Below are positions 1 through 64,000 of a stretch of 64,000 bases of DNA, one piece after another. The DNA is from Hyphococcus luteus (GTDB taxonomy: Bacteria > Pseudomonadota > Alphaproteobacteria > Caulobacterales > Parvularculaceae): assembly GCF_002943565.1 (NCBI RefSeq), contig NZ_PJCH01000011.1, positions 62,001-126,000 of the forward strand. The letters run 5' to 3'. Within the stretch, counting starts at the first letter, position 1. Each line of letters opens with the position of its first letter. Below the pieces are notes generated by a model. The model had not been told where the DNA came from, ran no database searches, and saw only the letters and a program-made list of their open reading frames with translations. Both the position numbers and the translations under genes were made by a program.

Positions 1-319
1 CTCTTCAAAAATCCCGCGCATAGTCGCGTTAACCATGATCCCCGTCAATCAAAAGGTCCGATTAGTGAATCGCGCTGGTTTCAAAAACCTTCCAATTCAG
101 GCTGATTTTTTTCGCCGATATGAAAATTTTTACGGAGCTGTTAACATAGCTTTTCATCTTTAAACGGATGGCGGGCCAATAGAATGGCGAAACTCCGCCT
201 CGCCGCCGCAAGCTACATTTTTATCTTTTCGTTCGTCCTTAACCACGTTTCCTTACGGGCCTTTAACGGCGTTGGCCGCACTGTGCCATCCGCAAGAGTA
301 GTATTGCGGGGAGTTTCCT
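1..319. other. AT-rich leader upstream of the TadG-like gene
   Basis: No convincing gene is seen here; a short minus-strand ORF overlapping 253-462 looks like a shadow. The stretch is visibly richer in A and T than the genes around it and contains several TTAA tetramers, including TTAACCAT at 29-36, which resembles a CtrA half site. I could not find a clean TTAA-N7-TTAA pair, so no regulator is assigned. A good ribosome binding site, GGGGAG, lies at about 308-313 and supports the ATG at 320. The promoter of the pilus-type genes is expected here, by inference. Confidence 0.5.
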
Positions 320-2422
320 ATGCTGGTCAACAATGCCGGTATAGTCGGTAAAGGCAAAGCGAATGCGCGCCAACGCGCGTCGCGCGGCCTGAAACCGACC
401 ATCAAGAGCTTCGCAAGGAACAGGGACGGCAACATCGTCTTCCTGTTCGCGTTCATGACCACCGTGCTGTTTCTTTTCGCCGGCGGCGCTGTGGACTATT
501 CCCGATGGAACGCCGTGCGCGCCGACATGATCGAGTCGATGGACGCTGCATCGCTGGCGCTGGCGCAGCTCGCCGCCTCCGATCCGACCCTCACCGAATC
601 CGAACTCAAAGACTACGGCCGCAAGTTTTTCGAAGCGAACTTCAATTACGAAAACAATCTGGAGCCGGGCTGGAACATTGTTTTTGCGCTTGGCGACGCG
701 GCGGTCGTTTCAACCTGCATCACCGGCAAACTCGACACCTATCTTCTGGGCGTTGCTGGCATCAAAAGCCTCTCCATCGACAAATGCGTCGAAATCACCA
801 AAAAAGGGTCCGGCCGCGTCGAACTGGCGCTTGTCCTCGACGTCACGGGCTCCATGGACTGGTCGATTGACGGCGAAAAGAAAATCAAGAGCCTGAAAGA
901 CGCCGTCGACACCATGCTGGACGTCATGTACGGCACGGACGAGACCAGCCAGAACATCAAAATCGGCGTTGTGCCCTTCAACGCCAACGTCAATCCCGGC
1001 GGATCATCGGGCTGGTCCAGCAACTGGGCCGATACGACGGCGAGCGCTTATTATCACGGCAAACGCTTTTTCCATGTCGACAAAGACGGCAATGTCGACA
1101 TGAACACCAAGGTCAATCATTTCACGCTTTATGACTCGACCCCCGGCGCGACCTGGCAGGGCTGCGTCGAAGCGCGGCCGTATCCGCTCGACGAACTCGA
1201 TATCCCGCCGGGCGGCTCCGTCTCGTCGGCCGATATCAATGCCTATATGGATATCCCGACGGATTATGACGGAAGCACGAATCCTCAAGACGAGGAAATG
1301 TACGATGCCTTCAACGAGGCGCCGGCCTATTCCGTTGATACAAGCGTCTTGACCAATTCCGCCAACTTCAACTGGGTGCCGGTGTTTCTGCCGGATGAAG
1401 TCGATTGCAACAATGCGGAAGACTGCGAAACGGACAGCAGCTATTACAGCCAGAGCGGCACGACAAGCTACGGCACGCCCTGGAACGGTTATTATTTCGA
1501 CGATCCGGACAGTGACAACGCGCACTCTTCCGGACGCAACATCAACGAAACGTCGTATAACAACTACTACTTCGTGAACGACAACAACTACACGCATGCC
1601 GGCAATGCGCAGTTCGACAAATACGCCAAGATCGTCCACTATTTCCGCGATGTCCTGCAAGGCATTGTGACGGATGCTGATTTTGTCGACTTTCTCGACG
1701 ATATTTCGGTGACGACCTCGCCTTTGTCGAGCTCCAACTACGGCTATGGCAAGCAGGAATATCTGTTGCGGATGGCCTATGTCGGCTGGTGGGATCCCGT
1801 CACTTCGACCTATAAAGGCAAGTACGACACGCCGAATTCGAGCTATATCGGGGCGGAGATAGACTGCCCGCCGCCGATCCTGCCCCTCACTAATGTGCGC
1901 GCGGATATCGAAGACCATGTTCATGCTCTTTATCCGAACGGCAATACCGACATCGCCCACGGCGCGGCCTGGGGTTGGCGTATCCTTTCAAAGGAAGCGC
2001 CGTTCACTGAAGGCATCGGCCCCGGCGATCCGGATTATGAAAAGTGGCAAAAAGCCATCGTCATCATGACTGACGGCGAGCAAGTCGTCGGTGAAGACGA
2101 GAATACGCACTGGGGCTCTACGCAAGGTCAATACGGCTTCGCGATTGAAGAGCGCATGGGCGCGGGCAAAGACACCTGGTGGGAAATGCGCGACGAGCTT
2201 GACGCCAAGCTCCTGCGGGTCTGCCACCGGATGAAGGCCGAAGGCTACCTTATCTACACGATCATGTTCGGTCTCGACAGCACCACTGTTCGCAACCACT
2301 TCAAAGCCTGCGCGACGAAACCGACGGCGCCGTACTTCCATGACGCCGTCACCGGCAACGATCTTGAAGACGCGTTTGGCGACATCGCCGCAGACCTCGT
2401 CGATCTGCATATCAGCAAATAG
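320..2422 (+). CDS. TadG-like pilus assembly protein with von Willebrand factor A domain
   Basis: The 700-residue protein has a basic N-terminus, one membrane segment at about residues 39-58, and a vWA domain beginning with the metal-site motif DVTGSMD at about 174-180. A second acidic loop, MTDGEQ, lies near 583. Between these two halves of the vWA fold is a long insert rich in Tyr, Asn, Ser and Asp. TadG proteins are anchored in the inner membrane, face the periplasm and belong to the Flp/Tad pilus apparatus. Two TadE-like genes follow at once (10 nt gap), which fits a TadG-E-E operon. The main tad ATPase/secretin genes are not in the window, so a role in pilus assembly is inferred from family only. 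Confidence 0.8.
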   Translation: MLVNNAGIVGKGKANARQRASRGLKPTIKSFARNRDGNIVFLFAFMTTVLFLFAGGAVDYSRWNAVRADMIESMDAASLALAQLAASDPTLTESELKDYGRKFFEANFNYENNLEPGWNIVFALGDAAVVSTCITGKLDTYLLGVAGIKSLSIDKCVEITKKGSGRVELALVLDVTGSMDWSIDGEKKIKSLKDAVDTMLDVMYGTDETSQNIKIGVVPFNANVNPGGSSGWSSNWADTTASAYYHGKRFFHVDKDGNVDMNTKVNHFTLYDSTPGATWQGCVEARPYPLDELDIPPGGSVSSADINAYMDIPTDYDGSTNPQDEEMYDAFNEAPAYSVDTSVLTNSANFNWVPVFLPDEVDCNNAEDCETDSSYYSQSGTTSYGTPWNGYYFDDPDSDNAHSSGRNINETSYNNYYFVNDNNYTHAGNAQFDKYAKIVHYFRDVLQGIVTDADFVDFLDDISVTTSPLSSSNYGYGKQEYLLRMAYVGWWDPVTSTYKGKYDTPNSSYIGAEIDCPPPILPLTNVRADIEDHVHALYPNGNTDIAHGAAWGWRILSKEAPFTEGIGPGDPDYEKWQKAIVIMTDGEQVVGEDENTHWGSTQGQYGFAIEERMGAGKDTWWEMRDELDAKLLRVCHRMKAEGYLIYTIMFGLDSTTVRNHFKACATKPTAPYFHDAVTGNDLEDAFGDIAADLVDLHISK

Positions 2423-2431
2423 GCGCCGACC

Positions 2432-3022
2432 ATGGGTTTGTTCAAAAAAAACAACAAAAGACTGCGCCGGCGCCTCGGCATCGCATCGGACAGGCGCGGG
2501 TCAACGGCGGTCGAGTTCGCCATTATCGCGCCTATATTCCTGATGATGATGTTCTCGACTTTTGAAGTCGGCTGGTTTTACTTCGCCAACTCCGCCGTCG
2601 ACGCATCCGTCAGCGATGCGGCGCGCCAGATCAAAACCGGTCAGGTCCAGCGCTGGGGCGGCGACGATGATGACAAACTTCAAGTCCTTTATGACAGCAT
2701 CTGCGATGTCGTGAAGTCATTCGGCGGTTGTGAGAACCGGCTTACTCTCGAAGTCAACACGTATGCGTCTTTCACCGCCCTCGCCGCCGATAACACGCCC
2801 CCGACCTGCGCTGACGCGCCGCCTGACGATCTCGCCGCAATCCCCTTTAACCCGGGCGGCGAACTCGAGATCGTGCGCGTGCGCGTTTGCTATATCTACA
2901 ACACCATAAACCCGGCGATCGGCATTAATATGTCGGAGCCCGGCACCAATCATCGCCGTCTGATCTCGACGGTGATCTTCCGCAACGAGCCTTATGAGCT
3001 CAACAACAAAGATGAGACATGA
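2432..3022 (+). CDS. TadE-like pseudopilin/pilus assembly protein
   Basis: The 196-residue protein has a short basic N-terminus followed by the hallmark TadE-type segment, with VEFAIIAP leading a hydrophobic helix at about residues 27-48 and a conserved Glu at its start. The rest is a small periplasmic domain containing several Cys. TadE proteins are prepilin-like minor components of the Tad pilus system, processed by a prepilin peptidase. The gene lies between a TadG-like gene and a second TadE-like gene and its stop overlaps the next ORF region. Family assignment rests on the N-terminal helix; the exact substrate or pilus is unknown. Confidence 0.78.
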   Translation: MGLFKKNNKRLRRRLGIASDRRGSTAVEFAIIAPIFLMMMFSTFEVGWFYFANSAVDASVSDAARQIKTGQVQRWGGDDDDKLQVLYDSICDVVKSFGGCENRLTLEVNTYASFTALAADNTPPTCADAPPDDLAAIPFNPGGELEIVRVRVCYIYNTINPAIGINMSEPGTNHRRLISTVIFRNEPYELNNKDET

Positions 3023-3033
3023 GGGGACGGACG

Positions 3034-3606
3034 ATGAAACGCCTCACACCTCTTCTCACGCGCTGGCGCGACTGCTCTAACGGAATCGCCGCCGTTGAAT
3101 TCGCCATGTTGCTGCCGGTGATGGTCGTCATCTTTTTCGGCCTTCTCGAAACGTCCAACGCCATGACCGTCAACCGGAAAGTGGCGATATCCGCGAACAC
3201 GCTCGCCGATCTCACGGCGCAATCCGAGTTCCTTTATGAAGACGATATCGACGATCTTTTCGAAGGCGTGATGACGATTGTCGAACCGAACGACCCGACG
3301 GGCATGCAGCTGCGTCTCATCAGCGTCATTCTCGACAGCAATGGCGACCCGGTGGTTCACTGGAGCCGTGACTCTGACGACAACACGCCCTACGCGGCAG
3401 GCGATGACTACACCTCCCTCGATGACGACACGGTGCTCAGCGAACATGGCTCGCTCATCGTCGTGGAGATGGTCTACGTCTACACGCCTGGCCTTACGAG
3501 CCACTTCATCAAATCGCCCATCACCTTCTCCCGGCAAACAATACGCTGGCCGCGCCTCACCAACCGGGTGCAGCTCTGCGACGCCGCCGACAATTGCACG
3601 ACCTGA
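3034..3606 (+). CDS. second TadE/TadG-like pilus assembly protein
   Basis: This 190-residue protein again shows the TadE N-terminal pattern: a basic start, then AAVEFAMLLPVMVVIFFG as one membrane helix at about residues 19-38, and a periplasmic domain. An earlier in-frame ATG at 3019 overlaps the previous stop (ATGA). I prefer the ATG at 3034 because GAGGGGACGG lies just upstream as a ribosome binding site. It is the last gene of the three-gene unit and converges on ettA with only 27 nt between stops. Its function as a minor pseudopilin is inferred from the helix and from the neighbours. Confidence 0.75.
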   Translation: MKRLTPLLTRWRDCSNGIAAVEFAMLLPVMVVIFFGLLETSNAMTVNRKVAISANTLADLTAQSEFLYEDDIDDLFEGVMTIVEPNDPTGMQLRLISVILDSNGDPVVHWSRDSDDNTPYAAGDDYTSLDDDTVLSEHGSLIVVEMVYVYTPGLTSHFIKSPITFSRQTIRWPRLTNRVQLCDAADNCTT

Positions 3607-3633
3607 CGCGGACGTCGGGCGTTGGCGCGCTAG

Positions 3634-5301
<1,668 letters not shown>

Positions 5302-5492
5302 ATGGCCGTTTGGGCTCCTTGGGGGCCGTTTTGCGTTGCGTGAGGGGAACAGCGCTGCGTCTTATCCCTGAAATCAGGGCATTTCAACGCAAAGCGTCGT
5401 TTCCGAACCGGGGCGCATCGCCTATATGGTGTTGGCAAAGCGGGCAAGCGCCTGAGAAGGGTCGGGGCGGCCCGGAAAAGCGGGGAAGCGTT

Positions 5493-6032
5493 ATGGGTTA
5501 TGTCGACAAGACGCTGGCGGGGGGTGAGGAAATCATCCACCGGGCCAATTTCAACTGGACCTACAGCTTCTTTCCCGTGATGTGGTTTGCGCTGAGCGCG
5601 GCTGCTGTCGTCTTTCTCGCCTTGCTCCAGTTCGCGGCGGAAATACCCTATTCAGCGCTGAGAGTCGGTTGGTGGTCCGCGGGGATCGGTTTTGTTTGCG
5701 GCACGATTATCCTGATCAATCATCTGATCATCCTGATCACCACGGAAATCGTCGTCACCACCTACCGCTTCGTTTTCAAAAAGGGCCTGATCTCACGCAA
5801 CACGCAGGAAGTCAGCCTCAACAAGATCGAGGAAATCACCCTGCACCAGTCGATCTGGGGCCGGATCCTGAGCTATGGCAAGCTTGTCCTGCGGGGCACC
5901 GGCGTTGGCGTCATCGAGCTTCCCGATCTCGACAACCCGATCAACTTGCGCAAGATCATCGAGAACGCGAAGTCGGCCCTGCGGGAAGATTCGCGCGACC
6001 GCAAGCGCATCAACTCGGATGACGACGATTAA
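5493..6032 (+). CDS. PH domain (bPH2/DUF304) membrane protein
   Basis: The predicted protein has 179 residues. Two membrane helices at about residues 27-48 and 58-80 are followed by a bacterial PH-like domain with the typical pattern TTYRFVFKKGLISRNTQEVSL and a Glu-rich helix. The C-terminus is very acidic (DDDD). I chose the ATG at 5493 because GGGGAAGCG precedes it; an upstream in-frame extension from 5310 covers the ettA leader and lacks the family pattern. Proteins of this type are membrane-bound and of unclear function. It is divergent from ettA. Confidence 0.75.
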   Translation: MGYVDKTLAGGEEIIHRANFNWTYSFFPVMWFALSAAAVVFLALLQFAAEIPYSALRVGWWSAGIGFVCGTIILINHLIILITTEIVVTTYRFVFKKGLISRNTQEVSLNKIEEITLHQSIWGRILSYGKLVLRGTGVGVIELPDLDNPINLRKIIENAKSALREDSRDRKRINSDDDD

Positions 6033-6037
6033 CCGCG

Positions 6038-7339
6038 CTACTTGCGCAACGCGCTATAGGCGACGGCTTTGACGATGTCTTCGGCGCGTGAGGGCGGCAT
6101 GTGCGGCCCCGGCTGGGTCTGCGCCATCAGAACGGCGCCGACATTGTCTTCCACATTGACGAAGAAATGCGTGTCCCAATAACCGCCCCAGCCCCATTCG
6201 CCCTTGGCCGCATAAGAGCCCATATAGCCGGGCTTTAACATCACATAGCCGCCAAGACCGAAGGTCATGCCCTCACCCCAGGGCGCAGGCCGCGCCTCAA
6301 GCTTCGTGTGGTCCTGCATCATCAGCCGCACGGTCGCCGGCGCCAGGATGCGCGCGCCGTCAAGCGCGCCGCCGTTCAAGAGCATGCGCATGAAGCGGGA
6401 ATAATCGTCAATATTCGAGACGAGCCCCGCCCCGCCGGAGGCGACGCCAAAAGCCTGATCATTGACCGGAGAACTGAGGCCGGCCGCATCGCTGCGGTAC
6501 ATTTCGCCGGCTTCATTAAATTCCGCGACGACGGCGACGCCCTCGAAGTCGCTTTCGTCGATGAAGAACTCGGTGGCGTTCATGCCGAGCGGATCGAAAA
6601 TGTTTTCTTTCAAATACGCTTCGAGCCCCATGCCGCTCGCGGCTTCGATGACGCGGCCGAGAATGTCGACGGAAAAGCTGTAGCTCCAGACCGTTCCCGG
6701 ATCGTTATAGAGCGGCAGCGCGGCGATCCTGTCGATGCGCTCTTCAAGAGTTCCCTCGGTGACGAGAAGATTGGCGTCGAGATAAGCCTTGTCGAGATCG
6801 GATGTGTTGGCGAAGACATAGCCGACGCCCGCCTGATGGGTCAGGAGGTCGTGAATGGTGATTTCTCGCGAGGCAGGCCTTGTGTCGAATTCCCCGTCCT
6901 CATTGCGGTTCTGGTCCGTGACAACCTGCGGATCGGCATAGGCGGGAATGAACCGCGACACCGGATCGTTCAAGCGGATGACGCCCCGGTCCACGAGCTG
7001 CATGACCGCAACGGAGACGATCGGCTTGGTCATGGAGGCGATGCGAAACCGCGTGTCCGTGGTCATAGGAACATCATCGACAGGGCCGGCCTTGCCGAAC
7101 GCCTTTTTGTAGACGACGCCGTCGCGCGTCATCACCGCCGCAACGAAACCGGCGCGCAGGCCCTCATCGACTTCCGACTGGAGAACCGCGTCGATATGGT
7201 CGAGATGGCTGACGGAAATCGTTTCGCCGGGTTCGGCGGGATACGGCGCGGCGCCGGCGGTTTCCTGCGAACAGCCGCCAAGCGCCAGAACGCCGGTCAG
7301 CGCCAGCGCGCCGAGCAGGCCGGTCATTTGTCTTTTCAT
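6038..7339 (-). CDS. serine hydrolase of the beta-lactamase/family VIII esterase type, lipoprotein
   Basis: The 433-residue protein starts with a lipoprotein signal peptide (LALGGC, lipid-modified Cys at about 23). The nucleophile motif SMTK is at about 102-105, as in class C beta-lactamases and family VIII esterases. A Tyr motif, WSYSFSVDILGRVIE, matches the esterase branch better than the lactamase YxN. The C-terminal WGGYWDTHFF pattern is common in this family. The usual substrate is an ester or peptide; it cannot be told from sequence. It is transcribed after msrC with a 21 nt gap, and GGAGAGG precedes the ATG. Confidence 0.82.
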   Translation of the reverse strand: MKRQMTGLLGALALTGVLALGGCSQETAGAAPYPAEPGETISVSHLDHIDAVLQSEVDEGLRAGFVAAVMTRDGVVYKKAFGKAGPVDDVPMTTDTRFRIASMTKPIVSVAVMQLVDRGVIRLNDPVSRFIPAYADPQVVTDQNRNEDGEFDTRPASREITIHDLLTHQAGVGYVFANTSDLDKAYLDANLLVTEGTLEERIDRIAALPLYNDPGTVWSYSFSVDILGRVIEAASGMGLEAYLKENIFDPLGMNATEFFIDESDFEGVAVVAEFNEAGEMYRSDAAGLSSPVNDQAFGVASGGAGLVSNIDDYSRFMRMLLNGGALDGARILAPATVRLMMQDHTKLEARPAPWGEGMTFGLGGYVMLKPGYMGSYAAKGEWGWGGYWDTHFFVNVEDNVGAVLMAQTQPGPHMPPSRAEDIVKAVAYSALRK

Positions 7340-7360
7340 AGTCCTCTCCCAATGCTTCTT

Positions 7361-7831
7361 TTATGCGAAGCTTGCTTTGAGTATGCCCTCGATTCCCGCG
7401 CGGTCAATTTCGTCGAACATGGCCTTTTCATCGCTGTCCACATCAAAGACGGCGATCAACGCCCCGCCCCCATCGAAAACCGGGACGACGATTTCGGATT
7501 CGGAGCGCGCGTCGCAGGCGATATGATCTGGAAAAGCGTGAACGTCTTCAACGAGCTGCGTCTCACGAGTCGCCGCCGCCGCGCCGCACACGCCCTTGCC
7601 GAACGGAATCCTGAGGCAGCCCATGGTTCCCTGATAGGGGCCTATGACAAGCTCGTCCGGCTTTTCCGGATCGACGAGGTAAAAGCCGGTCCAGAAATAA
7701 TGGTCGAAGGCGTGGTGGAGGATGTTGGAAACCGTGGCCATGCGCGCGATGAGATTAGACTCGCCCTCAAGGACGGCAGCGATTTCCTTCGCGGCTTCGG
7801 CGTAGCGGTCTTGCTTAGTTTGCTGGCTCAT
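7361..7831 (-). CDS. msrC: free methionine-(R)-sulfoxide reductase, GAF domain
   Basis: A single GAF domain fills this 156-residue protein. Three Cys at 72, 82 and 106 sit in GCLRI, GVCG and HIACD; their spacing (10 and 24) matches the three redox Cys of characterised fRMsr enzymes. The enzyme reduces free L-methionine-(R)-sulfoxide in the cytoplasm with thioredoxin as electron donor. It follows the EamA transporter gene by 3 nt and probably shares its transcript. Motif and length agree, so the call is firm. Confidence 0.9.
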   Translation of the reverse strand: MSQQTKQDRYAEAAKEIAAVLEGESNLIARMATVSNILHHAFDHYFWTGFYLVDPEKPDELVIGPYQGTMGCLRIPFGKGVCGAAAATRETQLVEDVHAFPDHIACDARSESEIVVPVFDGGGALIAVFDVDSDEKAMFDEIDRAGIEGILKASFA

Positions 7832-7834
7832 GCC

Positions 7835-8776
7835 TCAAACCTCCGGTGAAGCGATGAGAATGGCAAGCCCGATGAGGGTCACAAGCGCGCCAGCCATGAC
7901 CTGCAGGCTGACCCAACCGGAGCCCGCGAACCCCTCCATAATGATCACATAGCTCGGCGTCAGAAGCATATAGGCGTTGGCCTTCGCCGCCGGGATGCGC
8001 AGGAGCGCAAACTGCAATAGGAAATAGCAGCCCGCCGTCGCGATCGTGCCAAGATAAGCGATGCACAGCCAGACGATCCAGGGCAGATGCATCCAGTCGG
8101 TCGACAACAGCGCCGGTCCGCCAAAAACGAGAAGACAGGCGCCGGCGCCCATCGACGACCAGAAGGCGAAAACCAGCGTCGGCTCGCCGCGATTGAGCTT
8201 CCTGACCAGCGGATTGTGAAGCGCATGGGCGATGACGCCGAGAAAGAAGATGAGCTCGCCCTTGCCGATAGCGAAAGTGAGGATCGCATTGATGTCGCCG
8301 CGGAAGATCACCCAGACCGCGCCAAGCGCCGCCAGGGAAAGACTTCCCATCACGGTGACGCCCGCCTTCTGGCGCAAAAGAAGAAAACCGAAAATCGCCG
8401 TCATGAGCGGCATCAGAGTGATGACGGCACCCGTAGAGACCGAACTGGCGGTCTGCAACGCGACGAACATCATGATGAAATAAATCGCCATTAGCCCGCC
8501 CAGTATGGGAAACCGCCATATGGCTTTCGGTCTGAAAAGCGGTTCGCGCGCGGCGGGGGGCGTGAAGAAGAACGCAAACCCGCCCATCACCGGAATAGCG
8601 ATCATATAGCGCACGGCGGTGAGCGCCGATGGATCGATATGCGGCGCCGCGCGTTTGCCCAGAAAGAAAGAAATCGAGATCAGGAAAGCGAACAGGGTCA
8701 TGGCGACATGTCCCTGAACCCGCGGGCCGATGACGAAACGGCCGAGTGAGAGATGCCCTTCCGAGTGTGCGCTCAT
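7835..8776 (-). CDS. EamA/DMT superfamily drug-metabolite transporter
   Basis: The 313-residue protein is almost entirely hydrophobic, with about ten predicted helices arranged as two EamA repeats of five, the usual DMT layout. The motif around SALTAVRYMIAIPVM in the first repeat is typical. Substrates of this family range from amino acids to drugs and cannot be predicted here. The start overlaps the FAH gene stop by ATGA, so the two are translationally coupled, and msrC follows after 3 nt. The three form one minus-strand unit. Confidence 0.85.
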   Translation of the reverse strand: MSAHSEGHLSLGRFVIGPRVQGHVAMTLFAFLISISFFLGKRAAPHIDPSALTAVRYMIAIPVMGGFAFFFTPPAAREPLFRPKAIWRFPILGGLMAIYFIMMFVALQTASSVSTGAVITLMPLMTAIFGFLLLRQKAGVTVMGSLSLAALGAVWVIFRGDINAILTFAIGKGELIFFLGVIAHALHNPLVRKLNRGEPTLVFAFWSSMGAGACLLVFGGPALLSTDWMHLPWIVWLCIAYLGTIATAGCYFLLQFALLRIPAAKANAYMLLTPSYVIIMEGFAGSGWVSLQVMAGALVTLIGLAILIASPEV

Positions 8777-9456
8777 GCAGCGATCCCAAACTCAAGGGAC
8801 AAGGGGCCGACTGTGATTTTCACAGCGTCGCCGTGCTTTAAGGCGCCGACGCCTTCAGGCGTGCCTGTAAAGATGAGATCGCCTGCTTTCAGTTCGAATT
8901 GCCGCGACAGGGTCATGATGATGTCTTCAACGGACCAGATCATGTCTTGGAGCGCCGCGTCCTGGCGCGTCTCGCCATTGACGCGGGTTTGCAGCCGGGC
9001 GCCGGCAAGATCGCCTGCCTTTTCGGCCGGCAGGATCTCGCCAAGCGGCGCGGAGGCGTCGAAAGCTTTCGCCGTGTCCCAGGGCGCGCCAACGTCTTTC
9101 GCCCGCGCCTGATGATCGCGGCGCGTCAGATCGCAGCCGGCGGCGTAGCCATAGATCGCTGCACGCGCAGCTTCCGGGTCGAGGTCCTTGCCGCCCGACT
9201 TCAGGGCGACCACAAGCTCGCCTTCATAATGCAGGTTGTCCGTCGCCTGCGCGTAAGGGATTTCTGCGCCATCCGGAACAACCGCATCGGCGGGCTTGGT
9301 GAAGAACACCGGCGGGCTCGCCTTCGGATCGTCGCCCATTTCGCGCACATGCTCGGCGTAATTGCGGCCGATGCAGAAAATGCGGCGCACGGGAAACAGC
9401 CCTCCTCCACTGACAGACGCGGCGGTTTGTTTCGGCGGATCAATCACATAGCTCAT
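8773..9456 (-). CDS. fumarylacetoacetate hydrolase family protein
   Basis: The 227-residue protein is the compact FAH type. It has the N-terminal IFCIGRNYAEH motif, a metal-binding Glu pair in LHYEGELVVAL, the YGYAAGCDLTRRD segment and the C-terminal LIFTGTPEGVGAL motif. Members cleave C-C bonds of acylpyruvates or fumarylpyruvate or decarboxylate oxaloacetate using Mg or Mn. The precise substrate is open; YcgM-like acylpyruvate hydrolase is the nearest size match I know. It is the first gene of the unit continuing into the EamA transporter and msrC. Confidence 0.85.
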   Translation of the reverse strand: MSYVIDPPKQTAASVSGGGLFPVRRIFCIGRNYAEHVREMGDDPKASPPVFFTKPADAVVPDGAEIPYAQATDNLHYEGELVVALKSGGKDLDPEAARAAIYGYAAGCDLTRRDHQARAKDVGAPWDTAKAFDASAPLGEILPAEKAGDLAGARLQTRVNGETRQDAALQDMIWSVEDIIMTLSRQFELKAGDLIFTGTPEGVGALKHGDAVKITVGPLSLEFGIAA

Positions 9457-9474
9457 AAATTCAAGATAACGGCT

Positions 9475-9912
9475 TCAATAGCGCATGGCCATGCCGACAG
9501 CGATCAGGGTTACGCCTGCGACGGAACCGGCCAGGGGGATGATGAACCAGAAGGCCCGCGCCATCAGGACGTAGGATGCGCCAAAGACGACGATCGCGAG
9601 GCGAACGTAAATGTCCGCCAGGACGTCCGGCCGAACGAGCGCGCAATAGGCGACCGCGAGGCCATAAAACATGACCCCCACGCTATGGCTGAAATGAAAG
9701 CCGAGATAGGACAGCCAGAAATTTTTCACGTCCTTTCGCAAAGCGATGCGCGTCGCCTTCAGCTCCTCCAGCAATTCGCGTTTTGCAGGGACGAAACGCT
9801 TCGGCTCCTTCAAGTCGGCGACGGTCATACGGAAATGCAAGGCGCCGAGAATGAAAAACAGGAGCGCGCCCGTCGCGGTGATCCATTGCGCCATCATAAA
9901 AAACCTATTCAT
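9475..9912 (-). CDS. small four-helix membrane protein of unknown function
   Basis: This 145-residue protein has four predicted membrane helices, one near the N-terminus and three in the C-terminal half, with a charged cytoplasmic-type stretch at about residues 28-63 (LKEPKRFVPAKRELLEEL). The pattern ALLFFILGALHFRMT and FHFSHSVGVMFYG resembles small conserved membrane proteins sometimes labelled LIC_13387-like, but that recall is uncertain. It lies 18 nt upstream of the FAH gene and 55 nt downstream of the MscS gene on the same strand. No function is proposed. Confidence 0.65.
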   Translation of the reverse strand: MNRFFMMAQWITATGALLFFILGALHFRMTVADLKEPKRFVPAKRELLEELKATRIALRKDVKNFWLSYLGFHFSHSVGVMFYGLAVAYCALVRPDVLADIYVRLAIVVFGASYVLMARAFWFIIPLAGSVAGVTLIAVGMAMRY

Positions 9913-9967
9913 TTTGGAGAAAAGTAAAGAGCCTTGCTTTGCACGAAAATGTTCTTATGCAGATCGT

Positions 9968-12358
9968 TTACTTTTCGGGATTCGACACCGTTTCCGGCTG
10001 CTCCGGCGCCGGTGTTCCAACCGAGAGCTTTGCGCCCTCCCCGCCCGGCATGGATTTGATGTAGAGATCCTGCTGCGGGAACGGGATTTCGACGCCCTCT
10101 TCATGAAACGCTTTGAAAATTGCGAAGCGCAGCTCCGTGCGCGTTTGCAAGCCCTTTGAGATGTCGTTCAAGAATGCCCGGACTTCAAAGTCGAGCGATG
10201 ACGAGCCGAAATCGTTCCAGACCACGAAGGGTTCGGGATAGGCGACGACCAGCGGATGCTCGCGCGCACATTTCAGGAGGATTTCCTGCACTTTTTCCGG
10301 ATTCGACCCATAAGAAACGCCCACCGGAACGCGGATGCGTCCGATTTTGTCTTTATGGGTCCAGTTGGTGACGGTGGAGGATATGAGCTCCGAATTCGGC
10401 ACGATGATCGACGCGCGGTCGAAAGTCTCGATTTCCGTCGAGCGCACGCTGATCTTTTTCACCATGCCCTCGCCCGAGGGCGTGACGATCCAGTCGCCGA
10501 CCTTGATCGGCCGTTCGAAGAGCAGGATGAGCCCTGAAACGAAATTGTTGACGATGGACTGCAGGCCGAAACCGATTCCGACGGAAAGCGCGCCGGCGAT
10601 CAGCGCCAGATTGCCGAGATCGAAACCGAGCGCTGAAACCGAGGTGACCAGCGCAATAACAAGCCCGGCATAACCGAGCAGCGTGATCAGCGAATTCTGG
10701 AGGCCGATATCGGCGCGCGAATGGGCGAGCGGGCCGCGCTGCACCGCACTCTGGGTCAACTTCGTGGCGCCCATGACGACAATAAAGACGATGACCGCGG
10801 AAAACAGTTTTGCGAGCGGCGGGATGCGCACCCCGCCAATTGAAAAGCCGAACATGCCCTGAACCGCGATGTCGCTCACGGTCGCCGCCGGCACGCCGAA
10901 CAGGACCAGCACCGCCGGCAGAATCATGAGCGCCAAAATCGTATTGATGATCAGCCGCGACCAGAAACGATAGTTGTCGGATTCCGTTCCGCCCGCATCG
11001 AGAACGCCGCTGGAAAAGCGCGCCCGCGCGCGCAGGGCAAACTCGACAAGCATAGCGCGCAGGAGCCAGGCGAGGCCGATGATGAGGGCGAGAAAAACAA
11101 CGCGTGTCGCAGCAAAATCCGCCAGAGGCGCGTAACCGACAAGTGCGGCGGCAATAATCGCAGCGCCGAGCGCCTGGCTCAGCCGGCGCAAAATACGCCA
11201 GTCGCCGTCGCCTTTGCCGGCGTTTTCGACACGCCAGAGACGGCCGCGACAAAGCAGAATCATACAGGCGCCGATGGCGATCGCGGCGAAGCTTTTAACC
11301 AGTCGGATCAAAGCCGGATCGGCGTGCGCCGCAGTTCCGATGGCCTTCAGCAGGATCTTAAGCGAAAAGATGATGATGATCGCCATGGCGATCTGGCTCA
11401 CGGCGCGGCCGCGCTCAGCGTCAATGGGCGCAATCCGCCATTTCGGCGAGGAGAGAGCGAAAAAGCCCGCTGTAAAACCCGATACGATGAGGCAAGAAAG
11501 AACGCCAATCCAGAAGGCGCGGGCGACCGCTTCGCCTTCCGGCGTCAGGACGCCTTGCGCCCGCAAAGTCTCAATGATGATCACTCCGCCGATCACGCCC
11601 GGCGCTGTTCGCGCCGCCATTTTCAGCGCCGCCGCGACAATCCTGCGCGAAGCGCTCGGTTCGCGTTTTTCAAGCGCGGCGGAAAAAGTGTTGAGGATCC
11701 AGCGGTCCGCCGGGCCGAACAGGATGAGAGAGAACGCGAGCGCTGCAAAAATAAGAGCGATGCTGCGTTCAAAAGACCTGCCCTCGCCGCGCCGCGCGCC
11801 CCAGTCGCTGAAATATGCGCCGATACGCCCCGCGACCTCTTTCGCCGAGCTCCAGGCGAGCGCCCATTGCTGCGGCGCCAGCGGCGTCGGCCCGCGCTTT
11901 GTCAATCTCTTGTAGAGCGCTTCAACTTGCGCGCCGGACAGCTGAGCCAGCAGTTCGCCGGATTCATAAATGTTTGCGAGAACGCGCGTACGCTCGCCAT
12001 TAAGCCGCGCCTGCTCCGCTTCCAGTTTGCTCCGCTGCTCCGAGACAAGATCGCTTTCAGGCGGCTCGGCTTCCCCGGGCGCGGGCCCCAGAATATCGAT
12101 CTGCGCGCGCACGCCCTCAAGTTCGTTTTCGATGGCGGAGAGACGGTCCCGGCTTTTCAGGCGCAACTCGCGCAGTCGGTCTTCATAGGCGGATGGCGTT
12201 TCGATGGCGCCTTCGTTTATAGCGGCGCGGGTCTCCACGATTGTCCGGCTTGCTTTTTCGATGTCCGCCGTGCGGCCGGTCTGCGCCAGCGCCGAAGGCA
12301 CGGCGCACAGTAAAACAGCCAGAGTAAAAAGAATGCGCCGCAGCGACGTCAAAGCCAT
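9968..12358 (-). CDS. large MscS-family mechanosensitive channel (DUF3772 type)
   Basis: The 796-residue protein begins with a signal peptide (to about 25), has a periplasmic helical domain rich in Glu and Arg (about 26-190), then many membrane helices. The C-terminal third carries the MscS core: the pore helix LIAGALSVGIGFGLQS, then NNFVSGLILLFERPIKVGDW and the beta domain IIVPNSELISSTVTNWTHKD. Such large MscS channels open under membrane tension and release solutes during osmotic downshock. It overlaps the start of the gene behind it: the CorA-like stop at 12349 lies inside its first codons, so the two are coupled. Confidence 0.88.
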   Translation of the reverse strand: MALTSLRRILFTLAVLLCAVPSALAQTGRTADIEKASRTIVETRAAINEGAIETPSAYEDRLRELRLKSRDRLSAIENELEGVRAQIDILGPAPGEAEPPESDLVSEQRSKLEAEQARLNGERTRVLANIYESGELLAQLSGAQVEALYKRLTKRGPTPLAPQQWALAWSSAKEVAGRIGAYFSDWGARRGEGRSFERSIALIFAALAFSLILFGPADRWILNTFSAALEKREPSASRRIVAAALKMAARTAPGVIGGVIIIETLRAQGVLTPEGEAVARAFWIGVLSCLIVSGFTAGFFALSSPKWRIAPIDAERGRAVSQIAMAIIIIFSLKILLKAIGTAAHADPALIRLVKSFAAIAIGACMILLCRGRLWRVENAGKGDGDWRILRRLSQALGAAIIAAALVGYAPLADFAATRVVFLALIIGLAWLLRAMLVEFALRARARFSSGVLDAGGTESDNYRFWSRLIINTILALMILPAVLVLFGVPAATVSDIAVQGMFGFSIGGVRIPPLAKLFSAVIVFIVVMGATKLTQSAVQRGPLAHSRADIGLQNSLITLLGYAGLVIALVTSVSALGFDLGNLALIAGALSVGIGFGLQSIVNNFVSGLILLFERPIKVGDWIVTPSGEGMVKKISVRSTEIETFDRASIIVPNSELISSTVTNWTHKDKIGRIRVPVGVSYGSNPEKVQEILLKCAREHPLVVAYPEPFVVWNDFGSSSLDFEVRAFLNDISKGLQTRTELRFAIFKAFHEEGVEIPFPQQDLYIKSMPGGEGAKLSVGTPAPEQPETVSNPEK

Positions 12359-13356
12359 TTGATCAACCTGAAAATGACAAGGAGGCCGGCGGCGATGAAC
12401 ACGGAAATTAACGAGACGATCCAGAAGCCGGCGGCGGACTCGACCCAGGGCATGCCGCCCACATTGATTCCGAAAAGACCGGTCAGAAAACCGAGCGGCA
12501 GGAACACCGCCGCCACGACGGAGAGCACCATCATATTGCGGTTCATCTCCTCGGCGCGCTGGTCGGTGAGCTGGTCCTGCAGGACCATGGCCCGCTCGCG
12601 CGCCGCGTCGATGTCTTCGGTCATGCGCGTCACCCGGTCGGCGACCTCGCGCAATTCGATTTTCGAGTGATGTTCGAAAAGACTGCTCTCGTCTGCCGCA
12701 AGGCGGTTCAGCGCATCGCGCTGGGGGGCGATGAAGCGGCGGAAATGCACCGCCGCCTGGCGCGCATCGGCGAGTTTTGCGCGAAGCCCCGATCCGCCGC
12801 CTTCCAGAATTTCAGCCTCCAACTCGTCGACCTGATCTTCCACCTCCATTACATAAGGCTCGGCCCGGTCCGTCAGCTTGGCGGCGATCCGCGCCAGCAA
12901 CATGCCTGTATTGTCAATGCGCAAGCCGCCATTGATGTCCACGCGCAGATCCTGCGCCGCCTTGAGACGCCGGCGGCGGGTGGTCACGAGCACTTTCTCA
13001 CTGAGCCAGATGCGGATCGAGACCATGTCTTCCGGCTCGGCGCCTTCGTTCAGATTGACCCCGCGCAGATTGACGACAAGCCCCTTTTCGAACGCCGTCA
13101 TTCGCGGGCGCGTTTCATCGGCGAGGAGCGCCGAAGCGGCGGCGAAAGGAATGTCGGGTCGCGAGCGTATCCACTTCCGCGCTTCGGCGTTCAACATGTT
13201 GAGATGAAGCCAGATGAAGTCGTAATCGCTGCCGTGGCTCGCCGCATCCTCCCAGCGAGTTTCCGTTGCAACTCCGCCTTTAAAGCCGAACCCGAATACG
13301 AAAGGCGGGCCTGTATCGGTTTCGCCGCGATTGATCTGCGCCGGTTCGTCTGACAT
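12349..13356 (-). CDS. CorA superfamily divalent cation transporter, ZntB type
   Basis: The predicted protein has 335 residues. A long soluble alpha/beta and helical N-terminal domain is followed by two C-terminal membrane helices. The loop GINVGGMPWVE between them is the ZntB-like version (GxNxGGxP) of the CorA GMN motif, which favours zinc over magnesium transport. I chose the ATG at 13356 because AAGGGCC precedes it and it sits 8 nt after the transaldolase stop. An ATG/GTG-type start at 13395 would overlap transaldolase. Direction of transport cannot be read from sequence. Confidence 0.83.
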   Translation of the reverse strand: MSDEPAQINRGETDTGPPFVFGFGFKGGVATETRWEDAASHGSDYDFIWLHLNMLNAEARKWIRSRPDIPFAAASALLADETRPRMTAFEKGLVVNLRGVNLNEGAEPEDMVSIRIWLSEKVLVTTRRRRLKAAQDLRVDINGGLRIDNTGMLLARIAAKLTDRAEPYVMEVEDQVDELEAEILEGGGSGLRAKLADARQAAVHFRRFIAPQRDALNRLAADESSLFEHHSKIELREVADRVTRMTEDIDAARERAMVLQDQLTDQRAEEMNRNMMVLSVVAAVFLPLGFLTGLFGINVGGMPWVESAAGFWIVSLISVFIAAGLLVIFRLIKWL

Positions 13357-13364
13357 GGTGGCCC

Positions 13365-14018
13365 TTAAAGGATTTTCTGGCCTGTCTTCGCCCAATCATC
13401 GAGAAACGCTTTCAGTCCCTTGTCCGTGAGCGGGTGATTGACGAGGGATTTCAACACAGCCGGCGGAACGGTCGCCACATCAGCGCCCGCAAGCGCCGCG
13501 TCCTTCACATGGTTCGGCGAACGGATCGAGGCCGCAAGAATCTCCGTGCGGAAATCGTAATTGTCATAGATCACCCGAATGTCGCGGATCAGCTCCATGC
13601 CGTCGATATTGATGTCGTCGAGCCGGCCGATAAACGGCGAAATAAACGTCGCGCCCGCCTTTGCGGCGAGGAGCGCCTGGTTCGCCGAAAAACACAGCGT
13701 GACATTGGTCTTGATCCCATCGGCGGTCAGCGCCTTGCAGGCGATAAGCCCGTCCAGGGTGAGCGGCAGCTTCACCGTCACATTGTCGGCGATCTGGGCC
13801 AGCGACTTGCCCTCGACAATCATCTTGTCGGCCTCAAGCGCCGTCACCTCGGCGCTGACGGGGCCCGGCGTTAACGCGCAAATTTCGCCCACGACCTCGC
13901 GGAAATCGCGGCCCGACTTCATCACGAGGCTCGGATTGGTGGTGACCCCGTCCACGAGGCCGGTGGGCAGGAGGTCCTTGATTTCGCCGATTTCGGCGGT
14001 GTCGACAAAGAATTTCAT
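13365..14018 (-). CDS. tal: transaldolase (short TalC/Fsa-type)
   Basis: The 217-residue protein is a single TIM barrel of the short transaldolase subfamily. It starts [13 protein letters not shown] and has GVTTNPSLV. The Schiff-base Lys lies at residue 83 in VTVKLPLT, and [15 protein letters not shown] follows. The enzyme moves a dihydroxyacetone unit between sugar phosphates in the non-oxidative pentose phosphate pathway; fructose-6-phosphate aldolase activity is an alternative in this subfamily. It is first in a minus-strand run with the ZntB-type and MscS genes. Confidence 0.9.
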
Positions 14019-14352
14019 CGGAAGTCGCTCATTTCATTCGCTGTTTAGGGGCTCTATCCGAGCGGTCGGGAGCCCTTTTAGACTGCTTGCGCCGGGGAAG
14101 CGATAGGCCTCGCGCCAGCTTCAAGAAAATGCAGTTTTTCTAATAGGTTAAGCAGGAAATCCGCAACATTTTCACCAAGGCGAGAGGCGGCAAAGGAAAG
14201 GCGCGGAAAGGACTTGTTTTCCGCTCCGGAGGTTGAGATATGGGGCGTTGAGAGCGCGCGTCGCCTGCCCCAGGAAAGGCAAGGCACGCGCTTGTTTTTA
14301 CTGGCGGTTTTGCCATGCTGGCGAGCCAGCCGCCATACGGGTTTTACGTTCT
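14019..14352. other. divergent intergenic region between tal and korA
   Basis: This stretch separates two diverging genes and should hold both promoters. It includes an inverted repeat, GGGCTC at 14049-14054 with GAGCCC at 14070-14075, an inner CCG/CGG pair in the loop, and TTTT at 14076-14079. It looks like a terminator read on the plus strand, but no plus-strand gene lies before it, so its role is unclear; it could be a leader hairpin of tal. ORFs crossing the area lack any family signal. A ribosome binding site before the korA ATG at 14353 is not obvious. Confidence 0.4.
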
Positions 14353-16245
14353 ATGGCCAAAATATCACCGGAAAACCACTCGGTCGTGGTGCGCTTCGCC
14401 GGCGATTCCGGCGACGGGGTGCAGCTTCTGGGCGCCCAATTCGCCGAATCGACAGCGCTCGCCGGCGCCGATTTTTCGACCTTTCCGGACTTCCCCGCAG
14501 AGATCCGCGCGCCGGTGGGCACGACCTTCGGCGTCTCGGCCTTTCAGATCAATCTCGGCGCCCGGCGCATTTCGACCGCCGGCGACCAGCCGGACGTCCT
14601 GGTCGCCTTCAACCCGGCCGCGCTTAAAGTGAACCTGCCGCTCCTCCCAAAAGGCGCAGTGATCATTATCAACACGGACGCCTTCACCGAGCGCAATCTC
14701 GCCAAGGCCCATATGACGGCGGATCCGAGAGAAACCGGCGAACTCGACGATTTCCAGGTGATCGAGATCGGCGTCTCGACGCAGACCCAGGAAGCAGTGA
14801 AGCCGCACGGGCTGTCGAAAAGCGACGCCGAGCAGTGCAAGAACTTCTGGGCGCTGGGCGCGATCCTGTGGATGTTCGGCCGCGACCGCGACCCGATCGT
14901 TAAATGGGCGCAGAACAAGTTCGCGAAAAAGCCGCCGGAGATTCTCGCGGGCAACCTCGCCGCCCTCGACGCCGGCCACGCTTACGCGGAAACCGCGGAG
15001 CTTTCCGCTGAGATTCCGCAATTCGTCATTGGCGAAGCGCCCATGGAGAAAGGCGTGTACCGCTCCATCACCGGCGCGGAGGCGATTTCGCTGGGCCTCG
15101 CGGCGGCGGGCGAACTCGCAGATAAAGAGATCGTCTTTTGCGGCTATCCGATCACCCCGGCTTCCTCGATCCTGCATCACCTCTCACGCATGGGCGAATA
15201 CGGCGTCGCCACCTTCCAGGCGGAAGACGAAATCGCCGCGGCCTGCGCCGCAATCGGCGCTTCTTACGGCGGCAAGATCGGCGTCACCTCCTCGTCCGGG
15301 CCCGGCATTGCGTTGAAGACCGAAGCCATCGGTCTCGCCATGGCGACGGAGTTGCCGCTCGTCATCGTCAACTCCCAGCGCGGCGGCCCTTCGACAGGTC
15401 TGCCCACCAAGACCGAACAATCGGACCTTTATCAGGCCGTATACGGACGAAACGCCGACGCGCCCATGCCGGTGATCGCGGCGTCCTCGCCGGGAGACTG
15501 CTTCGATGCGGCGATCGAAGCGACGCGCGCCGCCATCCGTCACATGACGCCGGTCTTTCTTTTGACCGACGGCTATATCGCCAATGCGGCGGGCCCCTGG
15601 GCCCTCCCCGACATGGACGATTACGAGCCGATCAAGACCAACCCGGCGCCGGCGCCGGTGGAAGGCGGCGACGATCCGTCGCTTGAGCTTAAAAAAGCAA
15701 TCTGGAAGCGCGACGAGAAATCTCTCGGCCGGCCCTGGGTCTATCCCGGCATGGAAGGCCTCGCGCACCGCATCGGCGGGCTCGAAAAAGACATCGAGAC
15801 CGGCGATATCTCCTACGATCCGGCGAACCACCAGGCCATGGGCGAAATGCGCGCAAAGAAAGTCGCGTCCGTCGCCGACTTCATTCCCGATCAGGAAGTG
15901 GAGCAAGGCCCGGAAAAAGGTCCCCTCGCCGTCGTCGGCTGGGGCTCGACCCATGGCGCGATCTGGCGGGCGGTCAATGTCGCCAATGCGGAGGGCCTCA
16001 ACGTCGCGCAGATCCATTTACGCTGGCTAAATCCGCTGCCGAAAAATCTCGCCGACCTGCTCGCCGGTTATGACCGCATCCTCTTGCCGGAAATGAATAT
16101 GGGCCAGTGCGCGACGCTCCTGCGCGACAAGCTCGGCCTCGAGGTCGTTCAACTCAACAAGGTTTCCGGCCAGCCCTTCAAAATCGTGGAAATCCTCGAC
16201 GCCATCCGCGAGAACATTCCAGGCGCAAAGCAGGCGGCGGAGTAA
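14353..16245 (+). CDS. korA: 2-oxoacid:ferredoxin oxidoreductase alpha subunit (gamma-alpha fusion)
   Basis: The 630-residue protein fuses the gamma domain (VRFAGDSGDGVQLLG near the N-terminus) with the pyrimidine-binding alpha domain (GYPITPASSILHHLS, then FQAEDEIAAACAAIGASYGG), the common KorA layout. With KorB it oxidises 2-oxoglutarate or a related acid to the acyl-CoA with ferredoxin as acceptor, a reversible alternative to the NAD-linked dehydrogenase. I use the ATG at 14353 (MAKISPENHS) because upstream residues have no family match. Its usual partner korB follows only after an inserted low-GC gene. Confidence 0.9.
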   Translation: MAKISPENHSVVVRFAGDSGDGVQLLGAQFAESTALAGADFSTFPDFPAEIRAPVGTTFGVSAFQINLGARRISTAGDQPDVLVAFNPAALKVNLPLLPKGAVIIINTDAFTERNLAKAHMTADPRETGELDDFQVIEIGVSTQTQEAVKPHGLSKSDAEQCKNFWALGAILWMFGRDRDPIVKWAQNKFAKKPPEILAGNLAALDAGHAYAETAELSAEIPQFVIGEAPMEKGVYRSITGAEAISLGLAAAGELADKEIVFCGYPITPASSILHHLSRMGEYGVATFQAEDEIAAACAAIGASYGGKIGVTSSSGPGIALKTEAIGLAMATELPLVIVNSQRGGPSTGLPTKTEQSDLYQAVYGRNADAPMPVIAASSPGDCFDAAIEATRAAIRHMTPVFLLTDGYIANAAGPWALPDMDDYEPIKTNPAPAPVEGGDDPSLELKKAIWKRDEKSLGRPWVYPGMEGLAHRIGGLEKDIETGDISYDPANHQAMGEMRAKKVASVADFIPDQEVEQGPEKGPLAVVGWGSTHGAIWRAVNVANAEGLNVAQIHLRWLNPLPKNLADLLAGYDRILLPEMNMGQCATLLRDKLGLEVVQLNKVSGQPFKIVEILDAIRENIPGAKQAAE

Positions 16246-16248
16246 GTT

Positions 16249-17043
16249 ATGCTTCTTGCTTCAACGCCTCGCCAAATGACACGCTTACTTTTGTGGGCGC
16301 TGTTTTTCGGCTTAAGCCTTTTTGCGCTGACAAAAAAAACAGTCGCAGCGGATCGCGCCAACAATACAGGCTGCGAAATATACGAATACGATCTAATTGC
16401 GGAATTAGATGAAAATTCAGATGTGCGTGAGCTCTTGGCGGTTCTGCGGCCCGGATGGAAAACGTATAGTTGTAAACGAGATAAAATCGGTTTTGTACAT
16501 CTCGCCACGCCTATACTTACAAATGATGGGGTTTCTAGCTACACCCTGTATTCTTTACACCCTAAGAATTCCGCAAACGACGAAGCGGCCGTAGAGGATT
16601 ATTTTATTGAAGCTGTGTTCGACATGATGATGGTTAATCCATCAAACGAAGAGGTATCGCATCTGAATTCTCGATTTGCAGAAACTTCCTTTGTCACCAC
16701 CGGAGCCTTCAAAAACATCCATCGTCTTTGGACGGATATTATCCGCGATACCAGAAACAAAAATCGAATGGCGGAGCTTTCCGGGCTCGGACAAAGAGAA
16801 CGGGGTCTTTTCCAGAGTTTTATAGAGGAAATAGAAAAACAAGATGCTTGGCGGCTGTCTGCACTCTATTTCAGTCAAAGCGATGAATATGTATCATCTC
16901 CATCGCGCTACACGGTTGAAATTTCATCCGGTAAGAAGCTTTGGAGAATTGATTTCGATTTCACGGATTTTGACGAAATCGCGTTACAAAACATCGATCA
17001 CTATGAAGGCGACGTTGTGCTCGTCGAAGAATTCGACGATTGA
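16249..17043 (+). CDS. orphan low-GC secreted protein inserted between korA and korB
   Basis: I do not recognise this 264-residue protein. It begins with a hydrophobic signal-type segment (residues about 10-30, ending TVAA) and then a soluble domain with two Cys near 43 and 75. It has many acidic residues and a C-terminus ending EEFDD. The base composition is clearly lower in GC than both neighbours and its codon use includes many A/T-ending codons. GGAG at the korA stop can serve as its ribosome binding site, 3 nt before the ATG. It therefore sits inside the korAB transcript but shows no sign of a role in that enzyme. Recent acquisition is the simplest reading. Confidence 0.7.
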   Translation: MLLASTPRQMTRLLLWALFFGLSLFALTKKTVAADRANNTGCEIYEYDLIAELDENSDVRELLAVLRPGWKTYSCKRDKIGFVHLATPILTNDGVSSYTLYSLHPKNSANDEAAVEDYFIEAVFDMMMVNPSNEEVSHLNSRFAETSFVTTGAFKNIHRLWTDIIRDTRNKNRMAELSGLGQRERGLFQSFIEEIEKQDAWRLSALYFSQSDEYVSSPSRYTVEISSGKKLWRIDFDFTDFDEIALQNIDHYEGDVVLVEEFDD

Positions 17044-17067
17044 GTTGGAAATACAAGGCAATTCTCT

Positions 17068-18069
17068 ATGAACAAGCCCCTCACCGCTAAAGATTTCGCC
17101 ACGGATCAGGAAGTGCGCTGGTGCCCCGGCTGCGGCGACTATGCGATCCTGAAATGCGTGCAAAAGACGCTCGCCGATGTCGAGGCGAACCCGGACAAGA
17201 CGGTGTTCGTGTCGGGCATCGGCTGCTCCTCGCGCTTTCCTTATTACATGAACGCCTATGGCTTCCACACGATCCACGGGCGCGCGCCGGCTTTCGCGAC
17301 GGGCCTCAAGATAGCCAATCCGGAACTCGACGTGTGGCTCGTCACCGGAGACGGCGACGGGCTCTCCATTGGCGGCAATCATTTGCTGCACATCCTGCGC
17401 CGCAATGTCGATGTGCAGGTGATGCTCTTCAACAACGAGATTTACGGCCTCACCAAGGGCCAGTTCTCGCCGACATCGCGCGTCGGCACGCGCTCGCCCT
17501 CGACGCCGGGCGGCTCCATCGACAATCCGGTGAACCCATGCGCCTTTGCGCTCGGCGCCAATGCGCGCTTCATCGCCCGCGGCATCGACACCGACGCCAA
17601 GAATCTCGCGCCGGTGCTTAAGGCCGCGCGGGAGTTTAAAGGCGCCGCCTTCATCGAGATCTTCCAAAACTGCATTGTCTACAACAAAGACCGGTTCGAC
17701 GACTTCGCAGCGAAGAAAACCGCCGCCGAGACCCAGCTTCATGTAGAGCATGGGAAACCGATGCTTTTTGCAAAAGGCGCCAAGGGGTTGAAGCTGAATG
17801 TGCAGACCCTGGCGCTGGAGGTCGTCGATGTGGGCGAGAACGGCGTCCCCGTCGAAGACGTGCTCGTCCATGACGAAACGAGCCCGGCCATCGCGCAGCT
17901 TCTTTTCAACCTGCCCCATGAGGGCTATCCCATGCCGCTCGGCGTCATCTACCGGAACCCTGAAGAAAGCTTCGACGAGGCGTTCTGGAAGCATCACCCG
18001 ACGCAGGGGCGACGCACCGCAAAAATCGCCGATGCCCTGCGCAAAGGAAGCGTCTGGACGAAAAGCTAG
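17068..18069 (+). CDS. korB: 2-oxoacid:ferredoxin oxidoreductase beta subunit
   Basis: The 333-residue protein has the KorB signature CPGCGDYAIL, the Cys in GIGCSSRFPYYMN and the thiamin diphosphate/Mg motif in VTGDGDGLSIGGNH with NN downstream (VMLFNNEIYGLTKGQ). Two or more of these Cys bind a 4Fe-4S cluster in the family. It forms the catalytic site with KorA and passes electrons to ferredoxin. Length is normal. The two subunits are normally adjacent or overlapping; here an 822 nt spacer with a foreign-looking gene divides them, and korB has kept an intact reading frame. Confidence 0.92.
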   Translation: MNKPLTAKDFATDQEVRWCPGCGDYAILKCVQKTLADVEANPDKTVFVSGIGCSSRFPYYMNAYGFHTIHGRAPAFATGLKIANPELDVWLVTGDGDGLSIGGNHLLHILRRNVDVQVMLFNNEIYGLTKGQFSPTSRVGTRSPSTPGGSIDNPVNPCAFALGANARFIARGIDTDAKNLAPVLKAAREFKGAAFIEIFQNCIVYNKDRFDDFAAKKTAAETQLHVEHGKPMLFAKGAKGLKLNVQTLALEVVDVGENGVPVEDVLVHDETSPAIAQLLFNLPHEGYPMPLGVIYRNPEESFDEAFWKHHPTQGRRTAKIADALRKGSVWTKS

Positions 18070-18077
18070 GAAAAGGA

Positions 18078-18674
18078 ATGGATTTCACCCAGAAACAAAT
18101 GGCGATGAAAACCTGGTTCACGTTCGAAGACCGTGAGCTTCAGTACAGAGCCCGGGACAATTCCGGCGAAGTCGCTTTTTCTGTGGATTACGAAGCCGTC
18201 CCGGCCAATTCGCGCCGCGTTTTCAACCGCAATAACTGGCTGAGAAATGTCGGCGTCCTGTGGTGCGTCATCGGCGTCATCCAGATCGGGCTTGCGCTCG
18301 CCAGCGGCGCTATCGGCCCCGGCGCCGCTTTCTGGTTCGTCATCGGCGCCGGCTGTCTCGCTTTCTATCGTCTCACCTGGAGCGAATACACGGTCTTCGA
18401 CACGCCGCACGGCCCCCTTTTCGTCATCAACGACAAGAACCATGACGCGATCGTCGCGGCGATCGACGAAAAGCGCAAAGCCGGCCTCCTCGCCTGGTAT
18501 CACAGCCTCGACTTTTCCGACGAGCCCGCCGCGGAAGCGCAAACCGTCGAATGGCTGATGAAACAGGACGTCCTCACCAAGGCGGAAGGCGAAGCGCGCC
18601 TCGCCGAGTTGAGAGAAGAAAGCACCATCCTGCTCGGCTCTTCGGACAGCAAACCGGGACCGCAGATTCATTAA
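18078..18674 (+). CDS. membrane protein of unknown function downstream of korB
   Basis: This 198-residue protein has a soluble N-terminal part (about 1-55), two membrane helices at about 57-75 and 79-97 joined by a Gly-rich turn (GAIGPGAAF), and a soluble C-terminal half with charged helices. It starts 8 nt after korB with AGGAAAAGGA directly before the ATG, so it is probably cotranscribed. The layout recalls small PH-like or DUF membrane proteins, but I see no decisive motif. An internal start at MKTWFTF is possible. Confidence 0.6.
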   Translation: MDFTQKQMAMKTWFTFEDRELQYRARDNSGEVAFSVDYEAVPANSRRVFNRNNWLRNVGVLWCVIGVIQIGLALASGAIGPGAAFWFVIGAGCLAFYRLTWSEYTVFDTPHGPLFVINDKNHDAIVAAIDEKRKAGLLAWYHSLDFSDEPAAEAQTVEWLMKQDVLTKAEGEARLAELREESTILLGSSDSKPGPQIH

Positions 18675-18749
18675 TCACTTACGGATCGCGCAAACGCTTC
18701 GGGCTTGCTAAAGTCGCTCACCTTGCAAGCTAATGGAGTCCGCCCCCTC

Positions 18750-19343
18750 ATGTGGAATGAGCGTTATGCAGCGCCCGGCTATCTGTTTGGCACAGAACCG
18801 GCCGCTTTTTTGAAGAACAATGCCAACTATTTAACGCCCGGCGCCAGAGCGCTCGCCGTCGCCGACGGCGAAGGGCGCAATTCGGTCTTTCTCGCCGAAA
18901 ACGGGCTTGAGGTCACGGCCATGGACTCTTCTGAGGTCGCTCTTGAAAAAGCGCGAGACCTTGCTTCCGGGCGCGGCGTTGACGTCGATTTCAGACTGGC
19001 GGACATCATGGCGTGGGATTGGACGCCGGAGGCATATGATGTCGTGGTCGCCATCTTCATTCAGTTCGCGCCTCCAGCCGAGCGCGCAAAGGTTTTCGAG
19101 GGCGTGAAACAGACTTTGAAACCGGGCGGCCTGATTCTGCTTCACGGCTACCGCCCGGAACAGGTCGACTACGGCACCGGCGGACCGCCACAGCGCGAGA
19201 ACATGTATACGGAAGACTTGCTGCACGACGCTTTCGGTGACATGGAGATTTTGCGCCTTGAAGCGTATGACCGCGAAATCGAAGAAGGCGAGGGCCATGC
19301 TGGCATGTCCGCGCTCATCGATCTTATTGCGCGCAAGCAATAA
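18750..19343 (+). CDS. class I SAM-dependent methyltransferase, TehB-like
   Basis: The predicted protein has 197 residues. It starts MWNERYAAPGYLFGTEPA, a pattern shared with TehB/thiopurine-type small-molecule methyltransferases. The SAM-binding motif I is the form ALAVADGEGRNSVFLA, followed by the acidic motif VTAMDSSEVAL and ADIMAWDW. Motif post III, LKPGGLILLHGYRPEQ, is also present. Substrate is not predictable; tellurite or other small hydrophobic or thiol compounds are the usual suggestions. I use the ATG at 18750, where the family match begins; GGAG lies 12 nt upstream. Confidence 0.83.
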   Translation: MWNERYAAPGYLFGTEPAAFLKNNANYLTPGARALAVADGEGRNSVFLAENGLEVTAMDSSEVALEKARDLASGRGVDVDFRLADIMAWDWTPEAYDVVVAIFIQFAPPAERAKVFEGVKQTLKPGGLILLHGYRPEQVDYGTGGPPQRENMYTEDLLHDAFGDMEILRLEAYDREIEEGEGHAGMSALIDLIARKQ

Positions 19344-19357
19344 CCCAGGATCGTCCG

Positions 19358-19684
19358 CTAACCGGAAAATCGCGCAACGATTATCGTCACGATAAAGAGG
19401 ATCAGCACGGCCAAAAAGAATCCGCCGGAAAGCCAGAGCGGCGTGCGCGCGGCGTGTTTGGTGAGATCGCCGAAGCTCGCCCTGCGCCCCGTCACATAGC
19501 CGATAACCGCAGGGGCCAGCGCCAAAAGCTCCCAGCGGAAGAACGCCATCACCCGGTTCAGCCCGCGGGTGAAACCGCTGTCCGCCGGCTCAAGCATTAA
19601 ATAAGAGATCACGCCCTGCAGCGCGAAGATCACCCATAAGGCGGCGCAGACCCATATGACGAAAAAGGCGGCCCGGCGCATCAT
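19358..19684 (-). CDS. small membrane protein downstream of gabT
   Basis: The 108-residue protein has three predicted membrane helices, at about residues 5-27, 50-65 and 85-105, and a basic loop at about 66-80 (TGRRASFGDLTKHAART). It starts 1 nt after the aminotransferase stop, so it is probably cotranscribed and perhaps coupled. No known domain is recognised. Its opposite neighbour is the convergent methyltransferase gene, 14 nt away. Confidence 0.6.
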   Translation of the reverse strand: MMRRAAFFVIWVCAALWVIFALQGVISYLMLEPADSGFTRGLNRVMAFFRWELLALAPAVIGYVTGRRASFGDLTKHAARTPLWLSGGFFLAVLILFIVTIIVARFSG

Positions 19685-19685
19685 T

Positions 19686-20999
19686 TTACTGCGCCTTCAG
19701 CGCCGCCTCAGCCGCGTCTGCGAAGATGTCGAGCCCCTCGTTCAGCATTTCGTCGGAAATGACAAGCGGCACAAGCGAGCGCAAGCACTGCGCATAGGCG
19801 CCGGCGGTCGTCATGATAAGCCCGCGCTGACGCGCTTCGGCGAGAATGGCGCCCGCAAGCTCGCCATTGGGTTTCGACGCGTCGCCGTCTTTGACGAATT
19901 CGAGCGCGCACATGCCGCCGACCCGGCGCACATCGCCGATGAGGCCCTTGCCGACCGACTCTGCAAGCTCGCGCCAGCGTTTTTCGGTTTGCGCGCCGAT
20001 TTCTTCCGCGCGCGTCAACAGGCTTTCTTCCTCGATAATGTCGAAGACCGCGAGCGCGGCGGCGCAGGCGACCGGGTTGCCGCCATAGGTCGAGCCCATG
20101 GAGCCCGGCACCACCTTGTCCATGAGCTCCGCCTTGCCGACAAGCGCCGACAAGGGGAGCCCGGCGGCGATCGACTTGGCGACGCACAGGAAGTCCGGCT
20201 CGACGCCCGCATGTTCGAAAGCGAAATATTTGCCCGTGCGGCCCATGCCCGACTGAATTTCATCGGCGATTAAAAGAATGCCGTTGTCGTCGCATTTCTT
20301 TCTGAGGCCTTCGAGGAATTCCTTCGGCGCCGGGTTGAAGCCGCCCTCGCCCTGCACCGGCTCGACGATCATCGCCGCGACTTCATTGGCGTTGATCATG
20401 GTCTTGAAGATGTGATCGACGCTGGCCAGCGCTTCGTCGACGGAAACGCCGTGATAGGCGTCCGGATATTCCGCATGGAAGATCGCCGGCACGTAAGGCC
20501 CGAACCCGACCTTGTAAGGTTTGGCTTTGCCGGTGAGCGTCGTCGCCAAAAGCGTGCGGCCGTGAAAAGCGCCGGAAAAGGCGATGACGCCCGGGCGGCC
20601 GCTGATCTGGCGCGCGAATTTGACGGAGTTCTCGACCGCTTCCGCGCCGGAGTTGAAGAGCGCGGTTTTCTTTTTCGTCGGACCGGGCGCCACGAGGTTC
20701 AGCTTTTCGCAGACCTCCACATAACTCTCATATTGCGCAATGCCGAAGGCCGTATGGATGAAGGTCTCCGTCTGCGTCTTCACCGCCTCGACGACTTTCG
20801 GGTGCGCGTGGCCGACATTCAAAACGCCGATGCCGCCGATGAAGTCGATATAACGTTTGCCCTCGACATCCCAGAGCTCGGCCCCCTTGGCGCGCGCCGC
20901 ATAGATCCCCGACTTCGACGGCAGGCCGACGGGGCAGGCCTCGTCGCGCCGGGATTTCAGGCTTTCATTGGTGGCAAACTCATTTCTTCCGTGGTCCAT
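19686..20999 (-). CDS. gabT: class III aminotransferase, 4-aminobutyrate transaminase type
   Basis: The predicted protein has 437 residues. PLP-enzyme landmarks are FNSGAEAVENSVKFAR, VEPVQGEGGFNPAP, LLIADEIQSGMGRTGK and the Schiff-base Lys in CVAKSIAAGLPLS, with STYGGNPVACAAA after it. This set is typical of GabT-like enzymes, which convert 4-aminobutyrate and 2-oxoglutarate to succinate semialdehyde and glutamate; other omega-amino acids remain possible. I chose the ATG at 20999, with CCGGAG upstream; longer in-frame starts up to 21131 lack family residues. No succinate semialdehyde dehydrogenase gene is adjacent. A small membrane protein follows in the operon. Confidence 0.82.
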   Translation of the reverse strand: MDHGRNEFATNESLKSRRDEACPVGLPSKSGIYAARAKGAELWDVEGKRYIDFIGGIGVLNVGHAHPKVVEAVKTQTETFIHTAFGIAQYESYVEVCEKLNLVAPGPTKKKTALFNSGAEAVENSVKFARQISGRPGVIAFSGAFHGRTLLATTLTGKAKPYKVGFGPYVPAIFHAEYPDAYHGVSVDEALASVDHIFKTMINANEVAAMIVEPVQGEGGFNPAPKEFLEGLRKKCDDNGILLIADEIQSGMGRTGKYFAFEHAGVEPDFLCVAKSIAAGLPLSALVGKAELMDKVVPGSMGSTYGGNPVACAAALAVFDIIEEESLLTRAEEIGAQTEKRWRELAESVGKGLIGDVRRVGGMCALEFVKDGDASKPNGELAGAILAEARQRGLIMTTAGAYAQCLRSLVPLVISDEMLNEGLDIFADAAEAALKAQ

Positions 21000-21110
21000 T
21001 TGGAGGCTCCGGTTGTGGGACGTTTTCATGGGCTCTAGCACGTTAAAATATAAAGTGAAGAGGCTGCGCCCGGCTCTTTTCCTTCCTTCGAAAAAGTTTA
21101 GGAGGCGCCC

Positions 21111-21240
21111 ATGTTCGCGACATGCTTCCATGAGTTGAAATCTGCCGGTCCGCCCGTCTCCTTGCGGGAATAGCTGACATTGATGGAGGCTATGGACGCT
21201 GGCTCCGGGCGAGGGTTTCTATTATCTCTCCCGGGCGCGT
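21111..21240 (+). pseudogene. decayed 5' fragment of a CoxE-like vWA gene
   Basis: This stretch aligns by eye with the first 130-150 nt of the intact vWA gene at 23307. Both start ATGTTC, share LKSAG.PVSLRE and LTLMEAMDA when translated, and later share a block reading FYYLSRA in the intact copy. My count of the first 89 nt gives about four matching bases in five, with many differences at third positions. The fragment carries an in-frame TAG where the intact gene has TAT (Tyr) and a deletion of about 15 nt that breaks the frame. A strong AGGAGG at 21100-21105 still precedes its ATG. It ends at about 21240, next to the stop of the orphan metalloprotease-like gene. Confidence 0.85.
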
Positions 21241-21259
21241 GGCCCTGCCGCTCGGTCCT

Positions 21260-23173
21260 TCACTGTTTGACCAAAACCGCCTGATCGCTCCGGTCCGGGT
21301 CCCGAACCCTCGTTGAAGTCAAGGTCATGCCTGAAGCCTCGCACGCCATCGTCCAGTCGCCGCCGCCGCCGACATAGGAGGCCGCGCCAAAACCTTCATT
21401 TTCGGCTTTGATGCGTTTGGGCTCATAGTCCGGCCCGGAAGTCACAAAGCCGTCAATAAGCAGGCCTTCGATATCTATCTTCAAAACGCCGTCTTCAATC
21501 CTCCATCGGCCATAAGGGCGGTACTTATAGTAGCGGATGGTTGTATCGCCGCCCCGGATCGTATGCGGATCATCGATCGTAAATGTTCCCCCTGCCTGTA
21601 TCGTTACAATTGGACCATCCTGATCGTAGACGGTTTCGACATCGCCTTCCAGTTCATCGAATATCGCGGGGATCGCGCCCCGGAAGCGAAATCTGTCCTT
21701 TGCGTTGGCGGCGCGAAGCTTTCGTTCCGTCGCAAGGAAGTCATCCATCTGGTCGGGCGGGACCATGCCCCTGGCGGCGTCCAGCGCTTCGAGCGCTCCG
21801 GACAGCGGGTCTTCCGCCTCCTCGTCCGGCGTCGGCTGCTCCATCCAGGCGCCGATCTGGCAAGCGCAATTCGTTGCGCCGCTGGCCCCCATCGATAATC
21901 TTGCGTTAAGGTTTTCACCAGAAGGCATGATCGCCGCAACTTTGATTGGCGGCGCCGGCATATCGATCTCCGCCGCTCCGCTGACGCGGCGCCAGTCCTC
22001 ATCGTCGCGTCCGCGGATTGCAAATTGGGCGTCGCCGGCGTCGATCTGCAGTTTCGGAACGCCGCCTCTGGGAAGGGAAATTTCACGCAACTGAACGGAC
22101 AGGGGCGGGCCTTCAATGACGGCGTCGCACGCCTTTGTCAGCGCCAATGGCTCCGCTTCCGCCTGTGCCGGCAAGGGCCGACCGTCCGGCATGGTGATGG
22201 TTTGATCCGCCTGGGCGATCGCCCAGTCCAGCCAGCGCTCGGGCGGCAATATTTCTGCGGCTCTTTCGGGACGGGTCAGATACTCATCGCCGCCGAGACC
22301 GACGGAGAAGACCCAGTCCGCATTGAACGCCTGTTCTCCCCAGAAAAAGAAAGGCTGCGCATCGTAGGAATGCTGGGTCAGCGAGCATGATTTCTGCCGC
22401 ATGAAAAACTCTTCGATCCATCGATCGCGTTCGGTCGTCCCTTCGACAACCTTGTGAGCGAGCCATTCCGCCGATCCCTCGACCCACCAGTGGAGCTCGT
22501 TCTCGCGGCGTGTGTAGAAGCCGCTTTGCATGGCGTGCATCCATTCATGGGCAAGAACGAAGCGGCGCTCGCGGTCGTTCTCAATTCGATCGGGGAAGAC
22601 AACGATAAGGCAGAGCCCCTCGGGCAAATCCCTTAACTCATCCGCCCAGTCCGAGTCGGCCTCGCCCTCCAGCTCTGAAACAAAATGCTTGGCGAGTTCG
22701 ACTTTTTCATCCTCTTCATCTCCGCTTTCCTCGGCGGCGTCACCTTCCGCGCCCGGGCTTGCACAATCGGTAAAGGCCATGGTGGAGCCGAAGATGTCCA
22801 GCCGGGTTTCGATCAAAAGGACGGGGCGGCTGGGCGGTCTTGTAAAATAGGATTGCATTTCTTCCAGCCGCGGCTTCAGCGACCCCAGCAGCGAGAGCAA
22901 CCTGTCCGGACGATGCTCGGCGCTGCGCCGCCGCAATCTCCAAACATGCTGCCCGCCCACAGACAACTCTGTTTCGTAAACGTGTCCTATTGCGTAGATT
23001 TCGTCCAGCAACGCTTCATAGTCTTCGCCATCGTCAGGCTCCGGCCTTGTCGGACATGCGCCTTCAACGGGCGCCGCAATCGCCAGGCTCACAAGTCCCG
23101 CGAGCGCCGTCAGGCGAGGCCGTCTCCGGCGTCTGGCGGGTCGGCCCCTTCTGCTAAGCGCGCCGTTTCGCAT
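21260..23173 (-). CDS. orphan secreted zinc-metalloprotease-like protein (HExxH)
   Basis: The predicted protein has 637 residues. A very basic N-terminus (RRRRRPR) leads into a signal peptide ending near APVEGA. The motif HEWMH is at about 209-213 and EGSAEWLA follows at about 232-239, the spacing and pattern of gluzincin/Peptidase_MA-type zinc proteases. Before it lies an acidic low-complexity stretch (EESGDEEDEKVE). The C-terminal half has no domain I can name. I chose the ATG at 23173 with GGGAG upstream. It lies between the vWA relic and the intact vWA gene, on the opposite strand, which suggests insertion. Substrate unknown. Confidence 0.7.
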   Translation of the reverse strand: MRNGALSRRGRPARRRRRPRLTALAGLVSLAIAAPVEGACPTRPEPDDGEDYEALLDEIYAIGHVYETELSVGGQHVWRLRRRSAEHRPDRLLSLLGSLKPRLEEMQSYFTRPPSRPVLLIETRLDIFGSTMAFTDCASPGAEGDAAEESGDEEDEKVELAKHFVSELEGEADSDWADELRDLPEGLCLIVVFPDRIENDRERRFVLAHEWMHAMQSGFYTRRENELHWWVEGSAEWLAHKVVEGTTERDRWIEEFFMRQKSCSLTQHSYDAQPFFFWGEQAFNADWVFSVGLGGDEYLTRPERAAEILPPERWLDWAIAQADQTITMPDGRPLPAQAEAEPLALTKACDAVIEGPPLSVQLREISLPRGGVPKLQIDAGDAQFAIRGRDDEDWRRVSGAAEIDMPAPPIKVAAIMPSGENLNARLSMGASGATNCACQIGAWMEQPTPDEEAEDPLSGALEALDAARGMVPPDQMDDFLATERKLRAANAKDRFRFRGAIPAIFDELEGDVETVYDQDGPIVTIQAGGTFTIDDPHTIRGGDTTIRYYKYRPYGRWRIEDGVLKIDIEGLLIDGFVTSGPDYEPKRIKAENEGFGAASYVGGGGDWTMACEASGMTLTSTRVRDPDRSDQAVLVKQ

Positions 23174-23306
23174 TGCCGTTCTCCCATCCTCAATGCGCCG
23201 CAATCATAGGACACCCCATGTCTGAAACCAAATTCCTTGCGATTGGCGCGACGGCAGGCTGTATCTTGGACTTTCGCCGGGCGCGATGCGCGTTAGAATG
23301 GCTCTC

Positions 23307-24482
23307 ATGTTCACAAAGTTCTTTCACGAGCTGAAATCAGCCGGCCTGCCCGTCTCTTTGCGGGAATATCTCACCTTGATGGAGGCGATGGACGCCGATC
23401 TGGCGGGCCGCCGGGTCGAGGATTTCTATTACCTCTCCCGGGCGGCGCTGGTTAAGGACGAACGCAATCTCGACAAGTTCGACAAGGTGTTCGGCCATGT
23501 CTTTTCAGGGCTCGAAACCGTCGGCGAGGAGATCGCGGCGGACATCCCGGAAGACTGGCTGAAGCTGATGACCGAGCGTTATTTCACCGAAGAGGAAAAG
23601 CGCGAGATCGAGGCGCTGGGCGGCTGGGACAAGCTGATGGAGACGCTGAAAGAGCGGATCGAGGAACAACAAAAGCGCCACCAAGGCGGCAATAAGTGGA
23701 TCGGCACGGGCGGGACCTCGCCTTTCGGCTCCGGCGGCTACAACCCCGAAGGCGTGCGCATCGGCAATGAGGGCAAGCGCCAGGGCCGCGCCGTCAAGGT
23801 CTGGGAAAAGCGCGACTATAAAAATCTCGACGACAGCGTCGAACTCGGCACCCGCAACATCAAGATGGCGCTCAGGAAGCTTCGCCGCTTCGCCCGGGAA
23901 GGCGTGCCGGAGGAATTCGATCTCGACAACACCATCGATGCGACGGCGCGCGCGGGCTATCTCGACATCAAGATGCGCCCCGAGCGGCGCAATACGATCA
24001 AGGTGCTGCTCTTTTTCGACGTGGGCGGATCAATGGACCCGTTCATAAAAGTCTGCGAGGAGTTGTTCTCCGCCGCCCGCGCCGAATTCAAGCACATGGA
24101 GTATTTCTACTTCCACAACTGTCTTTACGATTATGTGTGGAAGGACAATCGCCGCCGCTGGACAGAGAAAATTCCGACATGGGACGTGCTGCACAAATAT
24201 CCGCATGATTATAAGGTGATCTTTGTCGGCGACGCCTCCATGTCGCCTTACGAGATCACCGTGCCCGGCGGGGCCGTCGAATATTTCAATGAAGAACCGG
24301 GCGCGGTCTGGTTGAAACGCGTCACCGACATTTACGAGCGCATCGTCTGGCTCAATCCGGTGCGCGAGGAAAGCTGGAATTACGTTCCTTCAACGCAATT
24401 GCTGCGTGAGCTTCTGGGCGAACGGATGTATCCTCTGACGCTCGGCGGCCTTGAAAAGGCCATGACCGAGCTGAAGCGCTGA
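23307..24482 (+). CDS. CoxE-like vWA domain protein (COG3552 type)
   Basis: The predicted protein has 391 residues. The N-terminal half is helical, with a Gly-rich linker near the middle (GGTSPFGSGGYNPEG). The C-terminal vWA-like domain has VLLFFDVGGSMDPF, where the MIDAS Thr/Ser pattern is DVGGSM, and later VIFVGDASMSP. Relatives work with MoxR-type AAA ATPases in metal-cofactor insertion or complex assembly; no MoxR gene lies beside it here. I start it at 23307 (MFTKFFHE) because that ATG is conserved in the relic at 21111; upstream ATGs at 23286 and 23298 are alternatives. Its own ribosome binding site is weak, unlike the relic's. Confidence 0.85.
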   Translation: MFTKFFHELKSAGLPVSLREYLTLMEAMDADLAGRRVEDFYYLSRAALVKDERNLDKFDKVFGHVFSGLETVGEEIAADIPEDWLKLMTERYFTEEEKREIEALGGWDKLMETLKERIEEQQKRHQGGNKWIGTGGTSPFGSGGYNPEGVRIGNEGKRQGRAVKVWEKRDYKNLDDSVELGTRNIKMALRKLRRFAREGVPEEFDLDNTIDATARAGYLDIKMRPERRNTIKVLLFFDVGGSMDPFIKVCEELFSAARAEFKHMEYFYFHNCLYDYVWKDNRRRWTEKIPTWDVLHKYPHDYKVIFVGDASMSPYEITVPGGAVEYFNEEPGAVWLKRVTDIYERIVWLNPVREESWNYVPSTQLLRELLGERMYPLTLGGLEKAMTELKR

Positions 24483-24498
24483 AACAGCGACGGTGCGT

Positions 24499-24849
24499 TT
24501 AACCCGCCTCCGCCATGCGCAGACTGTTGGCTTCTTCAGCCGCCGCGCGCGCCAGATGACGCAGGGAAACGAGGGCGGTCGCCCGCGCCTCCTGCTTGGC
24601 CGGGGCCGGGCCGACCATTTTTTCGGCTTCCTCGCACAGCTTTCCGAGATTCCAGGCGCCGACGCCGCGCGCCGCCCCTTTCAGCGTATGGGCCGTGTTT
24701 TTCCAGCCTTCGTCGGGCTGGAAGACGTCGAATTGCTGGATCAGATTGTCCACCTGCTCGGTGAAAATCTCCAGAATCTCGTCGCGCAGCGCATCGTCCC
24801 CCGCCACGTATTTTTCGAGATGGTCAAAATCAATTACTTTATCGGGCAT
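24499..24849 (-). CDS. Hpt domain histidine phosphotransfer protein
   Basis: A single four-helix Hpt domain makes up most of this 116-residue protein. The phosphorylated His is expected at residue 54 in the motif AHTLKGAARGVGA, followed by a helix with LCEEAEKM. Such proteins carry phosphate between a hybrid kinase receiver and a response regulator; no kinase or regulator gene is nearby, so it may serve an orphan relay such as a ChpT- or ShpA-like one, which is speculation. It converges with the vWA gene 16 nt away. Confidence 0.85.
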   Translation of the reverse strand: MPDKVIDFDHLEKYVAGDDALRDEILEIFTEQVDNLIQQFDVFQPDEGWKNTAHTLKGAARGVGAWNLGKLCEEAEKMVGPAPAKQEARATALVSLRHLARAAAEEANSLRMAEAG

Positions 24850-24950
24850 AGCTAAACTCGCTGTTCCATCCCCCTATTTGAGGTCAAAATAAGGAACAAA
24901 AGCTACAAAGCTTTTAAAATTTTATCCGTCAATATGAACAGGGCGTTAAA

Positions 24951-24990
24951 GAAAAACGCCGCCCGGAGCGCATAACCCCGGGCCGCGTTT
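24951..24990 (-). terminator. intrinsic terminator of the acidic anchored-protein gene
   Basis: AAACGC-C-GCCCGG at 24954-24966 pairs with CCGGGC-C-GCGTTT at 24978-24990, giving a 12 bp stem with one C-C mismatch and an 11 nt loop. Read on the minus strand it is followed by GTTTTTCTTT, and it lies 34 nt after the stop of the gene at 25025. Confidence 0.75.
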
Positions 24991-25024
24991 CATTTCGGCA
25001 CAAAATTTAAGAGTCTTCAGAGCC

Positions 25025-25510
25025 TTACTGGTTCGGATCTTCCTCGCTCGCCTCATCCGCCGTCTCTTCGGCTTCATCAGCGGCGTCCTCGGCAGACTCT
25101 TTCATATCATCGGCGGCCTCATCCATTTTATCGGCCGCTTCGTTCATGGTCTCTTCGGCCTCATCCGCCATATCGCCGGCGGCGTCCATGGCGTCTTCCG
25201 CGGCTTCTTCGGTCGCGTTCATGGCCTCGGCGCCCATTTCCTCGGCGTCGTCCATCATGTCGCCGGCGGTTTCGCCAGCCTCGTCCATGGCGTCATCCGT
25301 CGCTTCGGCGGCGTCGTCCATCGCCTCGCCCGTCTCATCAGCAGCGCCGTCAAGCATATCGCCGGCGGCATCGGCTGCATCGGTGACCGTATCCTCGACG
25401 GCCTCGACTGCTTCCGTCACAGCGCTGTCTTCGTCCCCTCCACCCATGAGCCTGGTGAGGCCGATGATGACCGCCAGCGCGACGGCGATAACCAGAATAA
25501 TTCTTAGCAT
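25025..25510 (-). CDS. membrane-anchored, acidic Ala/Asp/Glu/Met-rich repetitive protein
   Basis: The predicted protein has 161 residues. One N-terminal membrane helix (about residues 2-19, LRIILVIAVALAVIIG) is followed by about 130 residues made nearly only of Ala, Asp, Glu, Met, Thr and Gly, in short repeats such as DAMDEAGETAGDMMDDAEE. Hydrophobic Ala/Met every three to four positions suggests one long amphipathic helix, like LEA- or apolipoprotein-type repeats. The net charge is strongly negative. I chose the ATG at 25510, with GGAAGGGG upstream. It ends at a clear terminator. Function is unknown; a periplasmic spacer, metal buffer or stress protein are guesses. Confidence 0.65.
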   Translation of the reverse strand: MLRIILVIAVALAVIIGLTRLMGGGDEDSAVTEAVEAVEDTVTDAADAAGDMLDGAADETGEAMDDAAEATDDAMDEAGETAGDMMDDAEEMGAEAMNATEEAAEDAMDAAGDMADEAEETMNEAADKMDEAADDMKESAEDAADEAEETADEASEEDPNQ

Positions 25511-25803
25511 GACAAACCCCTTCCTTTGCGTACCCTCTTCGCCCGATGTGATGTCGCAGTTATTATCGCTGCGCACCCCGTTTACAGCCTGTTGCAAGGC
25601 TTTCTTCTACGCAACCTCGGCATTTTATCCCCAATCGGATAGCCCGTAAATGGCCGAAGGCACGCCCGCGCCTCTTTACAATTACAGATTTGACAATGTT
25701 TTCGGGCGCTTGGAGATTGAGCCGGAAGATTGATATCAGCGCGCGTCCGGCCTAAAGAGCGCGCTTTGCGAAGGAAGCGCGCAAAAGGGGGCCACGAGAG
25801 AGC
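25511..25803. other. divergent intergenic region upstream of the HerA-like gene
   Basis: The region separates two diverging genes. It contains a perfect 8 bp inverted repeat, GCGCGCTT at 25759-25766 and AAGCGCGC at 25775-25782, in the leader of the HerA-like gene, 21 nt before its ATG. It also holds a plus-strand 27-codon ORF at 25650-25733 (MAEGTPAPLYNYRFDN and on to a TGA) whose residues look protein-like but which lacks a strong ribosome binding site. I do not call it a gene. Confidence 0.4.
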
Positions 25804-27267
25804 ATGACGCAAACATCCGTTTTTCTCGGAAAAAGCGACAAACCGGAGGCGCTCACCCTGAAATACGCCAACCGGCACGGGCTTATCTCCGGCGCGACGG
25901 GAACCGGGAAAACCGTCACTTTGCAGATCATCGCGGAAGGGCTGGCCGAAGCCGGCGTGCCGGTATTCGTGGCGGATGTGAAAGGCGATCTCGCCGGCCT
26001 CGCACGGCCCGTGGAAATGAAGGATTTTCTCACCAAACGCGCCGAAACGGTCGGTCTCGCCCCATACGAGCCGCGCGGTTTTCCGGTTTGCTTCTGGGAT
26101 CTCTTCGGCAAACAGGGCCACCCGATCCGCACCACCGTGTCGGAAATGGGGCCCCTCCTCCTGTCGCGCCTTCTCGATCTCAACGAAACCCAGGAAGGGG
26201 TTTTGACCCTCGCCTTCCGGCTCGCCGACGATGAAGGGCTGTTGCTTCTCGACCTGAAAGACCTTCGCGCGCTGCTTGTCGAGGTCGCCGACCGCGCCAA
26301 GGAGCTGTCGGCGGAATACGGCCATGTTTCGCGCGCCTCCGTCGGCGCCATCCAGCGGCGGCTTCTCGCGCTTGAAGAACAAGGCGCGGAGGAGTTTTTC
26401 GGCGAGCCGGCGCTCGACCTCATGGACTTTCTGCGCACCGGCGAAAACGGCGAAGGCGTCGTCAACATCCTCGCCGCCGACAAGCTGATGCAGACGCCGA
26501 AACTCTATGCGACATTTCTCCTCTGGCTGTTGTCGGAACTCTTCGAAGAACTGCCGGAAATCGGAGATCCTGAAAAGCCAAGGCTCGTCTTCTTTTTCGA
26601 CGAAGCGCATCTTCTTTTCGACGACGCCCCGGACGCGTTGATCGACAAGGTCGAACAGGTGGTGCGCCTCATTCGCTCCAAAGGCGTCGGCGTCTTTTTC
26701 GTCACCCAAAATCCGCTCGACGTGCCGGACAGCGTGTCGAGCCAGCTCGGCAACCGCGTGCAGCATGCCTTGCGCGCTTTCACGCCGCGCGAACAGCGGG
26801 TCGTCAAGGCGGCGGCGGAAACCTTCCGGCCCAATCCGGCTTTCAAAACGCTGGATGTGATTACCGAGCTCGGCATCGGCGAAGCGCTGGTCTCGACGCT
26901 CGAAAGCAAGGGCGCGCCCGGCGCCGTTCAGCGCACGCTGATCCGCCCGCCGGCCTCGCGCATGGGCCCCCTGACGAAAACCGAACGCAAAGACGTCCTG
27001 CGTTATTCGGACATGACGGACAAATATGACGAGCCCGTCGACAATGAATCCGCTTATGAAATTCTGAAAGAGAAGGCGGAAAGACGCGCCGAAGCCGAAG
27101 AGAAAGCCCGTCTTAAAGAAGCAAAGGAAAAGGCCGCCAGGAAAACGCCCCGCCGGCGCCGGCGTTCGAGCCGTCAAACGGTAAGCGAAGCGGCCTTCAA
27201 GACCGCCGCCCGCACGCTCGCGCGCGAACTGGTGCGCGGCCTCCTCGGCAGCCTGAAGCGTCGCTAG
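25804..27267 (+). CDS. HerA-like DUF853 family ATPase
   Basis: The 487-residue protein has a P-loop [11 protein letters not shown] at about residues 30-40, [14 protein letters not shown] soon after, and a Walker B-like [14 protein letters not shown] at about 260-273, then [14 protein letters not shown]. This is the DUF853/YjgR branch of HerA/FtsK-type ATPases. The C-terminus is highly basic (RRRRRSSR and LKRR), suggesting contact with nucleic acid. The cellular role of the family is poorly known; no nuclease partner such as NurA is adjacent. The CPBP protease gene follows after 3 nt, so the two are probably cotranscribed. Confidence 0.88.
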
Positions 27268-27270
27268 ATC

Positions 27271-27873
27271 ATGGAAGACAACGAAACGCCCCAAACGCCT
27301 GAGCCGCGCGCGTTCCTGATGGTCATCCTCGGCACCATCGGGCTCGGCGTCGCCGCTTACGCCTTCAGCCTGGTTTTGGGCGTGCCTATGGCGCAGCGCA
27401 TCCGCCCGGACATCAACGATTTCGCCATCGGCGTCATCGCCACGCTGCCGCTCGCCGGTTTCCTCTGGTGGTTCTCCAATACGACGCTTGAACATTTCGC
27501 GTCCTTCCGCAAATCCCAGATCAAGTTCTTCTCGGAAATCGGTTTCGAGTTCACGCCGTCGCGCATCGCGCTGATGGCGGTCTGCGCCGGGATCAGCGAG
27601 GAGCTTTTGTTCCGCGGTCTTTTACAGACATGGATCGCCGGCTTCGCCCCGCTCGCCGTCGCCATCATCCTGTCGAATGTGGTTTTCGGCATGCTGCATA
27701 TGCGCACGATTTTATACGCTGTGATCGCCGGACTTGTCGGCGTTTATCTCGGCGTTCTGTTTGCGGTGACGGACAATCTTCTCGCGCCCATGGCGGCGCA
27801 TGCGCTTTATGACGCCGTTGCGCTTGAATATACGCGCCGGGCGGTCGTTAACTATCAATCCGGCGAAAACTGA
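27271..27873 (+). CDS. CPBP family intramembrane glutamic protease
   Basis: This 200-residue membrane protein has five to six helices. The catalytic motif EELLFRG is at about residues 110-116 (AGISEELLFRGLL), the second motif FGMLHM follows at about 144-149, and MAAHALYDAVAL is the third. These are the conserved parts of CAAX-protease/bacteriocin-processing (CPBP) proteins. Bacterial members process membrane proteins or give bacteriocin immunity; the substrate here is unknown. It sits 3 nt after the HerA-like gene. Confidence 0.87.
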   Translation: MEDNETPQTPEPRAFLMVILGTIGLGVAAYAFSLVLGVPMAQRIRPDINDFAIGVIATLPLAGFLWWFSNTTLEHFASFRKSQIKFFSEIGFEFTPSRIALMAVCAGISEELLFRGLLQTWIAGFAPLAVAIILSNVVFGMLHMRTILYAVIAGLVGVYLGVLFAVTDNLLAPMAAHALYDAVALEYTRRAVVNYQSGEN

Positions 27874-27972
27874 AACATTCCCCATACCGCTTGTTAATCC
27901 GGCGACGCGATAATTTCACAATAAACCTGATACTCTGGCCGCGCCATGACCGCCGCGACAAGGAGCGCGCCG

Positions 27973-29484
27973 ATGAAATGCTTTCCGACCGGCTTCACCG
28001 CCTGCCTGTTGCTTGCCGCCTGCGGCGGCGGCGACAACGATCCCGCGCCGCCCATGGGCGGCTCGAATACGGCGCCCGATTTCACATCCGCCGCAACGGC
28101 CAGCGTTTCCGAAAACACCTCGGATTCTTTCTATATGGCGGCCGCCAGCGACGCCGAAGGCGACGCCTTGAGTTTCACAATTGCAGGCGGCGCCGATGCA
28201 GCGTTGTTTTCCATCACCATGGGCGGCGCCCTCTCCTTCGAGACGGCGCCGGATTTCGAAGCGCCTGCCGATGGGGATAATGATAATATTTATGAACTGA
28301 CGCTCGAAGTCAGTGACGGCGAAGCGACGGCGAGCCGCGCCATAACGGTCACGGTGACGGACGTTTTAGAGAATATCAGCGTGCGCCAGATCACCGAATC
28401 GGCTTCAGCGCCTCTGACGCTTGCAGGCCGCGCCTCCGGCGACCTGCTTGTCGGCGAACGGGCCGGACGCATCCGTATTCTCGATCCCGACACCGGCGTC
28501 TTTAACAGCGCGCCCTTTCTCGACATTTCAACGATTGTCGGCACGGCCGGCGAAGGCGGGCTTTTAGGACTGGCGCTGGCGCCCGACTACGCGTCGAGCG
28601 GCGCCTTCTATGTGCACATCACCAATCTTTCCGGCGACACGGAAATCCGCCGCTACCAGCGTTCGCCCGGCGATCCGGATGTCGCCGACCCCGCCAGCGG
28701 CGACATCATTCTCACCGTCAATCAGCCCGCCAGCAATCATAATGGCGGCTGGATTGGCTTCGGTCCGGACGGCTTTCTTTATATCGGTCTCGGCGATGGC
28801 GGCGGCGGGGGCGATCCCGACGGCAACGCACAAAACGTCAATACCCTGCTTGGCGCCATGCTGCGCATCGATCCGTCTTCGGACGACTTTCCGGGCGACG
28901 CTGATCGCGACTACGCCATACCCGCCGGCAATCCCTTCGCCGGCGGCGGCGGCGCGCCGGAAATCTACGCTTATGGCCTGCGCAATCCCTATCGTTCGAG
29001 CTTTGACCGGGACACTGGCGATCTTTACATCGGCGATGTCGGTCAGGGCGACATCGAGGAAGTCGACCTGATCCCGCCGAACATAGCGGGTCTTAATTTC
29101 GGCTGGCCGGCGCGCGAAGGCACGACGATGGAACAGGGCCCCGACAGCCCGGACTTCACGCCGCCAATTGCAGAATACGGCCACGGATCCGGCCCCTTGC
29201 AGGGCAATTCCATCACCGGCGGCGTCGTCTATCGCGGGCCTGTGACGGAGCTGCAGGGCGAGTATGTCTTCGCCGATTTCATTTCGAACAATATCTGGTC
29301 TTTCCCTGTCGCTTCCGTCGCACAGGGAACGACCCTTAGCTCAAGCGCGTTCACGGTGTTGACCGATGCGCTGACGCCGGACGCCGGCTCCCTCGAATCC
29401 ATTGTCGGCTTTGGCGAAGACATTGACGAAAATCTTTACATCCTGACCATCGGCGGATCGATTTTCGTGCTTGAGACGCCCTAA
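27973..29484 (+). CDS. PQQ-dependent sugar dehydrogenase-like lipoprotein with cadherin-type domain
   Basis: The predicted protein has 503 residues. A lipoprotein signal (LLLAAC) leads to a cadherin-like Ca-binding domain at about residues 25-125 (DAEGDALSF, DGEATASR, TVTVTDV). A six-bladed glucose/sorbosone dehydrogenase-type propeller follows, with GEGGLLGLALAPDY, NHNGGWIGFGPDG, LYIGLGDGGGGGDP and AYGLRNPYR. Members oxidise sugars with PQQ in the periplasm, though many homologues have no proven activity. I chose the ATG at 27973 because AAGGAG lies 8 nt upstream. No PQQ synthesis genes are in the window. Confidence 0.83.
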   Translation: MKCFPTGFTACLLLAACGGGDNDPAPPMGGSNTAPDFTSAATASVSENTSDSFYMAAASDAEGDALSFTIAGGADAALFSITMGGALSFETAPDFEAPADGDNDNIYELTLEVSDGEATASRAITVTVTDVLENISVRQITESASAPLTLAGRASGDLLVGERAGRIRILDPDTGVFNSAPFLDISTIVGTAGEGGLLGLALAPDYASSGAFYVHITNLSGDTEIRRYQRSPGDPDVADPASGDIILTVNQPASNHNGGWIGFGPDGFLYIGLGDGGGGGDPDGNAQNVNTLLGAMLRIDPSSDDFPGDADRDYAIPAGNPFAGGGGAPEIYAYGLRNPYRSSFDRDTGDLYIGDVGQGDIEEVDLIPPNIAGLNFGWPAREGTTMEQGPDSPDFTPPIAEYGHGSGPLQGNSITGGVVYRGPVTELQGEYVFADFISNNIWSFPVASVAQGTTLSSSAFTVLTDALTPDAGSLESIVGFGEDIDENLYILTIGGSIFVLETP

Positions 29485-29485
29485 A

Positions 29486-30268
29486 TCACGAACGCATCGC
29501 CTTTTCCAAAGGTTCTTCCGTCACCGGATAGCCCCTGTCTTCAGGGATGGTCAGGAAATACGCGCCGTCACGCTCGATCCTGCGGGGTTCGATGGGCGAC
29601 CGGTCGCGGGTTTCGGCGAAGGAGAAGACCGCGTCGGCGCTCTCGCTTGTCGCCAGAAGCTCCACATTGCGCAGGGTCGGAAAGATCATCTTGCGCCGCC
29701 CCGCCGTGCTTTCGGCAAGCGCGTCCGCCGGCGCCGTCCAGACGATTTCCATCGCTTCGACGCCATCGGCTTTGGCGCGCTGGCTTTCCGGCGCTTTCGC
29801 TGCAAAAAACCAGGTGTCGTATCGCCGGTGGCCGACCCCTTTGGGCGGACGCCAGCGGGCGAAAAGCTGGAGCGCATCCGCGGCGAGGGACAGGCTTTCG
29901 CCGGCGATCATCTCAAGAAAAAGCCGGTCGTCGTCTTCGACTCGCTTGCGCCAGGACGAAAGCTTTTCCGCTTCGTCTGCGCCGATCGTTTCGCCGTTCC
30001 GCCGCGCGAGCAAAAGCCCGGTCTCCTCGAAAGCCTCGCGCATGGCGGCAATGCGCGGCGCGCGCTCCTCTTCAGGGACGGCGTCGAAACCCTCGCAATG
30101 CGCAGCCCATGCCGGATTATGATCGCCCGCGTCGATACGCCCGCCCGGAAAAACGAGCGCGCCGCCGGCGAAAGCGATTTCCGCATGGCGCTCCACCATC
30201 AGAACTTCGAATTGCGGCGCGTCACGCAGTAAAATAATGGTCGCCGCCGGGATCAGATCGTCAACCAT
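29486..30268 (-). CDS. NUDIX hydrolase, NUDT19-like
   Basis: The predicted protein has 260 residues. After LVFPGGRIDAGD comes an insertion of about 25 residues and then the core of the Nudix box, REAFEETGLLL. A split box of this kind is typical of the NUDT19-like branch, which hydrolyses CoA or acyl-CoA esters and related pyrophosphates. I place the start at 30268 (MVDDLIPA); an ATG at 30278-30280 is the alternative. It overlaps the stop of the upstream small membrane protein gene by 8 nt, so the pair is coupled. It converges on the PQQ dehydrogenase gene. Confidence 0.83.
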   Translation of the reverse strand: MVDDLIPAATIILLRDAPQFEVLMVERHAEIAFAGGALVFPGGRIDAGDHNPAWAAHCEGFDAVPEEERAPRIAAMREAFEETGLLLARRNGETIGADEAEKLSSWRKRVEDDDRLFLEMIAGESLSLAADALQLFARWRPPKGVGHRRYDTWFFAAKAPESQRAKADGVEAMEIVWTAPADALAESTAGRRKMIFPTLRNVELLATSESADAVFSFAETRDRSPIEPRRIERDGAYFLTIPEDRGYPVTEEPLEKAMRS

Positions 30269-30653
30269 CGAACAACCCATCCTTGCGGCGCATCGCCGGA
30301 TGCTGCGCTTTGGCGCCCGTGAGCTTCACGGCACCATAACCGCCCAGCGCCGTGGCGACAGCCGTCCCCGGCCACAAAAGCCAGCTTAAGGGATAGGAAA
30401 AAAGCGTGATAACCGCGCCGAGAAAAATTGCGGCCGCGCTGAGCGCGCCCAGCGGCGCCCATTTCCTGCCGAAAAGCACCGCCACGAGCGCCGCCAGAAA
30501 AGCGCCGAGAAACCAGCCAAGAAGCAATATCGCGCCATAGCCGGCCGAGCCCGGCGCCAAGCCGGTCGCGGAGGCGCCGGCGCTTTCCACCATTTTCGCG
30601 AGCGCGAAACCGGCGATCACAGCGGCAATGACGGCGAAGAGCGATCTGATCAT
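30261..30653 (-). CDS. small membrane protein upstream of the NUDIX gene
   Basis: This 130-residue protein has about four hydrophobic segments, at about 4-22, 40-62, 67-85 and 88-108, separated by Gly/Ala-rich turns, and a basic tail (RRKDGLFDG). No domain is recognised. Its 3' end overlaps the NUDIX gene start by 8 nt. It diverges from recG, with the two starts 79 nt apart. Confidence 0.6.
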   Translation of the reverse strand: MIRSLFAVIAAVIAGFALAKMVESAGASATGLAPGSAGYGAILLLGWFLGAFLAALVAVLFGRKWAPLGALSAAAIFLGAVITLFSYPLSWLLWPGTAVATALGGYGAVKLTGAKAQHPAMRRKDGLFDG

Positions 30654-30732
30654 GGGGTTGGCTCCTTGATCTTCTGTTTTAACCCGCCCGCAGAAATGGA
30701 AAAGGCTTCAAAACAGCGCTAAACCGGCCGCC

Positions 30733-32817
30733 ATGCGGCCCGCTATCCTCAATCCCCTTTTCGCCGACATTACGGTCCTTTCCGGCGTCGGCCCGAAACT
30801 CTCGACGCTGATCGCGCGGGCGGCCGGCCCCCATGTCGTCGACCTGATTCTGACCCCGCCGTCAGGGCTCGTCGACCGGTCTTTCCGGCCAAGCATCGCC
30901 GACGCGCCGGAGAACCGGATTCTCACCCTTGAGGTGACGGTCGATCGTCATCATCCGCCGCCCAAGGGCAAGCGCCTTCCCTATAAAGTCATCTGCTCCG
31001 ACGAAACCGGATATTTGACGCTCGTCTTTTTTCACGCCCGCGCGGACTATCTTCAAAAGACTCTGCCCGAGGGGGAAAAACGCCTCGTATCCGGCAAGAT
31101 CGAGGACTATGGCGGCGCGCGCCAGATGGTGCATCCCGATTATATCGCCGATCCGCAAAAGCCCGGCGAGATGCCGCTATATGAACCGGTTTACCCCTTA
31201 ACCGCCGGCCTTTCGGCCGCCGTCATGCGCAAGGCCGTCACACAGGCGGTCCAGCGCACGCCAGACCTCCCCGAATGGCAGGAGCCGACCTGGCTGAAGG
31301 CGCGTGACTGGAAAGGCTGGAAAGAAGCGATTGACGCGGTTCACGCGCCTCACGCCCTCGAAGACCTCTCTTCCATGACGCCGCCGCGCCAGCGCATCGC
31401 CTATGACGAGCTTCTCGCCAACCAGCTTGCGCTGGCGCTCATCCGAAAGGCGCGCATCAAAAAGAAAGGCCGCGCCATTAAAGGCGACGGGCGCCTTCTT
31501 GCAAAAGCGCGCGCAGCCCTGCCCTTCAGCCTCACCAATGCGCAGAAAGAAGCCTTAAAAGACATTTTCGATGACATGCGCGCGCCGGAGCGCATGGTGC
31601 GGCTGCTGCAGGGCGATGTGGGATCGGGCAAAACCATCGTCGCTTTTCTGTCTATGCTGACGGCGGTCGAAGCCGGCGCGCAAGCCGCGCTGATGGCGCC
31701 GACGGAAATCCTTGCGCGCCAGCATCTGGAATCGCTCGCCAGCCTTGCAGAAGCGGCAGGCGTCACGCTGGAAATCCTTACCGGACGCGACAAGGGCGCA
31801 ACGCGCGTTGAAAAGCTGGAGCGCCTCAAAACCGGCGCTATCGACATTCTCATCGGCACGCACGCCCTCTTTCAGGAAGGCGTCGACTTTCGCGACCTGG
31901 CGCTCGTCGTCATCGACGAACAGCACCGTTTCGGCGTGCGCCAGCGCGTGGCGCTCGCTCATAAGGGCCCCAAGCCCGACCTCCTGGTGATGACGGCGAC
32001 GCCGATCCCCCGCACTCTTTCGCTCACCGCCTATGGCGACATGGAGCACAGCCGCATCACCGAAAAGCCGCCGGGGCGCAAACCGGTGGACACGCGCGCC
32101 ATTCCCATGAGCCGGCTCGACGAGGTGATCGCGGCGGTGAAGCGCGTGACGGGCGAAGGCAACCAGGCCTATTGGGTGTGTCCGCTGGTCGAGGAATCCG
32201 ACGTCATCGACCTCACCGCCGCGGAGGAACGCTTCGAGAGCCTGAAGGAGGTTCTCGGCGAGCGAGTCGGCCTCGTCCACGGGCGCATGTCGGGGCCGGA
32301 AAAAGACGCGGTGATGGAACGGTTTTATCGCGGCGACCTCTCCGTCTTGATCGCCACGACGGTGATTGAAGTCGGGGTCAATGCGCCGAACGCGACGATC
32401 ATGATCATTGAACATGCAGAACGTTTTGGTCTGGCGCAGCTTCACCAGCTGCGCGGGCGCGTCGGGCGGGGCGACAAGAAATCGAGCTGCATCCTTCTTT
32501 ACAGGCCGCCGCTCGGCGAAACCGCCAAGGCGCGGCTCAAGGTTCTGCGCGACACCGAAGACGGCTTCGTCATCGCCGAAGAAGATTTGCGCCTGCGCGG
32601 GGCTGGCGATGTGTTGGGCGCGGCGCAGTCTGGCTTCCCGCATTTCCGTCTCGCCGACATCGCCGTGCATGGAGAGTTGCTCGCCGCGGCGCGCGACGAC
32701 GCCAAGCTGATCATGGAGCGCGATCCGGAGCTGAAGACGGTGCGGGGCGAGGCCCTGCGCACGCTTCTTTATCTTTTCAGCCGCGACGACGCCGTAAAAC
32801 TATTAAGCGCCGGCTAG
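30733..32817 (+). CDS. recG: ATP-dependent DNA helicase RecG
   Basis: The 694-residue protein has the wedge (OB) domain in its first 160 residues and then the SF2 helicase core: LLQGDVGSGKTIVA (motif I), ALMAPTEILARQH (Ia), LVVIDEQHRFGV (II, DEQH box), MTATPIPRTL (III) and LHQLRGRVGRG (VI). RecG drives fork regression and branch migration of stalled forks and recombination intermediates. Length and motifs are standard. Its last codon overlaps the DUF502 gene stop tail to tail within the 4 nt CTAG at 32814-32817. Confidence 0.96.
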   Translation: MRPAILNPLFADITVLSGVGPKLSTLIARAAGPHVVDLILTPPSGLVDRSFRPSIADAPENRILTLEVTVDRHHPPPKGKRLPYKVICSDETGYLTLVFFHARADYLQKTLPEGEKRLVSGKIEDYGGARQMVHPDYIADPQKPGEMPLYEPVYPLTAGLSAAVMRKAVTQAVQRTPDLPEWQEPTWLKARDWKGWKEAIDAVHAPHALEDLSSMTPPRQRIAYDELLANQLALALIRKARIKKKGRAIKGDGRLLAKARAALPFSLTNAQKEALKDIFDDMRAPERMVRLLQGDVGSGKTIVAFLSMLTAVEAGAQAALMAPTEILARQHLESLASLAEAAGVTLEILTGRDKGATRVEKLERLKTGAIDILIGTHALFQEGVDFRDLALVVIDEQHRFGVRQRVALAHKGPKPDLLVMTATPIPRTLSLTAYGDMEHSRITEKPPGRKPVDTRAIPMSRLDEVIAAVKRVTGEGNQAYWVCPLVEESDVIDLTAAEERFESLKEVLGERVGLVHGRMSGPEKDAVMERFYRGDLSVLIATTVIEVGVNAPNATIMIIEHAERFGLAQLHQLRGRVGRGDKKSSCILLYRPPLGETAKARLKVLRDTEDGFVIAEEDLRLRGAGDVLGAAQSGFPHFRLADIAVHGELLAAARDDAKLIMERDPELKTVRGEALRTLLYLFSRDDAVKLLSAG

Positions 32818-33635
32818 CTTTTGCGCCCGCCGAAAAGGCGTTTCTTGAGGGTTTTTTCTCCGTTCGCCTCTTTCGCCAGCTTTTCGAGGCGCTTTGCAGC
32901 CTCCGCCCCGTCGGCATAGTCCGGGGTCACAAGACCGAGCGAGAAAACCACCTTCGCCGCCTCTTCGACGGTCATGCTCAAGACGCGCAGATCTTTTCGC
33001 GGCACGAAGAGCAAAAAGCCGGAGGTGGGGTTCGGCACCGTCGGAATGAAGATGGATGTAAGGTGATCGCCCATATCGTCGAGACGCGTAAGCACCTCGC
33101 CCTTGGTCTCGCCGACAACGAACGCCATCACCCAGGCGCCTTTGCGCGGATATTCGACCAGCGCCACTTCCTTGAACGACCGGTCGGACTGGCGTAGCGC
33201 AGTCTCGAAAACATTTTTGAAAAAGCCGAAAACATTGCGGACAATCGGCAGCGATTCAAACAGCCGCTCTCCGGCGCGAATGAAAGAACGACCGATAAAG
33301 TTCTTCGTAAAAATGCCGATCAGGATGATGGCGATGAAAGCGAGAAAAACCCCGAACCCGGGGAAGAACTGGACAAAGGTCTCATATTTGCTGTCGCCCA
33401 CCGGAAGGGTGCGTTTGACGAAGGTGTCGAGCTTCGCCATCGGGCCGGTGAACAAAAGATAAAACAGCCAGATCGTGATCCCGGTCGGCGCGACGACTGC
33501 GACGCCAGCCAGAAAATCCGACCAGAGGCCTCCCAGAAAGCTCTGTTTCTTCGGCTGGATCAGCGGCCCCTCGCCGCCAAGCCCGCCGCGGCGGTGATGG
33601 GGCTCGTCCGTATGTGTTTCCTGTTCGTCGCTCAT
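32814..33635 (-). CDS. DUF502 family membrane protein
   Basis: The predicted protein has 273 residues. Two membrane helices at about 37-60 and 90-113 are joined by a short periplasmic loop (TLPVGDSKYETFVQFFPG). A soluble domain follows with LVEYPRKGAWVMAFVV and IFIPTVPNPTSGFLLFVP, the family signature. I chose the ATG at 33635; longer frames to 33878 have no family residues. DUF502 proteins are conserved but uncharacterised membrane proteins. It shares its stop region with recG in opposite orientation. Confidence 0.83.
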   Translation of the reverse strand: MSDEQETHTDEPHHRRGGLGGEGPLIQPKKQSFLGGLWSDFLAGVAVVAPTGITIWLFYLLFTGPMAKLDTFVKRTLPVGDSKYETFVQFFPGFGVFLAFIAIILIGIFTKNFIGRSFIRAGERLFESLPIVRNVFGFFKNVFETALRQSDRSFKEVALVEYPRKGAWVMAFVVGETKGEVLTRLDDMGDHLTSIFIPTVPNPTSGFLLFVPRKDLRVLSMTVEEAAKVVFSLGLVTPDYADGAEAAKRLEKLAKEANGEKTLKKRLFGGRKS

Positions 33636-33898
33636 GCTGCTCTGCCGCTCCGGGCCCCTTTGGGCCTCATAGACTCTACCATATGCGCGGCCCCGCGCGC
33701 ATCTGCAAGACGGGCGCGCCCGCGCGGCCTTTTGATGGCCCCCGCCCGGCTTTTTTCGGGAGCCTAACGGCGATTTCCAGCGTTCCGGCCGGACGGGGCC
33801 GGTTGATCTTCGCCGCACAGGCCATGATAAGAACGAGGCGCTATCAAACCCTTGCGGCGTTCCCGTAATTGTTAACAAGCCCTGACAGGAAACCTCTC

Positions 33899-34780
33899 AT
33901 GAAACCGGTTCGAAAAGTCGTCATTCCCGTCGCCGGCCACGGCACGCGCGTTCTTCCGGCGACAAAATCCACCCCCAAGGAATTGCTGCCGCTGGTCGAC
34001 CGGCCGCTGATCGACTATGTAGTGAATGAAGCCTTTGAGGCGGGAATCGAGCATGTGGTGCTTGTGACGGGCCGGGGCAAAGGCGCGATCGAGGATTATT
34101 TCGACCACGCCTTCGAACTCGAGGCCGGGCTCGAAGCGAAGAAAAAGACCGCCATCCTCGAAAGCGTGCAGAACGTCATCCCGAAAGCGGGCGCCCTCTC
34201 CTACACCCGCCAGCAGGCGCCGCTGGGCCTCGGCCATGCGGTCTGGTGCGCGCGCGACATTGTCGGCGACGAACCTTTCGCCGTGTCGCTCCCCGATGTG
34301 GTGATCGCCGGCGCGGGAGACGGCAAGCCGGCCTGTCTCGCGCAGATGATCGGCGAATATGAAAAGACCGGCGGCAACATCATCGCCGTTGAAGAAGTCG
34401 ACAGGCAGGAAACCGACAAATACGGCGTCGTCGCTCCCAAAGGCGAACGTCAGGGCCGCCTTTTTGAAATGTCGGGCATGGTCGAAAAGCCGGCGCCCGC
34501 CGACGCGCCGTCGAACCTCGCCATCACAGGGCGGTACATCCTGCAACCGGAGATTTTCAAGCTGCTCGAAACGACGCCCCGCGGCGCCGGCGGCGAGATC
34601 CAGCTCACCGACGCCATGGATGCGTTGATGAAGGACCAGCATTTTTACGCCTATGAATATGAAGGCGAGAGCCATGATTGCGGCGACAAGCTCGGCTGGA
34701 TGAAGGCGAATGTGGCGTTGGGCCTCAAACGCCCGGAATTCGCCGAGCCCTTGCGCGATTTCCTGAAAAACGCCGTCTGA
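33899..34780 (+). CDS. galU: UTP-glucose-1-phosphate uridylyltransferase
   Basis: The predicted protein has 293 residues. The nucleotidyltransferase signature VIPVAGHGTRVLPATKSTP is near the N-terminus, followed by PKELLPLVDRPLIDYV, QQAPLGLGHAVWCAR and the acidic metal site in SLPDVVIAG. The enzyme makes UDP-glucose for surface polysaccharide and glycolipid synthesis. The unusual feature is His in GHGTR where many GalU proteins have a small residue. I chose the ATG at 33899 with AGGAAA upstream; a TTG at 33869 is less likely. It converges with dnaE. Confidence 0.93.
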   Translation: MKPVRKVVIPVAGHGTRVLPATKSTPKELLPLVDRPLIDYVVNEAFEAGIEHVVLVTGRGKGAIEDYFDHAFELEAGLEAKKKTAILESVQNVIPKAGALSYTRQQAPLGLGHAVWCARDIVGDEPFAVSLPDVVIAGAGDGKPACLAQMIGEYEKTGGNIIAVEEVDRQETDKYGVVAPKGERQGRLFEMSGMVEKPAPADAPSNLAITGRYILQPEIFKLLETTPRGAGGEIQLTDAMDALMKDQHFYAYEYEGESHDCGDKLGWMKANVALGLKRPEFAEPLRDFLKNAV

Positions 34781-34796
34781 ACCGGTCAGCGCCGCT

Positions 34797-37700
34797 TCAG
34801 ATCAGCTCCACATCGGCGACGCCGTCAATGCTTTTGAGAGCGCCGCGCATGGCCGGCGTGCAGGCCGCCGGATCCGGCAGCGCGATTTCGACCTCGCGTC
34901 CCGATTCCGGCAGGCGCATGAGAACGACGACCGAACCGCTTTCGCGCGGCCCCGCCGGGCGCACCGAAGCCAGACGGCGCTTCAACCCTTCAAGCGCGCC
35001 GGCGCTCGTCACCGAAACGCGCAACTGCGAGACGGCCGCCGCCGCCGCCTCGTCGAGACCGCGCATGGTCTCGCAAGTCAGGCGCATATCCCCGTCACGG
35101 TCCTCGGCGGTCACCCCGACGAGCACCATGGTTCCCGCCTCCATCAGATCGCGCGAGGCGTTCAGGACTTCCGAGAACACGGTGATTTCGTAATCGCCGC
35201 TCTGGTCGGAAAGCTCCACCCAGGCGAAAGGCTTGCCGCTTTTCGAGCGGCGCATCCTGACGGCGCGGATGGCGCCCGCCATCTGCAGGGCGACGCGGCC
35301 GAGTTTCGCGCGGGGGATGGCCTCTGCATGAGAAACGACATTAAGCCGCTTTAATTCTTTTTCGTAATCATCGAGAGGATGGCCGCTGAAATAAAAGCCG
35401 ACCGCGGCGCGTTCTTCGTCGAGGCGAATCTGAGGCGTCCAGTCCTCGACAACCGGCAATTTCGGTTTGTCGAGGGACGGCGCGGAATCGAGCGCGAAAA
35501 GCCCGCCCTGATCGCTGTTCTGTTCTTCCTGCCAGGCCGCAGAGGTACGGATCAAAAGTTCGGCGGCGGCGAAACTTTGCGCGCGCGAAGCGCCAAGACC
35601 GTCAAACGCTCCTGCCCGCGCGAGATTTTCAAGCGAGCGCTTGCCAATAAGCTTCAGATCCACCCGTTCGGCGAAATCGATGAGATCCTTGAACGGTCCG
35701 TTTTTCTCACGCTCCGCAGCGATCACCGCCATGGCGTTTTCACCGACATTCTTCACGGCGGAAAGCGCATAGACGATGGCGCCGTCTTTCACGGAAAAAT
35801 CCGCCTTCGAATGATTGATATGCGGGGCCAGAACGTCGACGCCGGTGCGCCGCGCCTCTTTCAGGAAGATCGCCAACTTGTCGGTGTTGGCGCGGTCGAG
35901 CGACATGGAGGCGGCGAGGAACTCCGCCGGATAATTCGCTTTCAGCCACGCCGTCTGATAGGCGATGTACGCGTAGGCGGCGGCGTGGGACTTGTTGAAG
36001 CCGTAGCCGGCGAATTTCTGCACCAGATCGAAGATGGAGGACGCCTTCGCCGCATCGACGCCCTTTTCTTTGGCGCCGTCGACGAAACGTTTGCGCTGGA
36101 GGTCCATCTCCTCCTTTTTCTTCTTGCCCATGGCGCGGCGCAGAAGATCGGCCTCGCCGAGGGAATAGCCGGACAGGATCTGCGCGATCTGCATCACCTG
36201 TTCCTGATAGATGATGACGCCGTAGGTTTCCTTCAGAACCTCTTCGAGCATGGGATGCAGGTAATCCGGCTCCTGATCGCCCTGTTTGCGCTCGATATAG
36301 GTCGGGATATTCTCCATCGGGCCCGGGCGGTAGAGCGAGACAAGCGCGATAATGTCTTCGAGCGTGTCCGGCTTCATGGCGCGCAAGGTGGAGCGCATGC
36401 CGGTGCTTTCCAGCTGAAACACGCCGGTCGCCGCGCCCTCGCCCAGCATTTCAAACGTCGGCTTGTCGTCGAGCGGAACCTCCTCCATGTCGATCGTAAT
36501 CCCGCGTTCGCTTGCATAATGAACGGCGCGGGCGATGACCGTGAGCGTCTTGAGGCCCAGAAAGTCGAATTTGACGAGCCCCGCCGGCTCCACCCATTTC
36601 ATGTTGAACTGGGTCGCCGGCATGTCGGAGCGCGGATCGAGATAAAGCGGGACAAGTTCGTCGAGCGGGCGGTCGCCGATGACAACGCCCGCCGCGTGGG
36701 TCGAGGCGTGACGGTAAAGCCCTTCGAGCTTCAGCGCTTTTTCGATCAGCGCGGCGACGCCTTCGTCCTCGTCGCGCTGTTCTTTCAGCCGCGGCTCGGT
36801 TTCAAGCGCTTCGGCGAGCGTCACCGGGTTCGCCGGATTGTTCGGCACCAGCTTGCAGATGCGGTCGACCTGGCCGAAAGGCATGTTGAGGACCCGGCCC
36901 ACATCGCGCAGGACGGCGCGCGCCTGCAGCTTTCCGAAGGTTATGATCTGCGCCACCCGCTCGCGGCCGTATTTCTCCTGCACATAGCGGATGACCTCAT
37001 CGCGCCGGTCCTGACAGAAATCGATGTCGAAGTCGGGCATGGAGACCCGTTCGGGGTTGAGAAAACGCTCGAACAGGAGACCGAAGCGCAAGGGGTCGAG
37101 ATCGGTGATGGTGAGCGCCCAGGCGACGAGCGACCCGGCGCCGGAGCCGCGGCCCGGCCCCACGGGCACGCCCTCGCGCTTGGCCCACTTGATGAAGTCA
37201 GCAACGATGAGGAAGTAGCCCGGAAACCCCATGCGATTGATGATATCGAGCTCGCGCTTCAAGCGGTCCCAATAATCGCTTTCGGGGCCGGTGGGCTCCC
37301 ATGACTTGAGACGCATTTTGAGGCCCTCGCGGGCCTGGCGCTCAAGCTCGCGCGCCTCGGCGGCCTCCGCCTCTTCGCCCTCGCCGGCGAAGCGCGGCAG
37401 GATCGGGTCGTGAAAGCGCGGGCGGAAGGCGCAGCGCTGCGCCACCTCCATGGTGTTCTCGATCGCTTCGGGCAGATCCTCGAACAGCGCCGCCATCTCC
37501 TCGGCGGTCTTGAAATAATGGTCCGCCGTCACCTTGCGCCGATCGTCCTGATGCACGTAAGCGCCCTCGGCGATGCACAGCAGCGCATCATGGGCCTCGT
37601 AATCATCGGGAGCCGGAAAGAAAGGCTCGTTGGTCGCGACCAGCGGCAGGTCGAGCTCATAGGCGAGATCGATAAGCGCCGGCTCGACGCTTTCCGCGTC

Positions 37701-38243
37701 GCGGTCGGCGTGACGCTGCACCTCGACATAAAGCCTTGACGGAAATAACGCCGCCAGCCGCTTCAAGGCGGCGCGGGCCTCTTCTTTGCGGTCTTCGCGC
37801 AGGAGCCGGTCGACGGGCCCGTCATAGCCGCCGGTGAGACAAATGATGTCGCCGCTATGGCCGTCGAGCCAGTCGAGCCCGGCGCAGGCCTCCTCCTCCG
37901 AGCGGGATTCGAGAAAGGCGCGGCTGGTGATTTTGAGAAGATTTTTATAGCCCGCCTCAGACTGGGCGAGAAGCACGAGACCGGGAGAGCGCCCGCCGCG
38001 CGCCTGCTGGAGGCCGAAATCGCCCGGATCGAACGCCTGCTGAAGGCCGGTGATCGGCTGGATCCCGGCCCCGGCGAGGGTGGTCGAGGCCTCAAGCGCG
38101 CCGAAGAGATTATTGGTGTCGGTGACGGCGATGGCGGGCATCTCCGACTTGAGGCAGAGATCCTTCGCCCGATTGATGGTGATCGCGCCTTCCGCGAGAG
38201 AATAGGCCGAATGCAGATGGAGATGAACGAACTGTCCGGTCAC
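34797..38243 (-). CDS. dnaE: DNA polymerase III alpha subunit
   Basis: The 1148-residue protein starts at a GTG. It begins with a PHP domain (HLHLHSAYSLAEG), continues with the polymerase core (RGSGAGSLVAWAL, the catalytic MPDFDIDFCQDRRDE, and THAAGVV), then helix-hairpin-helix, and ends with an OB-fold region (VALQMAGAI, SGDYEITVFSE). This is the DnaE1 layout of the replicative polymerase. It is read toward galU, their stops separated by 16 nt. The upstream side borders the accessory patch with the transposase. Nothing in the frame looks damaged. Confidence 0.97.
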   Translation of the reverse strand: MTGQFVHLHLHSAYSLAEGAITINRAKDLCLKSEMPAIAVTDTNNLFGALEASTTLAGAGIQPITGLQQAFDPGDFGLQQARGGRSPGLVLLAQSEAGYKNLLKITSRAFLESRSEEEACAGLDWLDGHSGDIICLTGGYDGPVDRLLREDRKEEARAALKRLAALFPSRLYVEVQRHADRDAESVEPALIDLAYELDLPLVATNEPFFPAPDDYEAHDALLCIAEGAYVHQDDRRKVTADHYFKTAEEMAALFEDLPEAIENTMEVAQRCAFRPRFHDPILPRFAGEGEEAEAAEARELERQAREGLKMRLKSWEPTGPESDYWDRLKRELDIINRMGFPGYFLIVADFIKWAKREGVPVGPGRGSGAGSLVAWALTITDLDPLRFGLLFERFLNPERVSMPDFDIDFCQDRRDEVIRYVQEKYGRERVAQIITFGKLQARAVLRDVGRVLNMPFGQVDRICKLVPNNPANPVTLAEALETEPRLKEQRDEDEGVAALIEKALKLEGLYRHASTHAAGVVIGDRPLDELVPLYLDPRSDMPATQFNMKWVEPAGLVKFDFLGLKTLTVIARAVHYASERGITIDMEEVPLDDKPTFEMLGEGAATGVFQLESTGMRSTLRAMKPDTLEDIIALVSLYRPGPMENIPTYIERKQGDQEPDYLHPMLEEVLKETYGVIIYQEQVMQIAQILSGYSLGEADLLRRAMGKKKKEEMDLQRKRFVDGAKEKGVDAAKASSIFDLVQKFAGYGFNKSHAAAYAYIAYQTAWLKANYPAEFLAASMSLDRANTDKLAIFLKEARRTGVDVLAPHINHSKADFSVKDGAIVYALSAVKNVGENAMAVIAAEREKNGPFKDLIDFAERVDLKLIGKRSLENLARAGAFDGLGASRAQSFAAAELLIRTSAAWQEEQNSDQGGLFALDSAPSLDKPKLPVVEDWTPQIRLDEERAAVGFYFSGHPLDDYEKELKRLNVVSHAEAIPRAKLGRVALQMAGAIRAVRMRRSKSGKPFAWVELSDQSGDYEITVFSEVLNASRDLMEAGTMVLVGVTAEDRDGDMRLTCETMRGLDEAAAAAVSQLRVSVTSAGALEGLKRRLASVRPAGPRESGSVVVLMRLPESGREVEIALPDPAACTPAMRGALKSIDGVADVELI

Positions 38244-38289
38244 GGCGAACGCCCCCTGATCCCGAAATTGCGATTGACGGGAACGCGGC

Positions 38290-38385
38290 TCACGTTCCGA
38301 GCAGCGCGCCCCAGAACTGCGCCGCGCCGATGACCATGATGAGTACGCCGAGTCCGACGATGTCGCGCAAGCTTTCGTTTTCCAT
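38290..38385 (-). CDS. 31-residue single-helix membrane protein
   Basis: A short ORF between dnaE and the transposase gene encodes MENESLRDIVG followed by a hydrophobic helix (LGVLIMVIGAAQFWGALLG) and one last Thr before TGA. AGGAG lies 7 nt before the ATG, which is a strong ribosome binding site. It reads on the same strand as dnaE, ending 46 nt before its start, so it could be cotranscribed. I do not recognise it. Small single-pass proteins often regulate larger membrane complexes, but nothing here says which. Confidence 0.5.
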   Translation of the reverse strand: MENESLRDIVGLGVLIMVIGAAQFWGALLGT

Positions 38386-38467
38386 AAGACGCTCCTGCTC
38401 TCTCAAGTTCGTCTTTTGTTCTATATTCCCTTTTTGTTCTCGTGTCACGTAAAAGGCGATATAGTAC

Positions 38468-38495
38468 TTGACGTACCCAAAATAAGTGTTACATT
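38468..38495 (+). promoter_or_regulatory. sigma-70-like promoter of the transposase gene
   Basis: TTGACG at 38468-38473 and TACATT at 38490-38495 are spaced 16 nt, a fair match to a housekeeping promoter. They lie 25 nt before the transposase ATG in an AT-rich leader. The match is by eye and unproven. Confidence 0.45.
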
Positions 38496-38497
38496 AG

Positions 38498-38516
38498 GCT
38501 TATCAAAAGGATAAGC
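38498..38516 (+). promoter_or_regulatory. hairpin covering the transposase ribosome binding site
   Basis: GCTTATC at 38498-38504 and GATAAGC at 38510-38516 form a perfect 7 bp stem with a 5 nt loop. The AAAGGA ribosome binding site lies across the loop and right arm, 4 nt before the ATG at 38520. The hairpin could hold transposase translation low, as in other insertion sequences; this is inference. Confidence 0.5.
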
Positions 38517-38519
38517 ACC

Positions 38520-39488
38520 ATGTCGGCACTTTCAGCAAAACATTTCCACGACGAAAAAGCAGCTTACAGCTACGTCGAGAGCAGATTATGGCCCAACGGG
38601 CCGGTTTGCCCTCACTGTGGCGGCGTCGAACGTATTGGCGCGCTGAAAGGCAAGTCCACCCGGATTGGCGTCTACAAGTGCTACCAGTGCCGCAAGCCCT
38701 TCACTGTTAAAGTCGGGACCGTCTTTGAATCGAGCCATATACCGCTTCGCGTCTGGCTTCAGGCGATCTTCCTGATGGCCGGGTCCAAGAAGGGCATCAG
38801 CTCAAACCAGCTTTCCCGCGCCCTCTCCGTGACCGTCAAAACCGCTTGGTTCATGTCTCACCGCATCAGAGAAGCTATGCGCGAGGGCGATCTCGCCCCG
38901 TTCGGCTCCACCGGCGGCGCCGTCGAGGTGGACGAGACCTTCATCGGCAAGGACAAGCAAAACCCCTACGTCAAGCAGGGACGCGGCTATCAGCATAAGA
39001 ACAAGGTTCTTTCGCTCGTGGACCGCGAGACCGGCAAGGCCCGCTCCTATGTCGTGGATGACCTCAAGGCCTCCACCGTCGCCCCGATCCTCTCGGAGAA
39101 CATCTCCCGCGAGGCGCGGCTGATGACCGATGAAGCCGCCTTCTACAAGGGTCTTGGCTGGAACTTCGCCGAGCATGGCGTCGTGAACCATTCCAAGGAC
39201 GAATATGTCAGCAAGGCCGACCATACCGTCCACACCAACACCATTGAGGGCTTCTTCTCGATCTTTAAGCGGGGCATGCGCGGCGTTTACCAGCATTGCG
39301 ACAAGCGCCACCTGCACCGCTATGTGGCTGAATTTGACTTCCGCTACTCCAACCGGATCGCCACCGGTTGCGACGACAAGGAACGCGCTGATAGAATACT
39401 CGACGGTGTGACCGGCAAGCGCCTGACCTATCAAACAACTCGTTGCGCAGGCCCGGCCTTCCACTGGAAAGAAGGACGCGCGTGGTAG
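38520..39488 (+). CDS. IS1595 family transposase (ISXO2-like DDE)
   Basis: The 322-residue protein has an N-terminal zinc ribbon (CPHCGGVERIG and YKCYQCRKPF, residues about 24-60) and then the DDE catalytic domain. The first acidic site is in VEVDETFIG and the second in LMTDEAAFYKGL. The third is in HTNTIEGFFSIFKRG, where the family uses an Asn/Glu arrangement. Length is normal and no frameshift is seen, so it may be active. The stop overlaps the start of the next small ORF. The family moves by DDE chemistry related to IS1016 and ISXO2. Confidence 0.92.
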   Translation: MSALSAKHFHDEKAAYSYVESRLWPNGPVCPHCGGVERIGALKGKSTRIGVYKCYQCRKPFTVKVGTVFESSHIPLRVWLQAIFLMAGSKKGISSNQLSRALSVTVKTAWFMSHRIREAMREGDLAPFGSTGGAVEVDETFIGKDKQNPYVKQGRGYQHKNKVLSLVDRETGKARSYVVDDLKASTVAPILSENISREARLMTDEAAFYKGLGWNFAEHGVVNHSKDEYVSKADHTVHTNTIEGFFSIFKRGMRGVYQHCDKRHLHRYVAEFDFRYSNRIATGCDDKERADRILDGVTGKRLTYQTTRCAGPAFHWKEGRAW

Positions 39489-39679
39489 AGAAGAAAAAGA
39501 AGACCAAAACCAAACTTACTCAGGTCACGGACAAGAACCAGTCGGAGCAATTCCGAAAGGTCGCGCGCGAATTAGAAGCCGATGGCGAACTAGACCTCAC
39601 AGAGGCTGAGGAGAAGTTTGAGAAGGCAATTGATAAGCTGACAAAGAAACGCGCTCAACCAAGCGATTCAGAGTCCTAG
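39482..39679 (+). CDS. small Lys-rich protein coupled to the transposase
   Basis: The 65-residue protein starts with a run of Lys (VEKKKKTKTKL), then a helix with FRKVARELEADGELDLTEAEEKF, here only summarised as an acidic/basic helical segment. I chose the GTG at 39482 because AAGGA precedes it; it overlaps the transposase stop by 7 nt, so translation is coupled. Similar small proteins follow related transposases in my memory. The function is unknown; regulation of the transposase is a guess. Its 3' end overlaps the opposing gene at 39668 by 12 nt. Confidence 0.65.
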   Translation: MVEKKKKTKTKLTQVTDKNQSEQFRKVARELEADGELDLTEAEEKFEKAIDKLTKKRAQPSDSES

Positions 39680-40078
39680 CTGCTTCTTTGCATACTCATA
39701 AGCCCAAGGCGGAGTGAAACTAGATGAAAATAACCCGCCCACAATACGCTCATAGACTTCCATACTTACGTCATTCTCAATCGCGTAATCGCCGCTCGTT
39801 ATCAGCTTCTCTATGGCAGAAACGTAGAACTTCCGCGTATATCCATACAGAATGATTGTCTTATGAACCACACGCGGATGATCGCCCGGCATCAAAACGC
39901 ATGACTCGTCGCCCCTTCCTTTGAACGAGCCCATGGGCACGGCAAGAACATCATTCTTTTCGCATGGCGGCGTGACACAAACAAATACATGAGGCGTTTC
40001 CGGCTTGTATATGCTGCCGGTGCCTGGAACGGTGAAAGCTACCCGCTCCTCAATGAGCATGCTGTGGGAGTCTGGCAA
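39668..40078 (-). CDS. candidate toxin of a Panacea-type toxin-antitoxin pair
   Basis: The 136-residue protein is not recognised with certainty. It has a compact beta-rich look: RVAFTVPGTGSIYKPET, HVFVCVTPP, then DVLAVPMGSFKG and GDHPRVVHKTIILYGY. The last pattern recalls PemK/MazF-like folds. It follows the Panacea-domain gene and its TTG start at 40078 lies inside that gene, with AGGAAA 5-6 nt upstream; an ATG at 40060 is the alternative. The C-terminus (WAYEYAKKQLGL) is helical. Position as second gene after a Panacea antitoxin makes it the toxin candidate, by inference. Confidence 0.55.
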   Translation of the reverse strand: MPDSHSMLIEERVAFTVPGTGSIYKPETPHVFVCVTPPCEKNDVLAVPMGSFKGRGDESCVLMPGDHPRVVHKTIILYGYTRKFYVSAIEKLITSGDYAIENDVSMEVYERIVGGLFSSSFTPPWAYEYAKKQLGL

Positions 40079-40625
40079 TTGCTTTCCTGAAGCTCTCTAT
40101 TTCATCAGAAAGCGATTGCGCATCGGCAGCGCCGACAGCAGTCAACATATCTTTGACCGTAATCGGAAGCCTTCCTTGCTCAAGTTCAGTATATTCAGGG
40201 CAGTTTTTGTGGGTATAGTTACGTATTTCGGACGCGGTTAAGTGTTTGAACTTGTTCCAAACCTCCTCCAAAACGGCAACATCAGCCTTGCTGAGATGAT
40301 CGGGGTCGATCTCGCCGGCGAGTTTTACAGTCCGGTCATCATCCTCGCTGACAGCAATCTGTTTCCACGCCGGGTGATCAATTTCTCCGTTGATCCCGTT
40401 CAAGGCTGAAGACGCTATGGGGCCGTGCGGAAGCGAATAGAACTCATCTAAGTTCATCAGCATTCCGTAGCGCTCTAGATAGAGCCTTTCAGCAAGATAG
40501 ATCAGCTTGATCAGCTTTAGCTTCTCAAGCCCTTCGGCTCCGGCCTTCTGACAGAAATATGCGGCGATCTGCGCCGCTTTCTCATTGTCGAAGCCTGCCG
40601 CGGGTTCTCGTTGCGCGTCCGCCAC
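40050..40625 (-). CDS. Panacea (DUF4065/SocA) domain antitoxin
   Basis: The predicted protein has 191 residues. The Panacea signature is clear: KLKLIKLIYLAERLYLERYG, then FYSLPHGPIASSALNGI and later VLEEVWNKFKHLTASEIRNYTH. Panacea proteins are antitoxins in many unrelated pairs and SocA adaptors in Caulobacter. I chose the GTG at 40625 because TGGAGG lies just before it and because three operator-like repeats (40638-40724) would otherwise be inside the coding region; an ATG at 40679 is the longer option. It precedes the toxin candidate and overlaps it. Confidence 0.8.
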   Translation of the reverse strand: MADAQREPAAGFDNEKAAQIAAYFCQKAGAEGLEKLKLIKLIYLAERLYLERYGMLMNLDEFYSLPHGPIASSALNGINGEIDHPAWKQIAVSEDDDRTVKLAGEIDPDHLSKADVAVLEEVWNKFKHLTASEIRNYTHKNCPEYTELEQGRLPITVKDMLTAVGAADAQSLSDEIESFRKAIARLPQHAH

Positions 40626-40637
40626 TTGGCCTCCAGT

Positions 40638-40724
40638 CCCCCAACTAGATATTTGTATCTCCCGAGCAGAGGCTACCATATCTAGGTATTGGGGAAAATT
40701 TCTCCCACTAGATCATATAGTTGG
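40638..40724. promoter_or_regulatory. operator-like inverted repeats before the Panacea pair
   Basis: Three copies of a motif near CCCAACTAGATAT occur: CCCCCAACTAGATAT at 40638-40652, its reverse form ATATCTAGGTATTGGGG at 40678-40694, and CTCCCACTAGATCATAT at 40702-40718. A partial reverse copy ATATAGTTGG ends at 40724. They lie just upstream of the preferred antitoxin start. Autoregulation by the antitoxin or the complex is common in such pairs and would fit. Confidence 0.5.
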
Positions 40725-40792
40725 AATCACAGAGTTCGCAATATCCGAACTTTCCCGATTCGATGGGTACGCAAAGTAAAATATTGCCACGT

Positions 40793-40821
40793 AAAAACCG
40801 GCGGGAAAATTCTCCCGCCGG
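40793..40821 (-). terminator. intrinsic terminator of the CatB-type gene
   Basis: CCGGCGGGA at 40798-40806 pairs with TCCCGCCGG at 40813-40821 (9 bp stem, 6 nt loop). On the minus strand the stem is followed by TTTTT. It lies 27 nt after the stop of the acetyltransferase gene at 40849. Confidence 0.75.
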
Positions 40822-40848
40822 CTTACATTTTCCATTTATGCTGAATTT

Positions 40849-41511
40849 TCAGTTGCTTGCCTGTTCCAGGGCGGCGAGATCCGCGCCGCGAATGGCGGCG
40901 AGATTGGCCGTGACCTTCTCCGCCGGCCAGGCCCACCAGGCGATGTCGAGCAGCCGATCAACCGTCGCCTCGTCGAAGCGGCGCTTCACGGTCCGGGCGG
41001 GATTGCCGACGGCGATCCCATAAGCCGGGACGTCCGAGGCGACCACGGCGCGCGAGCCGATGATCGCCCCATCGCCGATTGTGACGCCGGGCAGGATCAT
41101 CGCCTCGGTCCCGATCCAGACATCGTTGCCGATGACAGTATGCCCACGCGAGCCGCTCGCCCAGTCATGGCCCGGGTCCTCCCAGCCCTTGCCGAAAATA
41201 GCGAAGGGATAGGTCGAAAACCCGTCGAGACGGTGATTGGCGCCGTTCATGATGAACTGGACGCCCGCCGCAATGGCGCAATAGCGCCCGATCACGAGAC
41301 GGTCGCCGAGATGTTCGAAATGATACCGGACGCAACGCTCGAGGAAGCGCTCCGGCCCGGCGACGGGGTCGTCGTAATAGGTGTACTCGCCGATCTCGAC
41401 ATTGGGGCGGTCGATCAGCGGCTTTAAAAATCCCACTTGCGGGAAGCCGTCCATGGGATGGGGATGATTGGGATCAGGCCCGCATTGCGGGCTTTCAGGA
41501 ATAGCAGACAT
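40849..41511 (-). CDS. CatB/Vat-type hexapeptide-repeat O-acetyltransferase
   Basis: The predicted protein has 220 residues. After [12 protein letters not shown] come hexapeptide repeats of a left-handed beta helix, with [20 protein letters not shown] carrying the catalytic His, and later [19 protein letters not shown] and [12 protein letters not shown]. Family members acetylate chloramphenicol or streptogramins with acetyl-CoA, and many chromosomal copies have other unknown acceptors. I chose the ATG at 41511 with CGGAG upstream. The gene ends in a clear terminator. A resistance phenotype should not be assumed from sequence. Confidence 0.85.
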
Positions 41512-41666
41512 AAGAACTCCGGTCGGAAAGAGGGATCGCGGCGCCTCCAAGGGCGCTGGGCTCAGCGGTTCCGGCCTAGTTGTTCATTGTCCGAAGTTCC
41601 TTCTTTCTCGTTCGGGGGCATGGCTATAGCCCCGTGCAGACAAAGAGGCAAGCGCGCCGGCAACGT

Positions 41667-42284
41667 TCAGTTCAGGGCGTCATAGCTGATCGGCAGCAGC
41701 GGCCCGCCGAATTCCGCCTTGCTCGCCTCATATTCCTCCGCCGTCAGACGGCGGATTTCGCACAAGCACCAGATTTCACCGGATGAGCTGATATGCGGCG
41801 TATCCATGCCGCGAAAATAGACAACGCCTTCGGGCGTGCTGATCCGGTTGAGGGAGATCGTCATGGCGAGATCGCCGGAGAAAATGCCGGCGCGCTCCCA
41901 TTGCGACATGAGCGCGTCCGCCTCGTCGCCAAAACGGCCATAGAGGCTGGCGCCGCAGCTCAGCTCGCTCACCCCGACTTCGCGCGCGAGACTGGCGCTC
42001 GTCTCCACGAAGAGAGCGCCTTCCTTCATCAGGGACGCCGGCCAGGCGGCGTATTGCACCCGCAGCTTCAACATGCGGTCCTGTTTGCTGTCGAGCGCGC
42101 GCTGAAGAATATCACGGATTGTCCGGCGATGACGCAAGGACGGCGCATCCAGATTACGCTCCCAGCGTGAGATTGACGCCTGATTGACATTGAGCAATTC
42201 GGCAAGGTCGCGTTGCGACATGCCCTGTCGCGCACGTAGCGCGCGCAAGGTGCGCGACCAGTAGGAAACATCAATGCGAGTCAT
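41667..42284 (-). CDS. XRE-family helix-turn-helix regulator
   Basis: The 205-residue protein starts with an HTH domain: LRALRARQGMSQRDLAELL, then VNQASISRWERN at about residues 32-43. The C-terminal 130 residues form an unidentified domain with VGVSELSCGASLYGRFG and GEIWCLCEIRRL, perhaps a ligand-sensing module. It diverges from the TonB receptor gene and shares its intergenic region, where Pho-box-like repeats lie. It may regulate itself or the neighbour, but no operator for it was identified. Confidence 0.75.
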   Translation of the reverse strand: MTRIDVSYWSRTLRALRARQGMSQRDLAELLNVNQASISRWERNLDAPSLRHRRTIRDILQRALDSKQDRMLKLRVQYAAWPASLMKEGALFVETSASLAREVGVSELSCGASLYGRFGDEADALMSQWERAGIFSGDLAMTISLNRISTPEGVVYFRGMDTPHISSSGEIWCLCEIRRLTAEEYEASKAEFGGPLLPISYDALN

Positions 42285-42368
42285 CGGCGCCCCTCGTCAT
42301 CAGGCCCCTTCTCTCCCCTAGCAAGCGCGCAAGACAAATTTGTGACGGCGATGCGTTTTGATGCGCAA

Positions 42369-42424
42369 CTATCATCAGCCCTTCATAAAACTGTAAAAGA
42401 TGCGTCGCGCTGCGCCCCTATAGG
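42369..42424 (+). promoter_or_regulatory. candidate Pho box and -10 element
   Basis: Four 7-bp units occur at exact 11 bp steps: CTATCAT (42369), CCTTCAT (42380), CTGTAAA (42391) and GCGTCGC (42402). Against the PhoB consensus CTGTCAT they match at 6, 5, 5 and 3 positions. The linker after the second unit is AAAA, as in classic boxes. TATAGG at 42419-42424 lies 10 bp after the last unit, where PhoB-dependent promoters have their -10. The genes downstream include a glycerophosphodiesterase, a familiar Pho-regulon member. The site is predicted by eye only. Confidence 0.6.
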
Positions 42425-42459
42425 ACCGGCTGACTTAGTTCAGTAAGGATCGGTTAATC

Positions 42460-44412
42460 ATGGGGAACCCTCAATCCATTCGCAACGTTTTCGCCGGCGC
42501 AGTTTCGCTCGCCGCCCTGACGCAAGGGATCGCCGCCGCACAAGAGCCCGGCGCAACGGAAAAAGACGAAATCATCGTCAGCGCTTCGCGCTCCGCCCAG
42601 TCGATCGAGCAGCTCGGCGACGCGGTCAGCATCATTGATGCGGCCGCGATCGAACTGCAGCAACTGACGACTCTCGACGAAGCGCTGGAGCGCGCGCCGG
42701 GCGTCGCCATCACCCGCTCTGGCGGCGTCGGCCAGAACACCCAAGTGCGCATGCGCGGCTTCACCTCCAAGCATGTGCTGGTGATGATCGACGGCGTGAA
42801 GATCAACAACCCGTCGGAAGCCGACAACCAGTTCGGCATCGACCATTTGTTTCTCGACAATGTCGAACGCGTCGAAGTGCTGCGCGGCCCGCAATCGGGC
42901 GTTTACGGCGCCGACGCCGTCGCCGGCGTCATCAACGTCGTGACCAAGCGTCCGGAAGGCCCCTTGGAGCTGCGCGGTTCAGGCATGTACGGCTCCAACG
43001 ACACCTATGAAGTGAGCGCCGGCGCACAAGGCGGCAACGATCTCTTTGGCTTGTCGGGCCTCGTCTCCTATTACGACACCGAGGGCATTTCGCTGTCGAG
43101 CCGCGCGCCCGGCAATGTCGAGCGCGACGGTTATGACAATCTGACGGCGCAAATGCGCGGCGAATTGCGGCCAACGGAAAATCTCGAGCTCAGCGCCTGG
43201 GTGCGCTACACGGACGCCAGAAATGAAATCGACGCCGGCTATCTGGCGGTCGACAATCCGGAAGGCCTGCCAGGTTATCTCTTCCAGGACAGCGACGGCT
43301 ACAATGACAGCGAACAGATTTTCGCGGCGCTGAAAGGCGTCTGGAGCACTTTCGACGGCAAGCTTGAGCACACCGCGCAGGTCTCCCTCGTCGATCTCAA
43401 CGGCCTTTACGTCGCGCCCGGCTCGGAACAGGAAAGCGAAGGCCGCACCATCGAAGGGCTTTACTACGCCACGGCGCGCCCGGCCGAGTGGGCGACCTTT
43501 ATCGCCGGCGCGGAATATCGCGATGAACGCGCGACCTTCGAACAACCCGTCGGTTATGCTTATGCGCTGATTGACGACAGCATCTACAACGCCGCCGGTT
43601 TCGCTGAAGCCAATATCGAAGTCCTCGACGGCGTCTATCTCTCCGGCGCCGTGCGTTACGATTACAATGAGAAATTCGAGGGCGAGTTCACCTATCGCGT
43701 CACCGCAGCCTATAATTTGCCGGACGGCTTCGATCTGCCCGGCGTCGATACGAAACTGCGCTCGTCCTATGGCGTCGGCGCCGAAGCGCCGGGCCTGCGC
43801 CAGCTTCTCGGCTCCTCTGCGACCTATCAGGGCAATCCGGACCTGCAGCCTGAATCGAGCTGGATGGTCGATTTCGGGATCGATCAGCAGCTCGAAAACG
43901 GCCTCGCCGGATGGAGCGTCACCTATTATGTAGGCGAAGCCGATGACGGCATTTTCAACATCACCGATCCGGTAACCTTCATCTCTTCGCCGCAAAACGT
44001 GAAAAGCCCCGTCGACATGGAAGGACTTGAGCTCGACTTTCGCTTCTCGCCCGCTCCCTGGATCGAAGCGCGCGGCGCCTACACGCATATGACCGTCGGG
44101 CTTGAAGGCAGCGGCGTACAGCTTTTCGGGCGCCCGAAGAACGAAGGCAGCGCCGCGATCACCTTCCGCCCCCTGCCCGACATTTCGCTGACCGTGGACG
44201 GATATTGGCGCGACGCGTTCTTCAGCGATTATCCGAGCAGTTATGTCATGCCCGGATATTCCGTCTACAGTCTTTCCGCCGTCTGGGAGATCAACGACTA
44301 TCTGAAGCTGTCGGCGAACCTCCACAACATCGCCGACAAATTCTACGAAGAAAAACTCGGCGATTCGACCTATGGCCGCACCGCGCAGGTTCGGCTGACG
44401 GCGCGCTACTAG
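42460..44412 (+). CDS. TonB-dependent outer membrane receptor
   Basis: The 650-residue protein has a signal peptide (cleaved near QGIAAAQ), a TonB-box region (DEIIVSASRS), a plug domain (ALERAPGVAITRSGG, VEVLRGPQSGVYGADAVAG) and a C-terminal beta barrel ending with Tyr in LTARY. The plug resembles BtuB-like receptors, but no cobalamin riboswitch is seen upstream. Instead a Pho-box-like promoter precedes it and a glycerophosphodiesterase gene follows immediately (AGGAGG within the stop region). A phosphate-containing organic ligand is therefore suggested by inference. AAGGA precedes the ATG. Confidence 0.85.
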   Translation: MGNPQSIRNVFAGAVSLAALTQGIAAAQEPGATEKDEIIVSASRSAQSIEQLGDAVSIIDAAAIELQQLTTLDEALERAPGVAITRSGGVGQNTQVRMRGFTSKHVLVMIDGVKINNPSEADNQFGIDHLFLDNVERVEVLRGPQSGVYGADAVAGVINVVTKRPEGPLELRGSGMYGSNDTYEVSAGAQGGNDLFGLSGLVSYYDTEGISLSSRAPGNVERDGYDNLTAQMRGELRPTENLELSAWVRYTDARNEIDAGYLAVDNPEGLPGYLFQDSDGYNDSEQIFAALKGVWSTFDGKLEHTAQVSLVDLNGLYVAPGSEQESEGRTIEGLYYATARPAEWATFIAGAEYRDERATFEQPVGYAYALIDDSIYNAAGFAEANIEVLDGVYLSGAVRYDYNEKFEGEFTYRVTAAYNLPDGFDLPGVDTKLRSSYGVGAEAPGLRQLLGSSATYQGNPDLQPESSWMVDFGIDQQLENGLAGWSVTYYVGEADDGIFNITDPVTFISSPQNVKSPVDMEGLELDFRFSPAPWIEARGAYTHMTVGLEGSGVQLFGRPKNEGSAAITFRPLPDISLTVDGYWRDAFFSDYPSSYVMPGYSVYSLSAVWEINDYLKLSANLHNIADKFYEEKLGDSTYGRTAQVRLTARY

Positions 44413-44425
44413 GAGGGAAACGGCG

Positions 44426-45379
44426 ATGAATATGCGGTCAAGTCTTGTCCTGACGCTTCTTGGCGCTTTCGCATCGGCCTGCGCCACGCAGGCTGATGCT
44501 CCCATGGAGACAACGCCGCTCAATGAGATTGGCGCGCTTCTGGCGAAAGAAGACGGCGGCATGCCCGCTTTCTTTGACTGTTTGCGCGAGAACCACGCCG
44601 TGGTCATCAGCGCCCATCGCGGCGGCCCGGCGGCGGGCTATCCCGAAAACGCCCTTGAGACTTTGGCTCGCACCGCCTCGCTGATGCCGGCGCTTCTCGA
44701 AATCGACTCCCAGCGCAGTTCGGACGGCGTTTTGGTGCTGATGCATGACGACACGCTCGACCGCACCACCACGGGCGAAGGCCCGGTGGCGGAGAAAACC
44801 TTCGACGAGCTGCGCGCCTTGCGGCTCGTCGACAATGACGGCGAAGAAACGGCGTTTCAGATTCCGACCCTGGAAGAAGCGCTCGACTGGAGCGAAGGCC
44901 GCGCCATGCTCGCCCTCGACCGCAAGGATCCGATTTCCTATGAGGATCTCATCCGCATCGTCGAAAAGCATAACGCTTTCGGCCGGGTGATGTTCGCCAC
45001 GTATTCTCTCGATGACGCCATCAAGGTGGCCCGCCTCTCGCCGCGCGCGATGATCGTCACGCCGGTCGAAGGCGCTGATGATCTCGATACGCTAAAAGCC
45101 GGCGGCGTCGCCCTCGACCATGTGATTTCCTGGACCGGCACGGAAACGCCGCGCCCTGATCTTTATGCAGACCTCGCCGCGCAAGGCGTTGAATCCGCTT
45201 TCGCGACGCTCGGCTGGTGGACCGGGTCCTGGGACAGCCGCATCCGCATGCTGGAAGACGATACTCTCTATCTGAAAGTGACCCGTGGCGCGCATCTCGT
45301 CGCCACTGACCGCCCGCTTGTCGTCGCAGATGTTCTCCCCGGTTTCCGGCGCATCGGCCTTTGCATATCAAGGGAATGA
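44426..45379 (+). CDS. glycerophosphodiester phosphodiesterase, exported
   Basis: The 317-residue protein has a signal peptide, probably of lipoprotein type (FASAC). The GDPD TIM-barrel motifs are all present: SAHRGGPAAGYPENALE with the catalytic His and PEN, LLEIDSQRSSDG (metal-binding Glu/Asp) and LMHDDTLDRTT (second His). The enzyme splits glycerophosphodiesters into glycerol 3-phosphate and an alcohol outside the cytoplasm. AGGAGGG lies 8 nt upstream and spans the receptor stop, so the two genes are one operon. Confidence 0.88.
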   Translation: MNMRSSLVLTLLGAFASACATQADAPMETTPLNEIGALLAKEDGGMPAFFDCLRENHAVVISAHRGGPAAGYPENALETLARTASLMPALLEIDSQRSSDGVLVLMHDDTLDRTTTGEGPVAEKTFDELRALRLVDNDGEETAFQIPTLEEALDWSEGRAMLALDRKDPISYEDLIRIVEKHNAFGRVMFATYSLDDAIKVARLSPRAMIVTPVEGADDLDTLKAGGVALDHVISWTGTETPRPDLYADLAAQGVESAFATLGWWTGSWDSRIRMLEDDTLYLKVTRGAHLVATDRPLVVADVLPGFRRIGLCISRE

Positions 45380-45396
45380 AGAAACGCCGCCAGGCT

Positions 45397-46611
45397 TCAC
45401 TTGAATTGCGAATAATCGATGGGCTTCGTCCGGTCGACAAAACCGGTCTTCGCTTCCATGGGATATTTCAGCCCCGTGGCGCAGTTGAAAAGGACGACGC
45501 GGTCCGACTTTGAAATACGGCCGTCCTCAAGCGATTGTCTGCAGGCGGCGTATGTGGCCGCGCCTTCAGGACACAGGAGCAGTCCCTCCTCGCGCGCGAC
45601 GGCGTCGCGGGCGTTGAAAATGTCGTTTTCTTCAACCGCAACCGCGAACCCATCGGACGCGCGCACTGCGCGCAAGATCAAAAAGTCGCCCACAGCAATG
45701 GGAACGCGAATGCCCGCCGCCGCGGTCCAGGCGTTTTCCCATAGGGGCGCATGCTCCTCGCCCGCTTCCCAGGCTTTGACAATCGGCGCGCAGCCCGCCG
45801 CCTGAACGGCGATCATCTTCGGGCGTTTCGGCCCAATCCAGCCGATGGCTTCAAGTTCATCGAACGCCTTCCACATGCCGATAAGCCCGGTGCCGCCGCC
45901 GGTGGGGTAAAAGATCGCGTCGGGCAATTCCCATCCCAGCTGTTCGGCAAGCTCAAGGCCCATCGTTTTCTTGCCTTCGATCCGGTACGGCTCTTTCAGG
46001 GTCGAGACATCGAACCAGCCGGCCTTTTCCTTGCCCTCCCCGACGATCCTGCCGCAGTCATTGATGAGGCCGTTGACGCGATAGACATCGCCGCCCTGCA
46101 GCGCGATCTCGTCGACATTCACCTGCGGCGTGTCGTCAGGACAGAAGACCGTCGTCTTCATGCCCGCGGCGCTGGCATAGGCGGCCATGGCGGCGCCGGC
46201 ATTGCCGTTGGTCGGCATGGCGAGATGATTGAGCCCCAGCTCTTTGGCCATGGAAACGGCAAGGGCAAGACCGCGCGCCTTGAACGAGCCGGTGGGCAGG
46301 CGCCCTTCATCCTTTACGATGATCTCGCCCGTAACGCCCGCCCGTTTTTCAAAATGCGAAAGCCGGATCAACGGCGTCATCACCTCGCCGAGGGTAATGC
46401 GATTTTCGGGCTTCGCTACAGGCAGAAATTCGCGGTAGCGCCAGAAACCGTCCGCCCGCTCGCCAAACGCCTCTTTGCTCAGCATCTTCGACAAAGATCC
46501 AAGATCATAGCGGACCAGCAAGGGCTTGCCCGCGCTGGACAGGCCATGCACATGCCCCGCCTCATAGCGTTCGCCGGTGTAAGAGCACTCAAGATGGGTG
46601 ATGAAACTCAA
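45397..46611 (-). CDS. thrC: threonine synthase (PLP-dependent)
   Basis: The 404-residue protein is a fold-type II PLP enzyme. The Schiff-base Lys is in PTGSFKARG; NGNAGAAMAAYASAAG and the phosphate-binding FYPTGGGTGLIGMW follow. The N-terminus (HLECSYTGERY) with paired signals fits the threonine synthase family, which converts O-phosphohomoserine to threonine. Related PLP lyases share these motifs, so a different beta-elimination substrate is possible. It begins 2 nt after the TPR gene stop, so the two are cotranscribed. It converges with the glycerophosphodiesterase gene. Confidence 0.78.
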   Translation of the reverse strand: MSFITHLECSYTGERYEAGHVHGLSSAGKPLLVRYDLGSLSKMLSKEAFGERADGFWRYREFLPVAKPENRITLGEVMTPLIRLSHFEKRAGVTGEIIVKDEGRLPTGSFKARGLALAVSMAKELGLNHLAMPTNGNAGAAMAAYASAAGMKTTVFCPDDTPQVNVDEIALQGGDVYRVNGLINDCGRIVGEGKEKAGWFDVSTLKEPYRIEGKKTMGLELAEQLGWELPDAIFYPTGGGTGLIGMWKAFDELEAIGWIGPKRPKMIAVQAAGCAPIVKAWEAGEEHAPLWENAWTAAAGIRVPIAVGDFLILRAVRASDGFAVAVEENDIFNARDAVAREEGLLLCPEGAATYAACRQSLEDGRISKSDRVVLFNCATGLKYPMEAKTGFVDRTKPIDYSQFK

Positions 46612-46613
46612 CT

Positions 46614-47144
46614 TCAGCCTTCCAGTTTCTGTTGCGCCTGGGTGAAATCCGGATTGGCGCTCAACGCTTCTTCATAGGCTTCGCGCGCCTTGTCAGGCTG
46701 TTTTTTCGCCTCATAGACAAGGCCGATATTATACCAGGCGGCCCAGGGCTTGCCGACGCCGATATCGAGAGCGCGCTCATAATCGGCCATGGCGTCGTCA
46801 AAACGCTGCGCGAGATAATAGGAATTGCCGCGATTGAGATAAGCTTCGCCAAGCGCGGCGTCCATTTCAATCGCCTCATTGAAATCCTCAAGCGCGGCGC
46901 CTAGATCGCCGTTACGGTTATGAATGACGCCGCGATTGACCAGCGTTTTCTTGCGGTCGCTGATCGACAGGCCTGCATCTTTGAGCGCCTTGTCGCATGG
47001 CTCCGTGGAACGGGAGAAATCGCTCCGCGCATTTTCGTAACAATTCGCCGCATCGGTGGCGCCGATCGTGGTGACGGACATTTGCGCTGCGGCGGGCGCA
47101 GCGCAGGCCAAGACTACGCAAGTGAGACAGGTTAGGATTCGCAT
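46614..47144 (-). CDS. exported tetratricopeptide repeat protein
   Basis: The 176-residue protein has a signal peptide (cleaved near PAAAQ) and then about three TPR units, seen as ALEDFNEAIEMDAALGEAYLNRGNS, here summarised as TPR helices at about residues 80-170, with the typical A-x-x-x-Y-x-x-A-L pattern. Two Cys flank the N-terminal part (NCYENAR and EPCDKAL). TPR domains hold protein complexes together; the partner is unknown. It is the first gene before threonine synthase, with a 2 nt gap. Confidence 0.8.
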   Translation of the reverse strand: MRILTCLTCVVLACAAPAAAQMSVTTIGATDAANCYENARSDFSRSTEPCDKALKDAGLSISDRKKTLVNRGVIHNRNGDLGAALEDFNEAIEMDAALGEAYLNRGNSYYLAQRFDDAMADYERALDIGVGKPWAAWYNIGLVYEAKKQPDKAREAYEEALSANPDFTQAQQKLEG

Positions 47145-47306
47145 GATTGTCGCTCCTGTTCGCTGACAGGATGCAGTCTAGCGAGATTGCCGCCAATACC
47201 GAAGCCGCGAGGGGTTCCGCCTGATCTCAAGAAAGACGAGTTGCATTGTGCATTGCAGCAAATATGCTATTCCCGCCCGCGGAAGCAAGTAAAAAGGACA
47301 TTTCCC

Positions 47307-48089
47307 ATGGCTTCTCCTCTCAACGCCGTCGTCACCGGCTCTACCTCAGGCATCGGGCTTGGCATTGCGACCGCCTTCGCCGCCGAAGGCTGGAATGTCA
47401 TGCTGAACGGCTTCGGCGACCCTGACGAAATCGAAGGCGTGCGCGCCGGACTTGAAGAAAAGCACGGCGTCAAGGTTCTCTATAACGGCGCCGACATGAC
47501 CAAGCCGGAGGAAATCCGGGAGATGATCGCCGAGGCCGAAACCGCCTTCGGCCAGCTCGATATCCTCGTCAACAACGCCGGCATCCAACATGTCTCGCCG
47601 GTGGAGGACTTCCCCGAAGAAAAATGGGACGCCATCCTCGCGATCAACCTCTCCTCCGCTTTTCATACGATCAAGGCCGCTTTCGCAGGCATGAAGGCGC
47701 GAAAATTCGGGCGCATCATCAACACCGCCTCCGCCCACGCTCTTGTCGCGTCGCCGTTCAAGACCGCTTATGTCGCCGCCAAGCACGGCATTCTCGGACT
47801 TACCAAAACCGTCGCTCTTGAAGGCGCCGAACACGGCGTCACCTGCAACGCCATCTGTCCCGGCTATGTGAGAACGCCGCTGGTTGAAAAACAGATACCC
47901 GACACGGCGAAAGCGCGCGGCATGACCGAAGACGAAGTGATCCAGAAAGTCATTCTCGAGGCGCAGCCGACCAAGCAGTTCGTTACGGTTGAGCAGATCG
48001 GCGCCCTCGCCGTCTTCCTGTGCTCGGACAACGCCGCTCAGATCACCGGCGCCGCGCATGAGATGGACGGCGGCTGGACCGCCCAGTGA
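47307..48089 (+). CDS. bdhA: 3-hydroxybutyrate dehydrogenase
   Basis: The predicted protein has 260 residues. It is a classical short-chain dehydrogenase: GSTSGIGLGIA (NAD binding) near the start, NNAGIQH, and the Ser-Tyr-Lys set in NTASAHALVASPFKTAYVAAKHG. The C-terminal PTKQFVTVEQIGALAVFL is typical of BdhA. The enzyme interconverts 3-hydroxybutyrate and acetoacetate with NAD, mainly in breakdown of polyhydroxybutyrate. I chose the ATG at 47307 with AAAGGA upstream. The patatin-like gene follows with an overlap. Confidence 0.9.
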   Translation: MASPLNAVVTGSTSGIGLGIATAFAAEGWNVMLNGFGDPDEIEGVRAGLEEKHGVKVLYNGADMTKPEEIREMIAEAETAFGQLDILVNNAGIQHVSPVEDFPEEKWDAILAINLSSAFHTIKAAFAGMKARKFGRIINTASAHALVASPFKTAYVAAKHGILGLTKTVALEGAEHGVTCNAICPGYVRTPLVEKQIPDTAKARGMTEDEVIQKVILEAQPTKQFVTVEQIGALAVFLCSDNAAQITGAAHEMDGGWTAQ

Positions 48090-49162
48090 TGGCGGCGGAC
48101 AACGTCAAGAAAGTCAATCTGGCTTTTCAGGGCGGCGGCTCCCACGGGGCCGTCACCTGGGGCGTCGCCGACCGTCTGCTCGAAGACGAGCGCATCGACA
48201 TCGACTCGATTTCCGGCTCCAGCGCCGGCGCTGTCAACGCCGCCGCCGTCGCATACGGGCTGCACAAGGGCGGCTGCGAGGGTGCACGGCAATCGCTCGA
48301 TCGTTTATGGCGCCGCATCAGCGAGGTAGGCGAAATCTACAGCCCGGTGCGCGCTAATCCGTTTCCAATGAATTTCGGGCCGGACGATCTTGTGAACGCC
48401 TTTACCTATCAGATGTTCGAAACCGTTACGCGCGCCCTTTCGCCCTATCAATTCAATCCTTTCGATATCAATCCGCTGCGCCAGATCCTCGAAGACTGCA
48501 TCGATTTCGAAGACTTAAGCCATTGCAAAGTGACAAAGCTCTTCATTGCGGCGACTAATGTCCGCACAGGCAAGGTGCATATCTTCAATACGAAAGACGC
48601 CTCGACAAAAGTCGTATGCGCCTCCGCCTGCCTGCCTTTCCTGTTCAAGGCGGTGGAGATCGACGGCGAACATTACTGGGACGGCGGCTATATGGGCAAT
48701 CCGGTGCTGTTTCCGTTCTTCTATGAAGCCCAGACGTCCGACATCATCATCGTTCACGTCAATCCCATAGAGCGCGATGAAATTCCCGTCACCGCGTCCG
48801 ACATCATGAACCGCGTCAACGAGATCAGCTTTAATTCTTCGCTATTGCGGGAGTTGCGCGCCATCAGCTTCGTCCAGCGCCTGCTCGACAATGGCTGGAT
48901 CAAGGACGAGCATCGCGACCGGCTGCGCAATATCCGCATTCATTCGGTGCGCTCCGACCAGGCGCTCGAAGATTTTGACGTCTCCACCAAGTTCCGCACG
49001 GACTGGGCCTTCTTAAGCGGGCTCAAACAAAAGGGCCGCGACATCGCCGATGCCTGGCTCGATGAAAACTTCGACAAGATCGGAAAAGAATCCTCTGTCG
49101 ACCTGCGGGAGATGTTCGCCGTCGACGAAAGCGAAGACGCCCCCGAAAAAACCGCCATCTGA
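48089..49162 (+). CDS. patatin-like phospholipase family protein
   Basis: The predicted protein has 357 residues. The patatin motifs are FQGGGSHGAVTWG (oxyanion hole), ISGSSAGAVNAAA (nucleophile Ser) and HYWDGGYMGNP (catalytic Asp). A DUF3734-like C-terminal part follows. The start is an ATG at 48089 overlapping the dehydrogenase stop as TGATG; a GTG at 48086 is equally possible. Patatin-like hydrolases next to 3-hydroxybutyrate dehydrogenase are common in alphaproteobacteria, and a role in storage-lipid or granule metabolism is plausible but inferred. Confidence 0.88.
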   Translation: MAADNVKKVNLAFQGGGSHGAVTWGVADRLLEDERIDIDSISGSSAGAVNAAAVAYGLHKGGCEGARQSLDRLWRRISEVGEIYSPVRANPFPMNFGPDDLVNAFTYQMFETVTRALSPYQFNPFDINPLRQILEDCIDFEDLSHCKVTKLFIAATNVRTGKVHIFNTKDASTKVVCASACLPFLFKAVEIDGEHYWDGGYMGNPVLFPFFYEAQTSDIIIVHVNPIERDEIPVTASDIMNRVNEISFNSSLLRELRAISFVQRLLDNGWIKDEHRDRLRNIRIHSVRSDQALEDFDVSTKFRTDWAFLSGLKQKGRDIADAWLDENFDKIGKESSVDLREMFAVDESEDAPEKTAI

Positions 49163-49210
49163 CGCCAGGTCCGGCGGAGAAAGTTCGCTGCGACAGGGGT
49201 TAAATTCTCT

Positions 49211-49245
49211 TCATGACGTTTCTTTCATGACCTTGACGTCATGAC
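49211..49245 (+). repeat. three TCATGAC direct repeats with 14 bp period
   Basis: TCATGAC occurs at 49211-49217, 49225-49231 and 49239-49245, each start exactly 14 bp after the last. TTGACG lies between the second and third copies (49233-49238). The block sits between the patatin gene stop and the EF-hand gene, 94 nt before its ATG. It looks like a multi-site regulator target; the regulator is unknown. Confidence 0.55.
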
Positions 49246-49338
49246 CAAGCCTTAACTGGCGGAGACGGCGAACATAGTTAATTTGCTCTTTGTACGGCGC
49301 ATATGAGCGCCTTCTTTTGACCCCGCAAGGAGCACCAC

Positions 49339-49845
49339 ATGTTACGTTCGACTCTCATCTGCGCTTCCCTGGCCGCGCTCGCCTCAGGCGCCTATGCGCG
49401 GGAAAGCACTGACGCTGCATCGAAAGCGGACGCGAAAACCATCACCGACGCGAAACAGGTCGGAACCCGCGACGAGGCGAAATTATACGCCAAAGCGGAG
49501 TTCGATCAGGCGGACTTGGACAAAGACGGCAAGGTCAGCGAGACTGAGTTCATCGCTTACGCCACCATTCGCGCGCCCATGAACAACAAGGCTGACGGCG
49601 CCGCCGGCAAAAAAGCTGCGAATGAAAAAACCGATGCCGCCGCTGTCAGCGAAACGGCGAGCGCGGAAGAAGAATTCGCGGAAATCAGCAATGGCGATGA
49701 AGCCATTTCCGAAGACGAACTCGTCGAAAAACGGATGGCCCAATTCGAAGAAGCCGACGCTGACAACGACGAGGCGCTGGACGCCAAGGAGCGCGTTCAG
49801 TTCGCCCAGATGACGACGCCGAAAGCGCCGAAAAACACGCTTTAA
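49339..49845 (+). CDS. exported EF-hand domain protein
   Basis: The 168-residue protein has a signal peptide (cleaved near GAYA) and two EF-hand loops: DLDKDGKVSETEF at about residues 58-70 and DADNDEALDAKE at about 140-151. The middle is rich in Ala, Lys and Glu. EF-hand proteins bind calcium; here it would act in the periplasm or outside. AGGAG lies before the ATG and a terminator follows. No partner is apparent. Triple direct repeats upstream suggest its promoter is regulated. Confidence 0.82.
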   Translation: MLRSTLICASLAALASGAYARESTDAASKADAKTITDAKQVGTRDEAKLYAKAEFDQADLDKDGKVSETEFIAYATIRAPMNNKADGAAGKKAANEKTDAAAVSETASAEEEFAEISNGDEAISEDELVEKRMAQFEEADADNDEALDAKERVQFAQMTTPKAPKNTL

Positions 49846-49865
49846 TCCCGAACCTGCCGGAAATC

Positions 49866-49897
49866 CGGCCCGCCTTCTTTCGAGGGCGGGCCGTTTT
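49866..49897 (+). terminator. intrinsic terminator of the EF-hand gene
   Basis: CGGCCCGCC at 49866-49874 pairs with GGCGGGCCG at 49885-49893, a 9 bp stem with a 10 nt loop, followed by TTTT. It lies 20 nt after the stop and 5 nt before the convergent receptor gene's stop. Confidence 0.85.
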
Positions 49898-49902
49898 CAT
49901 GT

Positions 49903-51990
49903 TTAGAATTCGCCGCGAAGCGTGACCTTGAAACTGCGTCCCGGCAGAGGGGCGACGTCTTTCAGGAAGGACGTGGCCAGCCGCGCCTCTTCATTAGTCA
50001 CATTGTCGGCGCGAAGCTGCACCGATAGCCCGGAATCCTCGCCGCCGGGACGGAATGTCGCCGCCAGATTGACCAGCGTATAACCGTCCGTCGGCAATTC
50101 GTAGTCGGCGATATGCTTCTGATCGGCGGCGATCTCTACTTCGCCCCTCAAATCGACATAAGGCGATGTCGCCTCCAAGCCGAAAATAGAGCGCAAGGGC
50201 GGAATGCGCGGCACGGCGCCCCCGTCATTTTTGAATTTCGCCTTGACGTAATCAAGCTGCGCGCGCGCCGACACGTCGAAGTCCGCCAATGAAAACAGAT
50301 CCGCATCGGCCTGCGCTTCGAAGCCTTTGAACACCGCGTTATGGGCGCCGAATGTGAAAACGGGAATCTCCTCTTCCTCAGCGCCAGTCGGCGTCAGGGC
50401 CACAAAGTCCTTATAGTCCGTGTAGAACCCGTTCACCGTCGCAGACAAACGGCCGAACTCGCCATGCAGCGTGGTTTCGACGCCCCGCGCGGTCTCAATG
50501 CCCAGCGTCGGATCGCCGACTTCATAAGCGTTGGTGGCGAGATGGGGGCCGTTTGAGAAGAGCTCTTCCGGCGCAGGGGCGCGTTCCGTTCTGAGCGCAT
50601 TGACGCCGAAAAAGAGATTATCGGCGGGCTCGACGCCAAGGCCGGCGGAAACGCTGAACGCATCGAAAGACCGGCTCAGCGAGACCGTATCGGCTTCCGT
50701 TTTCGTATGCTCGTAACGCCCGCCGACCTGAACATGCCAATTGTCTGTTTCGTATTCGCGCATGGTGAACACGCCGAACTGGTCGGTGATGTTGGGCGGC
50801 GTAAACGCCTCATCGCCAATCGCCTCGAAATTGCGGTGCTTGACCTGGAAACCGCTGGCGCCGCGGAAGTTTCCGTATTGCTTTTCCAGGAACTCAACCC
50901 GACCTTCGAAGCCTTTGTTGTTGAAGGTCGTGCCGACAGCATCGCCTTCAAGTTCCTGATGCGTATAGTCGGCGTAGCCGAAGCGGATTTTCGTCGTGTC
51001 GACAAACAGGAACGGCTTGTTGAACTCTCCCATCAGATCATAGCGGTTCTGTTCGAGGTCGATATTGACCGCCTCTTCGCCGTGACCGCCTGCTTCCATG
51101 ACGCCTTCTGCTTCATGATGCTGGTGACCGGGAACGCCGTAAAGCGAACGGGCGAATTTCGCCGAGACGCCGATATAGCCGTCCGGGAAAATCACCGACC
51201 CGCCGACGGCGCCGCCCTTGGCCTGCATGGCGGTGTTGGGCGCCGTACCGAAGGCTTCTTCCTCTTCTGCGTGCTCCTCGCCTTCGTGATCGCCTTCTTC
51301 GGCCTCCGCCGCCGCATGGAAAGCCTCGGATTCGGCGAAACCGGGAATGTCATAATCGTCGGTGTTGCGGTAATAGCCCTCGCCATGAAAGACGATGCTC
51401 GTATCGCCGGCCTTGGCGACCAGCGCGTCAAAACCGCCCGCCGCCTCAACGGAATCGTCAACCGTCGCAAGGCTGGTGCGCAAGGCGCCGTCGAGCCCGC
51501 CTTCAGGCTCCGCATCCGGAATGCGGCCGTCAAAGACGTTGACGACGCCGCCCGCTGCGGAGCTGCCGTAATAAAGCGTCGCTGCGCCGCGCACGATTTC
51601 GATGCGCTTCGCCATGGCCGGGTCGACAGCGACCGCGTGGTCATCGCTCACCGAGGAGGCGTCGATGGAGCCGATCCCGGCGTCGAGGACGCTGACGCGG
51701 TCGCCGCTGAGACCGCGAATGACTGGCCGGCTCGCCGCCGGCCCGAAAAAGGTGGCGGAAACCCCCGGCTCCTGACGCAGGAGCTGACCGATGGAGGCTT
51801 CGCCACGGGAAGCGAGCTCTTCTTCGGTGAGAACCGAAGCGGGGATAATGGATTCATGTTCGGGATGACCGATGGGCGAGGCGGTGACGATGATCTCGTC
51901 GTCTTCATGACCATGGTCTTCATCTTGCGCGTAGGCGGGCGCGCTCATGGCGAGCGCGGCGGCGCCGGACAGCAAAAGTTTCTTGTGCAC
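49903..51990 (-). CDS. TonB-dependent receptor with His/Glu-rich loop, ZnuD-like
   Basis: The 695-residue protein starts at a GTG with AGGAG upstream. It has a signal peptide (cleaved near PAYAQ), His residues right after it (DEDHGHEDD), a TonB box (DEIIVTASPIG), a plug (LLRQEPGVSATFFGP, IVRGAATLYYGSSAAGG) and a beta barrel ending in Phe. An acidic, His-containing extracellular stretch, EEGDHEGEEHAEEEE, is at about residues 235-250. Such loops bind metal in ZnuD-type zinc receptors. A small His/Cys protein gene lies just upstream. Zinc or another divalent metal is inferred, not shown. Confidence 0.82.
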   Translation of the reverse strand: MHKKLLLSGAAALAMSAPAYAQDEDHGHEDDEIIVTASPIGHPEHESIIPASVLTEEELASRGEASIGQLLRQEPGVSATFFGPAASRPVIRGLSGDRVSVLDAGIGSIDASSVSDDHAVAVDPAMAKRIEIVRGAATLYYGSSAAGGVVNVFDGRIPDAEPEGGLDGALRTSLATVDDSVEAAGGFDALVAKAGDTSIVFHGEGYYRNTDDYDIPGFAESEAFHAAAEAEEGDHEGEEHAEEEEAFGTAPNTAMQAKGGAVGGSVIFPDGYIGVSAKFARSLYGVPGHQHHEAEGVMEAGGHGEEAVNIDLEQNRYDLMGEFNKPFLFVDTTKIRFGYADYTHQELEGDAVGTTFNNKGFEGRVEFLEKQYGNFRGASGFQVKHRNFEAIGDEAFTPPNITDQFGVFTMREYETDNWHVQVGGRYEHTKTEADTVSLSRSFDAFSVSAGLGVEPADNLFFGVNALRTERAPAPEELFSNGPHLATNAYEVGDPTLGIETARGVETTLHGEFGRLSATVNGFYTDYKDFVALTPTGAEEEEIPVFTFGAHNAVFKGFEAQADADLFSLADFDVSARAQLDYVKAKFKNDGGAVPRIPPLRSIFGLEATSPYVDLRGEVEIAADQKHIADYELPTDGYTLVNLAATFRPGGEDSGLSVQLRADNVTNEEARLATSFLKDVAPLPGRSFKVTLRGEF

Positions 51991-52075
51991 GGAAGTAGCT
52001 CCTTCAAACTTCTAAACGCCCCGCGGGCCTGGCCGCGAGGCTGACAATCAAAACGCAAACAGCAGTGAGGGATTG

Positions 52076-52375
52076 TCAGAAGCGTGGAGGGCCGCGCGCA
52101 TGGGCGGCGCGCACCGCAATGGCGGCGCGTTCGGTCTGAGCGACAGGCGCGCCCGCCCGCCAGACCGCGACAAAGACCGCAAGCACGAAAGCAGACGTTC
52201 CAATCGCTTTGCCGTCATGGTGGGCGACGAGCGAGAGAACGCAGACCTGACCGTCATGCTTGTGGGGGCCATCGCCGTATTTGGCGGCGTGGGCGTCGAT
52301 AAGGGTTTGAGAAGCGAGAAAGGCGATGACCGCGGCGATAAGCGCCGCGCCTGCGCGGGAGCGACAGATTTTCAT
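52076..52375 (-). CDS. small exported His/Cys protein, DUF2946-like
   Basis: The predicted protein has 99 residues. A signal-type segment (MKICRSRAGAALIAAVIAFL) is followed by DAHAAKYGDGPHKHDGQVCVLS and LVAHHDGKAIG, here noted only as His pairs with one Cys. A hydrophobic stretch and the tail ARGPP follow. The Arg-Gly-Pro-Pro ending and the His/Cys part recall DUF2946 proteins, often near metal receptors. I chose the ATG at 52375 with CAGGG upstream; 52390 and a GTG at 52432 are alternatives. It precedes the ZnuD-like gene by 85 nt on the same strand. Confidence 0.6.
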   Translation of the reverse strand: MKICRSRAGAALIAAVIAFLASQTLIDAHAAKYGDGPHKHDGQVCVLSLVAHHDGKAIGTSAFVLAVFVAVWRAGAPVAQTERAAIAVRAAHARGPPRF

Positions 52376-52440
52376 TAACCCTGTTCGCATCAAAAAGGCC
52401 GTATCCAGTTCAAACCAGCCGGAAAACCTCACCCGGCTGG

Positions 52441-52466
52441 TGTGATAATCTCACATTGCAGTGCAA
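52441..52466. promoter_or_regulatory. two abutting palindromes upstream of the metal-receptor operon
   Basis: TGTGATAATCTCACA (52441-52455) is a palindrome with 5 bp arms, followed directly by TTGCAGTGCAA (52456-52466), with 5 bp arms around one base. They lie between the small His/Cys gene and yacG, where the receptor operon's promoter should be. A metal-responsive repressor such as Zur is one option, although neither motif matches a Zur consensus I know. Confidence 0.4.
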
Positions 52467-52470
52467 AAGT

Positions 52471-52686
52471 CTATGAGTCCTGAGGCGGCTCGCCGCCTTC
52501 ATCGGTCACGCCGTCGCTGTCGTCTTCCTGGGCGGGAATGGCGTAACCGCCGGTGAGCCAGCGGTGAAGGTCCACGTCGGCGCAGCGCTTGGAGCAGAAC
52601 GGCTCATAGCCCGCCACCGCCGGCTTTTTGCAGATCGGGCAACGCTCGCCCTTAAGGCCCTGATTGTCATTGCTCGGAGAGGTCAA
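52471..52686 (-). CDS. yacG: zinc-ribbon DNA gyrase inhibitor YacG
   Basis: The predicted protein has 71 residues. The YacG zinc site is CPICKKP and FCSKRCADVDLHRW, with YAIPAQ after it and an acidic tail. In E. coli YacG binds GyrB and blocks DNA gyrase. I chose the TTG at 52686 because AGGAG lies 6 nt upstream and it overlaps the RNase E/G gene stop by 20 nt; no ATG lies in frame between. A longer ATG start at 52749 would bury about 80 nt in the RNase gene. It ends the minus-strand housekeeping cluster. Confidence 0.85.
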   Translation of the reverse strand: MTSPSNDNQGLKGERCPICKKPAVAGYEPFCSKRCADVDLHRWLTGGYAIPAQEDDSDGVTDEGGEPPQDS

Positions 52687-53848
52687 ACCGCGCTCCTGCG
52701 CATTCGGAATCTTCAACAATATCGAAACGCGCGCCATGGCGGTCTTCAAGACGCTTTTTCCAGTGGGCGTGTGATTCGAGATAATCTTTTATGTCACGAC
52801 CGGCGGCGAGACGTAACCGCGCCGACGGCGCGGCGTGCAGCCGCCTTTCGAGCCGCGCCAGCGCAAATTTCGCCAGCGCTTCCGCCGTAAAACGCCGCCC
52901 CGAAACCGGCTCGGCGCCGTCTTCTTGCGTAAAACGGTCGAGCAGAGACAAGGCGCGATGGGGCGCGGTGAAGCTGTAAAGACCGGAGCGGGAAAAACTG
53001 GCCGCTCCCGCCCCCTCAAGGCGGGCCATGACTTTCCGCAAATGCGCCTGAAAGCGCTTGCGCCCGGCCTCGCCCGGGATATCGGGAAAATCGATGACGA
53101 CATGCCCGCCGATATTGCGCAGGGAAACCTGCCGCACGGCTTCATCGGCGGCGGCGAAAGCGATTTTTTCACGCAGGCGCGCCGGCGAAGACGCGTTCAA
53201 CCCGCCCGTATCCACATCGATGGCGGTCAGCGCCTGCGCTTCGTCAATGATCAGCCGACCGCCTTTTTCGAGCGGCGCGATCCGCTCGAAAGCAGCATCA
53301 AGCTCGCCATCTGCGCCGAATTTTTCGAACAGGGAAACGGGACGGCCTTCATGGCGGACATTGCCGAACCCCGCCTCTTCCAGCGAACGGCGCGCAAGGC
53401 CGTCATCGACAAGAATTTCATCACCTTCCGCGCCGATCGTCCGGGCGGCTTCGACAACCGGGTCCGTGAAGGGCGGCAGCCGGCCCGGCTCAACATCATG
53501 ATCGAGCACGCCGACAAAGCGCAAGCTGGCGCCCTTGGTCTGGCGCGGCGGCGCCTTCACCTCGACCTCGATCATGGCGCCGTCGACGCAATGGCTTTCA
53601 TTATTCTTTTTCAGCGGCAGGAAGGCGTCGGCGCCGTCGCCAAGATCAACAAAGGCCGCCGCCAGCCCCTTATCCACGGCTTTGACCCGGCCGGCGAAGC
53701 GGCGCCCTGCGCGTGCAAAACGATCCGTTGTTTCATCGCCGCGCGCCGGACCGAACCAGAATTTCCAGATCCCGTCTTCCTTCACGAGCGCCGCGCGGGT
53801 CTCGGCGACACCGCATTCGATGAGCAGGCGAATCATGGTTTGCGCCAT
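52667..53848 (-). CDS. RNase E/G family endoribonuclease, short form
   Basis: The 393-residue protein keeps the S1-like N-terminal region (AFVDLGDGADAFLPL) and the catalytic core: LTAIDVDTGG and GGHVVIDFPDIP match the two metal-binding Asp positions of RNase E/G. The C-terminal zinc-link CPxCxG of E. coli RNase G/E is not seen and the total is shorter. Members process rRNA and mRNA; this short alphaproteobacterial form may differ in assembly. It overlaps maf by 16 nt and yacG by 20 nt, so the cluster is coupled. Confidence 0.83.
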   Translation of the reverse strand: MAQTMIRLLIECGVAETRAALVKEDGIWKFWFGPARGDETTDRFARAGRRFAGRVKAVDKGLAAAFVDLGDGADAFLPLKKNNESHCVDGAMIEVEVKAPPRQTKGASLRFVGVLDHDVEPGRLPPFTDPVVEAARTIGAEGDEILVDDGLARRSLEEAGFGNVRHEGRPVSLFEKFGADGELDAAFERIAPLEKGGRLIIDEAQALTAIDVDTGGLNASSPARLREKIAFAAADEAVRQVSLRNIGGHVVIDFPDIPGEAGRKRFQAHLRKVMARLEGAGAASFSRSGLYSFTAPHRALSLLDRFTQEDGAEPVSGRRFTAEALAKFALARLERRLHAAPSARLRLAAGRDIKDYLESHAHWKKRLEDRHGARFDIVEDSECAGARFDLSEQ

Positions 53849-54420
53849 CCGGCGCCGTCGAGAAGGTTCCAGGTCTCATAGACCGGCAGGCCGACCACAT
53901 TGGGATGCGACCCGATGATCGAAATCACATGCTTGGCGAACAGCCCCTGAATGGCGTAGCCGCCGGCCTTGCCATGCCATTCGCCGCTGGCGATGTATTC
54001 CTCAATCGCGGCGTTATCGAGACGGCGCAGCTTCACCCGCGTTTCGCATATCCGCGCCAGGAGTTTTCCATCAGGCGTCGCCAGCGCCACGCCGGAATAA
54101 ACGCGGTGCGAACCGCCGGACAAAAGCGCGAGACAGTCCCGCGCGGTCTGCTCGTCTTCGGCTTTCGGCAGGATGCGCCGGCCGCAGCCCACGACCGTGT
54201 CGGAGCCCAGAACGAACGCCTTGGAACGATCCTGCGCAATCTTTTGCGCTTTTCCCTGCGCCAGTCTTAACGCAAGGTCGCGGGGACTCTCGCCTTTGAG
54301 CGGGGTTTCGTCGATATCAGCGGGAATGATCTCGTCCGGGACGACGCCGATCATGTCAAGGAGCGCTTTGCGGCGCGGCGAGGAGCTCGCAAGGATCAGC
54401 GGCGCGCCGGTCAAATGCAC
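53833..54420 (-). CDS. maf: Maf family nucleotide pyrophosphatase
   Basis: The 195-residue protein starts at a GTG just after infA. The Maf motifs are ILASSSPRRKALLD at the N-terminus, the acidic DIDETPLKGESP and the catalytic VLGSDTVVGCG, with LSGGSHRVYSGVA later. Maf proteins hydrolyse dTTP, UTP or modified nucleotides such as m5UTP, and are thought to keep the nucleotide pool clean. It lies between infA (6 nt away) and the RNase E/G gene (overlap of 16 nt). Confidence 0.93.
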   Translation of the reverse strand: MHLTGAPLILASSSPRRKALLDMIGVVPDEIIPADIDETPLKGESPRDLALRLAQGKAQKIAQDRSKAFVLGSDTVVGCGRRILPKAEDEQTARDCLALLSGGSHRVYSGVALATPDGKLLARICETRVKLRRLDNAAIEEYIASGEWHGKAGGYAIQGLFAKHVISIIGSHPNVVGLPVYETWNLLDGAGWRKP

Positions 54421-54426
54421 GGGGCC

Positions 54427-54645
54427 CTATTTGAAGCGGTAAGTGATGCGGCCTTTGGTGAGGTCGTAGGGCGTCATTTCCACGAGCACCTTGTCGCCCG
54501 CAAGCACGCGGATGCGGTTTTTGCGCATCTTACCCGCCGTATGGGCGATGATTTCGTGGTCATTCTCGAGTTTCACGCGAAAGGTCGCGTTCGGCAGCAA
54601 TTCCTCCACCGTCCCTTCAAACTCGAGCAGTTCTTCTTTCGCCAT
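54427..54645 (-). CDS. infA: translation initiation factor IF-1
   Basis: The 72-residue protein is a single OB fold of exactly the usual IF-1 length: [19 protein letters not shown], then [20 protein letters not shown] and the ending [10 protein letters not shown]-1 binds the ribosomal A site during initiation with IF-2 and IF-3. I chose the ATG at 54645 with GAGGAG upstream; the longer frame to 54684 is not family-like. Its place between a phosphatase-like gene and maf is a known alphaproteobacterial order. Confidence 0.97.
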
Positions 54646-54730
54646 TCGCTCCTCAAACCAATGCGTCAGGCCGGAATCGCGCATATGCGCGCCAGCAGCG
54701 GCGGGAACATGGTTGGCTGCGGGCCGAAAA

Positions 54731-55156
54731 TCAAGGCTTTTTGCAGATTTCCGGGAAGCGCCGGGCGAGCTTTTCCCTCAAGGCGTCGCGAACCCGGGCG
54801 TAAGCCGCGAGGATCGCCTCCCGCCCGCCCTGCTCCTCGGACGGGTTCTCGATATCCCAGAATTCAATGGCGGCGCGGGGATTTTGCTTGCGCGCCTCGA
54901 CGGCCGCTTCCGGGGTCAGCGCCACGACGACATCGAAACCGGCGAGATCGACATCGGCGAGGGTCTTCGGCTCATGGCCGCCCATGGGGAGACCGAGCTC
55001 GGCCATGACGATTTCCACGAAGGGGTCGAGCCCGCCCTCGTAAACCCCGGCGGAATCGACCTGCATCGCCTCGCCCGCCGCCTGGCGCAAGAGCGCCGCC
55101 GCCATCGGCGAGCGCACCGAGTTCATGTTGCACGCAAAAAGGACAGATCGTGTCAT
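54731..55156 (-). CDS. low-molecular-weight protein tyrosine phosphatase/arsenate reductase-like
   Basis: The 141-residue protein has the P-loop CNMNSVRS, where Cys 9 and Arg 15 fit the C-x5-R phosphatase signature, near the N-terminus. The segment DFVVV in this family appears as FDVVVALT, and [10 protein letters not shown] supplies the acidic Asp-Pro-like part. Both LMW phosphatases and ArsC-type reductases use this fold; without ars genes nearby a phosphatase role is more likely. It follows UPF0262 by 10 nt and precedes infA. Confidence 0.8.
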
Positions 55157-55166
55157 CAGGGTTTTC

Positions 55167-55655
55167 TCACCGCATATGGAAGCTGCAGATCAGGGTAAAG
55201 AGGCGCCGTGCGGTGTTCTCGTCGAGCTCGATCTTGTCCTTGAGCCTTTCCCGGAGAATTTCCGAGCCTTCATTGTGCATGGCGCGGCGCGCCATATCGA
55301 CGGTTTCGATCTGCGCGGGCGCGGCGTTGCGGATCGCGTCATAATAGCTTTCGCACAACATGAAATAGTCTTTGATGATTTTCCGGAACGGCGTCATCGA
55401 CAGATGCACCTGTCCCAAGGCTTCGCCGCCCGCCATGCGCACATCGAAGACGAGCCGGCGCTCGACATTCGACAGGTAAAGCTCGAACGGCCCCTTCTCG
55501 ACGCCAATCGGATGGAAATGGTTTTCCTCTAGAAGATCGTAGATGGCGACCTTTCGCTCATGCTCGATATCCGCGGTCGCGGGCGCGAGCGAGCGCTCGT
55601 CAAGATCGATCTTGACGATATGGTAGTCTCCACTGTCCGCCGCGTCGCCGGCCAT
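55167..55655 (-). CDS. UPF0262 family protein
   Basis: The 162-residue protein has the UPF0262 features HERKVAIYDLLEENHF near residue 32 and FRKIIKDYFMLCESYYDAI in the second half. The family is restricted largely to alphaproteobacteria and its function is unknown. From memory it usually sits next to hisD; here hisD is 5 kb away beyond a plus-strand block, which suggests a rearrangement. It is cotranscribed with the phosphatase-like gene 10 nt downstream. Confidence 0.88.
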   Translation of the reverse strand: MAGDAADSGDYHIVKIDLDERSLAPATADIEHERKVAIYDLLEENHFHPIGVEKGPFELYLSNVERRLVFDVRMAGGEALGQVHLSMTPFRKIIKDYFMLCESYYDAIRNAAPAQIETVDMARRAMHNEGSEILRERLKDKIELDENTARRLFTLICSFHMR

Positions 55656-55806
55656 GAACGCTCCGAATCTCCAAGCTTCTTCTTAGCGGCGCGGGGACCG
55701 CGCGTCACGGGGCCCGGTCATAAGCCCGCTCCCTTTCCTGCTTTTCACGGGCCCTTTCGCGAATCGACCAATAAAAGCGATGTTTTGCAGCAAGTAAGAG
55801 CGTTCC

Positions 55807-56745
55807 ATGATCCGCCTCGCCAGCATCGCCGCCTTCTCCCTCGTCATGTCCGGCGTCGCCGGCGCTGAGGAACCAGGCGAGATTCCCGACATCGCCGCCG
55901 CTCTCCTGCAATCCGCCTATGAGAGCGGCGATCCGGACGAGATCGCCGCCGTCGCCAAGGCGGTGAAGGATGTCTTTCCCGATTACGAGGACGCTATTAC
56001 GGCCGATGTCGAGGCGACGCTCGCCGCGCTTGAACCGGCGGAAGAAGAGCCGCCGGCGCCCCCTGAAAAGAAAGGCCCGCCGCCCGGCGGCCTCCTCGCC
56101 GTGAAACCCTGGGACGGCAAAATCAGCGCCTCAGGCGTTCTCTCCTCGGGCAATTCCGAAAACGCGGCGGTCGGCGTCGCCGTCGACGCCGCGCGCACCG
56201 CCGGACGCTACAAGCACAATATCAAAGGGTTTTTCGATCTCGGCGAGTCCGACAACGTCACAAACCAGAAGCGCTGGGGCCTCGCCTACAAGCTCGACTA
56301 CAATTTCGGCGAGCGCACTTATGTCTATGGGCGCTTTTCCTATGAAGAAGACGAATTCTCCGGCTTCGACTACCGCCTCTTCACCGGCGCCGGTCTCGGC
56401 CATTATTTCGCCAAGGCGGAAGACTTCACATTTAAAGTCGAAGGCGGTCCCGGCTATCGCTACTCGCCCATCGATGAGACGCGTGAGGTGGAGCAGAATG
56501 TCGCCGCATACGCCTCGAGCGAGTTCGACTGGATCATCCGCGAAGGCGTGAAATTCGAACAGGATTTCTCCACCACCTGGACCTCGCCCACGACGACCTT
56601 CCAGTCCGTGACCTCGCTAACGACGCAAGTTTGGGGCGACATCTCCACTGGCCTTTCCTTCGAGTACCGTTACGAGACGGACCCGCCCCTCGGCCGCGAA
56701 AATACGGACACGCTGGCCAAGGCCTCGCTGATTTACGGATTTTAA
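55807..56745 (+). CDS. DUF481 outer membrane protein (YdiY-like)
   Basis: The 312-residue protein has a signal peptide (cleaved near GVAGA). A Pro-rich, acidic linker at about residues 78-95 (EEEPPAPPEKKGPPPGG) precedes a DUF481 beta-barrel domain: SASGVLSSGNSENAAVG at its start and SLIYGF at its end. YdiY-type proteins are small outer-membrane barrels of unknown function, some salt-induced. It diverges from UPF0262 and opens a plus-strand block. Confidence 0.85.
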   Translation: MIRLASIAAFSLVMSGVAGAEEPGEIPDIAAALLQSAYESGDPDEIAAVAKAVKDVFPDYEDAITADVEATLAALEPAEEEPPAPPEKKGPPPGGLLAVKPWDGKISASGVLSSGNSENAAVGVAVDAARTAGRYKHNIKGFFDLGESDNVTNQKRWGLAYKLDYNFGERTYVYGRFSYEEDEFSGFDYRLFTGAGLGHYFAKAEDFTFKVEGGPGYRYSPIDETREVEQNVAAYASSEFDWIIREGVKFEQDFSTTWTSPTTTFQSVTSLTTQVWGDISTGLSFEYRYETDPPLGRENTDTLAKASLIYGF

Positions 56746-56811
56746 GGCGCTCCGCCGGGTGTTGAGCGCCGGTGTTGAGCCGGGCCCAGCCATGGCCTAA
56801 AGACAGGGCCC

Positions 56812-57738
56812 ATGAGCGAGATTGTCGTCTCCGCCTTTTACAAATTCACCCCCCTGCCCGATTTCGAAACCCATCAGGCGGGGCTCTTGGCGTGCGCGGA
56901 AGAAAACGGCGTCAAAGGCACCATCCTTCTGGCGCCGGAGGGCGTCAACGGCACGATTTCAGGTCCGCGCGAAGGCGTCGATGCGGCGCTTCGCGCGCTC
57001 AAAGCCCTGCCCGGCTGCGAAGGGTTAGACTGGAAAGAGTCCTATACGGATGAAAACCCGTTTCTGCGCATGAAAGTGCGGCTCAAAAAAGAAATCGTGA
57101 CGCTCGGCGTCGGCGACGTGGCGGCGCATGAAAGCCATGAACGCTATGTGGAGCCGCATGACTGGAATAAGGTGATCGCCGACCCCGACACCATCGTCAT
57201 CGACACGCGCAATGATTACGAAGTCTCGATCGGGACTTTTGATCGCGCGATCAATCCGGAGACGGCGTCTTTCCGCGACTTCCCGGCATGGTTCCGGAAG
57301 TTCCGCGAAGAAAACCCCTTCAAGAAAGTCGCCATGTTCTGCACCGGCGGCATCCGCTGCGAAAAGTCGGTTGCGTTTTTACGCTCGGAAGGGGTCGAGG
57401 ACGTTGTTCACTTAAAAGGCGGCATTCTCAAATACCTCGAAACCGTGCCCGAAGAAGAAAGCCTGTGGCGCGGGGAGTGTTTCGTCTTCGACCAGCGCGT
57501 CTCGGTCGGTCATGACCTCGCCCCTGGCTCCTACGATCAGTGCTATGCCTGCCGGCGGCCGATCACCGATGCGGACAAAGCCTCGCCCTATTATGTGAAA
57601 GGCGTTTCCTGTCCCCATTGCCATGACGAATATAGCGAAGAGCGCCGCCGCGCCTTCGCCGAACGCCAGAAACAGATTGAGCTCGCCCGCGCCCGCGGAG
57701 AACAGCATATCGGCGTGAAGCAGAAGGCTGATGGCTGA
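56812..57738 (+). CDS. trhO: tRNA uridine(34) hydroxylase TrhO
   Basis: The 308-residue protein has an N-terminal ferredoxin-like domain (LLAPEGVNGTISG) and a rhodanese domain with the catalytic Cys in MFCTGGIRCEKS at about residues 177-188. A C-terminal zinc-type pair, CYACRR and CPHCHDE, follows. TrhO (YceA) makes 5-hydroxyuridine at the wobble position of tRNA using oxygen. The GST gene begins inside its last codons (8 nt overlap). Confidence 0.93.
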   Translation: MSEIVVSAFYKFTPLPDFETHQAGLLACAEENGVKGTILLAPEGVNGTISGPREGVDAALRALKALPGCEGLDWKESYTDENPFLRMKVRLKKEIVTLGVGDVAAHESHERYVEPHDWNKVIADPDTIVIDTRNDYEVSIGTFDRAINPETASFRDFPAWFRKFREENPFKKVAMFCTGGIRCEKSVAFLRSEGVEDVVHLKGGILKYLETVPEEESLWRGECFVFDQRVSVGHDLAPGSYDQCYACRRPITDADKASPYYVKGVSCPHCHDEYSEERRRAFAERQKQIELARARGEQHIGVKQKADG

Positions 57739-58372
57739 AACGACTATCCTCTATTCCTTCCGGCGCTGCCCCTTCGCCATGCGGGCGCGCATGGCCATTG
57801 CGGTTAGCGAAACGCCGGTGCGCCTGCGCGAAATTCTCCTGAAAGACAAACCGGACGAGATGCTCGCCGCCTCGCCCAAGGGCACGGTCCCCGTGCTTGT
57901 CGACGGTAAAGCGGTCGTCGATGAAAGTATCGACGTCATGAACTGGGCGCTTGCCAAAAACGATCCTGAAGACTGGCTTTCAAGAAAAGACGACGCGCTG
58001 ATCGCAGAAAATGATGGATCGTTCAAACACCATCTCGACCGTTATAAATATTCGACGCGCTATGAAGATGCGGACGCCGAAACCCATCGCGCCGCCGGGT
58101 TCGAATTCCTGCAAAAACTCGAAGCGCGATCGGCGGACAGTGCTTACCTTCATGGCGAAAAGCGGGGCTTCTCCGACATTGCCATCTTTCCTTTCGTGCG
58201 CCAGTTCCGCATCGCCGACAAGGACTGGTTCGACGCCGCGCCTATCCCGAAAGTTCAGCGCTGGCTGAAAACGCTGATGGAATCGCCGCTGTTCAAATCC
58301 GTGATGGAAAAACATCCGCTCTGGAAGGAAACGGGCGAAGAGATTGGGTTTCCGGCGCAATCATGCCAATAG
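57731..58372 (+). CDS. glutathione S-transferase family protein
   Basis: The 213-residue protein has an N-terminal thioredoxin fold, with RCPFAMRARMAI where the catalytic Cys/Ser would sit and SPKGTVPVLVDG plus VDESIDVMNW for glutathione binding, and a helical C-terminal domain. The CPFA motif is a redox-type Cys, more like glutaredoxin-related or omega-class GSTs. Substrate is unknown. It overlaps trhO by 8 nt, so the two are coupled, and the MFS gene follows after 8 nt. Confidence 0.87.
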   Translation: MAETTILYSFRRCPFAMRARMAIAVSETPVRLREILLKDKPDEMLAASPKGTVPVLVDGKAVVDESIDVMNWALAKNDPEDWLSRKDDALIAENDGSFKHHLDRYKYSTRYEDADAETHRAAGFEFLQKLEARSADSAYLHGEKRGFSDIAIFPFVRQFRIADKDWFDAAPIPKVQRWLKTLMESPLFKSVMEKHPLWKETGEEIGFPAQSCQ

Positions 58373-58380
58373 ACTGAGCA

Positions 58381-59502
58381 ATGGCTGAAAAGCTGCATCA
58401 TAGAGCCATTGCGGCCCTTATTGCGCTCGGCGTGTTGGGCCGTCTCGTGGAGCTTGTGCTCCCGGTGTTTCTCGAATCCATGCGCCTTGAGCACGGGTTT
58501 TCGAACACAAGCCTCGGCCTCATCGCCGGGGCGGAGCTCGGCGGCATCATCGTCAGCTCGATTGTGTTGATGCCGCTTGCGCGCGGGCTTTCTTCATCGA
58601 AGGTGCTGATCGGCGCCATTCTCTTCTTCGCGGCGGCTAATCTCGCCTGCGCGTTCGTCACCGCGCCCCTGACCATGGCGTCGCTACGGTTTCTGGCGGG
58701 GCTCCTGGGCGAAGGGCCGCTCTTGGTGATCGCCGTGGCGCTGCTCGGCAAGGCGCAGGGCGCCAGCCGCCTTTATGCGGTCTTCATGGCGGCGCAGATG
58801 ATTGTCGGCGCTGCAGCGCTCTTAACGCTCGGCGCCACAGACACGCTTATCGGCTTTCCCGGCGTCGCCCTCGCCCTTGGCGCCATTACGCTCGCCTGTC
58901 TCGTCGCCATCCCGTTCCTGCCCGCAGGCAGGGCCTTTCCTGAGAAGCCCAAGGACGACGCGGAAAAGATCAACGCCATCACCTGGCGCGTCCTTGTCGC
59001 CATGGGATTGTTCCACGTCGCCATCTCCGGCGCCTGGGCGTTCCTGCAGCAAAAGGGCGTGCAGCTCGGTCTTTCCTCCCTAGATAGCGGCGGGCTGCTC
59101 GCCGTGATGATGGGCTCGGGAATACTCGGCGCCGCATTGGTGGCGGGACGCTCCACCCCGCGCAGTCTCCTTCTTGCGACCTGCGTCATCGCCGCGCTCT
59201 CGATCCTCGGCGCCTTTATGAGCGGCGGCGTTCTTCTCTTTACTGTCTCAGGCGTCGTCCTGATGATTTCGTGGAACGCCTCCGTCCCGCATCAGATCGC
59301 GCTGATGGGAGAAGACCTCAAAGCCTCGCGCCATCTTGGCTTCGTTCCCGGCGCGCAAGGCATCGGCCTCGCCGCCGGCCCCGCCGTCACCGGCCTCCTC
59401 TCCGAGCCGGGTGAATATACGATCGCAGTCGCGGTCATTCTTTCCGCCATGGTCGCCAGTTTGATTCTCTTTTATCAGGCCTATAGATTTCGCCCCGCAT
59501 AA
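58381..59502 (+). CDS. MFS transporter
   Basis: The 373-residue protein has about 12 hydrophobic helices in two halves, as in the major facilitator superfamily, though the length is slightly short. A glycine-rich turn appears in helix 1-2 and charged loops are in the middle (PEKPKDDAEKINAI, at about residues 190-203). The substrate cannot be named; the family exports drugs and metabolites or imports nutrients. It lies between two GST-related genes, which may hint at xenobiotic handling. Its start ATG is 8 nt after the GST stop. Confidence 0.8.
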   Translation: MAEKLHHRAIAALIALGVLGRLVELVLPVFLESMRLEHGFSNTSLGLIAGAELGGIIVSSIVLMPLARGLSSSKVLIGAILFFAAANLACAFVTAPLTMASLRFLAGLLGEGPLLVIAVALLGKAQGASRLYAVFMAAQMIVGAAALLTLGATDTLIGFPGVALALGAITLACLVAIPFLPAGRAFPEKPKDDAEKINAITWRVLVAMGLFHVAISGAWAFLQQKGVQLGLSSLDSGGLLAVMMGSGILGAALVAGRSTPRSLLLATCVIAALSILGAFMSGGVLLFTVSGVVLMISWNASVPHQIALMGEDLKASRHLGFVPGAQGIGLAAGPAVTGLLSEPGEYTIAVAVILSAMVASLILFYQAYRFRPA

Positions 59503-59514
59503 GGGAGGGGCGGC

Positions 59515-60192
59515 ATGTTCTACGAAAAATACTGCGCAAGCATCATTTCGGATATGACCCAGGTCGTGGTCGCCGTGGGGCTGGTGACCATCCTGTCGAA
59601 TTTCGTGCGCATCTCTGCGAACCATCCGGATTTTCTCTTGAGCGAAGGCTTCTGGCTGCGCTCCGCGCTTCTGGTGCTGACCATCCTGTTCACCGCCTAT
59701 CATCTTCTCGCCTATGCGGCCGACGCCGCGACGGGCCAGGGCGACACCGGCTGGGCCCGTCATTCGCGCGGACCGACAACAGTCATCCTGCTGTTCCTCA
59801 TCGACCTCATGGCGCTCGCCGCCATGGGCGCCATGTATGGCGTCCTCTCCGTCGGCGACGTGCGCGCGACGCAAGGCGTCTTCATGATCGACTGGTTCCT
59901 GCTGGCCTGGCTCGCCGGCCTCGCCGCCTGCTGGCATTTCGCCATTGTGTTCTGGCACCTGATCGCCGGCTCGCGGCGCACCGCCTGGCTCTCCCATTTC
60001 GCCTTCGTCCTGTTGCAGGGCGGGCTTTGCGCCAGCGCGATTTTTGGCGGGACCATCGGCGCTTTCGGCGTGACGCGCACCCTCGCCCATTGGGGCTGGA
60101 TCCTTCTCTTCGCCATCGTCATCGCCGCGCTTTATTTCTTCCGCGGGCGCACCCTCCTGCGCCAGGCGATCCGGGCGAACGATCGCACATAA
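59515..60192 (+). CDS. multi-helix membrane protein of unknown function
   Basis: The 225-residue protein has about six membrane helices, with FHFLAY-type aromatic stretches and a basic loop near GSRRTAWLS. No domain is recognised. It begins 12 nt after the MFS gene and 15 nt before the next GST gene, so all are probably cotranscribed. The Gly-Met-Tyr-Gly-type MGAMYGVLS in the middle is unremarkable. Confidence 0.6.
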   Translation: MFYEKYCASIISDMTQVVVAVGLVTILSNFVRISANHPDFLLSEGFWLRSALLVLTILFTAYHLLAYAADAATGQGDTGWARHSRGPTTVILLFLIDLMALAAMGAMYGVLSVGDVRATQGVFMIDWFLLAWLAGLAACWHFAIVFWHLIAGSRRTAWLSHFAFVLLQGGLCASAIFGGTIGAFGVTRTLAHWGWILLFAIVIAALYFFRGRTLLRQAIRANDRT

Positions 60193-60207
60193 AAAGCGAG
60201 AACTTAC

Positions 60208-60798
60208 GTGAAACTGTTCGCAACATCGCGGTCGCATTTTTCAAGAAAGGTGCGGCTGCTGCTCGATCATCTTGGAACGCCCTACGAGCTGGTCAACATC
60301 GGCAATGTCGCCGACAGCGATCTTACGCAGTTTGCGGGCAACCCCCTTCTCTCCGTTCCGGTTCTGGAGGACGGCGAAAGCTGGCTGATCGATTCCGACA
60401 ATATCGCCGGCTACATCGTCAGGACATATGATCCCGAAGACCGTTATGGCGTGAACACACAAGAGGCGGCGCTTCTCAATGCGCGCGTCATCCTTAACGG
60501 CGCCATGGCGAAGGAAGTCTCGCTCATCCTCGCGGCGCGCACCGGCCTCGATCCCGAAGCGCACGCTTTTTTCCAGAAAGCGAAAGCAGCGCTCGGCAAC
60601 GCCCTCGCCTGGCTTGAGGACAATTCAGCTTTATTCAATCCGCGCGACCCGCACTATGCCGATTTCCATTTCATCAGCATGTGGAGCCATCTGGATATCT
60701 ACGGGCTGATCGACCTCGATTATCCCGGATTGGCGAAGATCGCCGCCGCGCTGGCCGAGAACGAGATTGTTCAACGCTCCGCCCCGCCGGCATTTTAG
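60208..60798 (+). CDS. glutathione S-transferase family protein
   Basis: The 196-residue protein starts at a GTG (MKLFATSRSHFSRKVRL). The N-terminal thioredoxin fold has NPLLSVPVLEDG and WLIDSDNIAGYI for glutathione binding; a helical C-terminal domain follows. Such proteins conjugate or reduce small molecules with glutathione; the substrate is unknown. It converges on hisD with 7 nt between stops. Confidence 0.85.
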   Translation: MKLFATSRSHFSRKVRLLLDHLGTPYELVNIGNVADSDLTQFAGNPLLSVPVLEDGESWLIDSDNIAGYIVRTYDPEDRYGVNTQEAALLNARVILNGAMAKEVSLILAARTGLDPEAHAFFQKAKAALGNALAWLEDNSALFNPRDPHYADFHFISMWSHLDIYGLIDLDYPGLAKIAAALAENEIVQRSAPPAF

Positions 60799-60805
60799 CC
60801 GTACA

Positions 60806-62095
60806 TTATTTCAACCGCACCCTGACGGACTTCGCATGGGCCGGCAGGCCTTCAGCGTCGGCGAGGCGCGCGGCTTCGGGACCGAGCTTTGAAAGCGCGG
60901 TTTCATCGCAGCCGATGATCGAAGACCGCTTCATGAAATCGAGCACCGACAGACCGGAGGCGTAGCGCGCCGCGCGTGCGGTCGGCAGGACGTGGTCAGG
61001 CCCCGCCACATAATCGCCGATGGCTTCGGGCGCATGACGGCCGAGAAAGATGGCGCCGGCGTGCCGGACTTTGTTTAAAAGCGCATCCGGATCATCGACG
61101 GCGAGTTCCAGGTGCTCCGGCGCGATGCGGTCGACCAGCGCGGGCGCTTCCTCGAGCGACGACACGATGATGATCGCGGAATTGTCGTTCCACGCGGCTT
61201 CGGCGATTTCCCGGCGCGGGCTTTCGGCGAGCTGGCTCCTCACCGCCTCCTCGACCCTGTCGGCGAAACCTGCGTCATCGGTGATCAGGACGCTCTGGGA
61301 GGACGGATCATGCTCGGCTTGAGACAACAGGTCAGCCGCGATCCAATTCGGGTCGCTTTTTCCGTCAGATACCACAAGTATCTCCGAAGGTCCCGCAACG
61401 CTGTCGATGCCGACCTGGCCGAAGACCTGGCGTTTGGCTTCCGCGACATAGGCGTTGCCCGGCCCGACAATCACGTCCACCGGCGCAATCGGCCCGGCCC
61501 CATAGGCGAGCGCGGCCACCGCCTGCGCCCCGCCGATGCGGTAAATCTCGTCGATCCCGGCGCGCTTCGCCGCGGCGAGGACGAGCGGGTTCATGTCGCC
61601 GCCCGGAGCCGGGGTGACCATGGCGAGACGCGAGACGCCCGCGACCTTGGCCGGAATGGCGTTCATCAGGACCGAAGACGGGTAAGCGGCCCGTCCGCCC
61701 GGCGCATAGAGACCGGCCGCGTCCACAGCGGTCCAGCGCCAGCCGAGCGTCACGCCGTCATCGTCTTTGTAACGCACGTCGGACGGAATCTGTTTCTCGT
61801 GATAGGCGCGGATGCGCGCAGCGGCGAAATCGAGCGCTTTCAAATCGTCCTTGTCGCATTCGGCTTCGGCCTTATCGATCTCCGCCGCCGTGACGCGCAG
61901 GTTGTCTTCGCCAAGTTCGAAGCCGTCGAATTTCGACGTATAGCTTTTCAGCGCGTCCATGCCGTCTTTGCGGATATCGGCGATAACGTCACGCACTACG
62001 GCGCTCACATCGGCGCCGCCGTCGCGGTCTTTTGCGATGAAGGCGTCGAAGGCGGCGGCGAAACCGGAATCGCTACTATCGAGGCGCTGGGCCAT
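60806..62095 (-). CDS. hisD: histidinol dehydrogenase
   Basis: The predicted protein has 429 residues. The catalytic zinc and base residues are in family motifs: GWRWTAVDAAGLYAPGGRAA, VDVIVGPGNAYVAEAKRQVFG (noted as VGPGNAYVAEAKR) and RIAPEHLELAV with the reactive His/Glu. The enzyme makes histidine from histidinol in two NAD-linked steps. I chose the ATG at 62095, 4 nt after the DUF2948 stop; longer frames to 62278 are spurious. It lies with murA and DUF2948 in the common alphaproteobacterial order. Confidence 0.95.
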   Translation of the reverse strand: MAQRLDSSDSGFAAAFDAFIAKDRDGGADVSAVVRDVIADIRKDGMDALKSYTSKFDGFELGEDNLRVTAAEIDKAEAECDKDDLKALDFAAARIRAYHEKQIPSDVRYKDDDGVTLGWRWTAVDAAGLYAPGGRAAYPSSVLMNAIPAKVAGVSRLAMVTPAPGGDMNPLVLAAAKRAGIDEIYRIGGAQAVAALAYGAGPIAPVDVIVGPGNAYVAEAKRQVFGQVGIDSVAGPSEILVVSDGKSDPNWIAADLLSQAEHDPSSQSVLITDDAGFADRVEEAVRSQLAESPRREIAEAAWNDNSAIIIVSSLEEAPALVDRIAPEHLELAVDDPDALLNKVRHAGAIFLGRHAPEAIGDYVAGPDHVLPTARAARYASGLSVLDFMKRSSIIGCDETALSKLGPEAARLADAEGLPAHAKSVRVRLK

Positions 62096-62099
62096 GAGC

Positions 62100-62552
62100 C
62101 TACTCTTCATGCTCCGGCTTGGCGCGGGTGCGCCAGGGATCGGACATGTCCGAGAGATAAGCGTTGACGCTTTCCACTTCCAGCCGCACCGCGCCGCCGC
62201 CAGCGAAATCGAGCGTGATGGCGCCCGCTCCGTCCTCGCTCTCCTCAAAGCGGATCGCCAGAAGCTCCACCACCGCATCCTTGGCGTCGGTGCGCAGATT
62301 CTGGAATTTCGTGGATTTCACATCGTCGAAATGAACGCCCGCGCGCACCCGCGCGAAGGGTCCGCGTTTCCGGTCGGCGGCGCATTCCCAGCAAAAGCGG
62401 TTGGCGACAAAGGCGAAACGCCGCTGATCGGGCAGGAAGGCGAAATCGCCGAGCTTGGCCACCGCATCCTGCAGGACAGTGGAGATAATCGCGAGATCCT
62501 CCCCGTCCCCGGCCATCAGCCGCAAGGGTTTATAGTCTTTCAGGGAAGCCAA
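62100..62552 (-). CDS. DUF2948 family protein
   Basis: The predicted protein has 150 residues: LKDYKPLRLMAGDGEDLAI at the start, FLPDQRRFAFVANRFCWEC in the middle and VESVNAYLSDMSDPWR at the end are the features I recall for this family. I chose the TTG at 62552 because AGGAG lies 8 nt upstream and it leaves an 11 nt gap after murA; a longer frame to 62597 would overlap murA. DUF2948 is alphaproteobacterial, usually between murA and hisD, of unknown function. Confidence 0.85.
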   Translation of the reverse strand: MASLKDYKPLRLMAGDGEDLAIISTVLQDAVAKLGDFAFLPDQRRFAFVANRFCWECAADRKRGPFARVRAGVHFDDVKSTKFQNLRTDAKDAVVELLAIRFEESEDGAGAITLDFAGGGAVRLEVESVNAYLSDMSDPWRTRAKPEHEE

Positions 62553-62563
62553 GCCGGTCTCTC

Positions 62564-63822
<1,259 letters not shown>

Positions 63823-63823
<1 letters not shown>

Positions 63824-64000
63824 TATCTGTCTTTCTCGTCCGCAGACTCATCCTCGTTCGAAGCCCCGGCGCCGCCCGCCTTGCGCCGGCGCAGATTGGC
63901 GCGCAAGGCTTCGGCGAGACGGGCTTCGCGGTCTGCACTCTTGGCGGCGCTTTTCACACCCTTAGGCTTTGTCTCATGTTTGGATTGTCCGCCCGGCTTT
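63823..64000 (-). CDS. partial small basic protein upstream of murA, truncated by window end
   Basis: Only the C-terminal 58 codons are in the window; the start lies beyond the right edge. The visible part is Lys-rich, then [21 protein letters not shown], noted as a helix with [14 protein letters not shown], and an acidic tail ([10 protein letters not shown]). The stop TAA overlaps the murA ATG (TAATG), so the genes are coupled. Short proteins with this helix occur beside murA in related genomes as I recall, but the function is unknown. Confidence 0.6.

Follow-up and report, generated by a model that had tools for sequence, protein, structure and literature searches.

Stand-alone Panacea domains have been found to neutralise their toxins directly, and Panacea has been proposed to act as a sensor (PMC10440598). 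The closest described systems to the locus of this study are the validated Panacea pairs of Pseudomonas moraviensis and Bifidobacterium ruminantium, in which the toxins lack database domains, are MazF-like by HHpred and inhibit protein synthesis (Kurata et al. 2022, PMC8832971). In a 64,000-nucleotide stretch of contig NZ_PJCH01000011.1 of Hyphococcus luteus, here called the window, we have analysed a pair of similar organisation, consisting of a Panacea gene, panA, and a partner gene, panT (Table 1). As in the PanAT pairs with PemK/MazF-like toxins (PMC8832971), the antitoxin comes first and the toxin has no curated domain and is remotely MazF-like; unlike the pairs of P. moraviensis and B. 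ruminantium, the pair of the window is the cargo of a transposon. It appears likely to us that this IS1595-family element near dnaE carries, besides its transposase and a small ORF, a type II operon in which a MazF-like PanT probably cuts RNA and is neutralised by PanA, and that the pair thereby aids the persistence of the element.

Table 1. Features of the element, its ends and its cargo (positions in the window)
Feature	Position	Strand	Evidence or remark
Left 8-bp target site duplication, ACGTAAAA	38447..38454		Repeated without change at 40789-40796; present once at the uninterrupted site (L123)
Complete IS1595-family element	38455..40788		Empty site in G504 (L123), inverted ends, exact 8-bp target duplication
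Left terminal inverted repeat, GGCGATATAGTACTTGACGTACCCA	38455..38479	+	20/25 match to right end
IS1595-family (ISXO2-like) transposase, 322 aa, intact	38520..39488	+	PF12762 E 2e-35, PF12760, NF033547 E 3e-58, above cut-offs
Small accessory ORF, ~65 aa	39482..39679	+	Overlaps transposase stop; profile matches; family in 15/27 related elements
PanT, toxin candidate, 130 aa	39668..40060	-	PHROG_19071 E 5.5e-8; AlphaFold2 pLDDT 89; Foldseek against PDB; Panacea linkage
PanA, Panacea-domain antitoxin, 191 aa from GTG	40050..40625	-	PF13274 E 3e-18; GGAGG 4 nt before GTG; alternative ATG at 40679
Operator-like array: CCAACTAGAT 40641-40650, ATATCTAG 40678-40685, 21-bp pseudo-palindrome CCCACTAGATCATATAGTTGG 40704-40724	40640..40724		Modest statistics
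Promoter-like site for panA-panT, TTGCGA-18-TATGAT	40712..40741	-	Consensus match only; no commoner than in shuffles
Right terminal inverted repeat, GGCAATATTTTACTTTGCGTACCCA	40764..40788	-	25 bp, pairs with left end
Right 8-bp target site duplication, ACGTAAAA	40789..40796		Copy of left duplication

The initial annotation had recognized a Panacea antitoxin gene with a preferred GTG start that overlaps its partner in antitoxin-first order, and each of these points is borne out: PanA scores 67 bits against the SocA_Panacea model (PF13274), well above its cut-off of 25.7, GGAGG precedes the GTG, and panA shares 11 nt with the 130-codon partner gene. A structure model of PanA built without an alignment reached a pLDDT of 46, too low for use. 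The length of 136 residues first given for the partner has to be revised, as it depends on a TTG start 18 nt upstream, while alignment with relatives favours the ATG at 40060. PanT belongs to PHROG_19071, a family of unknown function, shares only 20-32% identity with its relatives and has no match in Pfam, NCBIfam, PADLOC or among PDB sequences; a scan of viral contigs with the single PanT sequence returned no match, and family alignments were needed to find relatives there.

Evidence that PanA and PanT work together comes from their relatives. Sixty-five PanT-family loci, some of them near-identical, were collected by searching with the partner rather than with PanA. At 63 of them, in several species, the gene immediately upstream on the same strand matches the PanA profile and lies within 100 nt, the two genes overlapping by 1-10 nt in most cases. 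The two exceptions are a locus with PanA on the other strand (L065) and a contig that ends too early to contain PanA (L084). These loci occur in Proteobacteria, Spirochaetes, Planctomycetes, Synergistaceae, Fibrobacter and Dehalococcoidia, on plasmids of Phaeobacter, Acetobacter, Endozoicomonas and Acinetobacter, and in phages of Yersinia, Vibrio, Klebsiella, Escherichia and Pseudomonas. Public records name the upstream gene Panacea or DUF4065 and leave the partner as a hypothetical protein. The co-occurrence in other genomes that had been proposed as a check is thus found, and the partner is not, as would have spoken against the pair, unlinked to Panacea genes elsewhere. Because the linkage is obligate, the toxin-antitoxin reading is well supported, and on sequence grounds panA and panT appear to form a real toxin-antitoxin pair. 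Other partners are also used by Panacea genes, and a PanT-type partner is present at four of the 29 Panacea loci sampled in the class of the window. The genome of H. luteus itself has a second Panacea gene (L095, contig 10), which overlaps a gene whose 131-aa product, of another toxin type, appears to have two membrane helices.

It had also been suggested that PanT could be a new type of toxin for Panacea pairs. This suggestion does not stand, since MazF-like Panacea toxins were already validated in 2022 (PMC8832971). Moreover, the authors of that study put the residues MIFSEQKVAQ back at the N terminus of P. moraviensis PanA (PMC8832971), and the PanA of Pseudomonas phage Sirocco, whose partner belongs to the PanT family, begins with all ten of them. 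From this match the PanT family is likely the same as the family of the P. moraviensis toxin WP_083201923.1, the link between them being solely the PanA decapeptide by way of Sirocco. A search of viral contigs for the P. moraviensis PanA start found none, and when genomes from the order to which G395 belongs were searched for partners of the Sirocco type, only two, both already known, had one.

The PemK-like look that had been noticed in the partner is supported by its predicted fold. The AlphaFold2 model of PanT, made from 38 sequences, has a pLDDT of 89 and a pTM of 0.83, and nearly all of its top 50 Foldseek matches in the PDB are MazF, Kid or CcdB, led by MazF of E. coli, with those of B. 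cereus and D. radiodurans also among the best (probability 1.00, E only 3e-3, TM up to 0.68 by target length). Its viral structural matches are mostly PemK-like proteins. PanT is therefore predicted to have a MazF-like fold and resembles the PemK family in this model; its predicted strand order is also that of the MazF/Kid endoribonucleases, but it differs from them in having no significant sequence similarity, the profile-profile comparison with PemK (hhalign) giving co-linear but not significant probabilities of 0.9% and 3.2%. It differs further in its invariant residues, which in the 38 sequences are H24, D51, C54 and H61. The arginine of the RP motif is the catalytic arginine of MazF. In the profile comparison, which is not significant, H24 aligns to this arginine, and the catalytic arginine is not conserved in PanT. 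The active site may accordingly differ from that of MazF, for H24 takes the place of the catalytic arginine and D51, C54 and H61 are invariant as well, so that PanT could be inactive as an RNase, active in some other way, or CcdB-like. In the last case the barrel would be MazF-like and yet belong to a poison of, for example, DNA gyrase, a reading to which both the histidine in place of the arginine and the presence of CcdB among the Foldseek matches lend something. We consider it unlikely, since the CcdB structures rank below those of MazF and the MazF-like Panacea toxin of Pseudomonas, a likely relative, specifically blocks protein synthesis. To our knowledge, CcdB has no conserved set of these H, D, C and H residues, which also counts against it. 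We thus keep to a probable RNA-cutting activity of PanT. Whatever the activity of PanT, its family pairs a predicted MazF-like fold with invariant residues that form an unusual set.

Where the initial annotation placed the pair beside a transposase gene, it was right that the transposase adjoins the pair but understated the relationship, as both lie within one and the same element. The sequence shows this to be a complete IS1595-family element of 2,334 bp with the Panacea pair as cargo. In the relative G504, the corresponding site reads ...GTCACGTAAAAACCGG... without interruption and with one copy of ACGTAAAA (86% nucleotide identity there), and the insert is absent from four further relatives as well. 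The insertion point lies between dnaE and an acetyltransferase gene, and the G+C content of the element is 53% against 60% for the window. Within the element, panA-panT is oriented opposite to the transposase gene. The notion that a resident chromosomal Panacea locus merely stands by chance next to an insertion sequence might draw on the finding that transposases are frequent near Panacea genes, from where Kurata et al. removed them as spurious partners; it is nevertheless hardly credible here and was rejected on the strength of the empty site and the target duplication, because G504 lacks the transposase and the pair alike, a single set of inverted ends and a single duplication bracket both, and related elements have cargo at the same place.

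Like other IS1595-family insertion sequences, this element has a transposase with an N-terminal Zn ribbon and an ISXO2-like DDE domain, ends that start with GG (here GGC) and an 8-bp target duplication, but it differs from them by its toxin-antitoxin pair and a conserved small ORF. The H. luteus genome contains this transposase once, apart from another that is 30% identical. This single copy, together with ends that match at only 20/25 positions, could be taken to mean that the element is a decayed remnant and its pair no longer functional. Such decay seems to us quite unlikely, as none of the four reading frames is interrupted, the target duplication is exact and PanT retains the invariant residues of its family; an element that functions, and that may be mobile today, is the reading that we prefer.

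The same transposase group was examined in 41 regions found by transposase query, in which we required ends matching at no fewer than 18 of 25 positions together with an 8-bp duplication and allowed for bare elements of about 1.1 kb. Twenty-seven bounded elements, the one in the window included, qualify, 25 of them with an exact duplication; they measure 1.86-4.31 kb (median 2.49 kb), and their consensus end is GGCGATTnTATACTTGACATACCCA. When the same end-finding was applied to controls, three of 23 window slices gave weak hits (16-17/25, duplication 7/8) and none of 23 shuffles did. All 27 elements have cargo and the same layout of ends and cargo as in the window, and there is no bare insertion sequence among them. 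As judged by curated Pfam match, record annotation or direct homology, the cargo is of toxin or RNase type in 13 of the 27: PIN (L131, annotated as VapC, L132, L169 and L172), DUF433 with PIN_10 (L168), Panacea (the window and L183), HEPN (L178 and its homologues L167, L181 and L193), NYN (L188) and DUF3800 (L180). Six further elements have only an R-N/H-x3-H motif that resembles HEPN, and a looser Pfam scan of these six gave no confirmation. In L132, L169 and L172 the PIN gene is preceded, in the antitoxin position, by a gene for a protein of 250-290 aa without a Pfam family, and these proteins are possibly a new antitoxin family. The bounded element of L172 (7564-9162) holds, next to its PIN pair, a fusion of a DNA methylase with an Mrr-like restriction part, and in that of L183 the Panacea gene has a different putative partner of about 137 aa. 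The small ORF family (QSxRFxxxAREL..DES..) is found regardless of cargo, six of its 15 elements lying outside the set from which the profile was built, and it may be a link between cargo and transposition.

These findings suggest that this group of IS1595 elements uses toxin-type modules as cargo, and the enrichment of such cargo in the group is suggestive. The balance tips slightly, in our judgement, towards an alphaproteobacterial IS1595 group that is specialised in carrying toxin-antitoxin and RNase-type modules, keeping its ends, its transposase and the small ORF (a possible link between cargo and transposition) and swapping the cargo among Panacea with a MazF-like partner, Panacea with another partner, PIN/VapC with novel antitoxins, DUF433/PIN, HEPN, NYN and DUF3800. 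A group of this kind would account for the movement of Panacea and other toxin modules from genome to genome. IS1595 transposases of another subgroup directly adjoin Panacea pairs at L011/L199 and at L229, with a MazF-like partner in L011 and a two-helix membrane protein in L229; these loci were left out of the count because no element ends were found there. Of the parts of this picture, the Panacea toxin type and toxin pairs in Tn3 transposons are known already, as are, reportedly, passenger genes in the IS1595 family. No description of toxin-antitoxin cargo carried by IS1595 elements came to light in a literature that consisted mostly of papers accessible without subscription. Tn3-family transposons likewise carry toxin-antitoxin pairs (Lima-Mendez et al. 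2020, PMC7157771); the pairs are of type II, belong to several toxin families, PIN and HEPN among them, and are exchanged between elements; the main text of PMC7157771 makes no mention of Panacea or MazF/PemK. The element in the window differs from these transposons, which have a TnpA of about 1,000 aa, a resolvase and ends of 38-40 bp, in having a 322-aa IS1595 transposase and 25-bp ends without a resolvase or res site.

The element has inserted about 0.2 kb upstream of dnaE. In the mechanism that we propose, PanA would be made first and, as a stand-alone Panacea domain, would bind PanT and silence it directly, whereas free PanT would probably cut RNA and stop translation and growth when PanA is lost. 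Cells that lose the element would be poisoned, and the element would probably persist through this addiction; the pair may in addition counter phages or rival elements. A primarily anti-phage role, with the pair as an abortive infection module and the element merely its carrier, is possible but rather doubtful. The PanT family is common in prophages and phages, a sensor function has been proposed for Panacea, and related elements hold HEPN, PIN and a methylase-restriction protein; against this, PanT has no match in PADLOC, PanA matches only an unnamed candidate model there (E 0.02), and there is no defence-island context within the window. Such a role is compatible with addiction, the reading that we prefer. 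The element is compact, holding a single transposase gene and a single toxin pair in 2.3 kb, and its empty site is exact; it is thus a far simpler test system than Tn3 for asking whether the cargo stabilises the transposon, aids its invasion or defends it.

How the operon would be regulated is suggested less clearly by the region upstream of panA. Three copies of one motif had been reported before the GTG. One of these, CCCAACTAGATAT, stands as an exact copy at 40640-40652, while the other sites are variants with mismatches or indels, and no second copy with up to three mismatches is found nearby. The half-sites at 40704-40713 (9/10) and 40715-40724 (9/10, inverted) form the 21-bp pseudo-palindrome over the promoter-like -10. 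CTAGAT/ATCTAG occurs eight times in the 64 kb, three of them within the 85-bp stretch 40640-40724; two additional copies with at most one mismatch were seen in only two of 300 shuffles, yet in 12 of 160 other pieces of the window. A generic palindrome test upstream of panA was not significant, and the same test upstream of panA in relatives found no shared operator sites. A putative operator is therefore plausible but weak. Autoregulation of the pair may occur, an idea weakened by PanA having no recognised DNA-binding domain; the authors of PMC10440598 likewise doubt that Panacea autoregulates.

Beyond the right end of the element, the acetyltransferase at 40849-41514 resembles Vat/CatB xenobiotic acetyltransferases, below all curated cut-offs, and several genomes of the genus contain close homologues of it. 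Further on, a block of 3.7 kb (41635-45393) with genes for a helix-turn-helix regulator, a TonB receptor and a phosphodiesterase-like protein is absent from G504 at that place.
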